Shown here: in pieces, positions 1 through 52,742 of the stretch
Numbering within the stretch: the stretch's first letter is position 1
Layout: the number at the start of each line of letters is the position of its first letter
From: Anaerolineae bacterium
GTDB lineage: Bacteria > Chloroflexota > Anaerolineae > UBA4142 > SHND01
DNA length: 52,742 nucleotides
Direction of reading: 5' to 3'
Assembly: GCA_021463195.1 (NCBI GenBank)
Contig: JAJTXZ010000027.1
Coordinates: 1-52,742, forward strand
Position numbers and translations under genes: made by a program
Notes under the pieces: model-generated
Databases searched by the model: none
What the model was told of the DNA's origin: nothing
Seen by the model: the letters and a program-made list of their open reading frames with translations, nothing else

Positions 1-66
1 AACGGTGTACCAAAAGTAGTGAAGGGGTCGTCTATCTCGCGTCCATTCGCCGTTTGCTCCGTCGTC
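1..66. other. Short 3' flank without a recognised feature
   Basis: The 66 bases beyond the last polysaccharide gene hold no hairpin terminator or gene that I can see. The operon may therefore continue beyond the window. Confidence 0.5.
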
Positions 67-1263
67 TTACCACTGCTCACTAATATTCAAATGCGCTCTG
101 AGTAGATTTTCGCACACAAAATCAACCTGCGCCTCTGTCATTACGCTAGAGAACGGCAGCGCCAACGCGACATCGCCCAGATATTCGGTGACGGGAAACG
201 CGCCGCGCTGATAACCGAACCTGTCGCGATAAAACGGCTGCAAATGAATCGGCGTAAAGTAGGGACGGCTGGGGATGCCGACGGCGGCGAGTCGGCGCAC
301 TATTTCATCGCGCGACGCGGGCGGTTTGACGCGAATGACATAGACGAACCACGACATGCGCGTGGTCGTCGGCGCGAGGTACGGCAGTTCGATGCATTCT
401 TGCTTCGCCAGACGCTCGTTGTACCACTCGGCGACGCGGGCGCGTTTGGCGAGCAATTCGTCAAGGCGTTTTATTTGCGCCAAGCCCAACGCCGCGCTCA
501 TTTCGTCGAGCCGATAGTTGTAACCGAGCCGCGTGTGATTGAGCCATCCGTCGAATACATCGCGCCCCTGATTGCGGAGCGAGCGAAACAGGTTCGCCCA
601 ATCTTTGCGATCTGTCACGAGCATCCCGCCTTCGCCGGTCGTCATTTGTTTGTTGGGATAAAAAGCAAAAATCGCCGCAGCGCCAAGAGTGCCTGCCTTG
701 CGTCCTTTGTATTCGGCGCCGATGGCTTCGCACGCGTCTTCGATTACGGCTAAATCGTATTGGCGCGCGGCGGCGAGAATTGGGTCCATGTCGGCGGGCT
801 GACCATACGCGTGAACGGGGAGGAGAGCTGTTAAATTTTTGATTTTTGATTTTTGATTTTTGATTGACGGCGGCAGCCATTTGTCAGCAGCGGAACCGCC
901 GCGCGTGAGATCAGAGGCGCATTCAGCGACAAGCAATGGGTCAAGGTTACCGGTCTTGGGATCCACATCCACGAAAACAGGGATGGCGCGTTCGTAAAGG
1001 ATAGCGTTTGCCGAAGCGACAAACGAGAACGGCGACGTAATGACAAGCTCATTTTCCTGTACAGCTGCGGCAATCACGGCGAGATGCAAACCGCTCGTGC
1101 CGGAATTGACGCCGACGGCGTGCGCGGCGCCGACATATTCTGCCGTCGCTTTTTCAAACGCTTCGATCTGGGGACCGATGCTGAGGGTAGTCGTTTGCAA
1201 TACCTGATTGACCGCCGCGACATCGGCGGGGGTGATGTCGGGCGAGGACATGGAAATGCGCAT
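67..1263 (-). CDS. DegT/DnrJ/EryC1 family PLP-dependent sugar aminotransferase (PglE-like) with an internal insertion
   Basis: Predicted to transfer an amino group from glutamate to a keto-sugar nucleotide in the cytoplasm. The family is clear from the fold pattern and the PLP lysine in FYPNKQMTTGEGG (about K205 counted from the ATG at 1263). An in-frame TTG at 1284 would extend the protein into the upstream gene; ATG 1263, seven bases after that gene's TAA, gives the usual N-terminus. It follows a NeuD/PglD-like acetyltransferase and a PglC-like phosphosugar transferase, the arrangement of bacillosamine-type genes, so a UDP-4-keto-6-deoxy-HexNAc substrate is plausible but inferred. Oddity: between FVDV and LPVH there are 47 residues, against 23 and 32 in the other two aminotransferases of this locus. 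Part of that excess, SIKNQKSKIKN, is encoded by a four-copy heptamer repeat (836-863). Whether the enzyme is active cannot be told from sequence. Confidence 0.9.
   Translation of the reverse strand: MRISMSSPDITPADVAAVNQVLQTTTLSIGPQIEAFEKATAEYVGAAHAVGVNSGTSGLHLAVIAAAVQENELVITSPFSFVASANAILYERAIPVFVDVDPKTGNLDPLLVAECASDLTRGGSAADKWLPPSIKNQKSKIKNLTALLPVHAYGQPADMDPILAAARQYDLAVIEDACEAIGAEYKGRKAGTLGAAAIFAFYPNKQMTTGEGGMLVTDRKDWANLFRSLRNQGRDVFDGWLNHTRLGYNYRLDEMSAALGLAQIKRLDELLAKRARVAEWYNERLAKQECIELPYLAPTTTRMSWFVYVIRVKPPASRDEIVRRLAAVGIPSRPYFTPIHLQPFYRDRFGYQRGAFPVTEYLGDVALALPFSSVMTEAQVDFVCENLLRAHLNISEQW
82..101. repeat. 20-base sequence recurring inverted at the other edge
   Basis: AATATTCAAATGCGCTCTGA here, in the last codons of the aminotransferase gene, is the exact reverse complement of positions 52644-52663. 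Confidence 0.85.
836..863. repeat. Four tandem copies of the heptamer TTTTTGA inside a coding region
   Basis: Four exact head-to-tail copies lie in frame inside the aminotransferase gene. On the coding strand they read as TCAAAAA units and encode the low-complexity stretch IKNQKSKIKN. The same heptamer occurs twice in the intergenic repeat near 42579-42594. Confidence 0.9.
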
Positions 1264-1270
1264 TGTTTGA

Positions 1271-1906
1271 TTATCTTTTCTCAAGTGGTTTGGCGGGAAC
1301 GCCGACGACGGTCAACCCATCTGGCACGTCGCGGGTCACTACCGAGCCGGCGCCGACGATGCTCCATGCCCCGATGCTCTGACGCGGCATAACTGTAGCG
1401 CCAATGCCTATGAACGCACCTGTTCCAATGGATACTTGTCCACCTAAATGGGCGCCGGGAGCAATATGCGCATGGTCGCCAATTTGATTATGGTGATCCA
1501 CCGAACAGCTTGTGTTCAAAATTACATTCGCTCCAATGGCGCTGCTCGGATTCACGACAACGCCTGCGCAAATCATGCCGCCGGGACCAATATGGACATT
1601 GGGCGCGAGAACAGCCCGTGGATGACAAGCAGTAATGAATTGCTCGCCGCGACTTTGAAGTTTTTGAAATAGATATTGGCGACTTTTATTATCACCAATT
1701 GCGATGATAACGGCGTCGTGTGGAATATGCGACAGGGACTTGAGCGTTCCCAACACCGGCAAACCCAAATAACTTTGCCCGGTGAGCGTAGGGTTATCGT
1801 CCAAGTAGCCGATGGGTTGATAGAGACTGTTTTGTTCCTGCAACAATAACAAGATATCTGCTATAACCTGAGCGTGACCGCCCGCGCCGATAATGATTGT
1901 GCTCAC
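1271..1906 (-). CDS. NeuD/PglD-family sugar O/N-acyltransferase
   Basis: A 211-residue protein with an N-terminal Rossmann-like part (MSTIIIGAGGHAQVIADIL) followed by a left-handed beta-helix of hexapeptide repeats, the layout of PglD and NeuD. The family uses acetyl-CoA to acetylate a UDP-amino-sugar. The catalytic histidine of PglD corresponds to the SVDHHNQIGDHAHIAPG segment. It ends seven bases before the aminotransferase start at 1263 and begins three bases after the PglC-like gene. Together the three resemble the C-D-E genes of the bacillosamine pathway, although no PglF-type dehydratase lies beside them. Family assignment is firm; the exact substrate is inferred from neighbours. Confidence 0.9.
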   Translation of the reverse strand: MSTIIIGAGGHAQVIADILLLLQEQNSLYQPIGYLDDNPTLTGQSYLGLPVLGTLKSLSHIPHDAVIIAIGDNKSRQYLFQKLQSRGEQFITACHPRAVLAPNVHIGPGGMICAGVVVNPSSAIGANVILNTSCSVDHHNQIGDHAHIAPGAHLGGQVSIGTGAFIGIGATVMPRQSIGAWSIVGAGSVVTRDVPDGLTVVGVPAKPLEKR

Positions 1907-1909
1907 GTT

Positions 1910-2524
1910 TCAGAAGCGACTCCCCATAAATTCTTGAGCAGTCGCCTGTCCGGTTTGATTGATGCCTTCGCGCTTGAGGATTTTCCATGCGGTCATAAAG
2001 ATTATTTTCAAATCGAGCGAGAATGATTGATGCTCCACATACCACACATCCAATTCAAACTTTTGTTCCCACGTCAGCGCGTTGCGCCCGTTCACTTGCG
2101 CCCAACCAGTGAGTCCCGGCAAGACGTGATGGCGGCGCATTTGTTCCGGGGTATACCGCTCCAGATATTGTATCAGCAGCGGACGCGGACCGACCAGACT
2201 CATTTCCCCTTTTATAACGTTGAACAGTTCGGGCAACTCGTCCAAACTGGCGCTGCGCAAGAATCGCCCAAACGCGGTCAGTCGCTGCGCGTCGGGTAAG
2301 AGATTGCCCTGCGCGTCGCGCGCGTCGGTCATGGTGCGGAATTTGTAGAGGATAAAGGGCTTGCCGCGCAGACCGGGGCGGGGTTGGCGGAAGAGGATTG
2401 GCGCGCCGAGTTTGACGCGCACAAACAGCGCAAGAATCACAAGTAACGGCGCGAGTAAGAGCAGCGCTGACAAACTCAATCCTAGGTCAAGAGAACGTTT
2501 GCCAAAACGCGTATAGAAATTCAT
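1910..2524 (-). CDS. Initiating undecaprenyl-phosphate sugar-1-phosphate transferase (PglC/WbaP C-terminal type)
   Basis: Predicted membrane enzyme that starts glycan assembly by moving a sugar-1-phosphate from a UDP-sugar to undecaprenyl phosphate. It has one N-terminal hydrophobic segment (LGLSLSALLLLAPLLVILAL), then the family motifs: FRQPRPGLRGKPF, the basic KFRTM, SLDELPEL, GEMSLVGPRPL and GLTGWAQVNGR. At about 204 residues it is the short PglC form without the large N-terminal domain of WbaP. ATG 2524 gives the usual MNFYTRFGKRSLD start and sits eight bases beyond the upstream stop; an alternative ATG at 2560 would overlap the preceding glycosyltransferase by 29 bases. It is the only initiating transferase seen in the locus. 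Confidence 0.92.
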   Translation of the reverse strand: MNFYTRFGKRSLDLGLSLSALLLLAPLLVILALFVRVKLGAPILFRQPRPGLRGKPFILYKFRTMTDARDAQGNLLPDAQRLTAFGRFLRSASLDELPELFNVIKGEMSLVGPRPLLIQYLERYTPEQMRRHHVLPGLTGWAQVNGRNALTWEQKFELDVWYVEHQSFSLDLKIIFMTAWKILKREGINQTGQATAQEFMGSRF

Positions 2525-2531
2525 AGAACGC

Positions 2532-3764
2532 TCAATGTTTTTGCGCTCGCGCGACGACATCCTTGAACAACGCTTCGTAACGATTCACTAGAACTGCCTG
2601 GGTGTAATTCTCTAGAAATGCGCGTCGTCCCGCTTCACCCATCGCCTCACGCTGTTCACACGACATCGCATACAAATCGCGCACTGCTTGCGCTAATGCT
2701 GCTGGGTCTTGGGGCGCGCAGGTGATTCCCGCGCCGACAGAACGCACAAGGTCGGCGGTATCGCCGGCAACGGCGCACAATATCGGACGACCACAAGCGA
2801 GATATGCCATCGTCTTGCTCGGTATCGTAATCTCAAACAACGGGTCACGCTTGAGATGAACGAGCATGACATCGGCAAGCGCAAACCAATGCGACATTCG
2901 CTCCGCCGGTTGGCGATCAATCCAGCGCACGTTCGACAGACCGCGTTCCTGTGTCGCCTGTCGCAGCGTTTTAACCGACACGCCATCGCCGATTAAAACA
3001 AATTGCGCGCGCGGCAAATCGCGCAGCAGTTCCGCCGCCTCCAGCACAGTTTCCAACGCCTGCGCCGCGCCGATGTTCCCGGCAAACATGATATTAAAGC
3101 GATTCGCTAATCCCGATTCAAAAGCCAGATTCTCATCCCGCGCGACGGGACGATAAAGCTCCTCGTCCGCCCAGTTGGGAATGACGTGAATTTTCTCGGC
3201 GGGCACGCCTTTGGCGATCAGGTTCCGTTTGAATCCGGGTGAAATCACTGTAATCGCCGCCGCGCGGCGGTACACAAATTGCGCTAGACGATTCATCCAG
3301 CTCGCGGCGACTGCCAAACGAAACATCCCAGTCGCCGCGAGTGTCTCGGGCCACAGATCTTGGACTTCGTAAACGAACGGGATGCGGCGCAAGAGACCAA
3401 TCCACCACGCGGGAATGCCAACTGTGAGCGGAGGATGATAGACCCACATTACATCGGCGGGACCGCATAGCGCCGCGCCGAGCGTTGACGCCGAGAGCGC
3501 GAAACTGGCATAGTTGAGAATTCGTTTGACGCTGGAATAGCTGTGGTCGGGATAGAGCGGTACGCGCAAGACGCGAACGCCATTCATAGTTTCCCATTGC
3601 CGCCACTGCAAACGGTAGCCGGGATAAATTTTACCGCTGGGATAGTTGGGAAAACCGGTGACTGCCGTTACCGTATGTCCTTTGGCTTGCAGCGCAGTCG
3701 CTAACGCAAGACCTTTGAAATTTGGTTCGGGGTCATACCATTGCGAAAGGGTCAGGAGTCGCAT
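2532..3764 (-). CDS. Glycosyltransferase family 4, WbuB-like (putative L-fucosamine transferase)
   Basis: A 410-residue GT-B enzyme. The N-terminal part (LLTLSQWYDPEPNFKG, then GFPNYPSGKIYPGYRLQ) and the segment YEVQDLWPETL are characteristic of the WbuB group. The C-terminal donor domain carries FAGNIGAAQALETVLEAAELL and PSKTMAYLACGRPIL. WbuB-type enzymes are known or proposed to transfer L-FucNAc, and the FucNAc-type synthesis genes lie in this same locus (21247-24264), so that donor is a reasonable inference. Ten bases separate it from the HisF2-like gene upstream. Confidence 0.88.
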   Translation of the reverse strand: MRLLTLSQWYDPEPNFKGLALATALQAKGHTVTAVTGFPNYPSGKIYPGYRLQWRQWETMNGVRVLRVPLYPDHSYSSVKRILNYASFALSASTLGAALCGPADVMWVYHPPLTVGIPAWWIGLLRRIPFVYEVQDLWPETLAATGMFRLAVAASWMNRLAQFVYRRAAAITVISPGFKRNLIAKGVPAEKIHVIPNWADEELYRPVARDENLAFESGLANRFNIMFAGNIGAAQALETVLEAAELLRDLPRAQFVLIGDGVSVKTLRQATQERGLSNVRWIDRQPAERMSHWFALADVMLVHLKRDPLFEITIPSKTMAYLACGRPILCAVAGDTADLVRSVGAGITCAPQDPAALAQAVRDLYAMSCEQREAMGEAGRRAFLENYTQAVLVNRYEALFKDVVARAQKH

Positions 3765-3774
3765 TGAATCGGGT

Positions 3775-4557
3775 TTACCACGCGCTCATCCCATTGGAAC
3801 AGAGAGCATCCTTTTCAGTGCGACCTGGATAATTGATCAGCACGGCGCGATACTTTCCCTTAAAGACAAAGAGACTACCAGCAGCAGCCCCGATAATCCC
3901 GTAGCGGCAGATCAAATCCTCGATATCTTTCAGGGAACCTGCCCCGCCGAGCACAGAAAGCGGTAGATTCACAGCGCCACGAACTTGATCTATGAGATTC
4001 AGATCGTATCCCTTCATTTCGCCATCGCGGTCAATGGAATTGACTAGAATTTCCCCAGATCCAAGGGTCTCTGCAAGTCTCGCAAACTCAATCGGATCAA
4101 TTTTTGTTTGACGCGTGCCATTATGGGTATAAATCTCATAACGATCAGAATCGCCACTTTTTTTTACATCCATAACGACTACTATGCTCTGGCTTCCCAC
4201 TCGTTTGGCGGATTCAGAAATCAACGCAGGCGTCTGTACAGCTCCGCTGCTAATCCCAACTTTCTCAACGCCAAGACTGATAATCCGCTCGACCTGATTC
4301 GGCGACTTGACTCCGCCCGCATAGCAAAGTGGCATGCGACATTCTGCCGCAAGGTTTCGGATCATATCATAGTTTGGCTCACGGTTATGCGCCGTTGCGT
4401 CAATGTCGGCGATGATGATTTCATCAACTTCTTTTTCGTTGAAAATACGAACGGTATTGATCGGGTCTCCGACATATTTTGGACTGCCAAAACGGACCGT
4501 TTTGACGAGACCGCCATTTTTAACCAAAAGACAAGGAATAATTCTAGGGCGCAGCAT
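3775..4557 (-). CDS. hisF2: HisF2/AglZ-family acetamidino-modification protein (WbuZ-like)
   Basis: A TIM-barrel homologue of the HisF cyclase of histidine synthesis, 260 residues. Here it is predicted to act with the HisH2 and WbpG-like proteins encoded next to it, to convert an acetamido to an acetamidino group on a UDP-sugar. Canonical HisF begins with a PCLDV segment whose Asp is catalytic; this protein reads IIPCLLVKNGGLVKT, lacking that Asp, as the polysaccharide paralogues do. Other visible motifs are GDPINTVRIFNEKEVDEIIIAD and VNSIDRDGEMKGYD. The gene starts three bases after hisH2 ends. No other histidine genes are nearby, which argues against a histidine role. Confidence 0.9.
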   Translation of the reverse strand: MLRPRIIPCLLVKNGGLVKTVRFGSPKYVGDPINTVRIFNEKEVDEIIIADIDATAHNREPNYDMIRNLAAECRMPLCYAGGVKSPNQVERIISLGVEKVGISSGAVQTPALISESAKRVGSQSIVVVMDVKKSGDSDRYEIYTHNGTRQTKIDPIEFARLAETLGSGEILVNSIDRDGEMKGYDLNLIDQVRGAVNLPLSVLGGAGSLKDIEDLICRYGIIGAAAGSLFVFKGKYRAVLINYPGRTEKDALCSNGMSAW

Positions 4558-4560
4558 TTC

Positions 4561-5172
4561 TCAAAGCTCCGCAAAGTTCTTTAGGAGCTGAACACCCCAG
4601 TGATGGCTTTTCTCTGGATGAAACTGAGCGCCAAACACATGATCAGCGCATACAGAAGAAACAAACTTGCCATTATAATCGGTCGTAGCGAGAATATGCT
4701 CGTCATTATCCAGCGCGCAATAGTACGAGTGCAGAAAATAGAATCTGGGATATTCTATGCCGCGAAACAGACTGTCTGTCGCATTCGGCGCAACATCATT
4801 CCAACCCATGTGAGGTAAATGGGTCTGTTGGGTGAATCCGCTTTCGTCAAAGCGCCTCACATCCGCAGGGATCCAGCCCAAACCGGGCAGCCGTCCTTCT
4901 TCACTACGCCGCGCCAGCATCTGCATACCCACACAGACGCCCAATACGGGACGCTTCTTGCGCGACACTAGTTCGTCAAGCATATCTCGCATTCCTGAGG
5001 CATTCAGACATTCCATCGCCCAGTCGAACGAACCAACACCGGGCAAAATGACGCGGTCGGCATTAGCAAGTTCCTCCGCCGTTCTAACTGCCGCTGCAGG
5101 AATATTGAGAGTTTTGTAGATATTCAGAAAGGCGCGGATATTGCCAAGCCCATAATCCACTATCCCTATCAC
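4561..5172 (-). CDS. hisH2: HisH2-type glutamine amidotransferase subunit for acetamidino sugar synthesis
   Basis: A class I glutaminase of 203 residues that should supply ammonia to its partner enzymes. The nucleophile elbow is LGVCVGMQML (C80) and the His/Glu pair lies in QFHPEKSHH (H185, E187), so the triad is complete. The start codon is GTG at 5172 and overlaps the WbpG-like stop as GTGA, indicating translational coupling. Position between a WbpG-like and a HisF2-like gene places it in the acetamidino triad known from Pseudomonas aeruginosa O-antigen loci rather than in histidine synthesis. Confidence 0.92.
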   Translation of the reverse strand: MIGIVDYGLGNIRAFLNIYKTLNIPAAAVRTAEELANADRVILPGVGSFDWAMECLNASGMRDMLDELVSRKKRPVLGVCVGMQMLARRSEEGRLPGLGWIPADVRRFDESGFTQQTHLPHMGWNDVAPNATDSLFRGIEYPRFYFLHSYYCALDNDEHILATTDYNGKFVSSVCADHVFGAQFHPEKSHHWGVQLLKNFAEL

Positions 5173-6311
5173 CGTACCCCTCCCCGATCCAACCCCAGAG
5201 CAGTGAGCGCTTTGCGTCCTAGGCTAAGAACGCTCTGCTGATTACGATAATCCCAGTAATATTTTTTCGGCATTTCGAAATAGCTGCGCAATTGGTCATC
5301 CGAAATCCCTAGTTTGGTGGCAATATACGTGAAATCATGAGCGATGGTCTTTGGATCATAGGGCGGTTGTTCCAATTCTCGCAAGGCTTGTTCTCGGGAC
5401 ATCTGACCCGTTAGGATAAGACTGGAAAACTGGACGCGGCGCACGTCAAAGCCAAAGCGCTCTGCCAGCCAGTAACCCTCAAAGAAGCGAGTGAAACGAG
5501 ACTCAAAGTGTTTCTGCGGATATGGTTTCCAGCCATATTGTGTCTCCAGCAGATCGACGGCTGTTGATTTGATGTAGGGCAAAAGGTTTAACGGCCTGAT
5601 GACCTGCACTCTCCGTACATATCGAAGATAGATCTTGTGTCTGTAGATCGAACTGAACGGATAGGTATTCATCTTTATAGTCGAGTACCGATGCATGATA
5701 TCGCGGATATGGAGCATGTCAGTGCCAAAGTAATAGTACTCGATAGGATAGCGCACCACCTCGGTCGAGATATTGCCGCCGTTCAGAATGTAATTGATAT
5801 GGTACTTGTCAGCGAAATTGTAGAGAGTGGCAACAAATGCGTGATCCTGGGGGATGTCAATATGAGGTACGCCGGATTTGAACCACGCAAGCTGAAAATC
5901 GCGCATCTCGTCCCAGTTGATCACCTCCGTATAAAGGTCAAGACCGAGTTTGTCAATTAAAACGTTAATGTTATGAACAGCCAGTTCAGAATTCCAACCC
6001 CCGTCCACGTGAAACACGAGCGGTCGCAATCCGAACTCTGTGACCATCACATGGAGCATATAGGAGCTGTCCATGCCGCCGCTCAAGCCAAGCAGGCAGT
6101 CAAAATCATGGCTTTTTCCTGCCTGCTTAATGGACTGGACAATCGCTTCAAGTTTCTTGTGTCCTTGTTCACTCGTATCCCATCGGGGCTGAACGTTGGT
6201 TCGGAAATCGTTGCAATGATCGCAAACACCATTTTCATCAAAGACAATCTGCGGATCGCTGGTATCCATTACGCAGTTGGCGCAAAACTGATAAGGGCGC
6301 GCTATGATCAT
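5169..6311 (-). CDS. wbpG: N-acetyl sugar amidotransferase (WbpG/PseA/LfnA family)
   Basis: A 380-residue PP-loop ATP pyrophosphatase predicted to activate an acetamido sugar so that ammonia from HisH2/HisF2 gives an acetamidino group. Visible features are an N-terminal zinc-finger-like set of cysteines (CANC and CDHC, about residues 10-33) and the PP-loop LLGLSGGMDSS (about 75-83). The reading frame is open further upstream to 6347, but ATG 6311 gives the family start MIIARPYQFCANCVMD and forms an ATGA overlap with the preceding gene, so it is preferred. The target could be the diamino-uronic acid or the FucNAc made elsewhere in this locus; sequence alone does not decide. Confidence 0.93.
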   Translation of the reverse strand: MIIARPYQFCANCVMDTSDPQIVFDENGVCDHCNDFRTNVQPRWDTSEQGHKKLEAIVQSIKQAGKSHDFDCLLGLSGGMDSSYMLHVMVTEFGLRPLVFHVDGGWNSELAVHNINVLIDKLGLDLYTEVINWDEMRDFQLAWFKSGVPHIDIPQDHAFVATLYNFADKYHINYILNGGNISTEVVRYPIEYYYFGTDMLHIRDIMHRYSTIKMNTYPFSSIYRHKIYLRYVRRVQVIRPLNLLPYIKSTAVDLLETQYGWKPYPQKHFESRFTRFFEGYWLAERFGFDVRRVQFSSLILTGQMSREQALRELEQPPYDPKTIAHDFTYIATKLGISDDQLRSYFEMPKKYYWDYRNQQSVLSLGRKALTALGLDRGGVR

Positions 6312-7453
6312 TTTGTTTCTCGCGCGGTTTCCGCGATAAATGCCCAAGTTTCATCGGCGCAGCGCGGCCATGAATATTGTTGGGAAAGACATTTGGCTTG
6401 AGCGGCGAGACGATTTCTCAATAACGGCTCGTTAATCAATTTTCGAACTGCCTCGGCAATCGAAATATAATCCTCAGGATCAAAATAGAGTCCTGCGTCA
6501 ACGAGTATCTCCGGCATAGGGCCTCGATCAGAGCATGCAATCGGCAATCCTGCCGCCATCGCCTCGATTAACGTATTTGGCATATTTTCACAGCTTGAGG
6601 CAAATATAAAAAGGTCAGCCCTTGCTAGATAATCCTGTAACTTGGACTGGGAGACGAACTCATCCTGCGTAATATACATGCGCTGCGGATCGGATATGGC
6701 AATTTGCTTATCTAGTCTCTTTTGCGCTTTGCCCGAACCGCCGCCAACCAACGTCAAAGCAATATCCGCGCCTTTAGCGCGAAGGGACTCAACCGCACGC
6801 ACTACCTCCCATTGATGTTTGTAGAGCGCCGCATTAGAAACGTACAAACAGCGGATCGGGCGTTCACCCGGTTGCGGCCATTCCGCTTGTCTGCGAATCT
6901 GCTGAAAACTATCGCCGACACCGTGTGGAATGTATGCTACTCGCGGGAGTGTGCCACATGATTGTTGAATCACATTGCCGGCGTAACGAGTCAGAAAGAT
7001 AACGCCATCAGCGCGGCGAAAAGCATTATTTTGCATCCACAAAATAGCCAACAGTCGAAAGCGCGCCCTTCCCCAGCCGAATAGCTGCATGATACCCGGT
7101 TCGTACGAGAGCATGTCTTGGCTCAACACGACCTGTGGTTTGAACCGACAAAGAGTGGACGCATCCGCGGTAAAGAGAATGTCACAGCCAGCTTGTCTAA
7201 CTTGGTCTGTCAGACGAAAAGCTTGCCACTGGAGTTGACGCCACAGGGATCCTACTAACGCAGGAGGCGAGTGCTTCTCCAACCAAGGATAATCGGGTAT
7301 TGCACTCAGAAGATCCGGAAAAGACCACAGGTGAACGCGCTCAATTCCATGCGCTGTTGGATCGGCATGAGAGAGAATCCCTATCAAATGGGCACGACCT
7401 CCGCCGGAGCGCATACGAGACGCGTCAATACCGACAACAAGACTTGGATTCAT
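6308..7453 (-). CDS. Glycosyltransferase family 4
   Basis: A 381-residue GT-B glycosyltransferase that should add one sugar of the repeat unit on the cytoplasmic face. N-terminal start MNPSLVVGIDASRMRSGGGR is typical of GT4 enzymes that begin with the acceptor domain. The C-terminal half has CLYVSNAALYKHQWEVVRA and the nucleotide-sugar segment ADLFIFASSCENMPNTLIEA with the E-x7-E type pattern. It is joined to the WbpG-like gene by ATGA and begins two bases after the previous glycosyltransferase ends. Donor and acceptor are not predictable. Confidence 0.88.
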   Translation of the reverse strand: MNPSLVVGIDASRMRSGGGRAHLIGILSHADPTAHGIERVHLWSFPDLLSAIPDYPWLEKHSPPALVGSLWRQLQWQAFRLTDQVRQAGCDILFTADASTLCRFKPQVVLSQDMLSYEPGIMQLFGWGRARFRLLAILWMQNNAFRRADGVIFLTRYAGNVIQQSCGTLPRVAYIPHGVGDSFQQIRRQAEWPQPGERPIRCLYVSNAALYKHQWEVVRAVESLRAKGADIALTLVGGGSGKAQKRLDKQIAISDPQRMYITQDEFVSQSKLQDYLARADLFIFASSCENMPNTLIEAMAAGLPIACSDRGPMPEILVDAGLYFDPEDYISIAEAVRKLINEPLLRNRLAAQAKCLSQQYSWPRCADETWAFIAETARETK

Positions 7454-7455
7454 GA

Positions 7456-8523
7456 TTAGGCGAGCGCACCCAATATCATTGCTATCCCATCAAGGACTGG
7501 ATGCGCTAATGCTGTAGCCCGCGCATTTAATCCAAAGTCTGTTATTTGTTTTCGATCAATAGCGAATTGATTTACACGATCCGCGATTGCTGCGATATCG
7601 CCCAGGGGAACGATATAACCATTCCAGCCATCTCGAACCCGATCTGCGATAGAACCAGACGTAAAATTCCCTATCACGGGCTTTCCTCTAGACATAGCAT
7701 CGAGAACAACCGTTGGAAAAGGATCCAGCTCTGCCGGGTGCAAGAAGATGTCACACGCGTCCATAGCTAGGGCAATTTCCTCTGGCTGCAGCCATCCCAA
7801 AAACTTGACGCGCTCGTCTAATTTTAATGATCTAGTTAGCTCGGCTAAATATTTCACCTGGGGGCCATCACCCGCAATCCATAATACTATATCGCTAGTT
7901 GATAAACTCATCGCCCGGATTGCATCATCATATCGCTTGGAGGGGATTAATTGTCCGGCGCATAATACCGCTATTTTAGTTTCAGAGCCGTGATCAAGTC
8001 TGAACTTGGTTATTTTATTCCTATCCCGTAACTGCTCTACCGCAACCGTGTTCATAAAAAATGGAAGCGAGTCTGTCTTGGACACTGGACAACCCAGAGC
8101 CCACAGCGCTTGACAACCGGGCAGTCCTGTGGCCCATATGCGATCAAAACGCAAGAAAACATATCGAATAATTAGCATTCTTAGCAAGTCGTGAATAACC
8201 CCGTGTGGGTTTGGATAAGGAGTATCTGTCCAGAAAGACGTGCGGACCTTGCAAGGAACAAGTAAACTAATCAGCAAGAATCGTATGCTGTTCCACCCAG
8301 CCACCACAACTAGATCGGCATGTCGAGCCGCTTCAAGAGCTGTAACGAATCGGCCCTGAAGCGGTTGGCTGTCATAACCGGGATTAAGCAACTCCCACGG
8401 ATGCGACCCAAGTTTTTCCATACGATGGTAGACAGTCAAATTCGACTGCCGCGCAAGTTCGCTAAAAAGATAATCATTATATGGGGATCGCGCAGTTGAA
8501 AACCACACTATCCGAGGTTGCAT
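7456..8523 (-). CDS. Glycosyltransferase family 4
   Basis: A GT-B enzyme of 355 residues. The donor-domain segments VLCAGQLIPSKRYDDAIRAM, KFLGWLQPEEIALAMDACD and PFPTVVLDAMSRGKPVIG are standard GT4 features. I choose ATG 8523 (MQPRIVWFSTARSPYND), which has AAAGGA eight bases upstream, over a TTG at 8544. It lies between a CgeB-like and another GT4 gene. The sugar transferred cannot be inferred. Confidence 0.87.
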   Translation of the reverse strand: MQPRIVWFSTARSPYNDYLFSELARQSNLTVYHRMEKLGSHPWELLNPGYDSQPLQGRFVTALEAARHADLVVVAGWNSIRFLLISLLVPCKVRTSFWTDTPYPNPHGVIHDLLRMLIIRYVFLRFDRIWATGLPGCQALWALGCPVSKTDSLPFFMNTVAVEQLRDRNKITKFRLDHGSETKIAVLCAGQLIPSKRYDDAIRAMSLSTSDIVLWIAGDGPQVKYLAELTRSLKLDERVKFLGWLQPEEIALAMDACDIFLHPAELDPFPTVVLDAMSRGKPVIGNFTSGSIADRVRDGWNGYIVPLGDIAAIADRVNQFAIDRKQITDFGLNARATALAHPVLDGIAMILGALA

Positions 8524-8553
8524 GGAAAGAATCCTTTGGGACAACTCATCTAC

Positions 8554-9660
8554 TCATCTGCGCATCTGCGAGACTTGGTTTAGCCAAGCCTCCATCCGCC
8601 CCACAACACTATGGTTATCGTCATATACTTTTTTGTATCCAGCGACTGCTACTCGATTTTGAAAACTTTCATCTCGTGACAAATGACGTAATTGCTCCAG
8701 CAGCTCAGCGCTTGTCCGGAAATAACATGCTTCTTGATCCGGATGGAAAAGATTAGCCATGTCGTCTGTATACTCGCTGAGCATTGCGACTCGCATAGCC
8801 GGAATCTGAAAACTACGCCGGGTATAAGTGTCGCAATTGAGCTTGGAAAAAAAACACAACGCCACCTTGGCGCCACAGATTGCATAGCGATAATCCGCGC
8901 CAAAAACCGGTGAAATTGGATATTGGCGGCGCAAAAGAGATTCCGTCCCTAGCTTTGCTAATGCGCCTTGCCAACCGCTGCCAAATAGATTTAGATTAAA
9001 ACCCGCATGGCAGATTGCGTCGAGATACTCGATTCGACCGTCGTCTTCATAATGTCCAACAAAGGCGACGTCGCACTTGAATCGCTCCGGTATTTCCTCT
9101 TTCGGTGTTGGGTAATCTTCTTCTGGAATAAAATACGATCTGAACAATTCCACGCGATATGCGCCAAAACGGTAATAATCCGCAATGTTGCTGTGACGGT
9201 AGGTAAAGTGAATATCAAAATAAGGAATGCTCTCGATATAGTATCGCCATAAGCCCGATCTTGCTAGAGGACTAAATGGATTATCATTGCTGTACTGGCA
9301 AAAAACGGTGTTAGGCAGCAACTCTCGCATTTTTCTCACGATGGCAGGCGAAATCAATGTTACATTATAAAACCACACGATGTCGGGTTTGGTCTGCGTC
9401 GCAATGGACAGTAGCCGCTTATTGATTCGATGAACAATCGGACCAAGCTGATACCGATACTGGACTCGATGGCAGATCGAATGATAAACTGGCTCGGTAT
9501 GACCTGGTACCCAACGCCAGAAATCAGCGAACCATCCAAAGCGGACGACCTGACATCCAATCTGTTCGAGAGCGCGCGCACAAGCCTCCTGATACCATTG
9601 CCACATATAGTCGCCAACTAGTAATATTGTTGGCGACTTGATCGCAGATTCATCATGCAT
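8554..9660 (-). CDS. CgeB-like glycosyltransferase
   Basis: A 368-residue protein resembling the CgeB/DUF3880 glycosyltransferase group. The N-terminus (ILLVGDYMWQWYQEACARAL) and KPDIVWFYNVTLISP belong to the acceptor-side domain. CDVAFVGHYEDDGRIEYLDAI, LNLFGSGW, and the C-terminal FQIPAMRVAMLSEYTDDMANLF with E-x-FR-like residues match the donor-side domain of the group. It should act in repeat-unit assembly. A 123-base spacer separates it from the upstream polymerase gene; it contains no gene that I can support. Confidence 0.83.
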   Translation of the reverse strand: MHDESAIKSPTILLVGDYMWQWYQEACARALEQIGCQVVRFGWFADFWRWVPGHTEPVYHSICHRVQYRYQLGPIVHRINKRLLSIATQTKPDIVWFYNVTLISPAIVRKMRELLPNTVFCQYSNDNPFSPLARSGLWRYYIESIPYFDIHFTYRHSNIADYYRFGAYRVELFRSYFIPEEDYPTPKEEIPERFKCDVAFVGHYEDDGRIEYLDAICHAGFNLNLFGSGWQGALAKLGTESLLRRQYPISPVFGADYRYAICGAKVALCFFSKLNCDTYTRRSFQIPAMRVAMLSEYTDDMANLFHPDQEACYFRTSAELLEQLRHLSRDESFQNRVAVAGYKKVYDDNHSVVGRMEAWLNQVSQMRR

Positions 9661-9783
9661 ATATCCTCTACATTACTGCTCGCTACTCATCCTTGGCGCA
9701 CTCTGCTCTCGGTCTGTGCGCAAACGACGCAGCACACTAATATCCTTTGCAAATAAAAGTGCGCCGCACACTCGGACTGATCC

Positions 9784-11295
9784 TTACGGAGCATTCTTTT
9801 CTGATACGAACGGATTGATTGGAGCAATGCGGTGTACAGACTCGGTCCCGCTCTTTTCTCGCGCAACCACAAATATTGCCAAATACATTAGGACCATCGG
9901 AATAGAGCCAACCAGCACGACTCCGGGCCACATGGCGAGATTGATGGTGAGACTGGTACTCAAAATCAGCGTCAAGTACGCCGCAAGAATCGCCTGCGGG
10001 AGATTTCGAAAGGTGGCAAACCATCTTCGCGCGAATCCCAACACAAGCCCCATCATAAACATTCCGGGGATCAATGCCAACCACCCAAGATTAAAATATA
10101 AATCGGCAGGAATCGAAAGCATCATTGCATTGTTACGATTAACCCAACCACGGGTTCGGAGCATTACTTCATCTTCAGTTCGCCAGTAACGCTCGCCTCC
10201 AATCCAGCTGTTTGGAAGAAGATTGACCCACCCCGTAAAAAGTGTCTGCCCATCAACCGGGCCAGACCGAATCACTTCACTACTAAGGAAAAGCGCGCCT
10301 GGAAAACGAGTCAAATCGCCTGCCAAGAGACTCGTCGCGGTATCGCGCGCCAACAGCGGATCAAGCTCCGAGCTGGATTGATCGGAATTGAGACGCATAT
10401 AAAGCACGCCAAACAGGACTACCGTTATCACTATCGCGATAGGAAGCAACCACTTGAATGTGATCCGTTGGCGGCGCCGTTCTAAAATAATCAGCGACAA
10501 GAGCAGTGGTTGGATCATCATGCCGCGTCCACCATACGGCAAACCCAATACCATGACCAAACCCATCAACATCAAGTACGATACGATTAATCCGTTGCGC
10601 CCTAATAATTTCGCTTCCATCAAACCAAACTGGATTGCCAAAACGCCCGGAATCAAAGCATTTTGCCCTAATGCGATAAAGGTGCTGCCGGTCTCAGGCA
10701 TTAGAGAGCTGCCGCGGTCAGAAATAATCTCCAACTGCGCCAGATATTGCTCTGGCGACGCAATCAGAGCAAAATAACTATAGAGCCCAATCAGGAGCGC
10801 AAACAAGCCAACAACTATAGTGACCTTGCCAATACGTACCCGCACAGTTTCATCGTCTTGATTTCGCAGTTCAGTATTGCGCGACGAAAAAGACACTTTC
10901 ATGCCAGCGCGCATCACAATCCAAGCAACCAAGAGGATAGCTTCGGTGAGCATCGTCGCTTCCCACAAATCCATAGAGGATAAAGCCAAGAGTGGCAAAT
11001 ACTGCGCCAGGGCGTCTGTTGACCCGACTGAAGGAATTGCGCCGAGAGGAAGAAAGATCGCGTATACCAAACACACCGAGACAAATAGACTGGTGAAGCG
11101 GCGATCTACATTCTGATAATAACGATAGGCATCAGCCAGCGGCAGAGCAAGCAAGATGCTGTTTGCAAGAATAAACGCAAGACTCTCCAAAAAAGAAAAC
11201 GGAAGCGTCCAGATCGCGCTCATGCTCAGGTTTAGCGGCAAAGACACCAAAACCATAACCGGTAAAAAATAAGATTCGGATAGTTTGTTAGACAT
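9784..11295 (-). CDS. Oligosaccharide repeat-unit polymerase (Wzy-like) membrane protein
   Basis: A 503-residue, very hydrophobic protein with about a dozen predicted membrane segments and a long loop in the last third (around the LLARDTATSLLAGDLTRFPG stretch), the layout of Wzy polymerases, which join lipid-linked repeat units on the outer face of the membrane. Wzy proteins share little sequence, so the call depends on topology and context beside a Wzx-like flippase and glycosyltransferases. ATG 11295 is preferred to a TTG at 11298; both overlap the preceding gene by a few bases. A WaaL-type ligase is less likely because no LPS core gene is present. Confidence 0.75.
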   Translation of the reverse strand: MSNKLSESYFLPVMVLVSLPLNLSMSAIWTLPFSFLESLAFILANSILLALPLADAYRYYQNVDRRFTSLFVSVCLVYAIFLPLGAIPSVGSTDALAQYLPLLALSSMDLWEATMLTEAILLVAWIVMRAGMKVSFSSRNTELRNQDDETVRVRIGKVTIVVGLFALLIGLYSYFALIASPEQYLAQLEIISDRGSSLMPETGSTFIALGQNALIPGVLAIQFGLMEAKLLGRNGLIVSYLMLMGLVMVLGLPYGGRGMMIQPLLLSLIILERRRQRITFKWLLPIAIVITVVLFGVLYMRLNSDQSSSELDPLLARDTATSLLAGDLTRFPGALFLSSEVIRSGPVDGQTLFTGWVNLLPNSWIGGERYWRTEDEVMLRTRGWVNRNNAMMLSIPADLYFNLGWLALIPGMFMMGLVLGFARRWFATFRNLPQAILAAYLTLILSTSLTINLAMWPGVVLVGSIPMVLMYLAIFVVAREKSGTESVHRIAPINPFVSEKNAP

Positions 11296-12427
11296 CAAGA
11301 ATTCCCCGCAAAATTGCGACGAGTTGAGGAATAATCACATCATACCTATGGTAACGCACAACCCACTCGCGCGCGCGATGTCCTAGTTGTTTGCGCCCTT
11401 CAACGCCCAACTTTACTGCCTCGTCAAGTCGGGCTGTAATTTCCGTTGCATTTCGAGCGCCAAGAATCGGCGCCGGTTCGGCATATACATCGGCATGCCG
11501 CGCGATATCCCAGCTTGTGATGAGGACTTGGCTATGAAAAAGAGTTTCTAGACCGGCGAAACCGAATCCAGCTTCGCGATTAAATTGGTCAGCCACAACA
11601 ACATTGGGCATACTATAAATAGCGCGCAACGTCTCGCGGTTGTACATAGGTTCAATCGAGATTGAATCCTCCAAGCCCAAGGAATTCACAAGCCGCTGCG
11701 TTACCTCAAACTCGCCATTTTGAACCATGACTAGACGCGCGCGTCCTGTCCAGGCGCGCCGAAATTCGGCAAAACCGCGCACCAATTGCTCGTTCCCTTT
11801 GTAATGATACCGCCGCGGATCAATCTGATGACGCGCCGGCGCGAACACGACCAGATCGGCATCTCGGAAAAGTGGGGGCGTCATCGCAAGCGCTTGAGCG
11901 AGAGGCATTTGTTGATACAGCTGTGGACCCATCGGTATGGGCAAAAATCGCGTTCTAGTCAATCCCAACTTTTGAATCGAACTCTCGCGTTGAAAAACCA
12001 TTGAATAAATGACAGAGTTGGCAGAACAAATCGCGCGTTTCTGGACAAAAGCGCACGCGCGCGCATGCATACTGGCTGTCGCAAACGGTAGACTCTCTAG
12101 CTCCCCGCCCAAACTCCATATCGCATGCGGTTTGCCAGTGCGATGCGCCAGAATCGGTTCATAGCCGCCCGTGGTTAATAACACATCGCACGCCCCTAGT
12201 TCGCGCAACAGCTTCGGGTATGGATACAGAGGACGACGTATTGGTTGAGACGGTTTGAAATGGTACCAAGAATCAATTGCTTTATCGCGATTCGCTTCCC
12301 ATTCTATGCGGTCACGCGCAAATTGATTATCAAACGCGTAACAGCGCGCATCCACTCCGTACTCGCGCATCCATCGTGTCAAGTGATATCCAAAGTTCAG
12401 CGTGGCGCCGAGCACATTTACGCGCAT
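11288..12427 (-). CDS. Glycosyltransferase family 4-like
   Basis: A 379-residue predicted GT-B protein starting MRVNVLGATLNFGYHLTRWMR. The C-terminal part holds VFAPARHQIDPRRYHYKGN and the segment MPNVVVADQFNREAGFGFAG, with GLETLFHSQVLITS in the donor-binding position, a divergent form of the GT4 E-x7-E region. It is encoded between the flippase and polymerase genes, which supports a role in repeat-unit synthesis. The family call is weaker than for its neighbours because the donor motif is atypical. Confidence 0.75.
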   Translation of the reverse strand: MRVNVLGATLNFGYHLTRWMREYGVDARCYAFDNQFARDRIEWEANRDKAIDSWYHFKPSQPIRRPLYPYPKLLRELGACDVLLTTGGYEPILAHRTGKPHAIWSLGGELESLPFATASMHARACAFVQKRAICSANSVIYSMVFQRESSIQKLGLTRTRFLPIPMGPQLYQQMPLAQALAMTPPLFRDADLVVFAPARHQIDPRRYHYKGNEQLVRGFAEFRRAWTGRARLVMVQNGEFEVTQRLVNSLGLEDSISIEPMYNRETLRAIYSMPNVVVADQFNREAGFGFAGLETLFHSQVLITSWDIARHADVYAEPAPILGARNATEITARLDEAVKLGVEGRKQLGHRAREWVVRYHRYDVIIPQLVAILRGILDV

Positions 12428-12433
12428 AATATA

Positions 12434-13933
12434 TCATGTCCTTCGCGCATAAAGCTGTTCAATGTGTCGCCAGAGCGGCGCGGGATCAACCACACCTAAA
12501 ATACGCAGCGCGATTGGATAAACGAGCGTCAATGCCAATAGGACTGGAATCATCCAGGCGGTGAATGCGCCTGCGACAGCGTTTCCCATCAGCAAAGCCG
12601 CGAAAAAAACAAGCGCAAGACGCACAAGTTTTGATACGTCCCATCGAATCGGAAAGAGCCGTTGTGAAATCCAAAGCGCGATCCCCAATCCTGCGATCTT
12701 GCCACCCAACGCCGCCCACGCCGCGCCGACCTCTTGCAATTCCGGCACTAGCAATAAAGCGAGTCCTAACGCAACGGCGCTCGAAAACAAATAGATCGGA
12801 ATCATCAAAAAGCTCTTTTGTCGGATATAAATCCCGCCCATTGCCACAAAATCGAGTCCTGACAGGATATTCAACAGCGCTAACGGCAGAACAATTTGTA
12901 CGGCATTATGATAGGTAGGGCCTGACAAAAAAGAAACGAGCCAGGGCGCGGCAAGCACAACTCCCAAACCACACCAGGTTGCAATTGTCAAGTATGCCAA
13001 CGCAGCGCGCCCATAGAGGCGCGGCGCGTCAGGGTCGTGTTGCCGAGCAAGATAAAAGGGGCCCCACGCGACCGAAAAACCTGAAAGCACGATGGCAACC
13101 ATATAAGCAACACGCTCGCCGACGCCATAAATGCCGACAGACGCCAGTCCGATTGTATGCACCAAAACCTGTCGCGTGATGGTCGGCATCAAAAGCGAAG
13201 CGGCCGAGACCAGCGCAAATGGAAATCCGAGAATAACAAGCAAGCGCGCAAATTTCCCAAACTGCGGCAAGCGCCAAACGCGATAATTCAAAATCAGCGC
13301 CAAGAATAGAGTGAGCAAATTCGCGATGAATAACGCAAGAATCCATCCCACGATACCCTGCTGAGCAAATACCACCAATCCGACTCCAATGATCAGCGAC
13401 AAAAAAGCTTCTCCGATCAACAAACTCACAAAAACAAAACGACGCATCTGCCATTTCAGCAGATTGCGGGTATATTCGGTGATTGCCGAGAAAGCGGTCA
13501 ACCCCAGCGTAAGCGACAATACAAGCGGGTTGCCGTTCCCTCCCATGACCCATTGATACAATGAGGTTTGTCCCCATAACCCCACAAGCAAGAGGATACT
13601 TGCGACAATCGTAACTATTGCCAGCCCCGTGCTCATCAACACGCGTTGACGCCGTATGTCATCTGGAAACTGATTGTATAGGATTGCAACCGCGGATTCC
13701 ATGCCCAGGGCAACAAGCGGCGAGGCAACTATCAAGAAGCTGCGCGCCGCATCAAACGACCCGAGCTGCGCCGGTTCCAGATTCCGAAGAATCAGCGGCA
13801 AAACGAGAAAGCGCAAGCCCTGGTTAACGGCGATACCCACAGCATAAATGAACGAGTCCGAAAAGAGACGCGCAATGCCGGTCGAAATTTGAGTAGAACG
13901 CGAAGCAGAACTTGCGACAACGTTTTCAATCAT
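12434..13933 (-). CDS. Wzx-type polysaccharide flippase (MOP superfamily)
   Basis: A 499-residue integral membrane protein with about 12-14 hydrophobic segments, starting with a short cytoplasmic tail and then the amphipathic FSDSFIYAVGIAVNQGLRFL, as in polysaccharide exporters of the MOP superfamily. The role is to flip undecaprenyl-linked repeat units across the membrane. Its stop and start are closely packed: ATG 13933 overlaps the stop of the TPR gene as ATGA, and the following glycosyltransferase begins six bases after its end. Together with the Wzy-like gene it indicates a Wzx/Wzy-dependent pathway rather than an ABC exporter. Confidence 0.88.
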   Translation of the reverse strand: MIENVVASSASRSTQISTGIARLFSDSFIYAVGIAVNQGLRFLVLPLILRNLEPAQLGSFDAARSFLIVASPLVALGMESAVAILYNQFPDDIRRQRVLMSTGLAIVTIVASILLLVGLWGQTSLYQWVMGGNGNPLVLSLTLGLTAFSAITEYTRNLLKWQMRRFVFVSLLIGEAFLSLIIGVGLVVFAQQGIVGWILALFIANLLTLFLALILNYRVWRLPQFGKFARLLVILGFPFALVSAASLLMPTITRQVLVHTIGLASVGIYGVGERVAYMVAIVLSGFSVAWGPFYLARQHDPDAPRLYGRAALAYLTIATWCGLGVVLAAPWLVSFLSGPTYHNAVQIVLPLALLNILSGLDFVAMGGIYIRQKSFLMIPIYLFSSAVALGLALLLVPELQEVGAAWAALGGKIAGLGIALWISQRLFPIRWDVSKLVRLALVFFAALLMGNAVAGAFTAWMIPVLLALTLVYPIALRILGVVDPAPLWRHIEQLYARRT

Positions 13934-15015
13934 TGGTGAAGAGCAGACAACTGTTTCAAGCGATCTGCCGCAATATCTTTTGCCTGTGCATCAGAGAGGG
14001 TTAATACATGTTCAAAGACAGTTTGCGCTGCGGCAAAATCTTTCTGCTCAATATAGAAATCACCCAGCGCAATTTGGACCCACGGTTCATCCGGAAGCAA
14101 TTGCGCCGCTGCTCGCAGCTCGGTTTGCGCTTGAGCGTCTTGACCGAGTTCGCGGTACACGAGCATCTTTCCGCGGTGCGCATACCCAGCAATATTCTCC
14201 GTCACAGTGTCCGCTTGCAGCGCTCGGTCAAAAGTCTTTAGCGCAAGAGTGTATTCTTGTCTTGCAGCATAGACCTGCCCAAGTATCTGAAGATATGCCG
14301 CATGCGGGGCAAACTCCACCGCTGCCTGACAGTAGGTCAAAGCCGCGTCATACTGCTTTTGATTGTAAAACTCCAAACACTGCTTCCAATAAAATTCGAC
14401 CCGGTATTCTTTCCATCCCGGATCGAGCCGTTCCGAAATTTCATAATAATGCAGGGCAGCAGCCCGATCCTTGTCATACAGACCGGAACCGATGGATGCA
14501 AAGAACCATCCACTGTTCGGCACACCGCGCCACGCTTCAATCGCCTGATCGAGTTTTCCCTGAGTATAAAACACATCGCCTTGATAATACCTTACCCATA
14601 TATCCGCCAGAGTGCTCGCAGTGGGACGATTGGCATTTATCCAGTCAATGGTCTGCTGTGCGAGCTCCGGTGTGCCGCAGTGCCAGGCATACGGGACAAT
14701 GATCGCAGAATAATCGGAGGTGGAAGCGCTTTTCCACTTTTCGATGACCTGTGCAGGTTGTTCGGGTGAACCTGCGCAATGCAAGCGATTTCCGGGAATG
14801 AGCAGCTCACGCTCATCCTGCGCAACGGGAAACATCTGCTTTGTCATTGACAGACTGGTTGTATTTGACCAAAAATAGCTCACAATCCGCGGTGCTAATG
14901 CCACTAAGCAAGCTAACAACAATAGTATAGTCAGTTGAGGTGCTATGGAAAAGACAGAGCGATTACGCTGTTTCTTCAAAATCGAGAGTTCGCCTTTCTG
15001 CGCCTTGAACCACAT
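13930..15015 (-). CDS. Membrane-anchored tetratricopeptide repeat protein
   Basis: A 361-residue protein with one N-terminal transmembrane segment (about residues 25-50, rich in Leu/Ala/Ile) and then an extracytoplasmic region of repeated helical pairs. TPR-like units are visible at TLADIWVRYYQGDVFYTQGK, YDAALTYCQAAVEFAPHAA, YTLALKTFDRALQADTV and KDFAAAQTVFEHVLTL. Such proteins scaffold other proteins. It is coupled by ATGA to the flippase gene, which suggests a role in organising polymerisation or export; in some related bacteria TPR domains are fused to Wzy. The exact function is unknown. Confidence 0.8.
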   Translation of the reverse strand: MWFKAQKGELSILKKQRNRSVFSIAPQLTILLLLACLVALAPRIVSYFWSNTTSLSMTKQMFPVAQDERELLIPGNRLHCAGSPEQPAQVIEKWKSASTSDYSAIIVPYAWHCGTPELAQQTIDWINANRPTASTLADIWVRYYQGDVFYTQGKLDQAIEAWRGVPNSGWFFASIGSGLYDKDRAAALHYYEISERLDPGWKEYRVEFYWKQCLEFYNQKQYDAALTYCQAAVEFAPHAAYLQILGQVYAARQEYTLALKTFDRALQADTVTENIAGYAHRGKMLVYRELGQDAQAQTELRAAAQLLPDEPWVQIALGDFYIEQKDFAAAQTVFEHVLTLSDAQAKDIAADRLKQLSALHQ

Positions 15016-15092
15016 CCATCTTGAATTTCCATTAGCCCAAGATAATCTTTAAGTCAAAATTGGACAGAGAATGTTCACCATCTTGCGTGCGT

Positions 15093-15620
15093 TCATTGGT
15101 CATTACTGCGTATTCTCAGAACACGTGCCGGCACTCCTGCAACGACCGCATAATCTGGAATGTCGTGAACCACTACGGCGCCTGCGCCAACCTGGACTCC
15201 TTTGCCAATCCGAACCCCCGGCAAAATAATAGCAGCTACGCCAATATCAGCATCATCTTCGATCACAACCTGTCCAAATTCAACGCGACTGTGCAAAATC
15301 GGCTTGGTGATTCCTTCTTCCGCGTGTCGAGAAGTAATGATTTTGACACCCGGTCCGATTCCCACATTGCGCCCAATTGTAATTCCTCCCGCGCTATGAA
15401 AAAAGCATTGCTGTCCGATCCAAGTACCAGACATAATTTGCATCTTGCTTTTATAATACCCTTTCAAGATTGCATAATGACCGACATAAACATCATCTTC
15501 AATTTCGATGTTTTCTGGGTGAAAGACCAATACTCCCGCCTCAAATATGACGCCTTTTCCTAGTCTTGCAAATTGACTAGATTCAAATTGCCCTGACCCA
15601 TGTGAACGCGGGGCCGTCAT
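15093..15620 (-). CDS. Hexapeptide-repeat acyltransferase (WbbJ/maltose O-acetyltransferase type)
   Basis: A 175-residue left-handed beta-helix enzyme with hexapeptide units such as IEIEDDVYVGHYAI, ITIGRNVGIGPGVKI, VVIEDDADIGVAAIILPGV and IGKGVQVGAGAVVVHDIP, ending in YAVVAGVPARVLR. It should acetylate a sugar or a sugar nucleotide. The residues around IITSRHAEEGITKP hold the conserved His of the family. Its ATG shares one base with the stop of the preceding aminotransferase (TGATG), so the two are probably translated together, and acetylation of the amino group made by that enzyme is a reasonable inference. It does not closely resemble WbpD. Confidence 0.88.
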   Translation of the reverse strand: MTAPRSHGSGQFESSQFARLGKGVIFEAGVLVFHPENIEIEDDVYVGHYAILKGYYKSKMQIMSGTWIGQQCFFHSAGGITIGRNVGIGPGVKIITSRHAEEGITKPILHSRVEFGQVVIEDDADIGVAAIILPGVRIGKGVQVGAGAVVVHDIPDYAVVAGVPARVLRIRSNDQ

Positions 15621-16759
15621 CAGACGTTCCTCCGTAGTTGCACAGTAAGATGTTCGATCACCGTATCTTGCTCCCCCTCCGTGAGCGCTTCGTGCAACGG
15701 TAACGTCAGTGAACGCGCAAAGACCGCGTCGGCAACCGGGAAATCGCCGGGTCGAAAACCATATCGTGTGCGGAAAAAAGTCGTCAGCGGCATGTGCCAG
15801 GTGCCAATGTTCGTTTCAATGCCCCGGCTGCGGAGTTGTTGAATCAAATCTTGCCGCATGGGAGCAGCAGCTTCGGGCAGCAAGACGACATAGGATTGAT
15901 AAACGTGTTCTGCCGGATTTGCTACTACCGGCGGACGAACGGGTGAATTGGCTAGCAGTCCATCATATCGTTCTGCGCCGCTCCGACGCGCCGCGATGAT
16001 GCGATCCAGTTTTTCCATTTGAGTCACACCCAAGGCGGCTTGGAATTCGGTCAGGCGATAATTAAATCCGGGCATGATAAAGTCGGGAGCAGACGCGTCG
16101 GGATCCTGTCCATGATTGCGCAAAGCGCGTAATTTGTGCGCTAGCGCATCGTCGTTTGTTGTGATGGCGCCGCCTTCACCGGTTGTGATGGCTTTGCGCG
16201 GATGAAAGCTAAAGCACCCCAAAGCGCCCCAGGTCCCGGCTTGGCGTCCTTGCCAACGCGCCCCCAGAGCGCAGGCGGCATCCTCGATCACCGGAAGATG
16301 GTAGCGATTCGCGATTTCCAGAATCGCCGGCATATCCGCCATCTGCCCAAATGTATGCACGGGCAAAATCACTTTGACGCGCCGTGCAGTTTCATCATTC
16401 GCCATCAGTCGCGCTAACGTTACTGCCAAACATTCCGGATTCATGTTAAATGTATCCGGTTCGATGTCCACAAACACCGGCTCTGCGCCGCACAGCTCAA
16501 TGACATTTGCCGTTGCAACGTACGAGTACGTGGTGACGAGCGCCAAATCGCCCGCGCGCACGCCAACGGCGAGCAGACTGAGGTGCAGCGCTGCCGTGCA
16601 GTTGCTGACGGCAATAACATGCCTGACGCCGATATATTCTTGCAAGAGGCGCTCGAATTCGGCGACACGCGCGCCTTGGACCAAGAAACCTGACTCGAGC
16701 GTCCCACGTACCGCTTCGAGGTCCTGCGCTTCAATTGAAGGAATCGCGAGTCGAATCAT
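15620..16759 (-). CDS. DegT/DnrJ/EryC1 family sugar aminotransferase
   Basis: A 379-residue PLP enzyme for a keto-sugar nucleotide. The PLP lysine is K189 in [28 protein letters not shown] holds the cofactor-contacting Asp. The protein begins [17 protein letters not shown]. It overlaps the epimerase/dehydratase upstream as ATGA and the acyltransferase downstream as TGATG, so the three (16756-17712, this gene, 15093-15620) look like a sub-pathway: oxidise or dehydrate, aminate, acetylate. The product is probably an N-acetylated amino sugar; its identity is not determinable here. Confidence 0.92.
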
Positions 16760-17712
16760 TGCGTACTACCCCGATAATAGTCTGCCGTACGACGGATGCC
16801 TTCTTCCAAATCAATCTTGGCTTCAAAATCGAGCAATTCCAGCGCTTTTTTCACGGAAGGAATACGGAGTTCAACATCAGCATAATCTTTGCGCGTAAAC
16901 ACAACCCGAGACTCTGATCCGGTTACACGAACTACCGTGTTTGCCAGACCGTAAATTGTAGTCACGGCTTTTTGGTTGCCGATGTTGAATGATTCGCCAA
17001 TTGCTCGCGGGTGTTCCATTGCGAGCAAGACGCTATCTACCATATCGTCCACGTAACACCATGCGCGAATTTGTGTCCCGTCGCCATGAATCTCTATCGG
17101 CTCGTTTTTCAGTGCGCGTTGAATAAAGATGCGCAGCGCGCCTTCTCCGACTTGGCCGGGACCGTAAACATTGAACGGGCGAACGACGGTGGTCGGCAGT
17201 CGCCTTTCGTGAAAATACGCAATGGCGAGATGTTCTTCGGCAAGTTTACTTACAGCATACGTCCAGCGCGCCTCACCCACTTTGCCCATCACCGCATTGT
17301 CCACTTCAGTCGAGCGAAATGCCTGCTGCCCAAACACTTCGCTTGTGGAAAAACAAACCACACGTTCACAATGAGACAAGCGCGCCGCCGCCTCCAATAC
17401 ATTCGCTGAACCAATCATGTTCACGCGCATCGTCGTGACGGGGCTCTTGATAACCGTATCAATCCCCGCGATTGCGGCGCAATGCACGATCAAATCCGCT
17501 CCTTGCATTGCCGCAACCACATTGTCAAAATCCAGCACATCGCCCTCGATGAGGGTCAAGTTACGATTTGCGCGGAACGGTTTATCCTTGAGCGAGTTGC
17601 GCGCTAAATTGTCATACGCGATGATTCGGTTATGTTCGATCAACCGCCCGATTAGTATCGAACCAATAAAGCCCGCCCCGCCAGTAATAAAAATGGTTTT
17701 GTCTTTGATCAA
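16756..17712 (-). CDS. NAD-dependent sugar nucleotide epimerase/dehydratase (extended SDR)
   Basis: A 318-residue extended SDR with the NAD motif [11 protein letters not shown] near the N-terminus, the catalytic YAVSK and the [11 protein letters not shown] segment. It should act on a UDP- or dTDP-sugar (4-epimerisation, 4,6-dehydration or decarboxylation). The frame stays open to 17808, but that would overlap the dehydrogenase gene by 92 bases. TTG 17712 places the Rossmann motif at the expected position, lies five bases after the upstream TAA, and has GAGGGA at a proper distance, so I take it as the start. The neighbouring aminotransferase suggests a keto-sugar product. Confidence 0.88.
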
Positions 17713-17716
17713 TCGT

Positions 17717-17725
17717 TTATCCCTC
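17717..17725 (-). promoter_or_regulatory. Ribosome binding site deciding a TTG start at 17712
   Basis: On the minus strand GAGGGA precedes the stop TAA of the dehydrogenase and lies about eight bases before TTG 17712. It therefore also supports reinitiation of the downstream epimerase at TTG rather than at the far upstream ATG at 17808. Confidence 0.6.
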
Positions 17726-19048
17726 GGCGACTTTGCCTTGACCAACCCCGAAATAGGAAAAACCCGCAGAACGCGCCAGCTGCGCGTCAAACACGCGACG
17801 ACCGTCAATCAAAATTGGCGTCCGTAAATGTTCTCGCAAGACTGCGAGGTCAATTGTCTTGTAGTCGCGATGCGCAACCATAACCACAATCGCATCGCCA
17901 TCGTTCAGACACTGCATCAAATCCGTTTTGTATTCCGGTACCCAGGGATCGTGAATGATTACGGTTGCGCCCCATGCTTGTAGTTGTGTCACAAGCGCCG
18001 CCGATGGACTGTTGCGTGTGTCATCGCTGTTTTCCAAATACGCATATCCCATAACGACAATGCGCGCGGTCGTAATATCAACCCCAGCCGATTCCAGGGC
18101 GTGGCGGGTCAAAGTTGCGATATGCAGAGGCATCGAGTCATTCACCGCTCGCGCAGCGGGGATTAGACGCATAGCGATCTTGTCACGCGCGCCAGCTGCC
18201 AAAAGCCATGGATCTTTGGGAATGCAATGCCCACCCACGCCCGCGCCCGCAAATAGCACGTTCCGACCGGGCGATTTGTTCACCAATTCACGCACACGCA
18301 AAAAATCGCCGCCCGTTACTTCACAGATTAGAGCGAGCTCATTAGCAAAAGCGATATTCACGTCGCGATAAGCATTTTCCGCCGTCTTGACCAGCTCTGC
18401 TGTTATACAATCTGCGGCATCCAAATCTGCCGCTACAATATGCCGATACAGCGCAATCATTGCAGCAGAAGTTTCTGACGAATACGCGCCGCAAACACGA
18501 CTCATACTGTGTAGATTAGCGAGCAGTTTACCCGGCATGACCCGCTCGGGGCAAGCGCCAAGAAAAAAATCTATATTTACCTTTTTGCCCAAACCCTCGA
18601 GTAGTGGACGCACCACATCTTGCATCGTGCCAGGCGCGATTGTAGATTCAACAATAACAAGCGTGCCTTTTCGGATGACTTGGGCTAGCTTTTGACAAGC
18701 ATGGGCGAGCGCAATGTACTGTGGCGAGTGTGTTTCATCAACCGGTGTCTCTACGTCAATCAAAATAACATCGGCTTGCGCCAAATCATTATAATTTACT
18801 GTGGCACAGAGACGTCTCGCGTCGACAGACTTGGCTAATAACTCTGTCAAACCCGGCTCTGCTCCATCAATTGGATTGCATCCCTGATTGATCAAAGCCA
18901 CACGCTCCGCCTTGACATCAACCCCAATAACCTGAAAACCCGCAGAGGCAAGCGCGCAGGCAACCGGTAATCCAACATATCCCAGCCCGATTACACCTAC
19001 TATGGCGGTTCGCTGTTCAATCTTGGATTGTAATTCAGATAACGACAT
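17717..19048 (-). CDS. UDP-N-acetyl-hexosamine 6-dehydrogenase (WbpA/WecC family)
   Basis: A 443-residue nucleotide-sugar dehydrogenase that oxidises C6 of a UDP-HexNAc to the uronic acid in two NAD-dependent steps. Motifs: the Rossmann segment [11 protein letters not shown] (about 20-30), [20 protein letters not shown] with the conserved Lys 221, and the catalytic Cys 275 in [12 protein letters not shown]. The C-terminal domain ([18 protein letters not shown]) is complete. Next to a WbpB-like oxidoreductase and a WbpE-like aminotransferase it probably gives the first step of a 2,3-diamino-2,3-dideoxy uronic acid pathway. UDP-glucose dehydrogenase activity is an alternative. Confidence 0.92.
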
Positions 19049-20078
19049 TTGATTCCGACATAGTAGGCGCGCTATGATCCGTCATCGCAATTACACGATG
19101 TTCCAAACCAGACGTCACGACAGATTGCGCTAACTCAAGCGCCTTGAGTCCATCTTCGCCAGTGACAGGCACGGGACATTCGCCGCGCAGCGCCGCAAGA
19201 AACGCTTCTTGTTCGACGCGCAGCGGCTCTTTTTTTTCTACGATGTGGCGAATCATACGTCCCTCGCTGACTCCGCGCAAAATTCTTAGCGTCTCCCAGT
19301 CGTCGCTTTGCGCTGTCGCATTCTCATAAAAATACAAATCTTGCGTGAGATAATCAACGCGAAACATGCCACATTCACCCGTTACATGTAATTCACGAAT
19401 CTTTGTAGGCGTCAACCAATTTACACTCAACATTCCCACCATACTGTCGCTAAAGCGCACCGTACACATTAGCAAATCCTCATAGCGACTATGAATTCTG
19501 TGTTCCGTTTCAGCAAAGAGTCGGACAATCTCGACGCCTGTAATGTAACGCATCACATCCAGATCATGCACCGCAAGATCAATCACTACGCCAACATCGC
19601 GCACCCGCGCGGGAAAGGGGCCCTGCCGGCGAACGTCAATTTGAAAGACCCGTCCCAATGCTTTATTATTCAAATGTTGCTTGAGCAGAATAACCGCTGG
19701 ATTGAAACGTTCAATATGCCCAACCATCAATTTAACATTCGCTCGCTGCGCGGCGGCAATAATTTCATTTCCTTGTTCCAAACTAAATGCGATCGGTTTC
19801 TCAATTAACACATGAATCCCGCGCTGCAATGTTTCAAGAGCTACTTCAAGATGATCTGCGGTTGGCACGGCAATAGTCACCGCATCCGGCTTTTGCTCGT
19901 CCAGCAATCGGCGATAATCTGAATAAGCGTTCCCGCCAAATCTCTTGGCGGCAGTCAGAGCCGCTCGTTCATCTGCGTCCGCTACGCCAACTAGCTCAAC
20001 GTCAACCATCTCCGAATAGACACGCGCATGATTTCGTCCCATTGCGCCGACGCCAATGACAGCGACCTTCAATGTCAT
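19035..20078 (-). CDS. Gfo/Idh/MocA-family oxidoreductase (WbpB-like)
   Basis: A 347-residue NAD(P)-dependent sugar oxidoreductase with the N-terminal IGVGAMGRNHARVY nucleotide motif, the family signature VLIEKPIAFSLEQG (catalytic Lys) and DLAVHDLDVMRYI. In the WbpA-B-E route this family oxidises C3 of UDP-GlcNAcA before transamination. Its ATG overlaps the upstream aminotransferase stop as ATGA and its end overlaps the dehydrogenase start by 14 bases. The three adjacent genes support this assignment; other Gfo/Idh reactions remain possible. Confidence 0.88.
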   Translation of the reverse strand: MTLKVAVIGVGAMGRNHARVYSEMVDVELVGVADADERAALTAAKRFGGNAYSDYRRLLDEQKPDAVTIAVPTADHLEVALETLQRGIHVLIEKPIAFSLEQGNEIIAAAQRANVKLMVGHIERFNPAVILLKQHLNNKALGRVFQIDVRRQGPFPARVRDVGVVIDLAVHDLDVMRYITGVEIVRLFAETEHRIHSRYEDLLMCTVRFSDSMVGMLSVNWLTPTKIRELHVTGECGMFRVDYLTQDLYFYENATAQSDDWETLRILRGVSEGRMIRHIVEKKEPLRVEQEAFLAALRGECPVPVTGEDGLKALELAQSVVTSGLEHRVIAMTDHSAPTMSESNVVI

Positions 20079-21169
20079 AACTTGTTCACCTCGGCAACAA
20101 TCGCGGCAAGATCCGCTTGTTCCAGCCCAGGATGGATTGGCAGCGAGATTACTTTATTCGCGAGCTGTTCCGCCACAGGCATTTTTGCAACGTTAAAACC
20201 CATTTCAATCAAATGCGCTTGCTTGTTTGCCGTCACCGGATAAAAAATACCTGTGCCTATGCCTGCATCGCCAAGTCGTTTGACCGCATCATCGCGTTGA
20301 CATGCTTCGCGGACGCGAACAGTGTATTGATGCCAGACATGTCCGTAACCGGGACGAACCTTTGGCGTAATAACACTCTTGAGGCGCGCATTCAAATATG
20401 CGGCATTCGCGCGGCGCTTTGCAGTGAACTCATCTAGACGCTCAATCTGACCCAAGCCAATCGCCGCATGAAGATCGGTCATACGATAGTTATACCCCAA
20501 CATATCGTGATAATATCGCCGTTCCATACCATGATTACGAATCATACGACAGCGCCGCGCCAGTTCACCATCATTAGTCGTAATCATGCCTCCTTCGCCG
20601 CTCATAATATTTTTGGTGGCATAAAGACTAAAGCAACCAATGCCGAAACTGCCGACGCGCTTTCCATTGTATTCTGCGCCAATCGCTTGCGCGGAATCTT
20701 CGATCACGATTAGATTATGTCGGCGCGCGATATCCATGATCGCATCCATATCACATGGATACCCGTAAAGATGCACCGGCAGAATCGCTTTCGTTTGAGG
20801 CGTGATTGCCTCCTCAATTAAAGCGACATTGATATTGAAGGTTTCTTCGTCAACATCAACAAAGACGGGTTTGGCGCCAACAAAGAGAATGCTATTCACG
20901 GACGCAATAAAAGTGAATGGCGTGGTGATTACTTCATCACCCTTGCCAATACCGTTCGCCAATAGCGCAATATGCAATGCCGAAGTCCCTGACGAAGTGG
21001 CAACAGCGAATTCAACGCCGCAGACAGACGCAAATCTTTCTTCAAGTCTAGCGGTGACGGGTCCTTGCGCGAGCATCCCAGAATCAAGAACCTGCATCAC
21101 CAATTGTTTTTCCTTGTCGCCAATTAAAGGACACGAGATTGGAATCATGCGTATTGGTTTTGTCTCCAT
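20075..21169 (-). CDS. DegT/DnrJ/EryC1 family sugar aminotransferase (WbpE-like by context)
   Basis: A 364-residue PLP enzyme with the lysine K186 in FSLYATKNIMSGEGG and VIEDSAQAIGAEY. It begins METKPIRMIPISCPLIGDKEK at ATG 21169. The frame is open to 21325, but that extension has a Gly/Ala-rich, non-family sequence and overlaps the epimerase gene, so it is rejected. By position beside WbpB- and WbpA-like genes it probably aminates C3 of a UDP-3-keto-HexNAcA. Residue similarity alone would also allow a perosamine-type 4-aminotransferase. Confidence 0.92.
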   Translation of the reverse strand: METKPIRMIPISCPLIGDKEKQLVMQVLDSGMLAQGPVTARLEERFASVCGVEFAVATSSGTSALHIALLANGIGKGDEVITTPFTFIASVNSILFVGAKPVFVDVDEETFNINVALIEEAITPQTKAILPVHLYGYPCDMDAIMDIARRHNLIVIEDSAQAIGAEYNGKRVGSFGIGCFSLYATKNIMSGEGGMITTNDGELARRCRMIRNHGMERRYYHDMLGYNYRMTDLHAAIGLGQIERLDEFTAKRRANAAYLNARLKSVITPKVRPGYGHVWHQYTVRVREACQRDDAVKRLGDAGIGTGIFYPVTANKQAHLIEMGFNVAKMPVAEQLANKVISLPIHPGLEQADLAAIVAEVNKL

Positions 21170-21246
21170 AAAGTAAAGCGCCGAAATATCAATCCGGTAT
21201 GGCTTTTGTCGCAATCTCGCGTCACAAAGACACTCGAGCTTGTTTA

Positions 21247-22329
21247 CTATTGCCAATACCCCAGCGTCACCTTCACCACCGTCCGCGCCACATCCTCCAC
21301 CACATATTCCGGCGGCGGCTGCCACGCGCGGCTCGTCTCGAGCGCAATCCGCGTCGCCCCCAAAATCATCTCCGGTTCCGCGCCCGCCAAGATATTGCTC
21401 CCCACTTCAATCGTTTCCGCGCGCTCGGTCACATCGCGCAGCGTCACATTCGGCGCGCCAAAAATACTGCATTCTTCCTGCACCGTTCCGCTGTCGCTCA
21501 AGACGCAGCGCGCGCGCTTTTCCAATTTCACAAAGTCGAACAAGCCCAGCGGCGCGAGCAGCCGCACGCGCGGCGACTGCGGATCGAGCCCGAACCGCGC
21601 CAGTTTGTCCGCCGTGCGCGGATGCAAACTCACCACCATCGGCTCGGCATAGGTGTCCGCGACGAGCGCCAGCCCGCGCAATAATTTTTCCAAACGCGCC
21701 GCATCGTCCACATTTTCCGCGCGATGCAGCGTGACCAAAAAAAATTTCCCCGACTCGATATTCAACCGCGTCAACACGTCGCTCTGCTCGATTTGCGTCG
21801 CGTAGGTTTGCAACACCTCGTAAATCGGATTGCCAATGACAAAAATGCGCTGGCGCGCGATGCCTTCACGCGTCAGATTCTCTTTGCTCCGCTGCGTGTA
21901 CGGCATCAGCACGCTGCTGCAGTGGTCAATGATGCGGCGATTGATTTCTTCCGGCACGCGGTCGTCATAACAGCGATTGCCCGCTTCCAGATGATACACC
22001 GGAATGCCCAGGCGCGCCGCCGAAAACGCCGCCAAGCCGCTGTTTGTATCGCCGAGAATCAACACGCGGTCCGGTTTCGTTTGCGCGAACAATTCGCCGC
22101 AGCGCGCGATGATTTGTCCGGCTTGGTCCGCAAAGCCGGTCGCCTGTATGCCGAGATGAATGTCCGGCGCGCGCAAATCCAGCTCGCGGAAAAATATATC
22201 GCTCAAATTCGGATCATAATTCTGACCGGTGTGAACGAGTAGATGATCGCAGAATTTGTCCAACTGTTTGATGATTTGGCTCAGTCGGATGATTTCGGGA
22301 CGCGTGCCGAAAACCGTCATCACTTTCAT
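21247..22329 (-). CDS. Non-hydrolysing UDP-HexNAc 2-epimerase, CapG/FnlC-like
   Basis: A 360-residue GT-B-fold epimerase that inverts C2 of a UDP-HexNAc. It starts MKVMTVFGTRPEIIRLSQ. The segment YHLEAGNRCYDDRVPEEINR is the form typical of CapG/FnlC/WbjD enzymes, which give UDP-L-FucNAc, and differs from the WecB form. Other family motifs are DSGTVQEECSIFGAPNV and TERAETIEVG. Its ATG overlaps the CapE-like stop as ATGA. The trio with CapE- and CapF-like genes supports the final step of UDP-L-FucNAc synthesis. It might also serve the uronic-acid branch as a WbpI substitute; I see no second 2-epimerase. Confidence 0.92.
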   Translation of the reverse strand: MKVMTVFGTRPEIIRLSQIIKQLDKFCDHLLVHTGQNYDPNLSDIFFRELDLRAPDIHLGIQATGFADQAGQIIARCGELFAQTKPDRVLILGDTNSGLAAFSAARLGIPVYHLEAGNRCYDDRVPEEINRRIIDHCSSVLMPYTQRSKENLTREGIARQRIFVIGNPIYEVLQTYATQIEQSDVLTRLNIESGKFFLVTLHRAENVDDAARLEKLLRGLALVADTYAEPMVVSLHPRTADKLARFGLDPQSPRVRLLAPLGLFDFVKLEKRARCVLSDSGTVQEECSIFGAPNVTLRDVTERAETIEVGSNILAGAEPEMILGATRIALETSRAWQPPPEYVVEDVARTVVKVTLGYWQ

Positions 22330-23396
22330 GCGTGGAACTCGTTCGGCAGCGGCGCGTTCAAATACGGCGCCAGCAATTCGCGCAAACCGTCACGATCGAG
22401 CGTAATCTGCGCCGACGAATATTCGCCCTGCAAAGCCGGCGCCGTGATCGGCTCGGTCAACAGTTCCGGCAGCATCGGACAAATCACGTAATAGCCGTCG
22501 CGCGCGACGGTGCGATAACATTCCTCTTCCGAAACCATAATCTCGTGAATCTTTTCGCCGGGCCGAATGCCCGTGTATTGAATGGGAATGTCGCGCCCCG
22601 CAATCAACGCCTCCGCCAAGTCCACCAGACGCGCCGCCGGCACGCGCGGAATATACGTCTCGCCGCGCCGCGCGCCGCGAATCGCCGCAAACACCGTATC
22701 CGCCGCGCGGTCGAGCGAAAGCAAAAAGCGCGTCATCTCTTGAAGCGTCACCGTCACCGGTCCGCCATTGGCGATCTGGTCGAGAAACAGCGGCACCACC
22801 GAACCGCGCGACGCAATCACGTTGCCGTAGCGCACGCAGATAAAGCGCGTGTTCGGACAATCCATGTTCGCCTCGACCATGAGCCGCTCCATCATCGCTT
22901 TGGTCATGCCCATCACGTTGATCGGTTTGCACGCCTTGTCCGTCGAGATGCCGACGACGGTCTCGACGTGCGCCGAATGTTCGCGCGCCGCCCGCGTCAA
23001 ATTTTGCGCGCCAATGACGTTCGTCTGCACCGCCTGAAAGGGAAAGTATTCGCACGTCGGCACCTGCTTGAGCGCGGCGGCGTGAATCACCACATCCGCG
23101 TCCGCCACCGCCTGTATGACGGACGGATAATCGCGCATATCGCCGATGCGAAACGTCAACAGCTGTTGAAAATTGCGATAGATGATTTCGTCCGTCGCCG
23201 CCTGACGATTCAGATACGACAGCCGCATGTAATGTTGTTTCGCTTCGTCGCGCGAAAAAACAATCACTTTGGCGGGCGTGCCCATTTCACCCGAAAGAAT
23301 GCGGCGCACGACGACCTGTCCCAACGAGCCGGTGCCGCCCGTGATTAAAACGCGTTTACCGTCGAGCGGAAGCATGTGCGTTTTTCCATTCAGCAT
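22326..23396 (-). CDS. UDP-GlcNAc 4,6-dehydratase/5-epimerase, CapE/FnlA-like
   Basis: A 356-residue extended SDR with VLITGGTGSLGQVVVRR at the N-terminus. The active-site region reads GISTDKACKPINVMGMTKAM: a Met in place of the usual SDR Tyr three residues before the Lys, as known for this short polysaccharide-dehydratase group. The reaction starts UDP-L-FucNAc synthesis from UDP-GlcNAc. A second ATG at 23375 (MLPLDGKRVLITGG) is an equally good start and would reduce the 41-base overlap with the reductase gene. It is coupled to the 2-epimerase by ATGA. Confidence 0.92.
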   Translation of the reverse strand: MLNGKTHMLPLDGKRVLITGGTGSLGQVVVRRILSGEMGTPAKVIVFSRDEAKQHYMRLSYLNRQAATDEIIYRNFQQLLTFRIGDMRDYPSVIQAVADADVVIHAAALKQVPTCEYFPFQAVQTNVIGAQNLTRAAREHSAHVETVVGISTDKACKPINVMGMTKAMMERLMVEANMDCPNTRFICVRYGNVIASRGSVVPLFLDQIANGGPVTVTLQEMTRFLLSLDRAADTVFAAIRGARRGETYIPRVPAARLVDLAEALIAGRDIPIQYTGIRPGEKIHEIMVSEEECYRTVARDGYYVICPMLPELLTEPITAPALQGEYSSAQITLDRDGLRELLAPYLNAPLPNEFHA

Positions 23397-24264
23397 AAGG
23401 TGTGGGGTCGTTAGCCAGTTCAGCGATCATAGAATCCCACGTCGGAATTTGATAATGCGTCGCCGCGACAAAGCGCGCCGCGCTCAAACTGCGGTCGCAG
23501 AAAAATTCGGTTTGCGGTTCGAGCGCGATATCCAATTTCATCGCGTCGCGTATTTTGACGAGCAGTTCGTATTTGCTGATCGGCGCGCTCGCGACCTGAT
23601 ACAATCCCGAGAGGTCGGGATACTGTTCGATGAGATCGCCGATAATGCGCGCCAGCGTCTGTGTAGGAAAACCGGAATAGATCGCGCGGGTGTATCCCTG
23701 CGCCTTGCCGCCGCGTTGGCTCAAAAACCATTCCAGCAGCGCGTCGTTTTTGGCAAAATCGCGTCCGATAATCGAAGTTCGCAGCGTCAAACACCCCGGG
23801 CGATTGACTTCGCCCAAAAACTTGGTGCGCCCGTACAAATCGTACGCGTCCGAAATATCCGCTTCGGTATAAGCGCCTTTGTGTCCGCTAAACACGCAAT
23901 CGGTGCTGATGTGAAACAACCGCGCGCCCGCCGCTTGGCACAAATCGGCGAGTTGATGCGGAAACAGCGCGTTCAGCGTAATGCTGAGCAGCGCATCGTG
24001 CGCCTGTTTCAACTGCTTGATAATGCCGATGCAGTTAATCACCACGTCGGGTTTGACTTGGGCGAACGCGCGCGTGATTGAAGCGAAATTCAGCGCATCC
24101 ACGCCGCCGAGCAAGCGTTCGGCGGCGATGTTTTGATACATCGGATACTGCCGCCACAAACCATTCGAATCGCGGAACGTGGCGTAGGTTTCAAAACGCG
24201 GCGCGAGGGTTTGAAAAACTTTGTGTCCCAACATGCCCGCGCCGCCGAGAATCAAGACGCGCAT
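23356..24264 (-). CDS. dTDP-4-dehydrorhamnose reductase-like sugar nucleotide reductase (FnlB/CapF role)
   Basis: A 302-residue RmlD-family SDR: NAD(P) motif LILGGAGMLGHKVF, VVINCIGIIKQ, STDCVFSGHKGAYTE and catalytic YGRTK. It lacks the C-terminal cupin domain found in staphylococcal CapF. Placed directly before CapE- and CapG-like genes it should supply the C4 reduction (with C3 epimerisation) step of UDP-L-FucNAc synthesis, an assignment based on gene order and family. The 3' end overlaps the CapE-like gene. Confidence 0.88.
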   Translation of the reverse strand: MRVLILGGAGMLGHKVFQTLAPRFETYATFRDSNGLWRQYPMYQNIAAERLLGGVDALNFASITRAFAQVKPDVVINCIGIIKQLKQAHDALLSITLNALFPHQLADLCQAAGARLFHISTDCVFSGHKGAYTEADISDAYDLYGRTKFLGEVNRPGCLTLRTSIIGRDFAKNDALLEWFLSQRGGKAQGYTRAIYSGFPTQTLARIIGDLIEQYPDLSGLYQVASAPISKYELLVKIRDAMKLDIALEPQTEFFCDRSLSAARFVAATHYQIPTWDSMIAELANDPTPYAEWKNAHASARR

Positions 24265-24298
24265 CGAGATTCGCGTTCCCGCTTTGTTATTCGAATTT

Positions 24299-25267
24299 TC
24301 ATCCGCGCGCAGCCGCGTTCACCCGCGCCCCAGCTTGATTTCGCATTTCGTTCTTTGCCCAAGCCATGTACTCGTTCAAGCCGTTCGCCAAGTCCACGCT
24401 CGGCGCGTAACCGAACGCGTTCGCGGCGGCGGAAATATCCGCGAGACTGTGCCGCACGTCGCCCGGACGCGGCGCGCCGTGTTCGATCGTCACGGGCAGC
24501 CCGCTCGCGTCGCGCATCATCGCGACAAGTTGATTAATCGTAACGCGCGTGCCGCTGGCGATATTGAACGCGCCCGAAACGCCGCGCGCCATCGCGGCTT
24601 TATAGTTTGCCTGCACCACATCGCGCACGTTCACAAAATCGCGCGTCTGTTCGCCGTCGCCAAAAATCGTGACGGGCTCGCCGCGCAATATCTTGTGCGC
24701 GAAAATCGGAATCACGTTGCCGTACGCGTCGTAACGCTGATTGACGCCATAAACGTTGAAATAGCGGAGCGCGACACATTCGAGCGGATACAGTTTGGCG
24801 TAGGCGAGACACAATTTCTCCGCGCCGAGTTTATCCGCGCCATACGGCGAATCCGGCTCGACCGGATGGTCTTCGCGAATCGGCAGCGTTTTCAATTCGC
24901 CAAAGATGCCCGCCGATGAAGAAAAAACGACTTTGCGAACCCCATTGCGCCGCGCCGCTTCCAACACGCGCAGCGTGCCCAGCACATTGATTTCGGCGTC
25001 GTCGAGCGGATGTTCAATCGAACGCTTATTGCCCACCGACGCGGCGAGATGAAACACCACCTCGACGTTTTGCATCGCGCGTTCGACCGCCGCCGCGTCC
25101 CGCACGTCGCCCGCGATAAATTCAACTTGCGGAAACGGCGCCAGGTTTTGCCGATAGCCCGAAAGCAAATTATCGAGCGCGATGACTGTATGCCCGTGTT
25201 CGAGTAAATACCCGACTATATTCGAGCCAATAAACCCGGCTGCGCCGGTGACCAAACAAGCCGTCAA
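24299..25267 (-). CDS. UDP-glucose/UDP-GlcNAc 4-epimerase-like protein (extended SDR)
   Basis: A 322-residue extended SDR with LVTGAAGFIGSNIVGYLLE, the Ser and YxxxK in FSSSAGIFGE and YGADKLGAEK, and LRYFNVYG. It probably interconverts UDP-sugars at C4. The predicted start is TTG 25267, preceded on the minus strand by GAGGA about eight bases upstream; the nearby ATG at 25272 is out of frame and closes at once. This is the first gene of the 24-gene minus-strand polysaccharide run. Confidence 0.88.
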   Translation of the reverse strand: MTACLVTGAAGFIGSNIVGYLLEHGHTVIALDNLLSGYRQNLAPFPQVEFIAGDVRDAAAVERAMQNVEVVFHLAASVGNKRSIEHPLDDAEINVLGTLRVLEAARRNGVRKVVFSSSAGIFGELKTLPIREDHPVEPDSPYGADKLGAEKLCLAYAKLYPLECVALRYFNVYGVNQRYDAYGNVIPIFAHKILRGEPVTIFGDGEQTRDFVNVRDVVQANYKAAMARGVSGAFNIASGTRVTINQLVAMMRDASGLPVTIEHGAPRPGDVRHSLADISAAANAFGYAPSVDLANGLNEYMAWAKNEMRNQAGARVNAAARG

Positions 25268-25292
25268 ATCATTTCCTCGTCAAGCATAAAAT

Positions 25293-25320
25293 TTGTCCCG
25301 TCCCTAACCTCGCGTATACT
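25293..25320 (+). promoter_or_regulatory. Candidate promoter for the nucleotidyltransferase gene
   Basis: TTGTCC (25293-25298) and TATACT (25315-25320) are separated by 16 bases, a fair housekeeping promoter 32 bases before ATG 25352. The divergent spacer should also carry the start of the minus-strand polysaccharide operon, but I see no convincing boxes on that strand. Confidence 0.5.
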
Positions 25321-25351
25321 CGACCTTGAACACCCGCTAACGCTTCACCCT

Positions 25352-26530
25352 ATGGATGCCTCGCTCAAAAATTTGACGCCTCTCGACCGCCAACTTGTCA
25401 CGTGGATCCTTTCAGCATTTCCATTGGATGCACCGCAAACTTTGCCGAACCCCGCCGACAATGTGACATGGCGCGCCCTGCTCGAACGATCCACCTTGCA
25501 AGGCACAAATCCGCTGCTCTACTTGGCTTTGGAAACGCGCTCTTTTGTCAATGTCCCCGCGTTTGTGGTCGAAACGCTGCGCGATATTTACCGTCGTTCG
25601 GCGTTGTCAAATGCCACCGCGCATCGCGAACTGGAAATTATTTGCGCGCATCTGACGGCCCAAGCGCTTGAGGCGATTGTGTTAAAAGGCGCCGCGCTGT
25701 CCAAATGGCTCTATCCGCAAGCGGCGATGCGTCCGTTCAACGACCTAGACCTGTTGATTCAGCCCGCGGACCGTCCCGCCGTCAGCGCCATTTTGAATCA
25801 ATGCGATTACACAGAAACGAATTTCGCCACGACCGATTTTCACAACGCTTTTTATTGCGAAACTCTATTTACGCGCGCGCAGCTGCCGCGTCAGAGTGTG
25901 GATTTGCATTGGCATCTGCTCAACGCTCAATTTTATCGTCGCCGTATCAAACCGGAATGGTTTTGGGAACGCACGCAGCTCGCGACGCTCGGCTCCGCCG
26001 CCTTTCGTCTATTCGATCCGACCGCGCAGTTCGCGCATTTGGCGCTGCACCTATCCGTGCATCACGGCAATATTCCGCGCCTCATTCAGTTGTACGATAT
26101 CGCGCTGCTCATCCATAAACACGGCGACACGATTGATTGGGAAGCGGTCGCCCGCTACGTTCAAGACGCCGGTTTGGCGCATCCGGTTTATTACGCGCTG
26201 GAACGAACATGCGCCGCGTGGCAGATTGCGTCGTCACCGCGCATTTTGACTCTGTTTCGTCCGCGCGTCTGGCATATCTCGCAAAGATTGACGTTTCAAT
26301 TCTTTATCGCCACCCACCGCGAAGGCGCGGTGTTGTCAGATGCGCTCGACCTCCCCGGCGCAAGAAATAAATTGCGCTATGTCTTGCGCCATCTTTTTCC
26401 CGACCCCGCGTATATGCGTCAACGCTACACTTTGGCTTCCGGCGCTTTTCTACCGTACTATTATCTCAAGCGGCTCGCCGCAAGCGCATGGAAATTCGCG
26501 CGCTCGGTCTGGTCGGCTTTTCTGCATTGA
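25352..26530 (+). CDS. Nucleotidyltransferase-fold protein (PF14907-like)
   Basis: A 392-residue protein with the pattern of the uncharacterised nucleotidyltransferase family PF14907: EAIVLKGAALSKWLYPQAAM followed by RPFNDLDLLIQP, where D131 and D133 would bind metal. The second half (HLALHLSVHHGNIPRLIQLYD) is the helical part usual in this family. It is read divergently from the polysaccharide operon. Members are often found in surface-polysaccharide or peptide-modification loci, but no reaction is established, so I give none. Confidence 0.8.
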   Translation: MDASLKNLTPLDRQLVTWILSAFPLDAPQTLPNPADNVTWRALLERSTLQGTNPLLYLALETRSFVNVPAFVVETLRDIYRRSALSNATAHRELEIICAHLTAQALEAIVLKGAALSKWLYPQAAMRPFNDLDLLIQPADRPAVSAILNQCDYTETNFATTDFHNAFYCETLFTRAQLPRQSVDLHWHLLNAQFYRRRIKPEWFWERTQLATLGSAAFRLFDPTAQFAHLALHLSVHHGNIPRLIQLYDIALLIHKHGDTIDWEAVARYVQDAGLAHPVYYALERTCAAWQIASSPRILTLFRPRVWHISQRLTFQFFIATHREGAVLSDALDLPGARNKLRYVLRHLFPDPAYMRQRYTLASGAFLPYYYLKRLAASAWKFARSVWSAFLH

Positions 26531-26790
26531 CGCGCCAAACCGACGCATTCCATAAACACAAGTCCGCCTTTCCAACCCGCGCTCCGCCGGTCCGCCATTC
26601 GCCACGAATGACCGACTCGAAAATAGACAGCCAACTGTAATCTTGGCCGCCCCGTATTTTATCCTAAACCCTAATTATGCAAAACATTATAGCAAGTTAT
26701 AAATAGGCAAGTTTTTCAAAGTAAAAACTTTTTCGCGTCTCGCGCCTCATCAGCTTGCGGACGAATTCAATTCGCGTCAACAAAAACACG

Positions 26791-26809
26791 AAACGTCCTG
26801 AGGACGTTT
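26791..26809. repeat. Short perfect hairpin
   Basis: Arms AAACGTCC and GGACGTTT (8 bp) enclose TGA. It directly precedes the larger hairpin at 26814-26857. Confidence 0.6.
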
Positions 26810-26813
26810 CCAC

Positions 26814-26857
26814 ATTCCAGCTCTTTCAGATTTCCAAAAACCCGAAAGAGCTGGAAT
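26814..26857. repeat. Perfect 14-bp hairpin with the shared purine/pyrimidine loop
   Basis: Arms ATTCCAGCTCTTTC (26814-26827) and GAAAGAGCTGGAAT (26844-26857) match exactly. The 16-base loop AGATTTCCAAAAACCC resembles the loops of hairpins at 28351 and 31407. There is no U-tract, so a simple terminator is unlikely. Confidence 0.8.
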
Positions 26858-26941
26858 ACACGCTTTTGACCGAGATATGGGAAATCACCAAAAGAATGAA
26901 ACGTTGTATCGCTTTTTCTATCGCCCAAAAGCGACGGGCTG

Positions 26942-26950
26942 TGATATAGT
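26942..26950 (+). promoter_or_regulatory. Extended -10 promoter
   Basis: TG-A-TATAGT (26942-26950) is an extended -10 element about 30 bases before ATG 26981; no good -35 is visible. The gene also has AAGGAG six bases before its ATG. Confidence 0.45.
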
Positions 26951-26980
26951 TTCCCCAACCCCGATTCCTCAAGGAGCAAG

Positions 26981-28327
26981 ATGTCAACCAAACCTACCAA
27001 CGAAACTATCATGGACGACAGGTTCGAATCCGCGCCGCCTATCGCGCGCAAGGCGGATCTGGCGCAGCTCCTGGCGCGCTTGAAAGGATTTACGAGCTCG
27101 CAGCTCGACTATTTTCAGGCGCTTGCCGGAGACAATCCGCTCTTGAAATATCCCGCCGCGCGGATCACCTCGCAATTCCTCAACGATTTGGAAGCGCTCG
27201 AACGCGCCACCGTGCAGCGGCAGCCAGATGCGCCAGCCGCCTATCACGAGATTCTGGAACTCACGGACCAACTCGCGTATCGCGCGCTGCTGCCCGCCGC
27301 GGCGTGGCTGCCCGAGCATGTCACCGCCATCACGTACATTCACAAAGCGCCAATGGCGCGCGTCGTTCCGTACGCGCCCGTCGCGCTGGTGGGAATTCCC
27401 TATACGGTTTATTCGTCTCGCTCAACCAACGCGTTAGAGCCCCGGAGCAATGCGGCGCCGTTGGTATGGCGCGACCTCTTGGCGCTTCCGCACGAAGTCG
27501 GGCATTATGTGTTCTGGCACGCGCGCGTTCCCGTCGCGGAAGGTTCGACGGAACGAAAACCGCTTTTCGTCCTACTGACCGAACGACTCGAGGCGAAAAG
27601 TTTTGCGACCAACCCCGACACGCGCCGCTGGCTCGAAGAAATTTTCGCGGATGTGTATGGCTGTGTGCTGGGCGGACCCATCATCGCGCTCGCAGCGCAG
27701 GACTTGCAGCTCAATCGTTCGCTGGGCGAATTTACCACCGATGATGCCGAGCATCCCATTCCCTACTTTCGTCCGCGCATTTATCAACAGGTCCTCGACA
27801 AATATTTCCAAGCCAAGTATGGCGACCCAGTGCGAGCGCGTTGGGAGCAAGCGGTGTTGAAACGTCCGTATGTGCCGCGCATCTTTGACGGCGACCGGGT
27901 GCATCCTTTGAACGAGACGCGCATCACGGGGGAACTGGAAACTATCGTGGAGGAGATTCGCCAAGTCCTTTATGACTTGCCCGATTTCCACACCTTGAAC
28001 CGGGACGAGGTATTGTGGCCCCGCAAGACCGCGCTGGGCATGCCAACGGGCGACATTAACGCTTGGCTCGCTGCCCGGTTTGAAGCGCAGCTTGACGAGT
28101 TCCGCAAGGACGCGTCCGGCGCAAACAATCCGCCTTTGCTCTCTACGGATCCGCTTGCCGATACGGCATGGCAAGATTTACGCCAACGCTTTCGCGACGA
28201 CGCCAAACAGGCGCGCGCCGCGGGCATGGTCTTTGAGTCGACACTGAGCGGCTTGACCGCCGACCAGGTCGCCGAGCTGTGGGCGGGCGGATGGGCGACG
28301 GAAGGACCAGACACAAACTGGCCTTAA
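26981..28327 (+). CDS. Unrecognised protein with a zinc-metallopeptidase-like HExxH motif
   Basis: I do not recognise the family. The 448-residue protein has no signal peptide or membrane segment. It contains LALPHEVGHYVFWHA (HEVGH, residues 171-175) and, some 45 residues later, EEIFADVYGC (E219/E220, D224). An HExxH followed by a Glu in an ExxxD helix is the metal-binding layout of gluzincin peptidases, so a cytoplasmic zinc enzyme is a reasonable guess. The C-terminal 200 residues are helical and charged, with no known motif. The start has AAGGAG at good spacing. Its 3' end converges with the STAND regulator gene across a hairpin. Confidence 0.75.
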   Translation: MSTKPTNETIMDDRFESAPPIARKADLAQLLARLKGFTSSQLDYFQALAGDNPLLKYPAARITSQFLNDLEALERATVQRQPDAPAAYHEILELTDQLAYRALLPAAAWLPEHVTAITYIHKAPMARVVPYAPVALVGIPYTVYSSRSTNALEPRSNAAPLVWRDLLALPHEVGHYVFWHARVPVAEGSTERKPLFVLLTERLEAKSFATNPDTRRWLEEIFADVYGCVLGGPIIALAAQDLQLNRSLGEFTTDDAEHPIPYFRPRIYQQVLDKYFQAKYGDPVRARWEQAVLKRPYVPRIFDGDRVHPLNETRITGELETIVEEIRQVLYDLPDFHTLNRDEVLWPRKTALGMPTGDINAWLAARFEAQLDEFRKDASGANNPPLLSTDPLADTAWQDLRQRFRDDAKQARAAGMVFESTLSGLTADQVAELWAGGWATEGPDTNWP

Positions 28328-28350
28328 CGGATCCGGTCTGATTAGTAGGC

Positions 28351-28384
28351 AGACCTTCGAGATTTCCGAAAACCTCAAAGGTCT
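28351..28384. repeat. Hairpin between convergent genes
   Basis: Arms AGACCTTCGAG (28351-28361) and CTCAAAGGTCT (28374-28384) pair with one mismatch around ATTTCCGAAAAC. It lies between convergent stops at 28327 and 28401 and may end transcription both ways, although no T-run follows. The loop and the AGACC stem recur at 31407 and 35074. Confidence 0.75.
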
Positions 28385-28400
28385 TGCGCTCACCGACGAC

Positions 28401-30857
28401 TCAGGAATCCATTCTGGCTTTATCAAATTCCACATAATCTTTAGCGAGCCGTTTCTCTAGTTGGGTCGCGAGGGCTGAATCAAACTGATGCGCCAGCTCC
28501 AGAGCTTCTTGCCAATATGATCGTGCCTGCTCAACTTGATGCGCGTGCGAGTAAATGTTTCCTACATGGGAGGCAACGTACATTCGCCCTATATCGTCAT
28601 TGCCACAGCGCGCAAAAGACTCTAGCGCCCGAACTAACGCCAAGTCCAAATCTCCCTGCGCCAAATCAAGTTGGCTTAGGCGAAACAATAAGCGTGTATG
28701 GGTCTTGGCATCACCAACTCGTTTGGTGAGTTCAAACGCGCGTTCGGCATCGGCTCGCGCTGCCGGGAGCTTGCCCAGTTGGTGACGGATTCCTGATAAA
28801 TAGTACAGCGCCTCAATAAGCGCCGCGTTATTGTTAATCTGTTCCGCCAGAATGATGGCGCGTTGACACGCTTGCTCCGCCAAACTCTTATCGTCATAAC
28901 CATAGAGCACGACGTAGGCGTAGAGCGAAAGAATTTGCGCTTCAAGATTTCGTTGCCCAAGCCGCAAAGATTCTTGGAGCGCTTTTTCCAGCAGTTTTTT
29001 TGCTTCGGGAAATTGCTTTCGATTGTATTGAATTGATGCTTTGCGATAATAAAACTCCGCTAAGGCGGCGCCATCATTGGAAGCCTCCAAAACAGGTTGA
29101 GCGAGCGCCAACAACTCATCCGCCTCATCGAGATGCGAGGTATCTTTTTTGATCCGCGCCAGCATCACATTCACACGCCCGACTTGTTGTATCTCATCAA
29201 GTTCGTACCAACACGCGCGGCTTGCCAGCAAATGCTCTTCTGCCTCTTGGTGATCTCCCTGCTCCACACACGCCTTGCCCCACTCGCACAAATCATTCGC
29301 ATACGCGCGCAAATCTCCGCTCGCTTGCGCTTGCTCACACGCCAAACGGTACGCCTGCCGCGCGTCCGTGTAACGCCCGCGCCGCTCCCACGGCTCGCGG
29401 AGCGTTTCCACGTACGCTTGCGCCGTCGCATAATCTTGCTGCGCGTGCGCCAGACGCAAACCCGCGTTGAGATTGCTCCATTCCTTTTCCAATTCCAGAT
29501 ACGCGTCGCGGCGCGTTTGCGCGTACTGTAAAAAATATTGAAACATGCGCCGCGCGGTCGCGGCGGATTCCTCCGCCGCCGCGTTGATTTTTTCCAACGC
29601 GTACCGCCGCAATAATTCGTGCAAATCAAAACGGCGCCCCTCGCGCTGCACGAGCGATTTGTCCGCGAGCGCGGTCAATACATTGTGCGGCGCTTGCGTC
29701 ACCGCTTCCGCCGCGCCCCGCTCGAAACCGCCTTCGAAAAACGCCAGCCGCCGAAACGTTTCCTGTTCCAACGTCGTCAATCGCGCGTACGAATAATCGA
29801 ATGCCGCCGCGATGCTGGCGTGCGCGCGCGTCGCGTCCAGGCGTTCCTTTTTCAATGCTTGAATGCTCGTTTCAATCTGCGCGGCGATTTCGGCGCACGA
29901 AAACGACGCCACCCACGCGGCAGCCAATTCAAGCGCCAGCGGATGCCCCTCCACCAAACGACAAATCCGCGCCGCGTCCGCGAGTTCGGCTTTGACGGGA
30001 AAACGCGGAAACGCGCGGCGCGCGCGTTCGATAAACAATTCCACCGCCGTAAATTTTTCCAGTTCCGCTGTCTCGTCGGCGCGCGGAAAATCCAAGCCCT
30101 CCAAATCCACAATCCGTTCCCAATCCAAATGCAGCTGCTCGCGCGACGTGACCAAAATTTTGATTTCGGGCGCGTGCGTCAACAGCTCGTGCGCCAAATC
30201 CGCGCCGTCGAGCAAATGCTCGAAATTGTCCAGCAGCAAAAGTGTTTTGGGAAAAATTTCGCGCAAGTACGCGGCGATTTGCTGCGCCGGCTCGGCGTCC
30301 GTGAGCCGCAGTTGCAGCGCATCGGCAAGCGCTTGCGGAATCAGGCGCGGCGACGCGACCTCGCGCAGCGAGACAAAACAGACCGCGTCCCATCGCGCGC
30401 GCTGTTGTTCTAGCGCGTGCAGCGCAAGGCGCGTTTTGCCCACGCCGCCAGGTCCGCGCAGCGTCAAGAGCCGACACCATGGGTCGTTCAACTGTTCCGC
30501 AATGTCGCCCAATTCGCGCGTTCGCCCGAAAAATTTGGCGGGCTGCGGCGGCGGGGGTTTGGGCGCAGGCGGCGCGCGCAGTGCGGTGGGCGGCGGCAGC
30601 TCGGCGGCTTGCCCCGACAATGCCGCGCGAAAAAACCGGCTGCGCAGGTGCGTCGGCACCTCGAGCGCGTTCGCCAAGCCCTCGGCGGTTTGTTCCGAAG
30701 GCGTCTCCCCGCGTTCGATTTTTTTAATCCACACTTCCGAACAGCTCACCAGCCGCGCGAGATTTTGCTGCGTCAAGCCCAACCCCAACCGCCGCTGATT
30801 CACCCATTCGCCGAACGACAAAGGACCTTGATGGACGCGCTTGCTTTTTCGAGGCAT
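28401..30857 (-). CDS. XRE-HTH / STAND NTPase / TPR regulator
   Basis: An 818-residue multidomain signal-transduction protein. Residues about 10-80 form an XRE-type helix-turn-helix (TQQNLARLVSCSEVWIKKIE). A Pro-rich linker leads to an NB-ARC-like STAND ATPase with GRTRELGDIA, Walker A GPGGVGKTRLA (135-145), Walker B KTLLLLDNFEHLL (204-216) and LVTSREQL. The last 400 residues are tetratricopeptide-like helical pairs, e.g. EAKKLLEKALQESLRLGQ. Such proteins sense an unknown ligand through the TPRs and change oligomeric state on ATP binding. The ATG has AAGGAG at proper spacing and a TATAAT box upstream (minus strand, 30878-30883). Target genes are unknown. Confidence 0.9.
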   Translation of the reverse strand: MPRKSKRVHQGPLSFGEWVNQRRLGLGLTQQNLARLVSCSEVWIKKIERGETPSEQTAEGLANALEVPTHLRSRFFRAALSGQAAELPPPTALRAPPAPKPPPPQPAKFFGRTRELGDIAEQLNDPWCRLLTLRGPGGVGKTRLALHALEQQRARWDAVCFVSLREVASPRLIPQALADALQLRLTDAEPAQQIAAYLREIFPKTLLLLDNFEHLLDGADLAHELLTHAPEIKILVTSREQLHLDWERIVDLEGLDFPRADETAELEKFTAVELFIERARRAFPRFPVKAELADAARICRLVEGHPLALELAAAWVASFSCAEIAAQIETSIQALKKERLDATRAHASIAAAFDYSYARLTTLEQETFRRLAFFEGGFERGAAEAVTQAPHNVLTALADKSLVQREGRRFDLHELLRRYALEKINAAAEESAATARRMFQYFLQYAQTRRDAYLELEKEWSNLNAGLRLAHAQQDYATAQAYVETLREPWERRGRYTDARQAYRLACEQAQASGDLRAYANDLCEWGKACVEQGDHQEAEEHLLASRACWYELDEIQQVGRVNVMLARIKKDTSHLDEADELLALAQPVLEASNDGAALAEFYYRKASIQYNRKQFPEAKKLLEKALQESLRLGQRNLEAQILSLYAYVVLYGYDDKSLAEQACQRAIILAEQINNNAALIEALYYLSGIRHQLGKLPAARADAERAFELTKRVGDAKTHTRLLFRLSQLDLAQGDLDLALVRALESFARCGNDDIGRMYVASHVGNIYSHAHQVEQARSYWQEALELAHQFDSALATQLEKRLAKDYVEFDKARMDS

Positions 30858-30877
30858 TGAAACTCCTTGTATCTCTA

Positions 30878-30883
30878 ATTATA
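30878..30883 (-). promoter_or_regulatory. -10 box for the STAND regulator
   Basis: TATAAT on the minus strand, 21 bases before the ATG. There is no clear -35 box at the expected distance, so the promoter may need an activator. Confidence 0.45.
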
Positions 30884-30941
30884 TCTATTCTCGCTCTGTT
30901 GCGCGCCCCAATTTCTGATTTAATAACAGCGAGGTGAAAAC

Positions 30942-31307
30942 ATGAACCATTTTTCCTTTTCCCTACTCGGACTGCTCGCCCTCGCGTTGTTTTTCTGCGC
31001 CGGGTGCGACCCTGAAACGGTATCCCAACGTCGCCCACCCGATTCAAGCCGCGCCCGCGAACAAATGGGTCTGTTACAGCGCGAACGGCAAACTCGTCAC
31101 GCTGGCAAAAAATAACGGGCGCTGGGTTTTGCTGGTGCGCGACGATGCGCCGCAGAGCAACTTTCACGTCGCGCGCGACACGAAATCCCGCTCGCCGGGC
31201 AGCCGTCCAAATTGGAACTATTGCCGCCAACCAAAGGTAAAGAGGGCTTTCGTTACGAAATCGAATTGGACGGCATGACCCAAGAGATTCGCAGTTGGTT
31301 CAAATAA
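30942..31307 (+). pseudogene. Frameshifted small lipoprotein-like gene
   Basis: ATG 30942 has GAGGTG five bases before it and encodes MNHFSFSLLGLLALALFF, a good signal sequence ending near CAGC, a possible atypical lipobox. That frame then closes at a TAA near 31107. A continuous protein-like reading appears if the frame shifts by +1 near 31003-31012 (LKRYPNVAHPIQAAPANKWV, then WVLLVRDDAPQSNFHVARD) and returns to the first frame near 31181, ending FRYEIELDGMTQEIRSWFK at TAA 31305-31307. Two compensating shifts point to a decayed gene or to local assembly errors. The family is not recognised. Confidence 0.5.
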
Positions 31308-31406
31308 TCGCAAGCGTCCCACCCGTCGAAAATTTTCGGACACAGCTGTCACAGAAATCACAAATTTTTGCGACCTAGAGCGAATTCCTGTTTGGTCCAA
31401 GGTAAA

Positions 31407-31440
31407 AGACCCTTTGGATTTTCGGAAACCCAAAGGGTCT
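31407..31440. repeat. Perfect 11-bp hairpin of the dispersed family
   Basis: Arms AGACCCTTTGG (31407-31417) and CCAAAGGGTCT (31430-31440) with the loop ATTTTCGGAAAC. Loop and stem start resemble those at 28351. It lies about 100 bases downstream of the lipoprotein remnant. Confidence 0.75.
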
Positions 31441-31480
31441 GTCCCCTAAATCAAATCGGAAACTGGTCTAGTTCATCATT

Positions 31481-31512
31481 CTTATCTGTGGACTCTGTGA
31501 CATCTGTGGCCC
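31481..31512. repeat. Degenerate 'ATCTGTGG' short repeats
   Basis: Three near-copies of an ATCTGTGGC/CTCTGTGAC unit lie just before the first orphan HTH gene. Related units, some inverted, recur at 31871-31917 and 32094-32120. Confidence 0.55.
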
Positions 31513-31530
31513 ATTCAAAAAAAGCATCCT

Positions 31531-31779
31531 ATGAACGACGCATCATTCGGCAATTGGCTCAAGACACGCCGCCGCGCGTTGGGTCTCACCCAAGATGAAT
31601 TGGCGCATCAAGTTTATTGCGCCGAAATCACGATTCGCAAAATCGAAGCCGGCCAACTGCGCCCGTCCAAGCAGCTCGCGGAATTGCTCGTCAGCGCGCT
31701 GCAGGTCACGGCGACCGAGCAAGCCATGTTCGTGCAGCTGGCGCGGCAGCGTCACAGCATCGCGCTGCCGTGGCAATAA
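31531..31779 (+). CDS. Orphan XRE-type helix-turn-helix protein
   Basis: An 82-residue protein made of little more than one HTH domain (GLTQDELAHQVYCAEITIRK, then IEAGQLRPSKQLAELLVSAL). The sequence closely resembles the N-terminal HTH of the HTH-NTPase-TPR class encoded at 28401-30857, but no NTPase follows. It may be a free-standing DNA-binding protein or the surviving front end of a lost regulator. No Shine-Dalgarno precedes the ATG. A similar copy lies at 32137. Confidence 0.7.
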   Translation: MNDASFGNWLKTRRRALGLTQDELAHQVYCAEITIRKIEAGQLRPSKQLAELLVSALQVTATEQAMFVQLARQRHSIALPWQ

Positions 31780-31884
31780 TTTCTATCGCCAATGGTATCG
31801 CTGCGACGGAGCGTTTTTGGCGTATCCTATCGCTAAACGTTGGATTCAATCCAAAGAATGGTTGACACAATACACAGATTCGGG

Positions 31885-32120
31885 TTTGGGACACAGATGC
31901 CACAGATGGCACAGATTCATGCGATACATGCGATGCGCGCCGAGTCCCCATCGCCCGTTCCGCCATTTGCTTGTTTCTTCGTGACTACTCAACCCACCTG
32001 TCATTTCGAGCGGATGCGAGAAATCTCAATCGCCGAAAGGACGAGATTTCTCGCTCTGCTCGAAATGACACCCGAGTAGTCACGTTTCTTTTGTGAAATC
32101 TGCGCGATCTGTGTCCCAAA
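31885..32120. mobile_element. MITE-like nested inverted repeat
   Basis: The ends are a perfect 14-base inverted pair, TTTGGGACACAGAT (31885-31898) and ATCTGTGTCCCAAA (32107-32120). Inside lie GTGACTACTC (31981-31990) with GAGTAGTCAC (32074-32083), CATTTCGAGC (32002-32011) with GCTCGAAATG (32058-32067), and GCGAGAAATCTC (32016-32027) with GAGATTTCTCGC (32043-32054). The CATTTCGAGC...GAGAAATCTC core is a sequence type widely dispersed in bacterial genomes. No target-site duplication or gene is visible, so mobility is inferred only. Confidence 0.55.
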
Positions 32121-32136
32121 GATTGGAGCGCCGCGC

Positions 32137-32385
32137 ATGAAATCTTCCGCTCTTCCAACCTTTGGCGCCTGGTTAAAAACGCGCCGCCACGCTTGCGACA
32201 TGACGCAAAAAGAATTGGCGCGCGCGGCTGGCTGCGCCGAAATCACCATCCGCAAAATCCAAGCCGACCAACTGCGCCCGTCCAAAAAGCTCGCGCGCGT
32301 CTTGCTGGAAAAACTGGATGCGCGCCCAGACGAACGCGACGCGTTGATGGCGCTGGCGCGGCGCAAGCAACGCGCTTGGCGCTAG
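32137..32385 (+). CDS. Orphan XRE-type helix-turn-helix protein (second copy)
   Basis: An 82-residue single-domain HTH protein (DMTQKELARAAGCAEITIRK, then QADQLRPSKKLARVLLEKL). It shares the CAEITIRKI and QLRPSK cores with the protein at 31531 and the general pattern of the STAND regulators' HTH. Both have the same length and end just after the HTH, so an ancestral duplication of a stand-alone gene, not two random truncations, seems more likely. A hairpin with a T-run follows the stop. Function unknown; a DNA-binding role is inferred. Confidence 0.7.
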   Translation: MKSSALPTFGAWLKTRRHACDMTQKELARAAGCAEITIRKIQADQLRPSKKLARVLLEKLDARPDERDALMALARRKQRAWR

Positions 32386-32392
32386 CGCGTCT

Positions 32393-32416
32393 GCGACACA
32401 AAGTGTGTCGCTTTTT
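32393..32416 (+). terminator. Rho-independent terminator
   Basis: Arms GCGACACA (32393-32400) and TGTGTCGC (32404-32411) with an AAG loop and a TTTTT tract, eight bases after the second orphan HTH gene. Confidence 0.65.
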
Positions 32417-32453
32417 ATATCGCTTTTTATATTGCCAAAACCTTCGCCAAACG

Positions 32454-32476
32454 AGCGCAATTTCCAAAATTGCGCT
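32454..32476. repeat. Perfect 10-bp hairpin
   Basis: AGCGCAATTT (32454-32463), CCA loop, AAATTGCGCT (32467-32476). It lies in a 290-base spacer that also has a tandem CGCTTTTTATAT pair (32409-32432) and two copies of TATTGCCAAAACC. No gene is supported there. Confidence 0.65.
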
Positions 32477-32530
32477 ACGAAATCCGCTTATTATTTTCGA
32501 TTGGCAAAAGTATTGATATTGCCAAAACCA

Positions 32531-32559
32531 TTTACATTCGCGCGCGTTTCTGTCATACT
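32531..32559 (+). promoter_or_regulatory. Candidate promoter of the secreted 776-residue protein
   Basis: TTTACA (32531-32536) and CATACT (32554-32559) are 17 bases apart. The leader of about 110 bases contains an 8-bp hairpin (TCCTCTCG 32597-32604 with CGAGAGGA 32630-32637). Confidence 0.5.
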
Positions 32560-32678
32560 GTGCGCAGCTAGAGAGGCACACTGAAACAGTCATCCATCCT
32601 CTCGCTCATCGTCGGCGGTTCGCTGCGGTCGAGAGGAGCGGCGCTGGCAAATGACCAAATCCAGAAGGAGACTTTGCA

Positions 32679-35009
32679 GTGGATACGAAAATGCTTCGGC
32701 ATGGCGCGCGTTTTACATTTTTGGCAATATGTTTTGGCTTGATGGTCATGCTTACGCCGTTCGTCGCGCCTGTCGCGGACGCGGCGCCAATTTCTGGAAT
32801 GGATTCGAACGGTTTATTCGGGCGCACGATTCCGCTGGCGGATGTGCTTGCGCCGGACGGGACGCTCAACGTTGCGCCGGGTCAATTCGGCGCGATTGAT
32901 TTGGCGGGCTATCAAGGGGTAATTTCGCCCGACGGAGCGCCGCGCTTTGCGCCAACCGCGACCTCCTTTACTCTCCAGAACCCCGGAATCTCGCCCACCA
33001 GCGTTAATATCCTGGTTTTCCGCGCCACGTTCAGTGAAGCCGTTCAAAACGTGGACACGGCTGATTTTGCCATCAACGGAACGACGACCGCTACAGTCAC
33101 ACTTGTCACATCAGTTAGCGCCAGCGTCTATGATATCACCGTCTCGGGCGGCGACTTGGCAACTTTCAATGGCACTGTCGGATTGAACCTATCCGGAACG
33201 CAGAACATCACCAACCTGTCAGGTGATGCCTTGCCCAATACGGAACCTGTCATAGACCAAATTTTTGATGTGCAAAACAACCTGTGCACCACGAATGAGA
33301 ACGCAACCAACGAGTACACCATAGCATACAAATTATCCATCCCGGTGGATGTGGACTATAACGGCGCTTCCCCAAGCTACTCGGTGAACAACACCGCCAA
33401 CATTCCGAATGGCGCTTTCGACAGAGTTGGCTACTGTCTTGAACTCGACACCGACTGGGTCTGGACTTCGATGGATGCCTTTACCACCAACGCCGCCCTG
33501 ACCGGCGTTCCCGTTGGCACCACAGTCTTCCAGCAAAAAGTCAACAACTTGGATGTCAATTCCAACAAGTCAGGTGTAGTGAAAGGCACAAGCATCTCCA
33601 CCGGCAACATCGAATTTTGGAGCAGTTGCTATACCCAGCCCAACGGGATTTCTATACCGGGCGCTAGTGGCAGCACGTACGATTTCGGCGATACACGCAG
33701 TTCCGGAAATAGTTGTTATGGCTCTATGCAAGTCCATAACTATGGCGCGGCGCAGACCATCTTTGCCTGGAACCAATGGGATGAAACGGGTCCTAGTCGT
33801 AATACGGATCTCGGCATTGGTAACTCAAGCACTGGTGGACCCGATTGGACCTTTAGAGCAAACGCCGCCAGTTATAGCACCCGCACGCTCACGGTGTATG
33901 TGCGCCCTATCTGCCAGGCGATCACTGATGGCTACTGGAATACCGTTGACACGTGGAATTGCGGTAGGGTGCCGAGGACAGGGGATAACGTCCGCATCAT
34001 CGGAAGAACCGTTACGTTGGATGTGAATACCGCTGACCTGGGAAATGTCACCATCGGCAGCGGCGGCATACTTCAAAACAATGGAAACGCGCGTACACTC
34101 TCACTCACCGGCAACTGGAGCAACAGCGGCACATTCACGCCGGGGACGTTCATCACCGTCATCTTTGGCGGTTCGGGGACTCAAAACCTCGCCGCCACTG
34201 CCGCCACAACTTTTTACAATTTGACGGTCAACAGCGGCGTCGTGTTGGTTGAAACCGTCAGCGCGGACAATGCCACCGTCAGCGGCGCATTGACCAACAG
34301 CGGAACGATTCGCAAATCACAGACCGTAAGCGGCACGGGAACCAAGACCTTTGGGCTGGCGGGGGCGCACAACGGCGCAAATCTTGCCATCAATGTCACA
34401 ACGCAAGGGACGCTCTCGAACTTGCAGGTGGACCGCATTGACAGCAATCATCCCAACAGTAACGGGGCAAACCAACAGACCGGGCGCTATTGGAGCATCA
34501 CGGCAACGGGCAGCGGCTTTACGGCCAACCTCACGCTGCCGCGCAACAATGCGGGCGCGCCGTCTGTCTGTAGATATTACAGCGGGACCAGTTGGTGGTG
34601 CGCCATAGACGGCAGCGCTTCCAACAGCGTCACTCGCAACAATATCTCTGAATTCTCTGATTGGGCGGTCGGGAACGACGCGCCCACCTCTGCGACGCTG
34701 ACCAGTTTTTCGGCGAAAGCGAAAACCAAGAAATCGGGCAAACAGATCGTGCTGCTAAAATGGGAGACCGGGAGCGAGTCGAATGTGGTCGGCTTTAACC
34801 TTTATCGCGCGCCGAAAAAGAACGGGACGTACAAACCGTTGAACAAAGAACTGCTGCCCGCAAAACATCCGGGCGAACTCGGCGGCGCGCGCTACAAGCG
34901 CGGGAACAATAAAACGCAAGCGGGCGAAACGTATTTTTACAAATTGGAAATCGTGTTGGCGGATGGAACGAGCGAGTGGAGTGACATGATAAAAATAAAG
35001 ATGCCGTAA
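32679..35009 (+). CDS. Secreted multidomain protein with a G8-like region and Fn3-like C-terminus
   Basis: A 776-residue exported protein. The GTG start has AAGGAG at ideal spacing. A signal peptide spans about residues 1-35 (AICFGLMVMLTPFVAPVADA, cut near AAP). A first beta-rich part contains a Big-like FRATFSEAVQNVDTADF. A central part has the GYCLELDTDWVWTSMDAF and YGSMQVHNYG motifs, seen next to esterases in other phyla. Residues around DGYWNTVDTWNCGRVPRTGD and VTLDVNTADLGNVTIGSGG match the G8-type beta-helix start. The C-terminal domain (LLKWETGSESNVVGFNLYRA) is Fn3-like. It probably binds surface glycans; no catalytic site is evident. Confidence 0.85.
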   Translation: MDTKMLRHGARFTFLAICFGLMVMLTPFVAPVADAAPISGMDSNGLFGRTIPLADVLAPDGTLNVAPGQFGAIDLAGYQGVISPDGAPRFAPTATSFTLQNPGISPTSVNILVFRATFSEAVQNVDTADFAINGTTTATVTLVTSVSASVYDITVSGGDLATFNGTVGLNLSGTQNITNLSGDALPNTEPVIDQIFDVQNNLCTTNENATNEYTIAYKLSIPVDVDYNGASPSYSVNNTANIPNGAFDRVGYCLELDTDWVWTSMDAFTTNAALTGVPVGTTVFQQKVNNLDVNSNKSGVVKGTSISTGNIEFWSSCYTQPNGISIPGASGSTYDFGDTRSSGNSCYGSMQVHNYGAAQTIFAWNQWDETGPSRNTDLGIGNSSTGGPDWTFRANAASYSTRTLTVYVRPICQAITDGYWNTVDTWNCGRVPRTGDNVRIIGRTVTLDVNTADLGNVTIGSGGILQNNGNARTLSLTGNWSNSGTFTPGTFITVIFGGSGTQNLAATAATTFYNLTVNSGVVLVETVSADNATVSGALTNSGTIRKSQTVSGTGTKTFGLAGAHNGANLAINVTTQGTLSNLQVDRIDSNHPNSNGANQQTGRYWSITATGSGFTANLTLPRNNAGAPSVCRYYSGTSWWCAIDGSASNSVTRNNISEFSDWAVGNDAPTSATLTSFSAKAKTKKSGKQIVLLKWETGSESNVVGFNLYRAPKKNGTYKPLNKELLPAKHPGELGGARYKRGNNKTQAGETYFYKLEIVLADGTSEWSDMIKIKMP

Positions 35010-35015
35010 TGCAAG

Positions 35016-35059
35016 ACACCCCGAGTCGAAAAAGTTTTCGACTCGGGGTGTTTTTTTTT
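35016..35059 (+). terminator. Strong rho-independent terminator
   Basis: A 17-bp perfect stem, ACACCCCGAGTCGAAAA (35016-35032) with TTTTCGACTCGGGGTGT (35035-35051), followed by nine T. It begins seven bases after the stop of the secreted protein. Confidence 0.95.
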
Positions 35060-35073
35060 GTGTCAGGTCATCC

Positions 35074-35126
35074 AGACCTTGCGTGGTTTTACGCGAACGC
35101 AGTTCGCGAGAAACCACGCAAGGTCT
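35074..35126. terminator. Long hairpin between convergent genes
   Basis: Outer arms AGACCTTGCGTGGTTT (35074-35089) and AAACCACGCAAGGTCT (35111-35126) are perfect over 16 bp; inside, GCGAAC and GTTCGC pair around GCA. It ends twelve bases beyond the minus-strand gene stop at 35138 and may terminate that operon, though no T-run is present. The AGACCTT/AAGGTCT ends match the hairpin at 28351. Confidence 0.65.
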
Positions 35127-35137
35127 CTACGCGGATG

Positions 35138-35707
35138 TTAAAGCAGCTTTGCCACGTCGTCCCACAATTCGGGCATTTCCAACAACTCGGCATACTGCTT
35201 GACCCAATGTTCGATGCGCGCGCGATCTAATTTTGGATTCGCATCAATCAGCGATTGGATGTCCACCAAGTCCTTGGGACGATGCGCGATGGCTTTCATA
35301 ATAATCAAGTCTTCCACCGAAGGGACGCGCAGCTTGGTCCGTTCAATCTTTACGAGTTGGCTGCGTTCGATGGCTTCGGTTTCAAAGGGCAGAGCGCCGA
35401 GTGAAACATCCGCCAAAATTCCCGAAGCACGGTGACGTAAGAATACAACGCGGCTCGCGCGCGCAATCTCTTGAACGTTCGGCACGCGCGGTTCAAATCC
35501 TTCCTTATCTGCCGCGTCCAGCAAACGCGCAAGCTCAGCGATGGAGAGAAAAATCACCGCATCAACATCGGCAGTAAAACGCGGTTCACTCAACAAGCTC
35601 ACAGCAACTCCGCCGATGATCATTCCTTGACTCTCGAATTGGTCAATCAAGTTTTGTAGAGAGCGCAGCGCGCCGAGCAAGGGTTTGAGTTGGTTCGGAG
35701 TCTTCAC
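35138..35707 (-). CDS. AbiEii/MNT-like nucleotidyltransferase-fold protein
   Basis: A 189-residue protein resembling nucleotidyl transferase AbiEii/AbiGii toxin-type and related proteins. The core pattern is MIIGGVAVSLL followed by FTADVDAVIFLS, with the two Asp expected to bind metal, and the later third Asp in GILADVSLG. LRVPSVEDLIIMKAIAHRPKD is the usual helical tail. The start is GTG 35707, which overlaps the preceding gene's TGA as GTGA; an upstream ATG at 35734 would overlap by 31 bases. With its small partner it looks like a toxin-antitoxin or nucleotidyltransferase module; which role is unproven. Confidence 0.75.
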   Translation of the reverse strand: MKTPNQLKPLLGALRSLQNLIDQFESQGMIIGGVAVSLLSEPRFTADVDAVIFLSIAELARLLDAADKEGFEPRVPNVQEIARASRVVFLRHRASGILADVSLGALPFETEAIERSQLVKIERTKLRVPSVEDLIIMKAIAHRPKDLVDIQSLIDANPKLDRARIEHWVKQYAELLEMPELWDDVAKLL

Positions 35708-36000
35708 GGATAACCTGCCTTGAGACGAGCCCACCGCCTCCGCACGGGCGCGAGCTCCTTTTCAGGCGCGGGCTTGACCCAATTCATTGCAAGGGCAAAC
35801 TCAAAAAGCATGTTGAGACGTTCCCAGCGCTGCTCAATGGTCATTTCGCGTATTTCTTGAAGGTGAAACTCATTGACGCGCTGCCAACCCTCGCGCCAAC
35901 GCTCCACCTCCGCCCGCGTCATCTTGAGTGTCGGCGCAGGTTTTGCTTGATGCGCGTCACGCGCAACGCGTCGCGCCTTTTTCTTTGCCATAGCAAACAT
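35704..36000 (-). CDS. Small basic protein, partner of the nucleotidyltransferase
   Basis: About 98 residues (ATG 36000; an ATG at 35991 is also possible). The frame is open further upstream to 36183, but that would run through the LacI promoter and operator, so the longer form is rejected. The N-terminus is Lys/Arg/Ala-rich (AKKKARRVARDAHQ); the remainder is helical (EMTIEQRWERLNMLFEFAL). It is coupled to the nucleotidyltransferase by GTGA. Small helical proteins in this position often serve as antitoxins; that is inference from arrangement, not from a recognised family. Confidence 0.65.
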   Translation of the reverse strand: MFAMAKKKARRVARDAHQAKPAPTLKMTRAEVERWREGWQRVNEFHLQEIREMTIEQRWERLNMLFEFALAMNWVKPAPEKELAPVRRRWARLKAGYP

Positions 36001-36056
36001 TGTACGTTTTTGATTGATAACGTCAACCGCGCCAGATCCGAGAGCCAACTTTGCGC

Positions 36057-36085
36057 TTGACATTCTCCGAAAACGCGGGTATATT
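36057..36085 (+). promoter_or_regulatory. Consensus-like sigma-70 type promoter
   Basis: TTGACA (36057-36062), 17 bases, TATATT (36080-36085). It should drive the LacI-type gene, with the start point inside the palindrome at 36083-36117. Confidence 0.75.
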
Positions 36086-36117
36086 ATGAAAGCGGTTTCA
36101 GAAACCGCTTTCATAAT
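36083..36117. promoter_or_regulatory. LacI-family operator: 35-bp perfect palindrome
   Basis: Arms ATTATGAAAGCGGTTTC (36083-36099) and GAAACCGCTTTCATAAT (36101-36117) are exact reverse complements around A36100. TGAAAGCGGTTTCA inside it fits the cre-like consensus TGWAANCGNTNWCA typical of LacI-family sites. It covers the end of the -10 box and the presumed start point, so a bound repressor would block initiation. Autoregulation by the gene at 36136 is the natural inference. Confidence 0.85.
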
Positions 36118-36135
36118 TTGTTTCTTCGATTTTCG

Positions 36136-37149
36136 ATGGCTTCCAAAATAACTGCCCCGACCATTGACGATGTAGCCCGCCAAGCGGGCGTTTCGATTTC
36201 CACCGTCAGTCGCGTTCTGAATCGCACTGTTCCCGTGTCAGATGAAATCGTCGCCAAGGTGCAGGCGGCAATGCGCGACTTGCGCTATACCCCGCGCGCC
36301 GCGGCGCGCACACTCGCCACCGCGCGCACCAATACGCTCGGGCTCGTGCTAGCTGAATTGGTCGGCGACTTTTTTAGTCCGCTCTTGCACGGCATCGAGA
36401 GTGTCGCCGTCCAAAACGGTTATGACCTCTTGATTTCCACCGCCGGACGGCGCGGCCCGCACAATCAACTGCCGCATTCCTTTGACAAACATAACGCGGA
36501 CGGTCTCTTGATTTTCGCGGGTTGTCTCAATGACGATGGCGTGCGCGATATCCATTCTCTCGGTGTGCCAATGGTCTTGCTGCATCAAATGCCCCCGGAC
36601 AATTTGCCGATTCCATGCGTGACCATCGAAAACAAAGCCGCCACCCGCGCGCTCGTCGAACATCTCATTGTGCGTCACCAACGCACGCGAATTTTGCTGC
36701 TCACCGGCGAGCCGGGCAATGAAGATGGCTATTGGCGCGAGATGGGTTATCGCGAAGCGCTGGAACGTTATAATCTGCCGACGCGCGCGGAACTGATTGC
36801 GCCGGGCCATTTTGACCGTCGTATCGCGCAGGCGACGATGGAACGAATATTGCGCGAACGCATTTCCTTTGACGCGGTCTTTACAGGCGATGACGAAGCG
36901 GCGGTTGGCGTCTATGCGGCATTGCGCGCGGCATCTTTGCGTATTCCCGAAGATGTCGCCGTTGTCGGTTTTGACGACCAAAGTTTAGCCCAAGTGCTGC
37001 AGCCCGCGCTCACTACCGTGCATGTGCCAATTAAACAAGTTGGCATCCAAGCGACGCATAGTTTGATTCAATTGCTGCAAGGGAAACAACCGGAAGCGCT
37101 CACCCTCTTGCCGACGACAATGATTCTTCGTTCTTCCTGCGGTTGTTGA
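36136..37149 (+). CDS. LacI-family transcriptional repressor
   Basis: A 337-residue regulator. The N-terminal HTH reads TIDDVARQAGVSISTVSRVL and is followed by the hinge YTPRAAARTLATARTNTLGL. The periplasmic-binding-protein-like sensor domain contains DAVFTGDDEAAVGVYAAL and VAVVGFDDQSLAQ, and the C-terminus PTTMILRSSCGC is usual for the family. An in-frame TTG at 36118 exists, but ATG 36136 gives the standard start. It is read in the same direction as the sugar transporter genes that follow, so the inducer is probably the imported sugar or a breakdown product. Confidence 0.92.
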   Translation: MASKITAPTIDDVARQAGVSISTVSRVLNRTVPVSDEIVAKVQAAMRDLRYTPRAAARTLATARTNTLGLVLAELVGDFFSPLLHGIESVAVQNGYDLLISTAGRRGPHNQLPHSFDKHNADGLLIFAGCLNDDGVRDIHSLGVPMVLLHQMPPDNLPIPCVTIENKAATRALVEHLIVRHQRTRILLLTGEPGNEDGYWREMGYREALERYNLPTRAELIAPGHFDRRIAQATMERILRERISFDAVFTGDDEAAVGVYAALRAASLRIPEDVAVVGFDDQSLAQVLQPALTTVHVPIKQVGIQATHSLIQLLQGKQPEALTLLPTTMILRSSCGC

Positions 37150-37341
37150 CAAATGAAAAACGTTACAGTCGCCGCACCAAGCGTTTGCTGCGCGATTGTG
37201 AAAGGAGCAGTTGGCGCGTTATTCATCAGAAAAAATCGCATATTCCCCCAACCGTTACATGACGCCTAGCCCCGCGCGCGTCGCATCAAAAATATTTGAT
37301 CTCGCTGCGCGCCGCTAGAAAAATTCAAGGAGGAGAGTTTC

Positions 37342-38892
37342 ATGAAGAGTCGAATCAGCTGGACATTGCTTCCAGCGGCAGTCCTTTTGTTCATCATCGC
37401 CGCGTGCGCGCCAGCGCCCGCGCCCGCGCAGCCGACCGCTGTCCCCGCGCAGCCAACCGCCGTTCCCGCGCAGCCGACCGCCGTTCCCGCGCAGCCAACC
37501 GCCGTTCCCGCGCAGCCGACCGCCGTTCCCGCGCAGCCGACCACCGCGCCCGAAGCCACGGTCGCGCCAACCGCTACCGCGTTACCGACAGCGGAAGCGG
37601 GACGCAAACAAATTCGTTGGTTCGTCGGGCTGGGCACCGGCACCGATCCCGCCCAAGTCAAAGTGCAAGACGAGATTGTGAAAAAATTTAACGCGTCCCA
37701 AGACAAAATCCAACTCGTCTTGGAAGTCGTCGCGTACGATGCCGCGCGCGATGCTCTCGCCACCCAACTCGCCTCGGGCAATCCCCCGGACATTGTGGGC
37801 CCCGTCGGCGTTTCCGGCGCGGAAGCCTTTCACGGCCAATGGCTCGACCTTGCGCCCTTTATCACGAAAACAAATTATGATTTGACGCAATTCGACAAAG
37901 GCGCCGTGGACTTTTACAAAGTCGGCGGCGAAGGCCAAGTCGGTCTGCCCTTTGCGATTTTCCCCTCGGCCGTGTTTTATCAACGCGATATGTTCGACGA
38001 AGCGGATTTGAATTATCCGCCGCACAAGTACGGGGAAAAATACAAATGGAAAGACGGCGCCGAAGAAGAGTGGACGTTCGAGACGCTGAACAAACTCGCG
38101 GAAAAGTTGACGGTGGACAAGAACAACAAAGACGCGAGCGACTCGGCGTTCGACCCAAAGAATATCGTCCAATACGGTTATGAACCGCAGTATCAAGATT
38201 TGCGCGCGGTAGGTTCGTACTTTGGCGCAGGCACCTTTGTCGCGCCCGATGGCAAGACCGCGCAAATTCCGCCGCAGTGGGCCGAAGCGTGGAAATGGGT
38301 CTATAACGGCGTGTGGAAAGAACACATTATCGCCAATGGGCCCACGCGCGAAAGCCAAGAATTCGGACAGGGCAATCCTTTCAATTCGGGCAAAGTCGCA
38401 ATCGCATTGACGCACTTGTGGTACACCTGCTGCGTGACAGACGCGGGCGGCAACTGGGATGTGGCGGTCGTGCCTTCGCACAATGGCAAGACCACCTCCA
38501 ACTTTAATGCCGACACCTTCCGCATCTTGAAAGCGTCGAAAAATCCCGACGAAGCGTTCACCGTCTTGACCTACTTGCTCGGCGACGCGTCGTTGCCCCT
38601 TTTGAAAACATACGGCGGTATGCCCGGACGCACTGCCGACCAAGCCGTGTTCTTTGATTCGCTCAATGAAACGTGGAAGCAAAAAGTGGACTGGCAAGTG
38701 TTTATTGACGGCATCAAGTACGCAGACAATCCTTCCTTTGAAGGATACATGCCCAATTACAATGAATCGTTCGACCTCGCCAACGTGTTCTTGAACAAAC
38801 TGTACACGACGGACGGTCTGGACATGGACAAAGAAATCGCGCAATTCCAAAAAGATTTGCAAGCGGTCTTTGACAAAAAAGCTGCGCAGTAA
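37342..38892 (+). CDS. ABC sugar transporter, extracellular solute-binding lipoprotein (family 1)
   Basis: A 516-residue binding protein that delivers sugar to the two permeases downstream. The signal peptide ends at a lipobox IAAC with C22 as lipid anchor. A linker of six heptapeptides (AQPTAVP type, about residues 29-70) holds the mature domain off the membrane. The domain has ASGNPPDIVGPVGVSGAEAF, YKVGGEGQVGLPFAIFPSAV and GKVAIALTHLWY, as in family 1 binding proteins. AAGGAGG lies at good spacing before the ATG. The ligand is not readable; the neighbouring GH4, ChbG-like and kinase genes suggest a chitooligosaccharide or other amino-sugar oligomer. Confidence 0.92.
   Translation: MKSRISWTLLPAAVLLFIIAACAPAPAPAQPTAVPAQPTAVPAQPTAVPAQPTAVPAQPTAVPAQPTTAPEATVAPTATALPTAEAGRKQIRWFVGLGTGTDPAQVKVQDEIVKKFNASQDKIQLVLEVVAYDAARDALATQLASGNPPDIVGPVGVSGAEAFHGQWLDLAPFITKTNYDLTQFDKGAVDFYKVGGEGQVGLPFAIFPSAVFYQRDMFDEADLNYPPHKYGEKYKWKDGAEEEWTFETLNKLAEKLTVDKNNKDASDSAFDPKNIVQYGYEPQYQDLRAVGSYFGAGTFVAPDGKTAQIPPQWAEAWKWVYNGVWKEHIIANGPTRESQEFGQGNPFNSGKVAIALTHLWYTCCVTDAGGNWDVAVVPSHNGKTTSNFNADTFRILKASKNPDEAFTVLTYLLGDASLPLLKTYGGMPGRTADQAVFFDSLNETWKQKVDWQVFIDGIKYADNPSFEGYMPNYNESFDLANVFLNKLYTTDGLDMDKEIAQFQKDLQAVFDKKAAQ
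37426..37551 (+). repeat. Six tandem 21-bp units coding AQPTAVP
   Basis: In-frame repeats in the lipoprotein linker. Units 2+3 and 4+5 are identical 42-bp pairs, alternating GCCAACC and GCCGACC, which indicates a recent doubling of a two-unit block. Confidence 0.9.
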
Positions 38893-38902
38893 AACGAGCT
38901 GA

Positions 38903-38959
38903 CCGATTCGCGGCGCTGGATGGCGTGTGGGCGCTGTCCAGCGCATCGCAGCGAACCGG
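38903..38959 (+). promoter_or_regulatory. Intergenic stem-loop between binding protein and permease genes
   Basis: GCGCTGGA (38913-38920) pairs with TCCAGCGC (38937-38944), and the outer CCGATTCGC (38903-38911) with GCGAACCGG (38951-38959) with one mismatch. No T-run follows. Such elements between binding-protein and permease genes often stabilise the upstream mRNA or lower downstream expression; that role is inferred. Confidence 0.5.
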
Positions 38960-39057
38960 TTCTCGGATACGCGCATCATTCTTCTCCCCTCTCCTTCCCT
39001 CTCGCCATCGCACATCACATCGCGCCAGAGGGGGGAGGACGAGGAGGTCAAACGCTT

Positions 39058-39999
39058 ATGAGTTCGTTCAAAGAATTATTCACCATCTTTCAACTCCAAC
39101 CCAACGCGCGTCGCGAAGCGTTGTATGGGCTGTCGTTCATTGGACTTTGGATCGTCGGCTTTTTGCTGTTCACCTTATTTCCGATGATTGCGACGCTCGC
39201 GTTCACTTTTACCAACATTAATCTCGCGCAAGAGACGCCGCTGCAATTCGTCGGTTTGCAAAATTATCTGGCGATGTTTAACGATTCGCAGCTGCGCAAC
39301 GCGATTGGCGTCACGTTCAAGTACGCGTTGATTGCCTTGCCGATTGGACTCGCGCTGCCGTTAGGCGTCGCGCTGTTGCTCAACAGCAAACACTTGCGCG
39401 CCAAGAGTTTTTTCAGCATCATGTTTTATCTGCCCTATGTGATTCCCTTTGTCGCGGGCATCTTTGCGTGGGGCAGTTTATTGAATCCCGAATCGGGTTG
39501 GATTAATCAAACCCTGGAAGCGTTGGGCGTGCAAAATCCGCCCGGCTGGCTGAACGACCCGACCTGGGTGTATCCAAGTCTGGTGATTTTGGGTTTGTGG
39601 GGCATTGGCGGCGCGGTGATTATCAATCTCGCGAGTTTGCAAGGCATCCCCACCGAATTGTACGACGCCGCCAAAGTGGATGGCGCCGGCTGGTGGGCAA
39701 CCTTGTGGAATGTGACGCTGCCCATGATGTCGCCCGTGATATTTTATTCGCTCGTCTTGGGCATCGTCGGCGTCTTTCAATATTTTCTCGTGCCGCTCGT
39801 CATCACCGATGGCACCGGGCGTCCCGACGGCGCGACCATGTTTTTTAATTTGTATCTGTACAAAACGTTCTTTACATTCCAGAACATGTCATACGGCGCG
39901 GCGCAAGCATGGGTCTTGTTCCTGCTGATTCTCGCGCTCACCATCTTTTTATTCTGGAGCAGCAAATATTGGGTGCATTACACCGGCGACACGCGCTAA
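39058..39999 (+). CDS. ABC sugar transporter permease, MalF type
   Basis: A 313-residue inner-membrane permease with about six membrane segments. The cytoplasmic EAA loop, which contacts the ATPase, is visible in ELYDAAKVDGAGWWATLWNV with TLPMMSPV. ATG 39058 has GAGGAGG upstream; the frame is open to 38920, but that extension overlaps the stem-loop and lacks family sequence. It pairs with the MalG-type permease downstream. No ATPase gene lies in the locus, so a shared ATPase from elsewhere in the genome is expected. Confidence 0.93.
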   Translation: MSSFKELFTIFQLQPNARREALYGLSFIGLWIVGFLLFTLFPMIATLAFTFTNINLAQETPLQFVGLQNYLAMFNDSQLRNAIGVTFKYALIALPIGLALPLGVALLLNSKHLRAKSFFSIMFYLPYVIPFVAGIFAWGSLLNPESGWINQTLEALGVQNPPGWLNDPTWVYPSLVILGLWGIGGAVIINLASLQGIPTELYDAAKVDGAGWWATLWNVTLPMMSPVIFYSLVLGIVGVFQYFLVPLVITDGTGRPDGATMFFNLYLYKTFFTFQNMSYGAAQAWVLFLLILALTIFLFWSSKYWVHYTGDTR

Positions 40000-40047
40000 A
40001 AATTCGCCGCGCTTTTTCCGCGAATGAAATCTTGAACGGAGTGAATT

Positions 40048-41145
40048 ATGCAAGCTAAACCTTTAAATGAGACGCAGCGCGCCGCCGCGTCGGATGTTTC
40101 CACCTCTGCCCGCGCCAAGCGTTCGCTCCGTGAAAACGGCAAGTCGCTCACCATCACCTTTGTCGCGATTGCGCTGCTCGCCGCGTTTCTCTCGCCGCTG
40201 CTGCGTATCACAATGAACTCGTTCAAAACCGCGAACCAAGTGGCGGAATATGGCACGCCTTTGTATCCCGCCAAACCGCGCGTCGTCGAGTATCAAGGCA
40301 AAGAGTATGATATTTATAAAGTGCCGCTGGCGGAAGGCGTGCGCGAACTCGCGTTGTACAAAAAAGGCAGAGCGACGAGCGAATTTCTGGACCCCGCCAA
40401 TTTAGACGCGCCGCCGATTGTGTGGGAGGGCGCCTGGCGCTCGCTCGACCGCGCGTGGGAATTTGCGCCAACATTATCCAATTATCAACAAGTGTGGGAT
40501 TTGCTGGATTATCCGCGCTTGATGTTCAATACGATCGCGATCGCGATTATCGGCACCATTGGCACCCTGTTCTCCAACACGCTCGTCGCGTATGGCTTTG
40601 CGCGCTTTCGCATTCCGGGCAAACAATTTCTGTTCACCATTTTGATCGCGACCATTTTTTTGCCCGCCGCCGTCACCTTGATTCCCACATACACCATCTT
40701 TGTGAAAATTGGTTGGATTGGCACCTGGCTGCCCCTGCTCGTGCCAACTTTTTTCGCGAACGCCTATGATGTTTTTTTGCTGCGCCAATTCTTTTTGACG
40801 ATTCCGCGCGAAATGGACGAAGCCGCGATGATTGACGGCGCGGGTCCATTGCGTATTTTACGCTCGGTCATTTTGCCGCAGGCGTGGCCCGTAGTGATTG
40901 CGGTCGGCATTTTTCATTTCGTTTATACGTGGAACGATTATTTTGGTCCGTTGATTTATCTTTCCACGCGCCCCGATTTGCAGCCGATTGCGGTGGGGCT
41001 CGCGCGCTTTAACAGCATCTATGGCAATAAACCCGAACTCGTTCAGGCAGGCACCATCATGACGCTGATTTTGCCGGTGATTATTTTTATCTTTACCCAA
41101 AAATATTTTATGCAAGGCGTCGTCATTACGGGCGTGGAGAAATAA
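40048..41145 (+). CDS. ABC sugar transporter permease, MalG type, with an enlarged first periplasmic loop
   Basis: A 365-residue permease, against roughly 280 in usual MalG-type proteins. After the first membrane segment (ITFVAIALLAAFLSPLLRIT) there are some 80-90 extra residues (from NQVAEYGTPLYPAKPRVVEY to the FAPTLSNYQQVW segment) that should lie outside the cell. The EAA loop is EMDEAAMIDGAGPLRILRSV with ILPQAWPV. GGAGTG precedes the ATG. The enlarged loop might contact the binding protein; that is speculation. Confidence 0.92.
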   Translation: MQAKPLNETQRAAASDVSTSARAKRSLRENGKSLTITFVAIALLAAFLSPLLRITMNSFKTANQVAEYGTPLYPAKPRVVEYQGKEYDIYKVPLAEGVRELALYKKGRATSEFLDPANLDAPPIVWEGAWRSLDRAWEFAPTLSNYQQVWDLLDYPRLMFNTIAIAIIGTIGTLFSNTLVAYGFARFRIPGKQFLFTILIATIFLPAAVTLIPTYTIFVKIGWIGTWLPLLVPTFFANAYDVFLLRQFFLTIPREMDEAAMIDGAGPLRILRSVILPQAWPVVIAVGIFHFVYTWNDYFGPLIYLSTRPDLQPIAVGLARFNSIYGNKPELVQAGTIMTLILPVIIFIFTQKYFMQGVVITGVEK

Positions 41146-41218
41146 TGCAGACAACAGACCGCAGACGACAGACAACAAATTGCCGCTGTCCGCGGTCCGT
41201 CGTCTGGCGTCATTTTTT

Positions 41219-42511
41219 ATGAAAGTCGCAGTCATCGGCGGCGGTTCAACGTATACGCCGGAATTGGTGAATGGTTTCCTGCAGCGCGTCGCGAGTTTTC
41301 CTTTGCGCGAATTGTGGCTGGTGGATATTGACGCGGAACGTTTGCGCGTCGTCGGCGGTTTCGCGCAGCGCATGGCGGAAGCGCAAAACGCGCCATTCAA
41401 AATTTTTCTCGCCACGAATCGGACAGAGGCGTTGCGCGACGCGAGTTATGTGACGACGCAGCTGCGCGTCGGCATGATGCCCGCGCGGCGCAATGACGAA
41501 TATCTCGGCAAACGACACGGCTTGATTGGTCAGGAAACGACGGGCGTCGGCGGCATGGCAAAAGCGTTACGCACCATTCCCGTCATCCTCGAAATCGCGA
41601 ACGAAATGCGCGAACTCGCGCCGGGCGCGCTGCTCGCCAATTTCACCAATCCCGCCGGACTCGTCACGCAAGCGTTATCGCAATACGCGCCCGATATTTT
41701 ATCCGTCGGCGTCTGCAATGTTCCCATCAACGCGAAAATGCGAATGCTCGCGCAGTTGGAAAAAAATTTGGGCGCGCCGATCGAGCCCGCGCGCGGCGAA
41801 TTGAAAACGCTCGGACTCAATCATCTCTCATGGCATCGCGGGTTCACGCTCGACGGCGAAGATGTGTGGAATACGATTTTGCAAGATACGTTGACCGAAT
41901 TGCGCGCGCAAGAGCATCCCGAATGGACGCCGCGCTTGGTTGAAACGCTGCGCGCCATTCCAAATTATTATTTGCAATATTTTTATTACACCGCGAAAAA
42001 ATTGGCGGAACAAGAACATTGGCCCCCCTCGCGCGCCGAACAGGTGCAAGAAATCGAAAAAGGATTGTTGGAACAATACAACGACCCCGCGCTGCGCGAG
42101 ATGCCCGCCGATTTGATGAAGCGCGGCGGCGCGTATTATTCGACAGTGGCGACGCAACTTTTGAACGCGCATTACAACGATTTGAACGAAACGCATGTCG
42201 TCAATATCGCGCACAACGGCGCAGTGGCGGAATATCCCGCGCATTGGGTTTTGGAAATACCGTGCAACGTGAATCGCAAGGGCGTGCAGCCGCTTCCCAC
42301 GGAACCGTTGCCCGACGCGTGTTTTGGTCTGCTCGCGCAGGTGAAAGCGTACGAACTGCTCACCGTTCAAGCGGCGGTACATGGCGACCGTCAAGCCGCG
42401 TACCAAGCGCTCATCACAAATCCACTCGGTCCCAAGCCCGACCAAGCGCAAGCCGTTCTCGATGATTTATTGGAAACAAACAAAGCGTACTTGCCGCGAT
42501 TTAGCAGATAG
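41219..42511 (+). CDS. Glycoside hydrolase family 4 (6-phospho-beta-glucosidase type)
   Basis: A 430-residue NAD- and Mn-dependent glycosidase, starting MKVAVIGGGSTYTPELVNGF with the Rossmann motif. The metal ligands of GH4 correspond to C166 in VGVCNVPI and H202 in GLNHLSWHRG. GH4 enzymes cleave by oxidising C3, and ChbF, the E. coli relative, acts on deacetylated chitobiose-6-phosphate. Here the transporter is ABC type, so the substrate would be unphosphorylated or phosphorylated by the kinase encoded at 43595. ATG 41219 is preferred to an upstream ATG at 41180 because of the N-terminal motif. The 73-base spacer before it holds degenerate CAGACGACAGACAACA-type short repeats. Confidence 0.92.
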   Translation: MKVAVIGGGSTYTPELVNGFLQRVASFPLRELWLVDIDAERLRVVGGFAQRMAEAQNAPFKIFLATNRTEALRDASYVTTQLRVGMMPARRNDEYLGKRHGLIGQETTGVGGMAKALRTIPVILEIANEMRELAPGALLANFTNPAGLVTQALSQYAPDILSVGVCNVPINAKMRMLAQLEKNLGAPIEPARGELKTLGLNHLSWHRGFTLDGEDVWNTILQDTLTELRAQEHPEWTPRLVETLRAIPNYYLQYFYYTAKKLAEQEHWPPSRAEQVQEIEKGLLEQYNDPALREMPADLMKRGGAYYSTVATQLLNAHYNDLNETHVVNIAHNGAVAEYPAHWVLEIPCNVNRKGVQPLPTEPLPDACFGLLAQVKAYELLTVQAAVHGDRQAAYQALITNPLGPKPDQAQAVLDDLLETNKAYLPRFSR

Positions 42512-42671
42512 CGGATGACGGATAGCAGATGGCAGATAGCGAATTGCATATCGCGTATTGTCAAGGGTTAATCGCCAATCAAAAATCAAAAATCGCCCAA
42601 TCACCCAATCACCCAATCACCCATCTCCCAATCTCCAATCTCCAATCTCCAATCTCTAATCTCTAATTTCC
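42512..42671. repeat. Tandem short-repeat spacer ending at a start codon
   Basis: First come degenerate GATAGCAGAT-type units (42509-42540). Then TCAAAAA twice (42579-42592), three exact CCCAATCA octamers (42596-42619), four exact CAATCTC heptamers (42629-42656), and two TAATCTC/TAATTTC variants (42657-42670), one base before ATG 42672. No Shine-Dalgarno is visible. Confidence 0.9.
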
Positions 42672-43553
42672 ATGAACCCCATTCTCCAAAAACTCGGTTA
42701 TGCTCCCGACGCGCGCGTTGTCATTTTGCATGCGGATGATATTGGCATGTGTCAATCTTCGGTGGACGCGTATGCCGATTTGCTGGACGCGGGCATCATG
42801 TCCTCCGCCGCGACGATGACGCCGTGTCCGTGGTATCCCGCCGCCGCCGAATTTTTTCGCGCGCAGCAAAACAATCCGCATTTCGATATTGGCGTCCACT
42901 GCACATTGAACAGCGAATGGCAAAATTTTCGCTGGGGCGCGCTTTCGACGCGCGAACGCGCGAGCGGCATGTTGGACGCGGACGGTTATTTTTTTTCCAC
43001 GAGTGAACCCACGCAAGAACGCGCCGACCCCGACGCGGTGGAAAAAGAATTGACCGCGCAAGTGAAACGCGCGCTGGCGTCCGGTTTTGATGTGACGCAC
43101 ATGGATACGCACATGCTCACGCTCTTTCATCCGCGCCTCTTGCCGCCCTATTTGCGCGTCGCCCAAAAATTTCGCTTGCCCGCGTTCGTGCTGCGCGCCG
43201 AACACGCGTGGAATAACGACCTGCCGAAAAATATTTCAGCGTTGATTCGCCGCGCCGAAAAACGCGGGATGCCGACGTTCGACCATTTCGACGCCTTGTC
43301 GTTGACGCAGCACAAAAATCGTTTGCGCGAAGCGCAGCGCGCGTTGGATGCGCTGCCGATTGGTCTGAGCGCGCTCGTCTTTCATCCGTGCCGCGACGGC
43401 GCTGAAACGCGCGCGATGACACCCGATTGGAAATGCCGCGTCGCCGATCATAAATTATTTTTGAATGAACAATTTCGCGCGATGATTGCGACATCCGGCG
43501 TTCACGTCATCGGCTATCGCGTTCTGCGCGATGCAATGCGGAATCACGCTTAA
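42672..43553 (+). CDS. ChbG/YdjC-family carbohydrate deacetylase
   Basis: A 293-residue metal-dependent deacetylase. Motifs: VVILHADDIGMCQSS (D22/D23), DIGVHCTLNSEW (H76) and VTHMDTHMLTL (H143, H147), which together form the metal site, and the C-terminal LVFHPCRDGAETRAM. In E. coli, ChbG removes an acetyl group from chitooligosaccharides so that ChbF, a GH4 enzyme, can act. The same pairing occurs here, which supports an amino-sugar oligomer as the substrate of the locus. The ATG follows directly on a heptamer repeat. Confidence 0.92.
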   Translation: MNPILQKLGYAPDARVVILHADDIGMCQSSVDAYADLLDAGIMSSAATMTPCPWYPAAAEFFRAQQNNPHFDIGVHCTLNSEWQNFRWGALSTRERASGMLDADGYFFSTSEPTQERADPDAVEKELTAQVKRALASGFDVTHMDTHMLTLFHPRLLPPYLRVAQKFRLPAFVLRAEHAWNNDLPKNISALIRRAEKRGMPTFDHFDALSLTQHKNRLREAQRALDALPIGLSALVFHPCRDGAETRAMTPDWKCRVADHKLFLNEQFRAMIATSGVHVIGYRVLRDAMRNHA

Positions 43554-43560
43554 CGCAAAA

Positions 43561-43594
43561 AATCTCCAATCTCCAATCTCCATTCTCCAATCCT
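43561..43594. repeat. Heptamer repeat abutting the kinase start codon
   Basis: Three exact AATCTCC units (43561-43581), one ATTCTCC and a partial unit end directly at ATG 43595. It is the same heptamer as at 42629, in the same position relative to a start codon. Confidence 0.88.
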
Positions 43595-44593
43595 ATGTCG
43601 CGCTATTTTCTCGGACTCGATATTGGCAGCACCAAAACCCACGCGTGCGTTGCGGATGAAACCGGACAGGTCATCGGGTTCGGCGGCGCGGGCGGCGGCA
43701 ATCACGAATCAGTTGGTTACGAGGGCATGATTCATGCGCTCGGCGCGGCGACGCGCGAAGCGTTGACGAACGCGCGCATCGTCGCGCGCGCTTTGGACGG
43801 CGCGGGGTTCGGCATCGCGGGTTTCGATTGGCACACCGAACGCGCGGCGATGCTCGACGCGATCAGTTCATTAAAACTAGAGGCGCCGCTCGAAATTGTG
43901 AATGACGCGATGCTCGGCGTCATCGCGGGCGCGCGCGAGGGTTGGGGCGTCGCCGTCGTTTCTGGCACGGGCTGCAACGCGCGCGGACGCACGCGCGATG
44001 GCAAACGCGAAGGAATGGTCACGGGCGCCGGCACGCGAATGGGCGAAGGCGCGGGCGCGAGCGAATTGATACAATGGACCGTCCAAGCCCTCTCGCATCA
44101 ATGGTCAAAACGCGGACCCGTCACGCGGCTCGCGGACGTGATGGTTGAACGCGCAGGCGCGCGCAATTTAGAAGATTTGCTCGAAGGATTGATTAACTTT
44201 CGATACGAATTGGACGCGTCCGCCGCGCCATTGGTTTTTCAAATCGCAGCTCAAGGCGATACCGTCGCGCAAAAACTGATTGAACGCGCGGGACTCGAAC
44301 TTGGCGAATTGGCGAACGCGGTGATTCGACAACTCGATTTTCAAAACGAAACGTTCGATGTCGTATTGGTGGGCAGCATGTTCAATTCAGGCAAAGTGTT
44401 GATTCGTCCAATGCGCGAAACGATTTTGCCGCTTGCGCCCAACGCGCGGTTGACGCGGCTCAAAGCTCCGCCCGTCGTCGGCGCGGTCTTGCTCGCGATG
44501 GAACAGGCGCGCCTCGCGCCAACCTCGGCAATCCGCGAACGTTTGCAGGCGACGTTGCGATTCGCGCCGCGCGCCGCTATCCCCGCGCAATGA
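43595..44593 (+). CDS. BadF/BadG-type ATPase, N-acetylglucosamine kinase-like
   Basis: A 332-residue member of the ASKHA fold. The phosphate-1 motif is FLGLDIGSTKTHACVAD, the adenosine region includes GVAVVSGTGCNARGR, and phosphate-2 VTGAGTRMGEGAGASEL. Family members include eukaryotic-type GlcNAc kinase and bacterial sugar kinases. In this locus it probably phosphorylates GlcNAc or glucosamine released by the GH4 or GH18 enzymes. Its stop overlaps the next start as ATGA. Confidence 0.88.
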   Translation: MSRYFLGLDIGSTKTHACVADETGQVIGFGGAGGGNHESVGYEGMIHALGAATREALTNARIVARALDGAGFGIAGFDWHTERAAMLDAISSLKLEAPLEIVNDAMLGVIAGAREGWGVAVVSGTGCNARGRTRDGKREGMVTGAGTRMGEGAGASELIQWTVQALSHQWSKRGPVTRLADVMVERAGARNLEDLLEGLINFRYELDASAAPLVFQIAAQGDTVAQKLIERAGLELGELANAVIRQLDFQNETFDVVLVGSMFNSGKVLIRPMRETILPLAPNARLTRLKAPPVVGAVLLAMEQARLAPTSAIRERLQATLRFAPRAAIPAQ

Positions 44594-45822
44594 ATTTGCG
44601 TCAATTTTTATCTCCCCCCCCCCTTCGCGCCATCATTTTACTTTGGCTCGCTTGGCTCGCCATTTTGATTTCATTCCAGACGCTTGTCCTTGAGCGGTTT
44701 GAACTGCGCCGCCCAGACCGCGTGTTGGAATGGACGCCCGGCGACACCACGCGCCACAACCCCGCGCAAGAGCCATCGCTCACCGAACCATTTCTCAATA
44801 CCCAAGTCAACATGGATTCGGAATATTATATTTCGATCGCGACGGTGGGCTATGACGACCCGCTGCCCGGCGAGATGGAGCGTCCGCGCGGCGAACCGAT
44901 CAAATTAAATTACGCGTTCTTTCCCGTGTATCCGTACCTGATGCGCGCGGTTTCCGTTCCGCTGACACTTTTTGGTTTGAATCAAATCGCCACCGCGACG
45001 CTCGCCGGCGTAATCGTTTCCGCGCTCGGCGCGCTCGCGGCAATGTTCGCGTTGTACGATTTGTGTCGCAAGGAATTGGGCGCTGAGGGCGGACTGCGCG
45101 CGGGATTTTATTTGTTGATCTTTCCAACCGGTTTTTTTCTCGCGCAAGTGTACACCGAAGGATTATTTTTGGGCTTGAGTTTTGTTTCGCTCGCGTTGAT
45201 GCGGCGCAAGCATTTGCTTTGGGCGAGCGCCCTCGCGGCGCTTGCGGTCTACACGCGCGCGATTGGCGTCGCGCTCGTGATTCCGCTCGCGTACGCGTGG
45301 TTTCAACAATGGCGCGCGGCGGAACAACCGCGCGGACGCATTTTGCTCAATCTCGTGTTCGTGATTTTGCCACTCGCCGCGTACGCGCTGTGGCGTTTTT
45401 CCGCGTGGGGCGAAATGTTCACGCTGGTCCAAGAAAATTATTTCGGACGCAAATTTTTGTGGCTCGATGTGACGTGGCAGAGTCTCGCGAACGCGTGGAG
45501 CATTGCGCTGGCAGGAAAATTTCAAACGTCGCTCTACTATGGTCTCGAATTCGCGGCGATTGGTTTGGGCATTGTCGCGTGCGTTCTCACCGCGCGACGT
45601 TATCCCGAAATCGCGTTGTACAGTTTCATCGTGCTGTTCATTCCCTTGACCAGCGGCTACTTGCAAAGCAATCAACGTTATGTGCTGGCGATGCCCGCGT
45701 TATTTCTCGCGCTCGCGCGTTTAGGCAAGAATGTTGTGTTTGACCGCGCGTGGAGTTTGTTGAGCATTTTATGGATGGGCTTGCTCGTAACGTTATATTC
45801 ATTCGATTTTTGGACAGCGTAA
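44590..45822 (+). CDS. PIG-V-like membrane mannosyltransferase family protein
   Basis: A 410-residue integral membrane protein with about nine or ten hydrophobic segments and a large first outer loop. It resembles GT-C glycosyltransferases of the PIG-V kind: an early acidic DSEYYISIATVGYD on the outer face, FFPVYPYLMR, FPTGFFLAQVYTEGLFL and YTRAIGVALVIPLAYA. These enzymes use polyprenyl-phosphate sugars. ATGA coupling to the kinase gene places it in the sugar operon, an unexpected neighbour for catabolic genes. Substrates are unknown. Confidence 0.82.
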   Translation: MNLRQFLSPPPLRAIILLWLAWLAILISFQTLVLERFELRRPDRVLEWTPGDTTRHNPAQEPSLTEPFLNTQVNMDSEYYISIATVGYDDPLPGEMERPRGEPIKLNYAFFPVYPYLMRAVSVPLTLFGLNQIATATLAGVIVSALGALAAMFALYDLCRKELGAEGGLRAGFYLLIFPTGFFLAQVYTEGLFLGLSFVSLALMRRKHLLWASALAALAVYTRAIGVALVIPLAYAWFQQWRAAEQPRGRILLNLVFVILPLAAYALWRFSAWGEMFTLVQENYFGRKFLWLDVTWQSLANAWSIALAGKFQTSLYYGLEFAAIGLGIVACVLTARRYPEIALYSFIVLFIPLTSGYLQSNQRYVLAMPALFLALARLGKNVVFDRAWSLLSILWMGLLVTLYSFDFWTA

Positions 45823-45823
45823 C

Positions 45824-47653
45824 ATGAAGCGACAAAATTTTTTCATCAAATCAATTTTCGGCATCTCTCTTTTGCTCGCGCTGATTTTTGCGTGCAGCCC
45901 AACGCCGCCCACACCGACGCTTGCGCCGCCAACTTTGACGCCCAATCCCACCATGACCCCAACGATTCCTCCTCCCCCTTCCACCGCGACGCCGGAACCC
46001 GCGCCCCAATTTCGCATCATCGGTTACATCACCGATTGGGGCGTCCAGGTCGCGCCCGAACAAATCGCCAAACTCACGCACATCAATTATTCGTTCGCGC
46101 TGCCAAAACCCGACGGCACGATTGATTTCCCGGCGAATACATGGAAACTTCAACAGTACGTTCAAATGGCGCACGAACGCGGCGTTCAAGTTTTAATTTC
46201 CGTCGGCGGTTGGGGTTTGGACAAACAATTTGAAGCGTTCGCCGCGTCGCCCGAACTGCGCGCGAAATTTGTCAAGAGTTTGATGCAATACGTGGACGAA
46301 AATAATTTGGACGGCGTGGACATGGATTGGGAATATCCAACGGGCGGCGCGTCGTCTGAAAATTTTCTCGCGTTGATGAAAGAATTGCGCGCGGAACTCG
46401 ATGCGCGCAAAAAATTATTGACCGCCGCCGTCGCCGCGTACGGCGAAAACGCGGAGGGCATTCCCGACGAAACGTTCGCGCTCGTTGATTTTCTAAATCT
46501 GATGGCGTATGCGGACGCCGGCGCGCATCACTCGACGTACGCGCTCGCCAAGCAATCGCTCGATTATTGGCACGCGCGCGGCTTGCCGCAAAACAAAATC
46601 GTGTTGGGCGTGCCATTTTACGCGCAGCCCGGCGACGCGCCGTATCGCAAATTGATTCAAGCGGATGCGAACGCGGCGCAGACCGATTTTTTCAACTATC
46701 ACGGAACGCTCGCGGCGTACAACGGTCTCCCCACGATGCGCGCGAAAACAAAATTGGCGTTGGAGCGCGCGAGCGGCATCATGTTTTGGACGCTCAACGA
46801 CGATTCAACGGACGCGACTTCGTTGTTGAACGCGATTTATGAAACGGCGCAAGGGAAAAAATCAGAACTACCGCCGCTGCCCTTTGGCGCGGGTTTTCGT
46901 TTTTCCACCTACGGACCGCCGTACGACCCCGGCGTGAAATATTGGGCGGATTTTGCGAAAAACATGTCAGAACGTTTTGACGGCGCGCCGCCGCAGATTA
47001 TTTGGATTGTGGGCAACGTTTCGGGGACGGGAACGCAACTTACCTTTTTCGGCAAGAGCGACGATCCTACAATTCATTTTTCGATGAAGGATCGCAACGA
47101 AGAAGCGTTGACGTTGTTTGACCAAATGGGCGCGCAAGTGTGGCTGCAAGTGGAACCGGGCAATGCGCCGGTGGACGAGTTGATTCGGATTGTTTTGGAA
47201 AAATACGCGCAGCATCCCTCCGTGATTGGCGTCGGCGTGGATGTGGAATGGTTCAAATCAACGGACAAACCCGAAGGCGAACGCGTGAGCGATGCCGACG
47301 CGCGTTTGTGGCGCGACACGGCGCGTGAATTCAATCCCACCTATCGCCTCTTTTTGAAACATTGGGAAAAAGAAAAAATGCCGCCGACGGAACGCGAGGG
47401 CATTGTGTTCGTGGATGATTCGCAGGGGTTTGAATCTATGGACGCGATGGTCAATGAATTTGAAACGTGGGGTAAAACGTTCGCCCCCGCGCAAGTGGGT
47501 TTTCAATTCGGTTATCCCGCCGACCAAAAATGGTGGGGCGAATTGCAAGACGCGCCAAAAGAAATCGGCGAAAAAATTCGCGCGCGCGTGCCGAATCTCG
47601 CGAGTTTGTACTGGGTAGATTTTTCCGCGTTCGATGTGTTCAAAAACAACTAA
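45824..47653 (+). CDS. GH18 chitinase-like lipoprotein with a second barrel-like domain
   Basis: A 609-residue surface lipoprotein. Lipobox IFAC (C24), then a Pro/Thr linker to residue 60. The GH18 domain (about 63-345) has VLISVGGW and the catalytic LDGVDMDWEYP with E170 as acid; NLMAYADAG and ASGIMFWTLNDD complete the barrel. It should cleave chitin or a related beta-GlcNAc polymer outside the cell, feeding the transporter. A C-terminal part (about 355-609) shows another barrel-like order, with GVGVDVEWF (E475) at the place expected for a second DxE site; whether it is active is unknown. The start lies one base after the preceding stop. Confidence 0.9.
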   Translation: MKRQNFFIKSIFGISLLLALIFACSPTPPTPTLAPPTLTPNPTMTPTIPPPPSTATPEPAPQFRIIGYITDWGVQVAPEQIAKLTHINYSFALPKPDGTIDFPANTWKLQQYVQMAHERGVQVLISVGGWGLDKQFEAFAASPELRAKFVKSLMQYVDENNLDGVDMDWEYPTGGASSENFLALMKELRAELDARKKLLTAAVAAYGENAEGIPDETFALVDFLNLMAYADAGAHHSTYALAKQSLDYWHARGLPQNKIVLGVPFYAQPGDAPYRKLIQADANAAQTDFFNYHGTLAAYNGLPTMRAKTKLALERASGIMFWTLNDDSTDATSLLNAIYETAQGKKSELPPLPFGAGFRFSTYGPPYDPGVKYWADFAKNMSERFDGAPPQIIWIVGNVSGTGTQLTFFGKSDDPTIHFSMKDRNEEALTLFDQMGAQVWLQVEPGNAPVDELIRIVLEKYAQHPSVIGVGVDVEWFKSTDKPEGERVSDADARLWRDTAREFNPTYRLFLKHWEKEKMPPTEREGIVFVDDSQGFESMDAMVNEFETWGKTFAPAQVGFQFGYPADQKWWGELQDAPKEIGEKIRARVPNLASLYWVDFSAFDVFKNN

Positions 47654-47693
47654 GCCGCGCGACTGGCGCCAGCTTGTTCGTTCTCGTCTAGGC

Positions 47694-47735
47694 AAAAAGC
47701 ATCCGCCGCGTAATTTGCGCGGCGGATGCTTTTTT
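47694..47735. terminator. Bidirectional rho-independent terminator
   Basis: AAAAAGCATCCGCCGCG (47694-47710) pairs perfectly with CGCGGCGGATGCTTTTT (47718-47734) around TAATTTG. T-runs occur in both directions; it separates the convergent GH18 and giant surface-protein genes. Confidence 0.95.
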
Positions 47736-47754
47736 GTTTTCGGTTAAAGGCGCG

Positions 47755-50700
47755 TTATTGGCACATGTACGCGCGCGCGCTTGTCGCGCGCCCCTTGGCG
47801 TTCAGCGTATACGTTCGCGCCAACGCCACAATTTCGCGCGCGCCGCCCTTGACGGTGGTGATACGCAGCGTGCCGCGAAATTCTGGTTGAAGCGGTTGAT
47901 AGAACCCGTGCGGCGACGTGACGGAATACGCGCTCGCCGCATTGACCTTGACGGTCACATCCGCCACTTGCGCGCCGCTTTCCGAATCATACACGCGCAA
48001 GCGGACGTTTGCGGCGTCATGCGCGTCGCCGTTCAACAGCGTGAGAATTGACTTGGTCGTCGCGTCCACCTTCAAGTCCGGACATCCAACGCGCGCGGAC
48101 AGTTCGCTTTCAGCCGCCGCGTTCACCGTCGCTAGTTGTTTGCCTCTATTTTGCGCGTTCAGAATCGTCACCGCAAGCGGCGCGCCCGGCGCAGTCACGC
48201 GCGCCCAGCCGTTGAATTTTTTGCCGAGGAATTTAAATTCCGATTCGCGCGTGTTGAACGATGCGATGCCGCCCGCCGCGACATTCGCGCGCGTGACGAC
48301 GCCGCGCGATTCGCCCGCATTCGTAAAGAACTCGACGGTTATATCTGTTGGCTGCGTATCCTGATTGCGCGCATAGATTTCGGTCCAACGGGGGATGACG
48401 CCTGTCGCGCGCACGCGCCGCGTGACAAACGGCGCCAACATGGATGGCGCGGCTTGGCTTGGGGTGAACGCGCTTGTGGACGCGGTATCTTTTATATCCA
48501 GCGCGAGCAGCGCCGCCGCGAGCGGTTGGTCGGACGTAATTTGGGCGCTGCCGACAAACGCGCCTGTCGGAAATAAATCGTTCGAGTTGATATAGGCAGA
48601 ACCGTTCGGCGCAAGCGTCAACGCTTGGGCAATAATTTGGATGCCGTCGGGATCAAAAATTCGCAGTGTCGCGTTCGCGCTATTCGCCGTCACGTTTTGA
48701 ATGGCGAACAAGCTATTACGCGTATCCAGCTTGAGATGACGCACAAACGGCAGCGTGAGCAGAGTCGAAGCGCGCGATGGCGCTTCGTACGTGTCTGTCG
48801 CGCCCGTCTTGCCATTCGTGTCTATGACAATGGCTTGAATGCGCTGGTCGGCGCTGAGCCGCGCGTTGCCGACAAAATTTTGGGCGAGCGACGCGGGCAG
48901 TTCCACCAAACGCGCGGCGTTCGGTTTAATGCGGAATTTATCGGCGAATACGCGGTTGCCTTGCGCGTCAAAGATTTCGAATTGCACGCGCGCGACTTGC
49001 TTGGCGCTTGTATTGAAAACGCGCAGCTGGGTCATCATCCGGCCGGGCGCGACGGCTTTATCCGCGGCTTGGGGCGCGGGAAGCGGCGTCAATTCTGGCG
49101 TTTCTATCGTCGCATCAGTCGGCGCAAATGTCGGCGTTTCGGTCAATATGTCGGTGGGCGCGTCGGTGGGCGTGCGCGTGCGACGCGGATTCGCGGTGAG
49201 ATCACGCGTTGGGCGTCGCGTCGGAGAGCGAGTCACTTTGGCGAACGCGTCCGCTGACGCGCGCGATTCGTTTTCGTTCAATGGCGCGACAAAGCCAATG
49301 GTTTTGAATTCACTCAAAGATGTTTCCGGTTTGACGCGGAATTGCCATGTCTCGGAATGGGTCATGCCATAACCGTTAATGGCGACAATTTCCCAAGTGT
49401 AGCGTCCTTTGGCGAGCGGCTCGGTACGGAATGAAAAGTCTGTGATTTTGTTGACGCGCACTATCGCTTTGCCGTCAGCATCGCGCACAACGACGCGGTA
49501 CGAGTCCACGCAATCCGCCGCGCTCCATTCGAGCGTAACGCGTTTTGTTGTGACAGTCGCGTCATTTTGTGGCGCAAGCAATGTCACGGGCTGCGGCGGT
49601 GCAGCGCACGCGACGACAGTAGGCGTTTCGGTCGGAACATCGGTCGGAGTTTCCGTCGGCGTCGCGGTGAACGCGAGCGTCGGCGTTTCAGTCGCGGTTT
49701 CGGTTACCGTCGGCGTTTCAGTCGGCGTCAACGTCGGCGTTATAGTTGTGGTCAAGGTTGGCGTCAACGTTGCCGTCGCGGTCGCCGTCGTTGTCAGTGT
49801 CGCGGTCGCGGTCAAGGTTGGCGTCGCCGTCGCCGTCGCTGTCGTGGTTGTTGTCGTTAGCGTTGCGGTTGGCGTCAGCGTTGCGGTGGCAAGCAGCGCG
49901 TCTTGGGATGCGGTCAAGAATCGGCGCCCGAGCAGCGGAATAAACAACGTGACGCTGTTATCGCCTTGCGCTTGATACGAGCCAATGACGCGCACATTGC
50001 CGGCGATATCGCGCGCGCCGATAAAGACGGTAAACGCGGCGGCGGGCGGATTTAGCGGCGTATAGGTCCATGCGCCATTATGCGCGTCGGACAGGGTCAG
50101 TTGGACTGTTTCGGTTTTGGATGCGCCATCGGCGGTCACGAGATAGGCGTACATTTCCGCCACGCCGCCGCCATCGCTCACAATGCCGCGCAAACCGAAT
50201 TGCGCTTCAGGCGGAGCTTGTTGGGCAGTTAATTCGGCTTGGGTCGTTGGCGCGTCAATTAAAACACGCGCTTCCAAACTCGCCGTGATTTGCTGGGTTA
50301 CGGTAATGACGGGCGCGATGGTATCCAGCGTAAAGGTTCGCTGCGCCGGCGTCGCCGACCGATTGCCTGCGCCGTCGAAACCGTAAATACTGACAGTTTT
50401 GGAAATTCCATCGCCCGCCATCAGATTGGCGAGATTATTATTCCAGGCGCCTGTGGTGTCGTCGGATGGCACAACGTCTCCTTGCGCGCAGAAAGACGTA
50501 AACGCGACGCCGTCGCACAGCGCGAACGCGTGCGCGGCGCGATTATCCTGTATCTGTCCCGACCACTGCGTTTCATTCAGCCCGATGATGCCATCCGTGA
50601 GCATCGCGTCCACCGCCGCGTCGAGCGTAACAGTCGGCGGCGTCGTGTCCACTAAAAGTTTGAGCGGCGGCGTCCACGCGCTCGTGAGATTTGAAACATT

Positions 50701-52596
50701 CGTCGCGCGCGCGCGGACCGACAATTCATTCAATCCCGTCAAAGCTCCTGCATCGAACGCGCAGCTCCATACGCCCGCGTGCGGATCATTCACGGGACAA
50801 TTTGTCAGCTGCCCGTTCACATCGAGTTGAATTGTCTGAACGCCCAGCAGATCATTCACCGCGCCAAAGACGGTGTTGACGCCGGGGCGCGCCCATTCGT
50901 CCGCGCTCGCAATCGTCACAGTCGTTGGCGGCTGCGCGTTGACAGGATGGAGCGCCCAGAGCCAATCAAACGCGCCGTGCAGTTCGTCCGCGATGGCGAT
51001 ATCGAGTTCGGCGGATTGGTCATTCAACGCGGTGTTGATGTCGCCGTTAATCGTGACGGTGTTGGAGATGCCGATGCCGACATCGCCGAGATTGATCGTT
51101 TGAATAGTCTGCCCGCCATTGATGCGTAACGCGCCGAACGCGCGAGCGGTGAGCGTCACATTTCTTGCCGTTTCGCTGCCGCGATTTTCATATCGCAAAA
51201 CATATTGCAATGTTTGCCCATCGCCAACATTGACGAGCTGCATGCCAAACGGCAGCGCGCGGTCGGGTTGTCCATCGCCATCAGCGTCGAGACGCGCGTT
51301 TGGCGTCACTGCGTCGAACAGACTATCTTGCAAGAATCCGACGCGTATTCCGCCGACAGCGGCGTCAAGCGTCGCCTGCATAGCGCCGCCGGGACGTTTT
51401 CCGCCATTTGGCAAAACGCCGCTTGTCAATGTGGGGAAAGCGTAATATTGCGTGAGCGCGTATTGTGTCAGCGCGCGCCCCTGTCCGAGCGCGCTTGTCA
51501 CGCGCGCGCTGTTGAGCGGATTTTTATCCGGCGCGCTCGCCCACACTTGCAAAGTATTCTCTTCGCTGGCGAGCGCGATGAATTTGAGCGACGACGCGGG
51601 CGTCAGGCCTAACGCGTTCAAGGACAAACGAATATCAGCGCGCGTCGAGTCGGCATAGAACCGAGTCGCGTCGAGCGCCGCCACCTGCGACCAGCCGCCG
51701 TTGAATTGCCACAGCGTCGCGTCGGCGCGATTTTGAATCCAGACGAGATAGTTGGCGTCAAAGCCGTCCGGCAAGCGCAGCGCGTTGGCGCCGGCGTCAG
51801 CGGGATAGGGATCATACAGCTGCGTCGCGCCGCCGGCATTCGTATCGAGATAAACAAAGAGATCGCCCTGCGAATTCCAATCCGCGCCCTGCCAAAGCAT
51901 CCGCAGCGTATCGGCGTTCCATGACGCGAACAGATTTTGCGCGGACGTATTCGGCGTGTTCAGCGCCAAAGCGTGATCAGAGCTCACCCAACTCGCGCCG
52001 CTATCTCTCCAACCGTCGTAATTCATATCGTCCACAAGATCGGGCGTCGTCGGCGCGTCAACATAAAAGGGACCCGCGGTCATGGCGGAACGATTGCCAT
52101 ACGCGTCCTCGCTCACGAGCTGCGCGTAATAGACGGTAGCTTCATTCGGCGTAAATTCAAAATGCGTCGCGTTTTGCGCGGTGAGGTCGCCGAGATTGAC
52201 GAGCGGATTGGTTGTGAATCCAACATAATAGGTTGCGATACCGCTGCCATCCGTTGCCGCGCCCCAATCCATAATGAGTTTGGGATTATTGAATCGCACT
52301 GCTGCATCGCTATTGAGCGTCACGGCGGGATTGCCGCCATCTTGGGCGGATACGTCGAGATTCACCTGACTGGGCGCGACGACATCCACGTACACATTTT
52401 TCGTCACGCTGGCAGCGCGGCCATAACCATCCGTTACGCGCGCGGTGACGGCGACGGTTGCGCCATCCAGCGCGCCGGTCAACCAATCGAAATGCCATGC
52501 GCCGCCGCTATGCGCGACGCTCTGGAATGGCTGTCCACTGCCGATTTGAATTTCAACATTGGAATTGGCGCTCGCGTTCACAACGCCGTCAAGCAT
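47755..52596 (-). CDS. Giant Thr-rich surface protein, N-terminally truncated
   Basis: At least 1613 residues. It begins in mid-domain (MLDGVVNASANSNVEIQIGS) with no signal peptide, and the frame stays open upstream to about 52716, coding-like to about 52643, so the true 5' end is missing. N-terminal two-thirds: Ig-like repeats (LVDTTPPTVTLDAAVD, FDGAGNRSATPAQRTF) and a region with LVDDMNYDGWRD that resembles a glycoside-binding beta-sandwich. Then FIPLLGRRF, a long low-complexity Thr/Ala/Pro linker (coded around 49600-49905), an Fn3-like domain (VTLEWSAADCVDSYRVVV), a second TPT linker and C-terminal repeats (MLAPFVTRRVRATGVIPRWTEIY). A cell-surface adhesive or structural protein is likely; no anchor motif is seen. 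Confidence 0.8.
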   Translation of the reverse strand: MLDGVVNASANSNVEIQIGSGQPFQSVAHSGGAWHFDWLTGALDGATVAVTARVTDGYGRAASVTKNVYVDVVAPSQVNLDVSAQDGGNPAVTLNSDAAVRFNNPKLIMDWGAATDGSGIATYYVGFTTNPLVNLGDLTAQNATHFEFTPNEATVYYAQLVSEDAYGNRSAMTAGPFYVDAPTTPDLVDDMNYDGWRDSGASWVSSDHALALNTPNTSAQNLFASWNADTLRMLWQGADWNSQGDLFVYLDTNAGGATQLYDPYPADAGANALRLPDGFDANYLVWIQNRADATLWQFNGGWSQVAALDATRFYADSTRADIRLSLNALGLTPASSLKFIALASEENTLQVWASAPDKNPLNSARVTSALGQGRALTQYALTQYYAFPTLTSGVLPNGGKRPGGAMQATLDAAVGGIRVGFLQDSLFDAVTPNARLDADGDGQPDRALPFGMQLVNVGDGQTLQYVLRYENRGSETARNVTLTARAFGALRINGGQTIQTINLGDVGIGISNTVTINGDINTALNDQSAELDIAIADELHGAFDWLWALHPVNAQPPTTVTIASADEWARPGVNTVFGAVNDLLGVQTIQLDVNGQLTNCPVNDPHAGVWSCAFDAGALTGLNELSVRARATNVSNLTSAWTPPLKLLVDTTPPTVTLDAAVDAMLTDGIIGLNETQWSGQIQDNRAAHAFALCDGVAFTSFCAQGDVVPSDDTTGAWNNNLANLMAGDGISKTVSIYGFDGAGNRSATPAQRTFTLDTIAPVITVTQQITASLEARVLIDAPTTQAELTAQQAPPEAQFGLRGIVSDGGGVAEMYAYLVTADGASKTETVQLTLSDAHNGAWTYTPLNPPAAAFTVFIGARDIAGNVRVIGSYQAQGDNSVTLFIPLLGRRFLTASQDALLATATLTPTATLTTTTTTATATATPTLTATATLTTTATATATLTPTLTTTITPTLTPTETPTVTETATETPTLAFTATPTETPTDVPTETPTVVACAAPPQPVTLLAPQNDATVTTKRVTLEWSAADCVDSYRVVVRDADGKAIVRVNKITDFSFRTEPLAKGRYTWEIVAINGYGMTHSETWQFRVKPETSLSEFKTIGFVAPLNENESRASADAFAKVTRSPTRRPTRDLTANPRRTRTPTDAPTDILTETPTFAPTDATIETPELTPLPAPQAADKAVAPGRMMTQLRVFNTSAKQVARVQFEIFDAQGNRVFADKFRIKPNAARLVELPASLAQNFVGNARLSADQRIQAIVIDTNGKTGATDTYEAPSRASTLLTLPFVRHLKLDTRNSLFAIQNVTANSANATLRIFDPDGIQIIAQALTLAPNGSAYINSNDLFPTGAFVGSAQITSDQPLAAALLALDIKDTASTSAFTPSQAAPSMLAPFVTRRVRATGVIPRWTEIYARNQDTQPTDITVEFFTNAGESRGVVTRANVAAGGIASFNTRESEFKFLGKKFNGWARVTAPGAPLAVTILNAQNRGKQLATVNAAAESELSARVGCPDLKVDATTKSILTLLNGDAHDAANVRLRVYDSESGAQVADVTVKVNAASAYSVTSPHGFYQPLQPEFRGTLRITTVKGGAREIVALARTYTLNAKGRATSARAYMCQ
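49600..49905. repeat. Low-complexity hexamer repeats coding a Thr-rich linker
   Basis: Imperfect GTCGGCGTTTCG/GTCGCGGTC-like units on the plus strand encode Thr-Pro and Thr-Ala repeats in the giant protein on the minus strand. Prone to length change. Confidence 0.8.
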
Positions 52597-52643
52597 TGCC
52601 GTAAAATCCGCGCGCTGATTCGCTTGCGTGATTGTCGTCGTCG

Positions 52644-52663
52644 TCAGAGCGCATTTGAATATT
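52644..52663. repeat. Inverted partner of the 20-base sequence at 82-101
   Basis: TCAGAGCGCATTTGAATATT lies between the last coding-like codons of the giant protein and the hairpin at 52664, so it may be the outer end of the suspected insertion element. Confidence 0.8.
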
Positions 52664-52742
52664 CCTACTTGGTAGAATAGGGGTTGCCAAACACACCTAT
52701 CCCAACCAAGTAGGAGTCACTATTGTCGCCGCAAATCAAATC
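52644..52742 (+). mobile_element. Probable end of an insertion element at the window edge
   Basis: CCTACTTGGTAGAATAGG (52664-52681) pairs with CCTATCCCAACCAAGTAGG (52696-52714) through 18 pairs, two of them G-U, and one bulge. Directly after it, AGGAG (52712-52716) lies six bases before TTG 52723, which opens a reading frame MSPQIK... leaving the window. A structured end followed at once by a gene, set against a broken gene, is typical of an insertion sequence. The family cannot be named from six codons. Confidence 0.4.

Follow-up and report, generated by a model that had tools for sequence, protein, structure and literature searches.

Heptamer Arrays at Start and Stop Codons of an Anaerolineae Genome: Probable Arms of Intercistronic Stem-Loop Elements Associated with S23 Genes

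The window, meaning the whole stretch of 52,742 nucleotides that was analysed, stems from an Anaerolineae bacterium of the Chloroflexota. On its plus strand, a gene for a family 4 glycosyl hydrolase (GH4; 41219–42511; PF02056, 5e-55; PF11975, 5e-47) is followed by genes for a YdjC/ChbG-like carbohydrate deacetylase (42672–43553; PF04794, 3e-48) and a BadF/BadG-type N-acetylglucosamine kinase-like protein (43595–44593; PF01869, 2e-20). The leader of the ChbG-like gene contains 2.6 copies of the heptamer AATCAAA (42577–42594, plus strand, TRF) and 5.5 copies of the octamer AATCACCC (42591–42633, plus strand, TRF), which pass into AATCTCC, AATCTCT and AATTTCC heptamers forming a C-rich (Y) arm (42628–42671, plus strand). 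The last unit ends at 42671 and the ATG follows directly at 42672. In the kinase leader a Y arm of 4.6 AATCTCC copies (43561–43594, plus strand) ends at 43594, again with the ATG directly after it at 43595. Both Y arms were found by reading of the sequence, by TRF and by pattern search. The motifs GGAG, GAGG and AGGA are absent from the 20 nt before the ATG of both genes. The initial annotation, which had described arrays at the two start codons and no Shine-Dalgarno (SD) sequence at either gene, is thus confirmed on both points. It had overlooked a third array on the far side of the GH4–ChbG gap. There, degenerate heptamers of the G/purine type occupy 42502–42540 (plus strand; TRF period 7, 5.6 copies, 75%) with the units AGCAGAT AGCGGAT GACGGAT AGCAGAT GGCAGAT AGCG, and reading of the sequence places the GH4 stop codon, TAG at 42509–42511, under this array. 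It would represent the 5' (R) side of the intercistronic element. The kinase gap has the C-rich arm alone, without an R arm.

With up to three mismatches, the two-unit pattern CCAATCTCCAATCTC has 12 matches in the window, compared to a mean of 1.3 in shuffled sequences, and none of 100 shuffles reached 12. In the 4.72-Mb genome 103 exact matches were counted versus none for the reversed control. These two comparisons show that the arrays are not a product of chance. A motif derived from the R array, GATAGCGGATAGCGGATAG, has no match in the genome. Both leaders fold like shuffled sequences, with z values of 0.14 for the GH4–ChbG gap, where the R array pairs poorly with the Y array, and −0.10 for the kinase gap. 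No S23 gene is present in the window, and a known structured RNA was rejected because neither an Rfam family nor a tRNA was found there. Three further repeats were observed elsewhere in the window. A perfect ATTTTTG (AAAAATC) heptamer array of 4.4 copies lies at 835–865 within a called minus-strand ORF, and its AAAAATC unit recurs in the ChbG leader at 42577–42594. A 21-bp tandem repeat, CCCGCGCAGCCGACCGCCGTT (37423–37546, 5.9 copies, 93%), has a length compatible with keeping the reading frame. Imperfect 12/18/24/30-bp repeats of the GTCGGCGT type are found at 49625–49898 within a large minus-strand ORF (47755–52596).

Position and orientation were investigated in 1.15 Mb of the genome, the window included. 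Some stretches were picked for holding the repeat, which inflates array densities and leaves orientation and distance figures unaffected. Gene starts came from a simple in-house caller, whose miscalls would blur abutment and could not create it. Period 7 dominates with 97 segments, versus 1–19 for each other period from 4 to 13, and 67 of 110 arrays are mainly intergenic. For the RGAGAYT/ARTCTCY family in same-direction gaps, the G-rich (R) form abuts the stop codon, with 23/29 arrays within 12 nt (7.2 expected), and the C-rich (Y) form abuts the start codon, with 17/32 within 12 nt (9.8 expected, p=0.0015). The placement at start codons that the initial annotation had noted is thus non-random in this sample. 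The array over the GH4 stop codon fits the rule for R arrays, and the order AATCACCC, ARTCTCY, ATG known from the ChbG leader recurs before purC.

Same-direction gaps with both forms show the order RY in 12 cases and YR in none. Among all close pairs, collected from the genome, its relatives and named contigs holding the repeat (mostly Chloroflexota), the ratio is 56 RY to 1 YR. Adjacent G-rich and C-rich arrays make hairpins, and the RY order is present in convergent gaps as well. This order is identical whichever strand is read and so characterises the hairpin rather than just the start codon. False-start avoidance (GGAG plus TTG in the G-rich strand) was rejected as the sole cause of the polarity, given that convergent gaps and ORF interiors show the order too. 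Arrays in the window's genome prefer same-direction gaps (48/553 vs 3/163, p=0.0015); in named contigs, convergent gaps also carry them. A second palindrome family, CGGATTTCCAGACCCCAAGGGTTTTCGAAAACCCTTGGGGTCTGGAAATCCG and its variants, occurs in many gaps of the window's genome (G000) without heptamers, for example at L049 (C2:2934-3296) and L050 (C3:2643-2999).

Many arrays are located in frame within conserved enzymes, among them PurH, PurD, PurL, topoisomerase I and an Lhr-type helicase, the latter two named from reading of their translations. Alignment with congeners shows that the in-frame arrays of PurH, PurD and PurL occupy length-variable stretches. Arrays within genes are unable to tune a start codon.

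The pur operon also led to a protein family. PF05635 is the S23 four-helix-bundle protein of 23S-rRNA intervening sequences (IVS), and one gene of the operon encodes such a protein; it is found in two congeners and missing from the third. Most PF05635 genes are flanked by arms of 7- or 8-mers, of the G/purine type before the gene and complementary after it. For flanking inverted repeats, 38 of 54 Chloroflexota PF05635 genes exceed the 95th percentile of 933 control genes (Mann–Whitney p=2e-16). Inverted arms are absent from six weak family members (L247, L270, L273, L274, L297, L299), which by the GGSFNN-like coding motifs in their flanks look like accessory proteins of diversity-generating retroelements. 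Without these six, 38/48 S23 genes lie above the control cut-off and 10/48 do not. A stem of terminal inverted repeats is accordingly seen in 38/48 S23 genes, and it is also seen in the RY hairpins without an ORF. Among S23 genes on plasmids (cyanobacterial ones and a single Gemmatimonadota plasmid) 11/17 are armed (z over 3), compared to 1/111 other cyanobacterial plasmid genes (Fisher p=6e-11). Their arms are heptamers resembling the STRRs of cyanobacteria, such as GGGAGTA, GGGAACA and AGTCAGA. The likeness in kind to STRRs that had been noted at the outset gains substance here, as arrays of the same build flank the S23 genes of several Nostoc, Anabaena and Pseudanabaena plasmids. Three S23 genes of cyanobacterial plasmids (L330, L333, L335) are inserted into CRISPR operons, twice flanked by cas6 and cas4 and once by cas10 and a gene of the Cmr3 family.

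The two arms of an element fit each other better than they fit the arms of other elements: over 48 elements, the median score of an element's own arms is 18.75 versus a mean of 7.8 for swapped arms (p=2.5e-9). Close S23 relatives at different loci have the same arm unit in 3/3 pairs of at least 75% identity and in 3/8 pairs at 65–75%, and two copies in one genome, 91% identical and at different loci, have a common unit. Over all pairs, arm likeness and S23 identity are not correlated (rho 0.04, p=0.26), and units are common only above about 65–70% identity. The S23 ORFs are under purifying selection, with dN/dS values of 0.00–0.13 in ten pairs, several of which have saturated dS. Six S23 loci are present in the window's genome, and the arm units of four also occur there as arrays without an ORF (AATCACCC, GCGATAGT, AAAAGCT, RGAGAYT). 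One of these units is the AATCACCC octamer of the ChbG leader, from which the 3' arm of the S23 gene located at G000:C133:65962 (L245) is likewise built. TAACTGA was found in the 3' arm of a congener's S23 gene (L267). The elements examined lie between protein-coding genes, and none is located in helix 9, 25 or 45 of 23S rRNA; we therefore call them IVS-like and not rRNA IVS.

Single sites are found in several states. In the congener G002 the argF–arcC junction is empty, a plain 28-nt gap. G000 and G001 have an octamer hairpin there, without an ORF, that starts within the argF stop codon, and in G004 and G005 the junction is occupied by an S23 gene whose arms use other units. Between nuoD and nuoF, G002 has an 8-nt gap, and G003, G004 and G005 have an S23 gene with ACAGANN arms. 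Mainly from these same-site states we assign the ORF-less hairpins and the S23 elements to one class. The comparisons are compatible with insertion as well as with loss; neither movement nor a target duplication was seen for the elements. A comparison of the S23 loci at the nuoD–nuoF junction (L264, L275, L252-L254) with empty sites (L308, L324) shows that the ACAGANN unit is similar to what the host itself has at the upstream stop codon, that of nuoD (AGATAACAG). It looks as if the target had served as a seed for these arms, or as if the element had entered where the sequence already matched.

Based on these observations, the window heptamers would be part of a class of short stem-loops that are inserted between adjacent genes throughout the genome, and many full-sized members of this class carry an S23 gene. 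With a probability of roughly 0.6, we assign the window arrays to ORF-less members of an S23 IVS-like family of intercistronic stem-loops, of which they would form arms, for the most part the C-rich 3' arm. The step from the window to the S23 class would follow from the shared unit, period, polarity and position. That no S23 gene is present, that R and Y pair like shuffled sequence and that the kinase gap has the C-rich side only suggests worn or ORF-less members. A full element would consist of a G/purine-type arm of 7- or 8-mers starting from or in the upstream stop codon, an optional S23 ORF and a complementary C-rich arm at or near the next start codon. It would spread as a unit, as is supposed for the intervening sequences of 23S rRNA. 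S23 would serve the element and might do so by arm binding. Thanks to the RNA stem, insertion between two cistrons may do almost no harm, possibly because RNase III cuts it. Slippage would alter the copy number and might leave single arms like those of the window. Translation of the downstream gene would in that case be affected only incidentally, if at all. Mobility and RNA processing of the elements are both inferred.

An unlikely alternative is that the arrays are self-generated satellites: slippage would amplify tolerated heptamers, foldback synthesis would make the inverted partner, and S23 genes would be there by chance. The fast turnover of units, lengths and copy numbers between congeners agrees with such an origin, as does the similarity of the nuoD–nuoF arm unit to the host's own sequence at the nuoD stop. 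In addition, the RGAGAYT-class arms are not locus-specific. We found no co-variation of arms by locus in the ORF-less RGAGAYT hairpins, where own arms beat swapped arms in 50% of cases and are interchangeable between loci. Satellites do not, however, explain why S23 genes have matching arms in comparison to 933 and 111 controls, why close S23 relatives at other loci have a common unit, or why the RY order is so strict.

Cis-regulation, with copy number tuning translation of the downstream gene, was the explanation favoured by the initial annotation and is rather improbable for the class. The C-rich leaders would then be unstructured or bound by an RNA-binding protein. The C-rich arrays do end at or a few nt from start codons, and SD motifs are rarer in their leaders (3/25 vs 31%, p=0.046). 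The ChbG orthologues of two congeners are 80% and 78% identical, and both leaders keep 7/8-mer arrays ending at the ATG although units and copy numbers partly differ, with AAATCAC followed by AATCTCY in one and AAAATTC, AAAATCA and AATCACCC in the other. In one of these congeners the kinase ATG, too, is still preceded by heptamers; for the other this is not clear. Across three congeners, the spacing of orthologous pur genes varies from no gap at all to 217 nt; arrays that one species has can be missing from the next, and the genes occur with or without them. Array position is kept, the sequence changes and presence is optional between species. Since congeners gain and lose arrays, a conserved role in tuning translation is unsupported. 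As the main explanation it also falls short because the inverted copies abut stop codons even more tightly than the C-rich ones abut starts, because hairpins in convergent gaps and in-frame copies in PurL, PurH, PurD and other proteins have no start codon to tune, and because both window leaders fold like shuffled sequence. The array-bearing genes, moreover, have many unrelated functions. Translation tuning may occur for single genes, yet it fails to explain the class. Between purH and guaB of G002 (L220, listed with L308), a 114-nt gap folds into a long hairpin of very high stability (−72.5 kcal/mol), in which CCAATCTCC/GGAGATTGG is found and which is no heptamer array.

It is very improbable that the hairpins terminate transcription or stabilise operon mRNAs. 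Some of them are indeed very stable (−46.4 kcal/mol in the gap downstream of purF), and arrays prefer same-direction gaps, but the stems have no following T-run, the pur operon has hairpins at mid-operon positions, and they are missing from orthologous gaps. REPINs are short intergenic palindromes mobilised in trans by a single-gene partner, RAYT. The elements described here are similar in being short intergenic palindromes with a putative single-gene partner; they differ in that only four Y1 transposase matches were found in the genome, none flanked by RGAGAYT arrays, by which a RAYT/Y1 transposase was rejected as the mover. One Y1 gene (L249, G000:C6:11764) has an AATGCAA-type heptamer array about 70 nt from the matched domain. 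With only this one of four near a heptamer array, Y1 transposases are not a general source.

The IVS-like stem-loops that we prefer share several properties with known systems. In Coxiella burnetii, the 23S IVS has GACAGAT heptamers just before the S23 ORF in strain-variable copy number, and its origin was called unclear (PMC4990558). An S23-family ORF within a stem of terminal inverted repeats, heptameric repeats at this ORF and a suspected mobile or selfish origin are common to the 23S-rRNA IVS (PMC4990558) and most of the full-sized elements described here. In contrast to rRNA IVS, the latter lie between protein genes of operons, the ORF-less ones also in frame inside genes, occur many times per genome and have arms made up wholly of 7/8-mers.

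Rehm et al. described G-rich heptamers (GGGAATC, GGGGAYT) of the same polarity in Xanthomonas and Nostoc, with 70–75 convergent inverted pairs per Xanthomonas genome; no general association with IS or transposable elements was seen and S23 is unmentioned (PMC4692102). Our arrays resemble STRRs and these G-rich heptamers in the period of seven, the dispersed, mainly intergenic occurrence at species-specific sites and the variable copy number. The polarity is shared as well, with the G-rich strand just after or overlapping stop codons, G-rich units on the non-coding strand (and hence the C-rich strand) just before starts, and convergent pairs. Different are the link to S23, the many unit families per genome and the existence of empty and filled sites. 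MacGregor reported TAACTGA direct repeats of Beggiatoaceae, cyanobacteria and Bacteroidetes that stop roughly 1 nt short of start codons; a ribosome-binding site is mostly lacking, some repeats lie within ORFs, and a single case is inverted (PMC4679880). Similarly, our heptamer arrays end within a few nt of start codons lacking a ribosome-binding site, and some are inside ORFs. Unlike the present elements, TAACTGA repeats are direct repeats; a translational role was proposed for them in Beggiatoaceae and no link to S23 was made (PMC4679880).

In the open-licence literature on IVS/S23 and heptamers, we found no report of a link between the two. New here are the association of S23 with arms, the co-variation of the arms, the three-state site and the extension to Chloroflexota. 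More tentatively, and at somewhat less than even odds, the STRRs of cyanobacteria, GGGAATC of Xanthomonas, TAACTGA of Beggiatoaceae and the window repeats might all be arms of one mobile stem-loop class, the autonomous form of which would encode an arm-recognising S23, with rRNA IVS as members that landed in rRNA genes.

Repeats of the STRR type were described decades ago and there is still no consensus on how they arose; to our knowledge S23/IVS elements have so far been recorded almost exclusively in rRNA genes. The S23 association ties a puzzling bacterial repeat to a little-understood mobile element. If the link holds, the two would explain each other, the repeats being the arms of the element and S23 its only conserved gene. 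It would give a simple reason for array ends that coincide precisely with start and stop codons, and for the occurrence of related repeats in unrelated phyla. Binding of the arms by S23, cutting by RNase III and gain or loss at known sites would become testable. It would also be a warning that effects of copy number on translation may be incidental.
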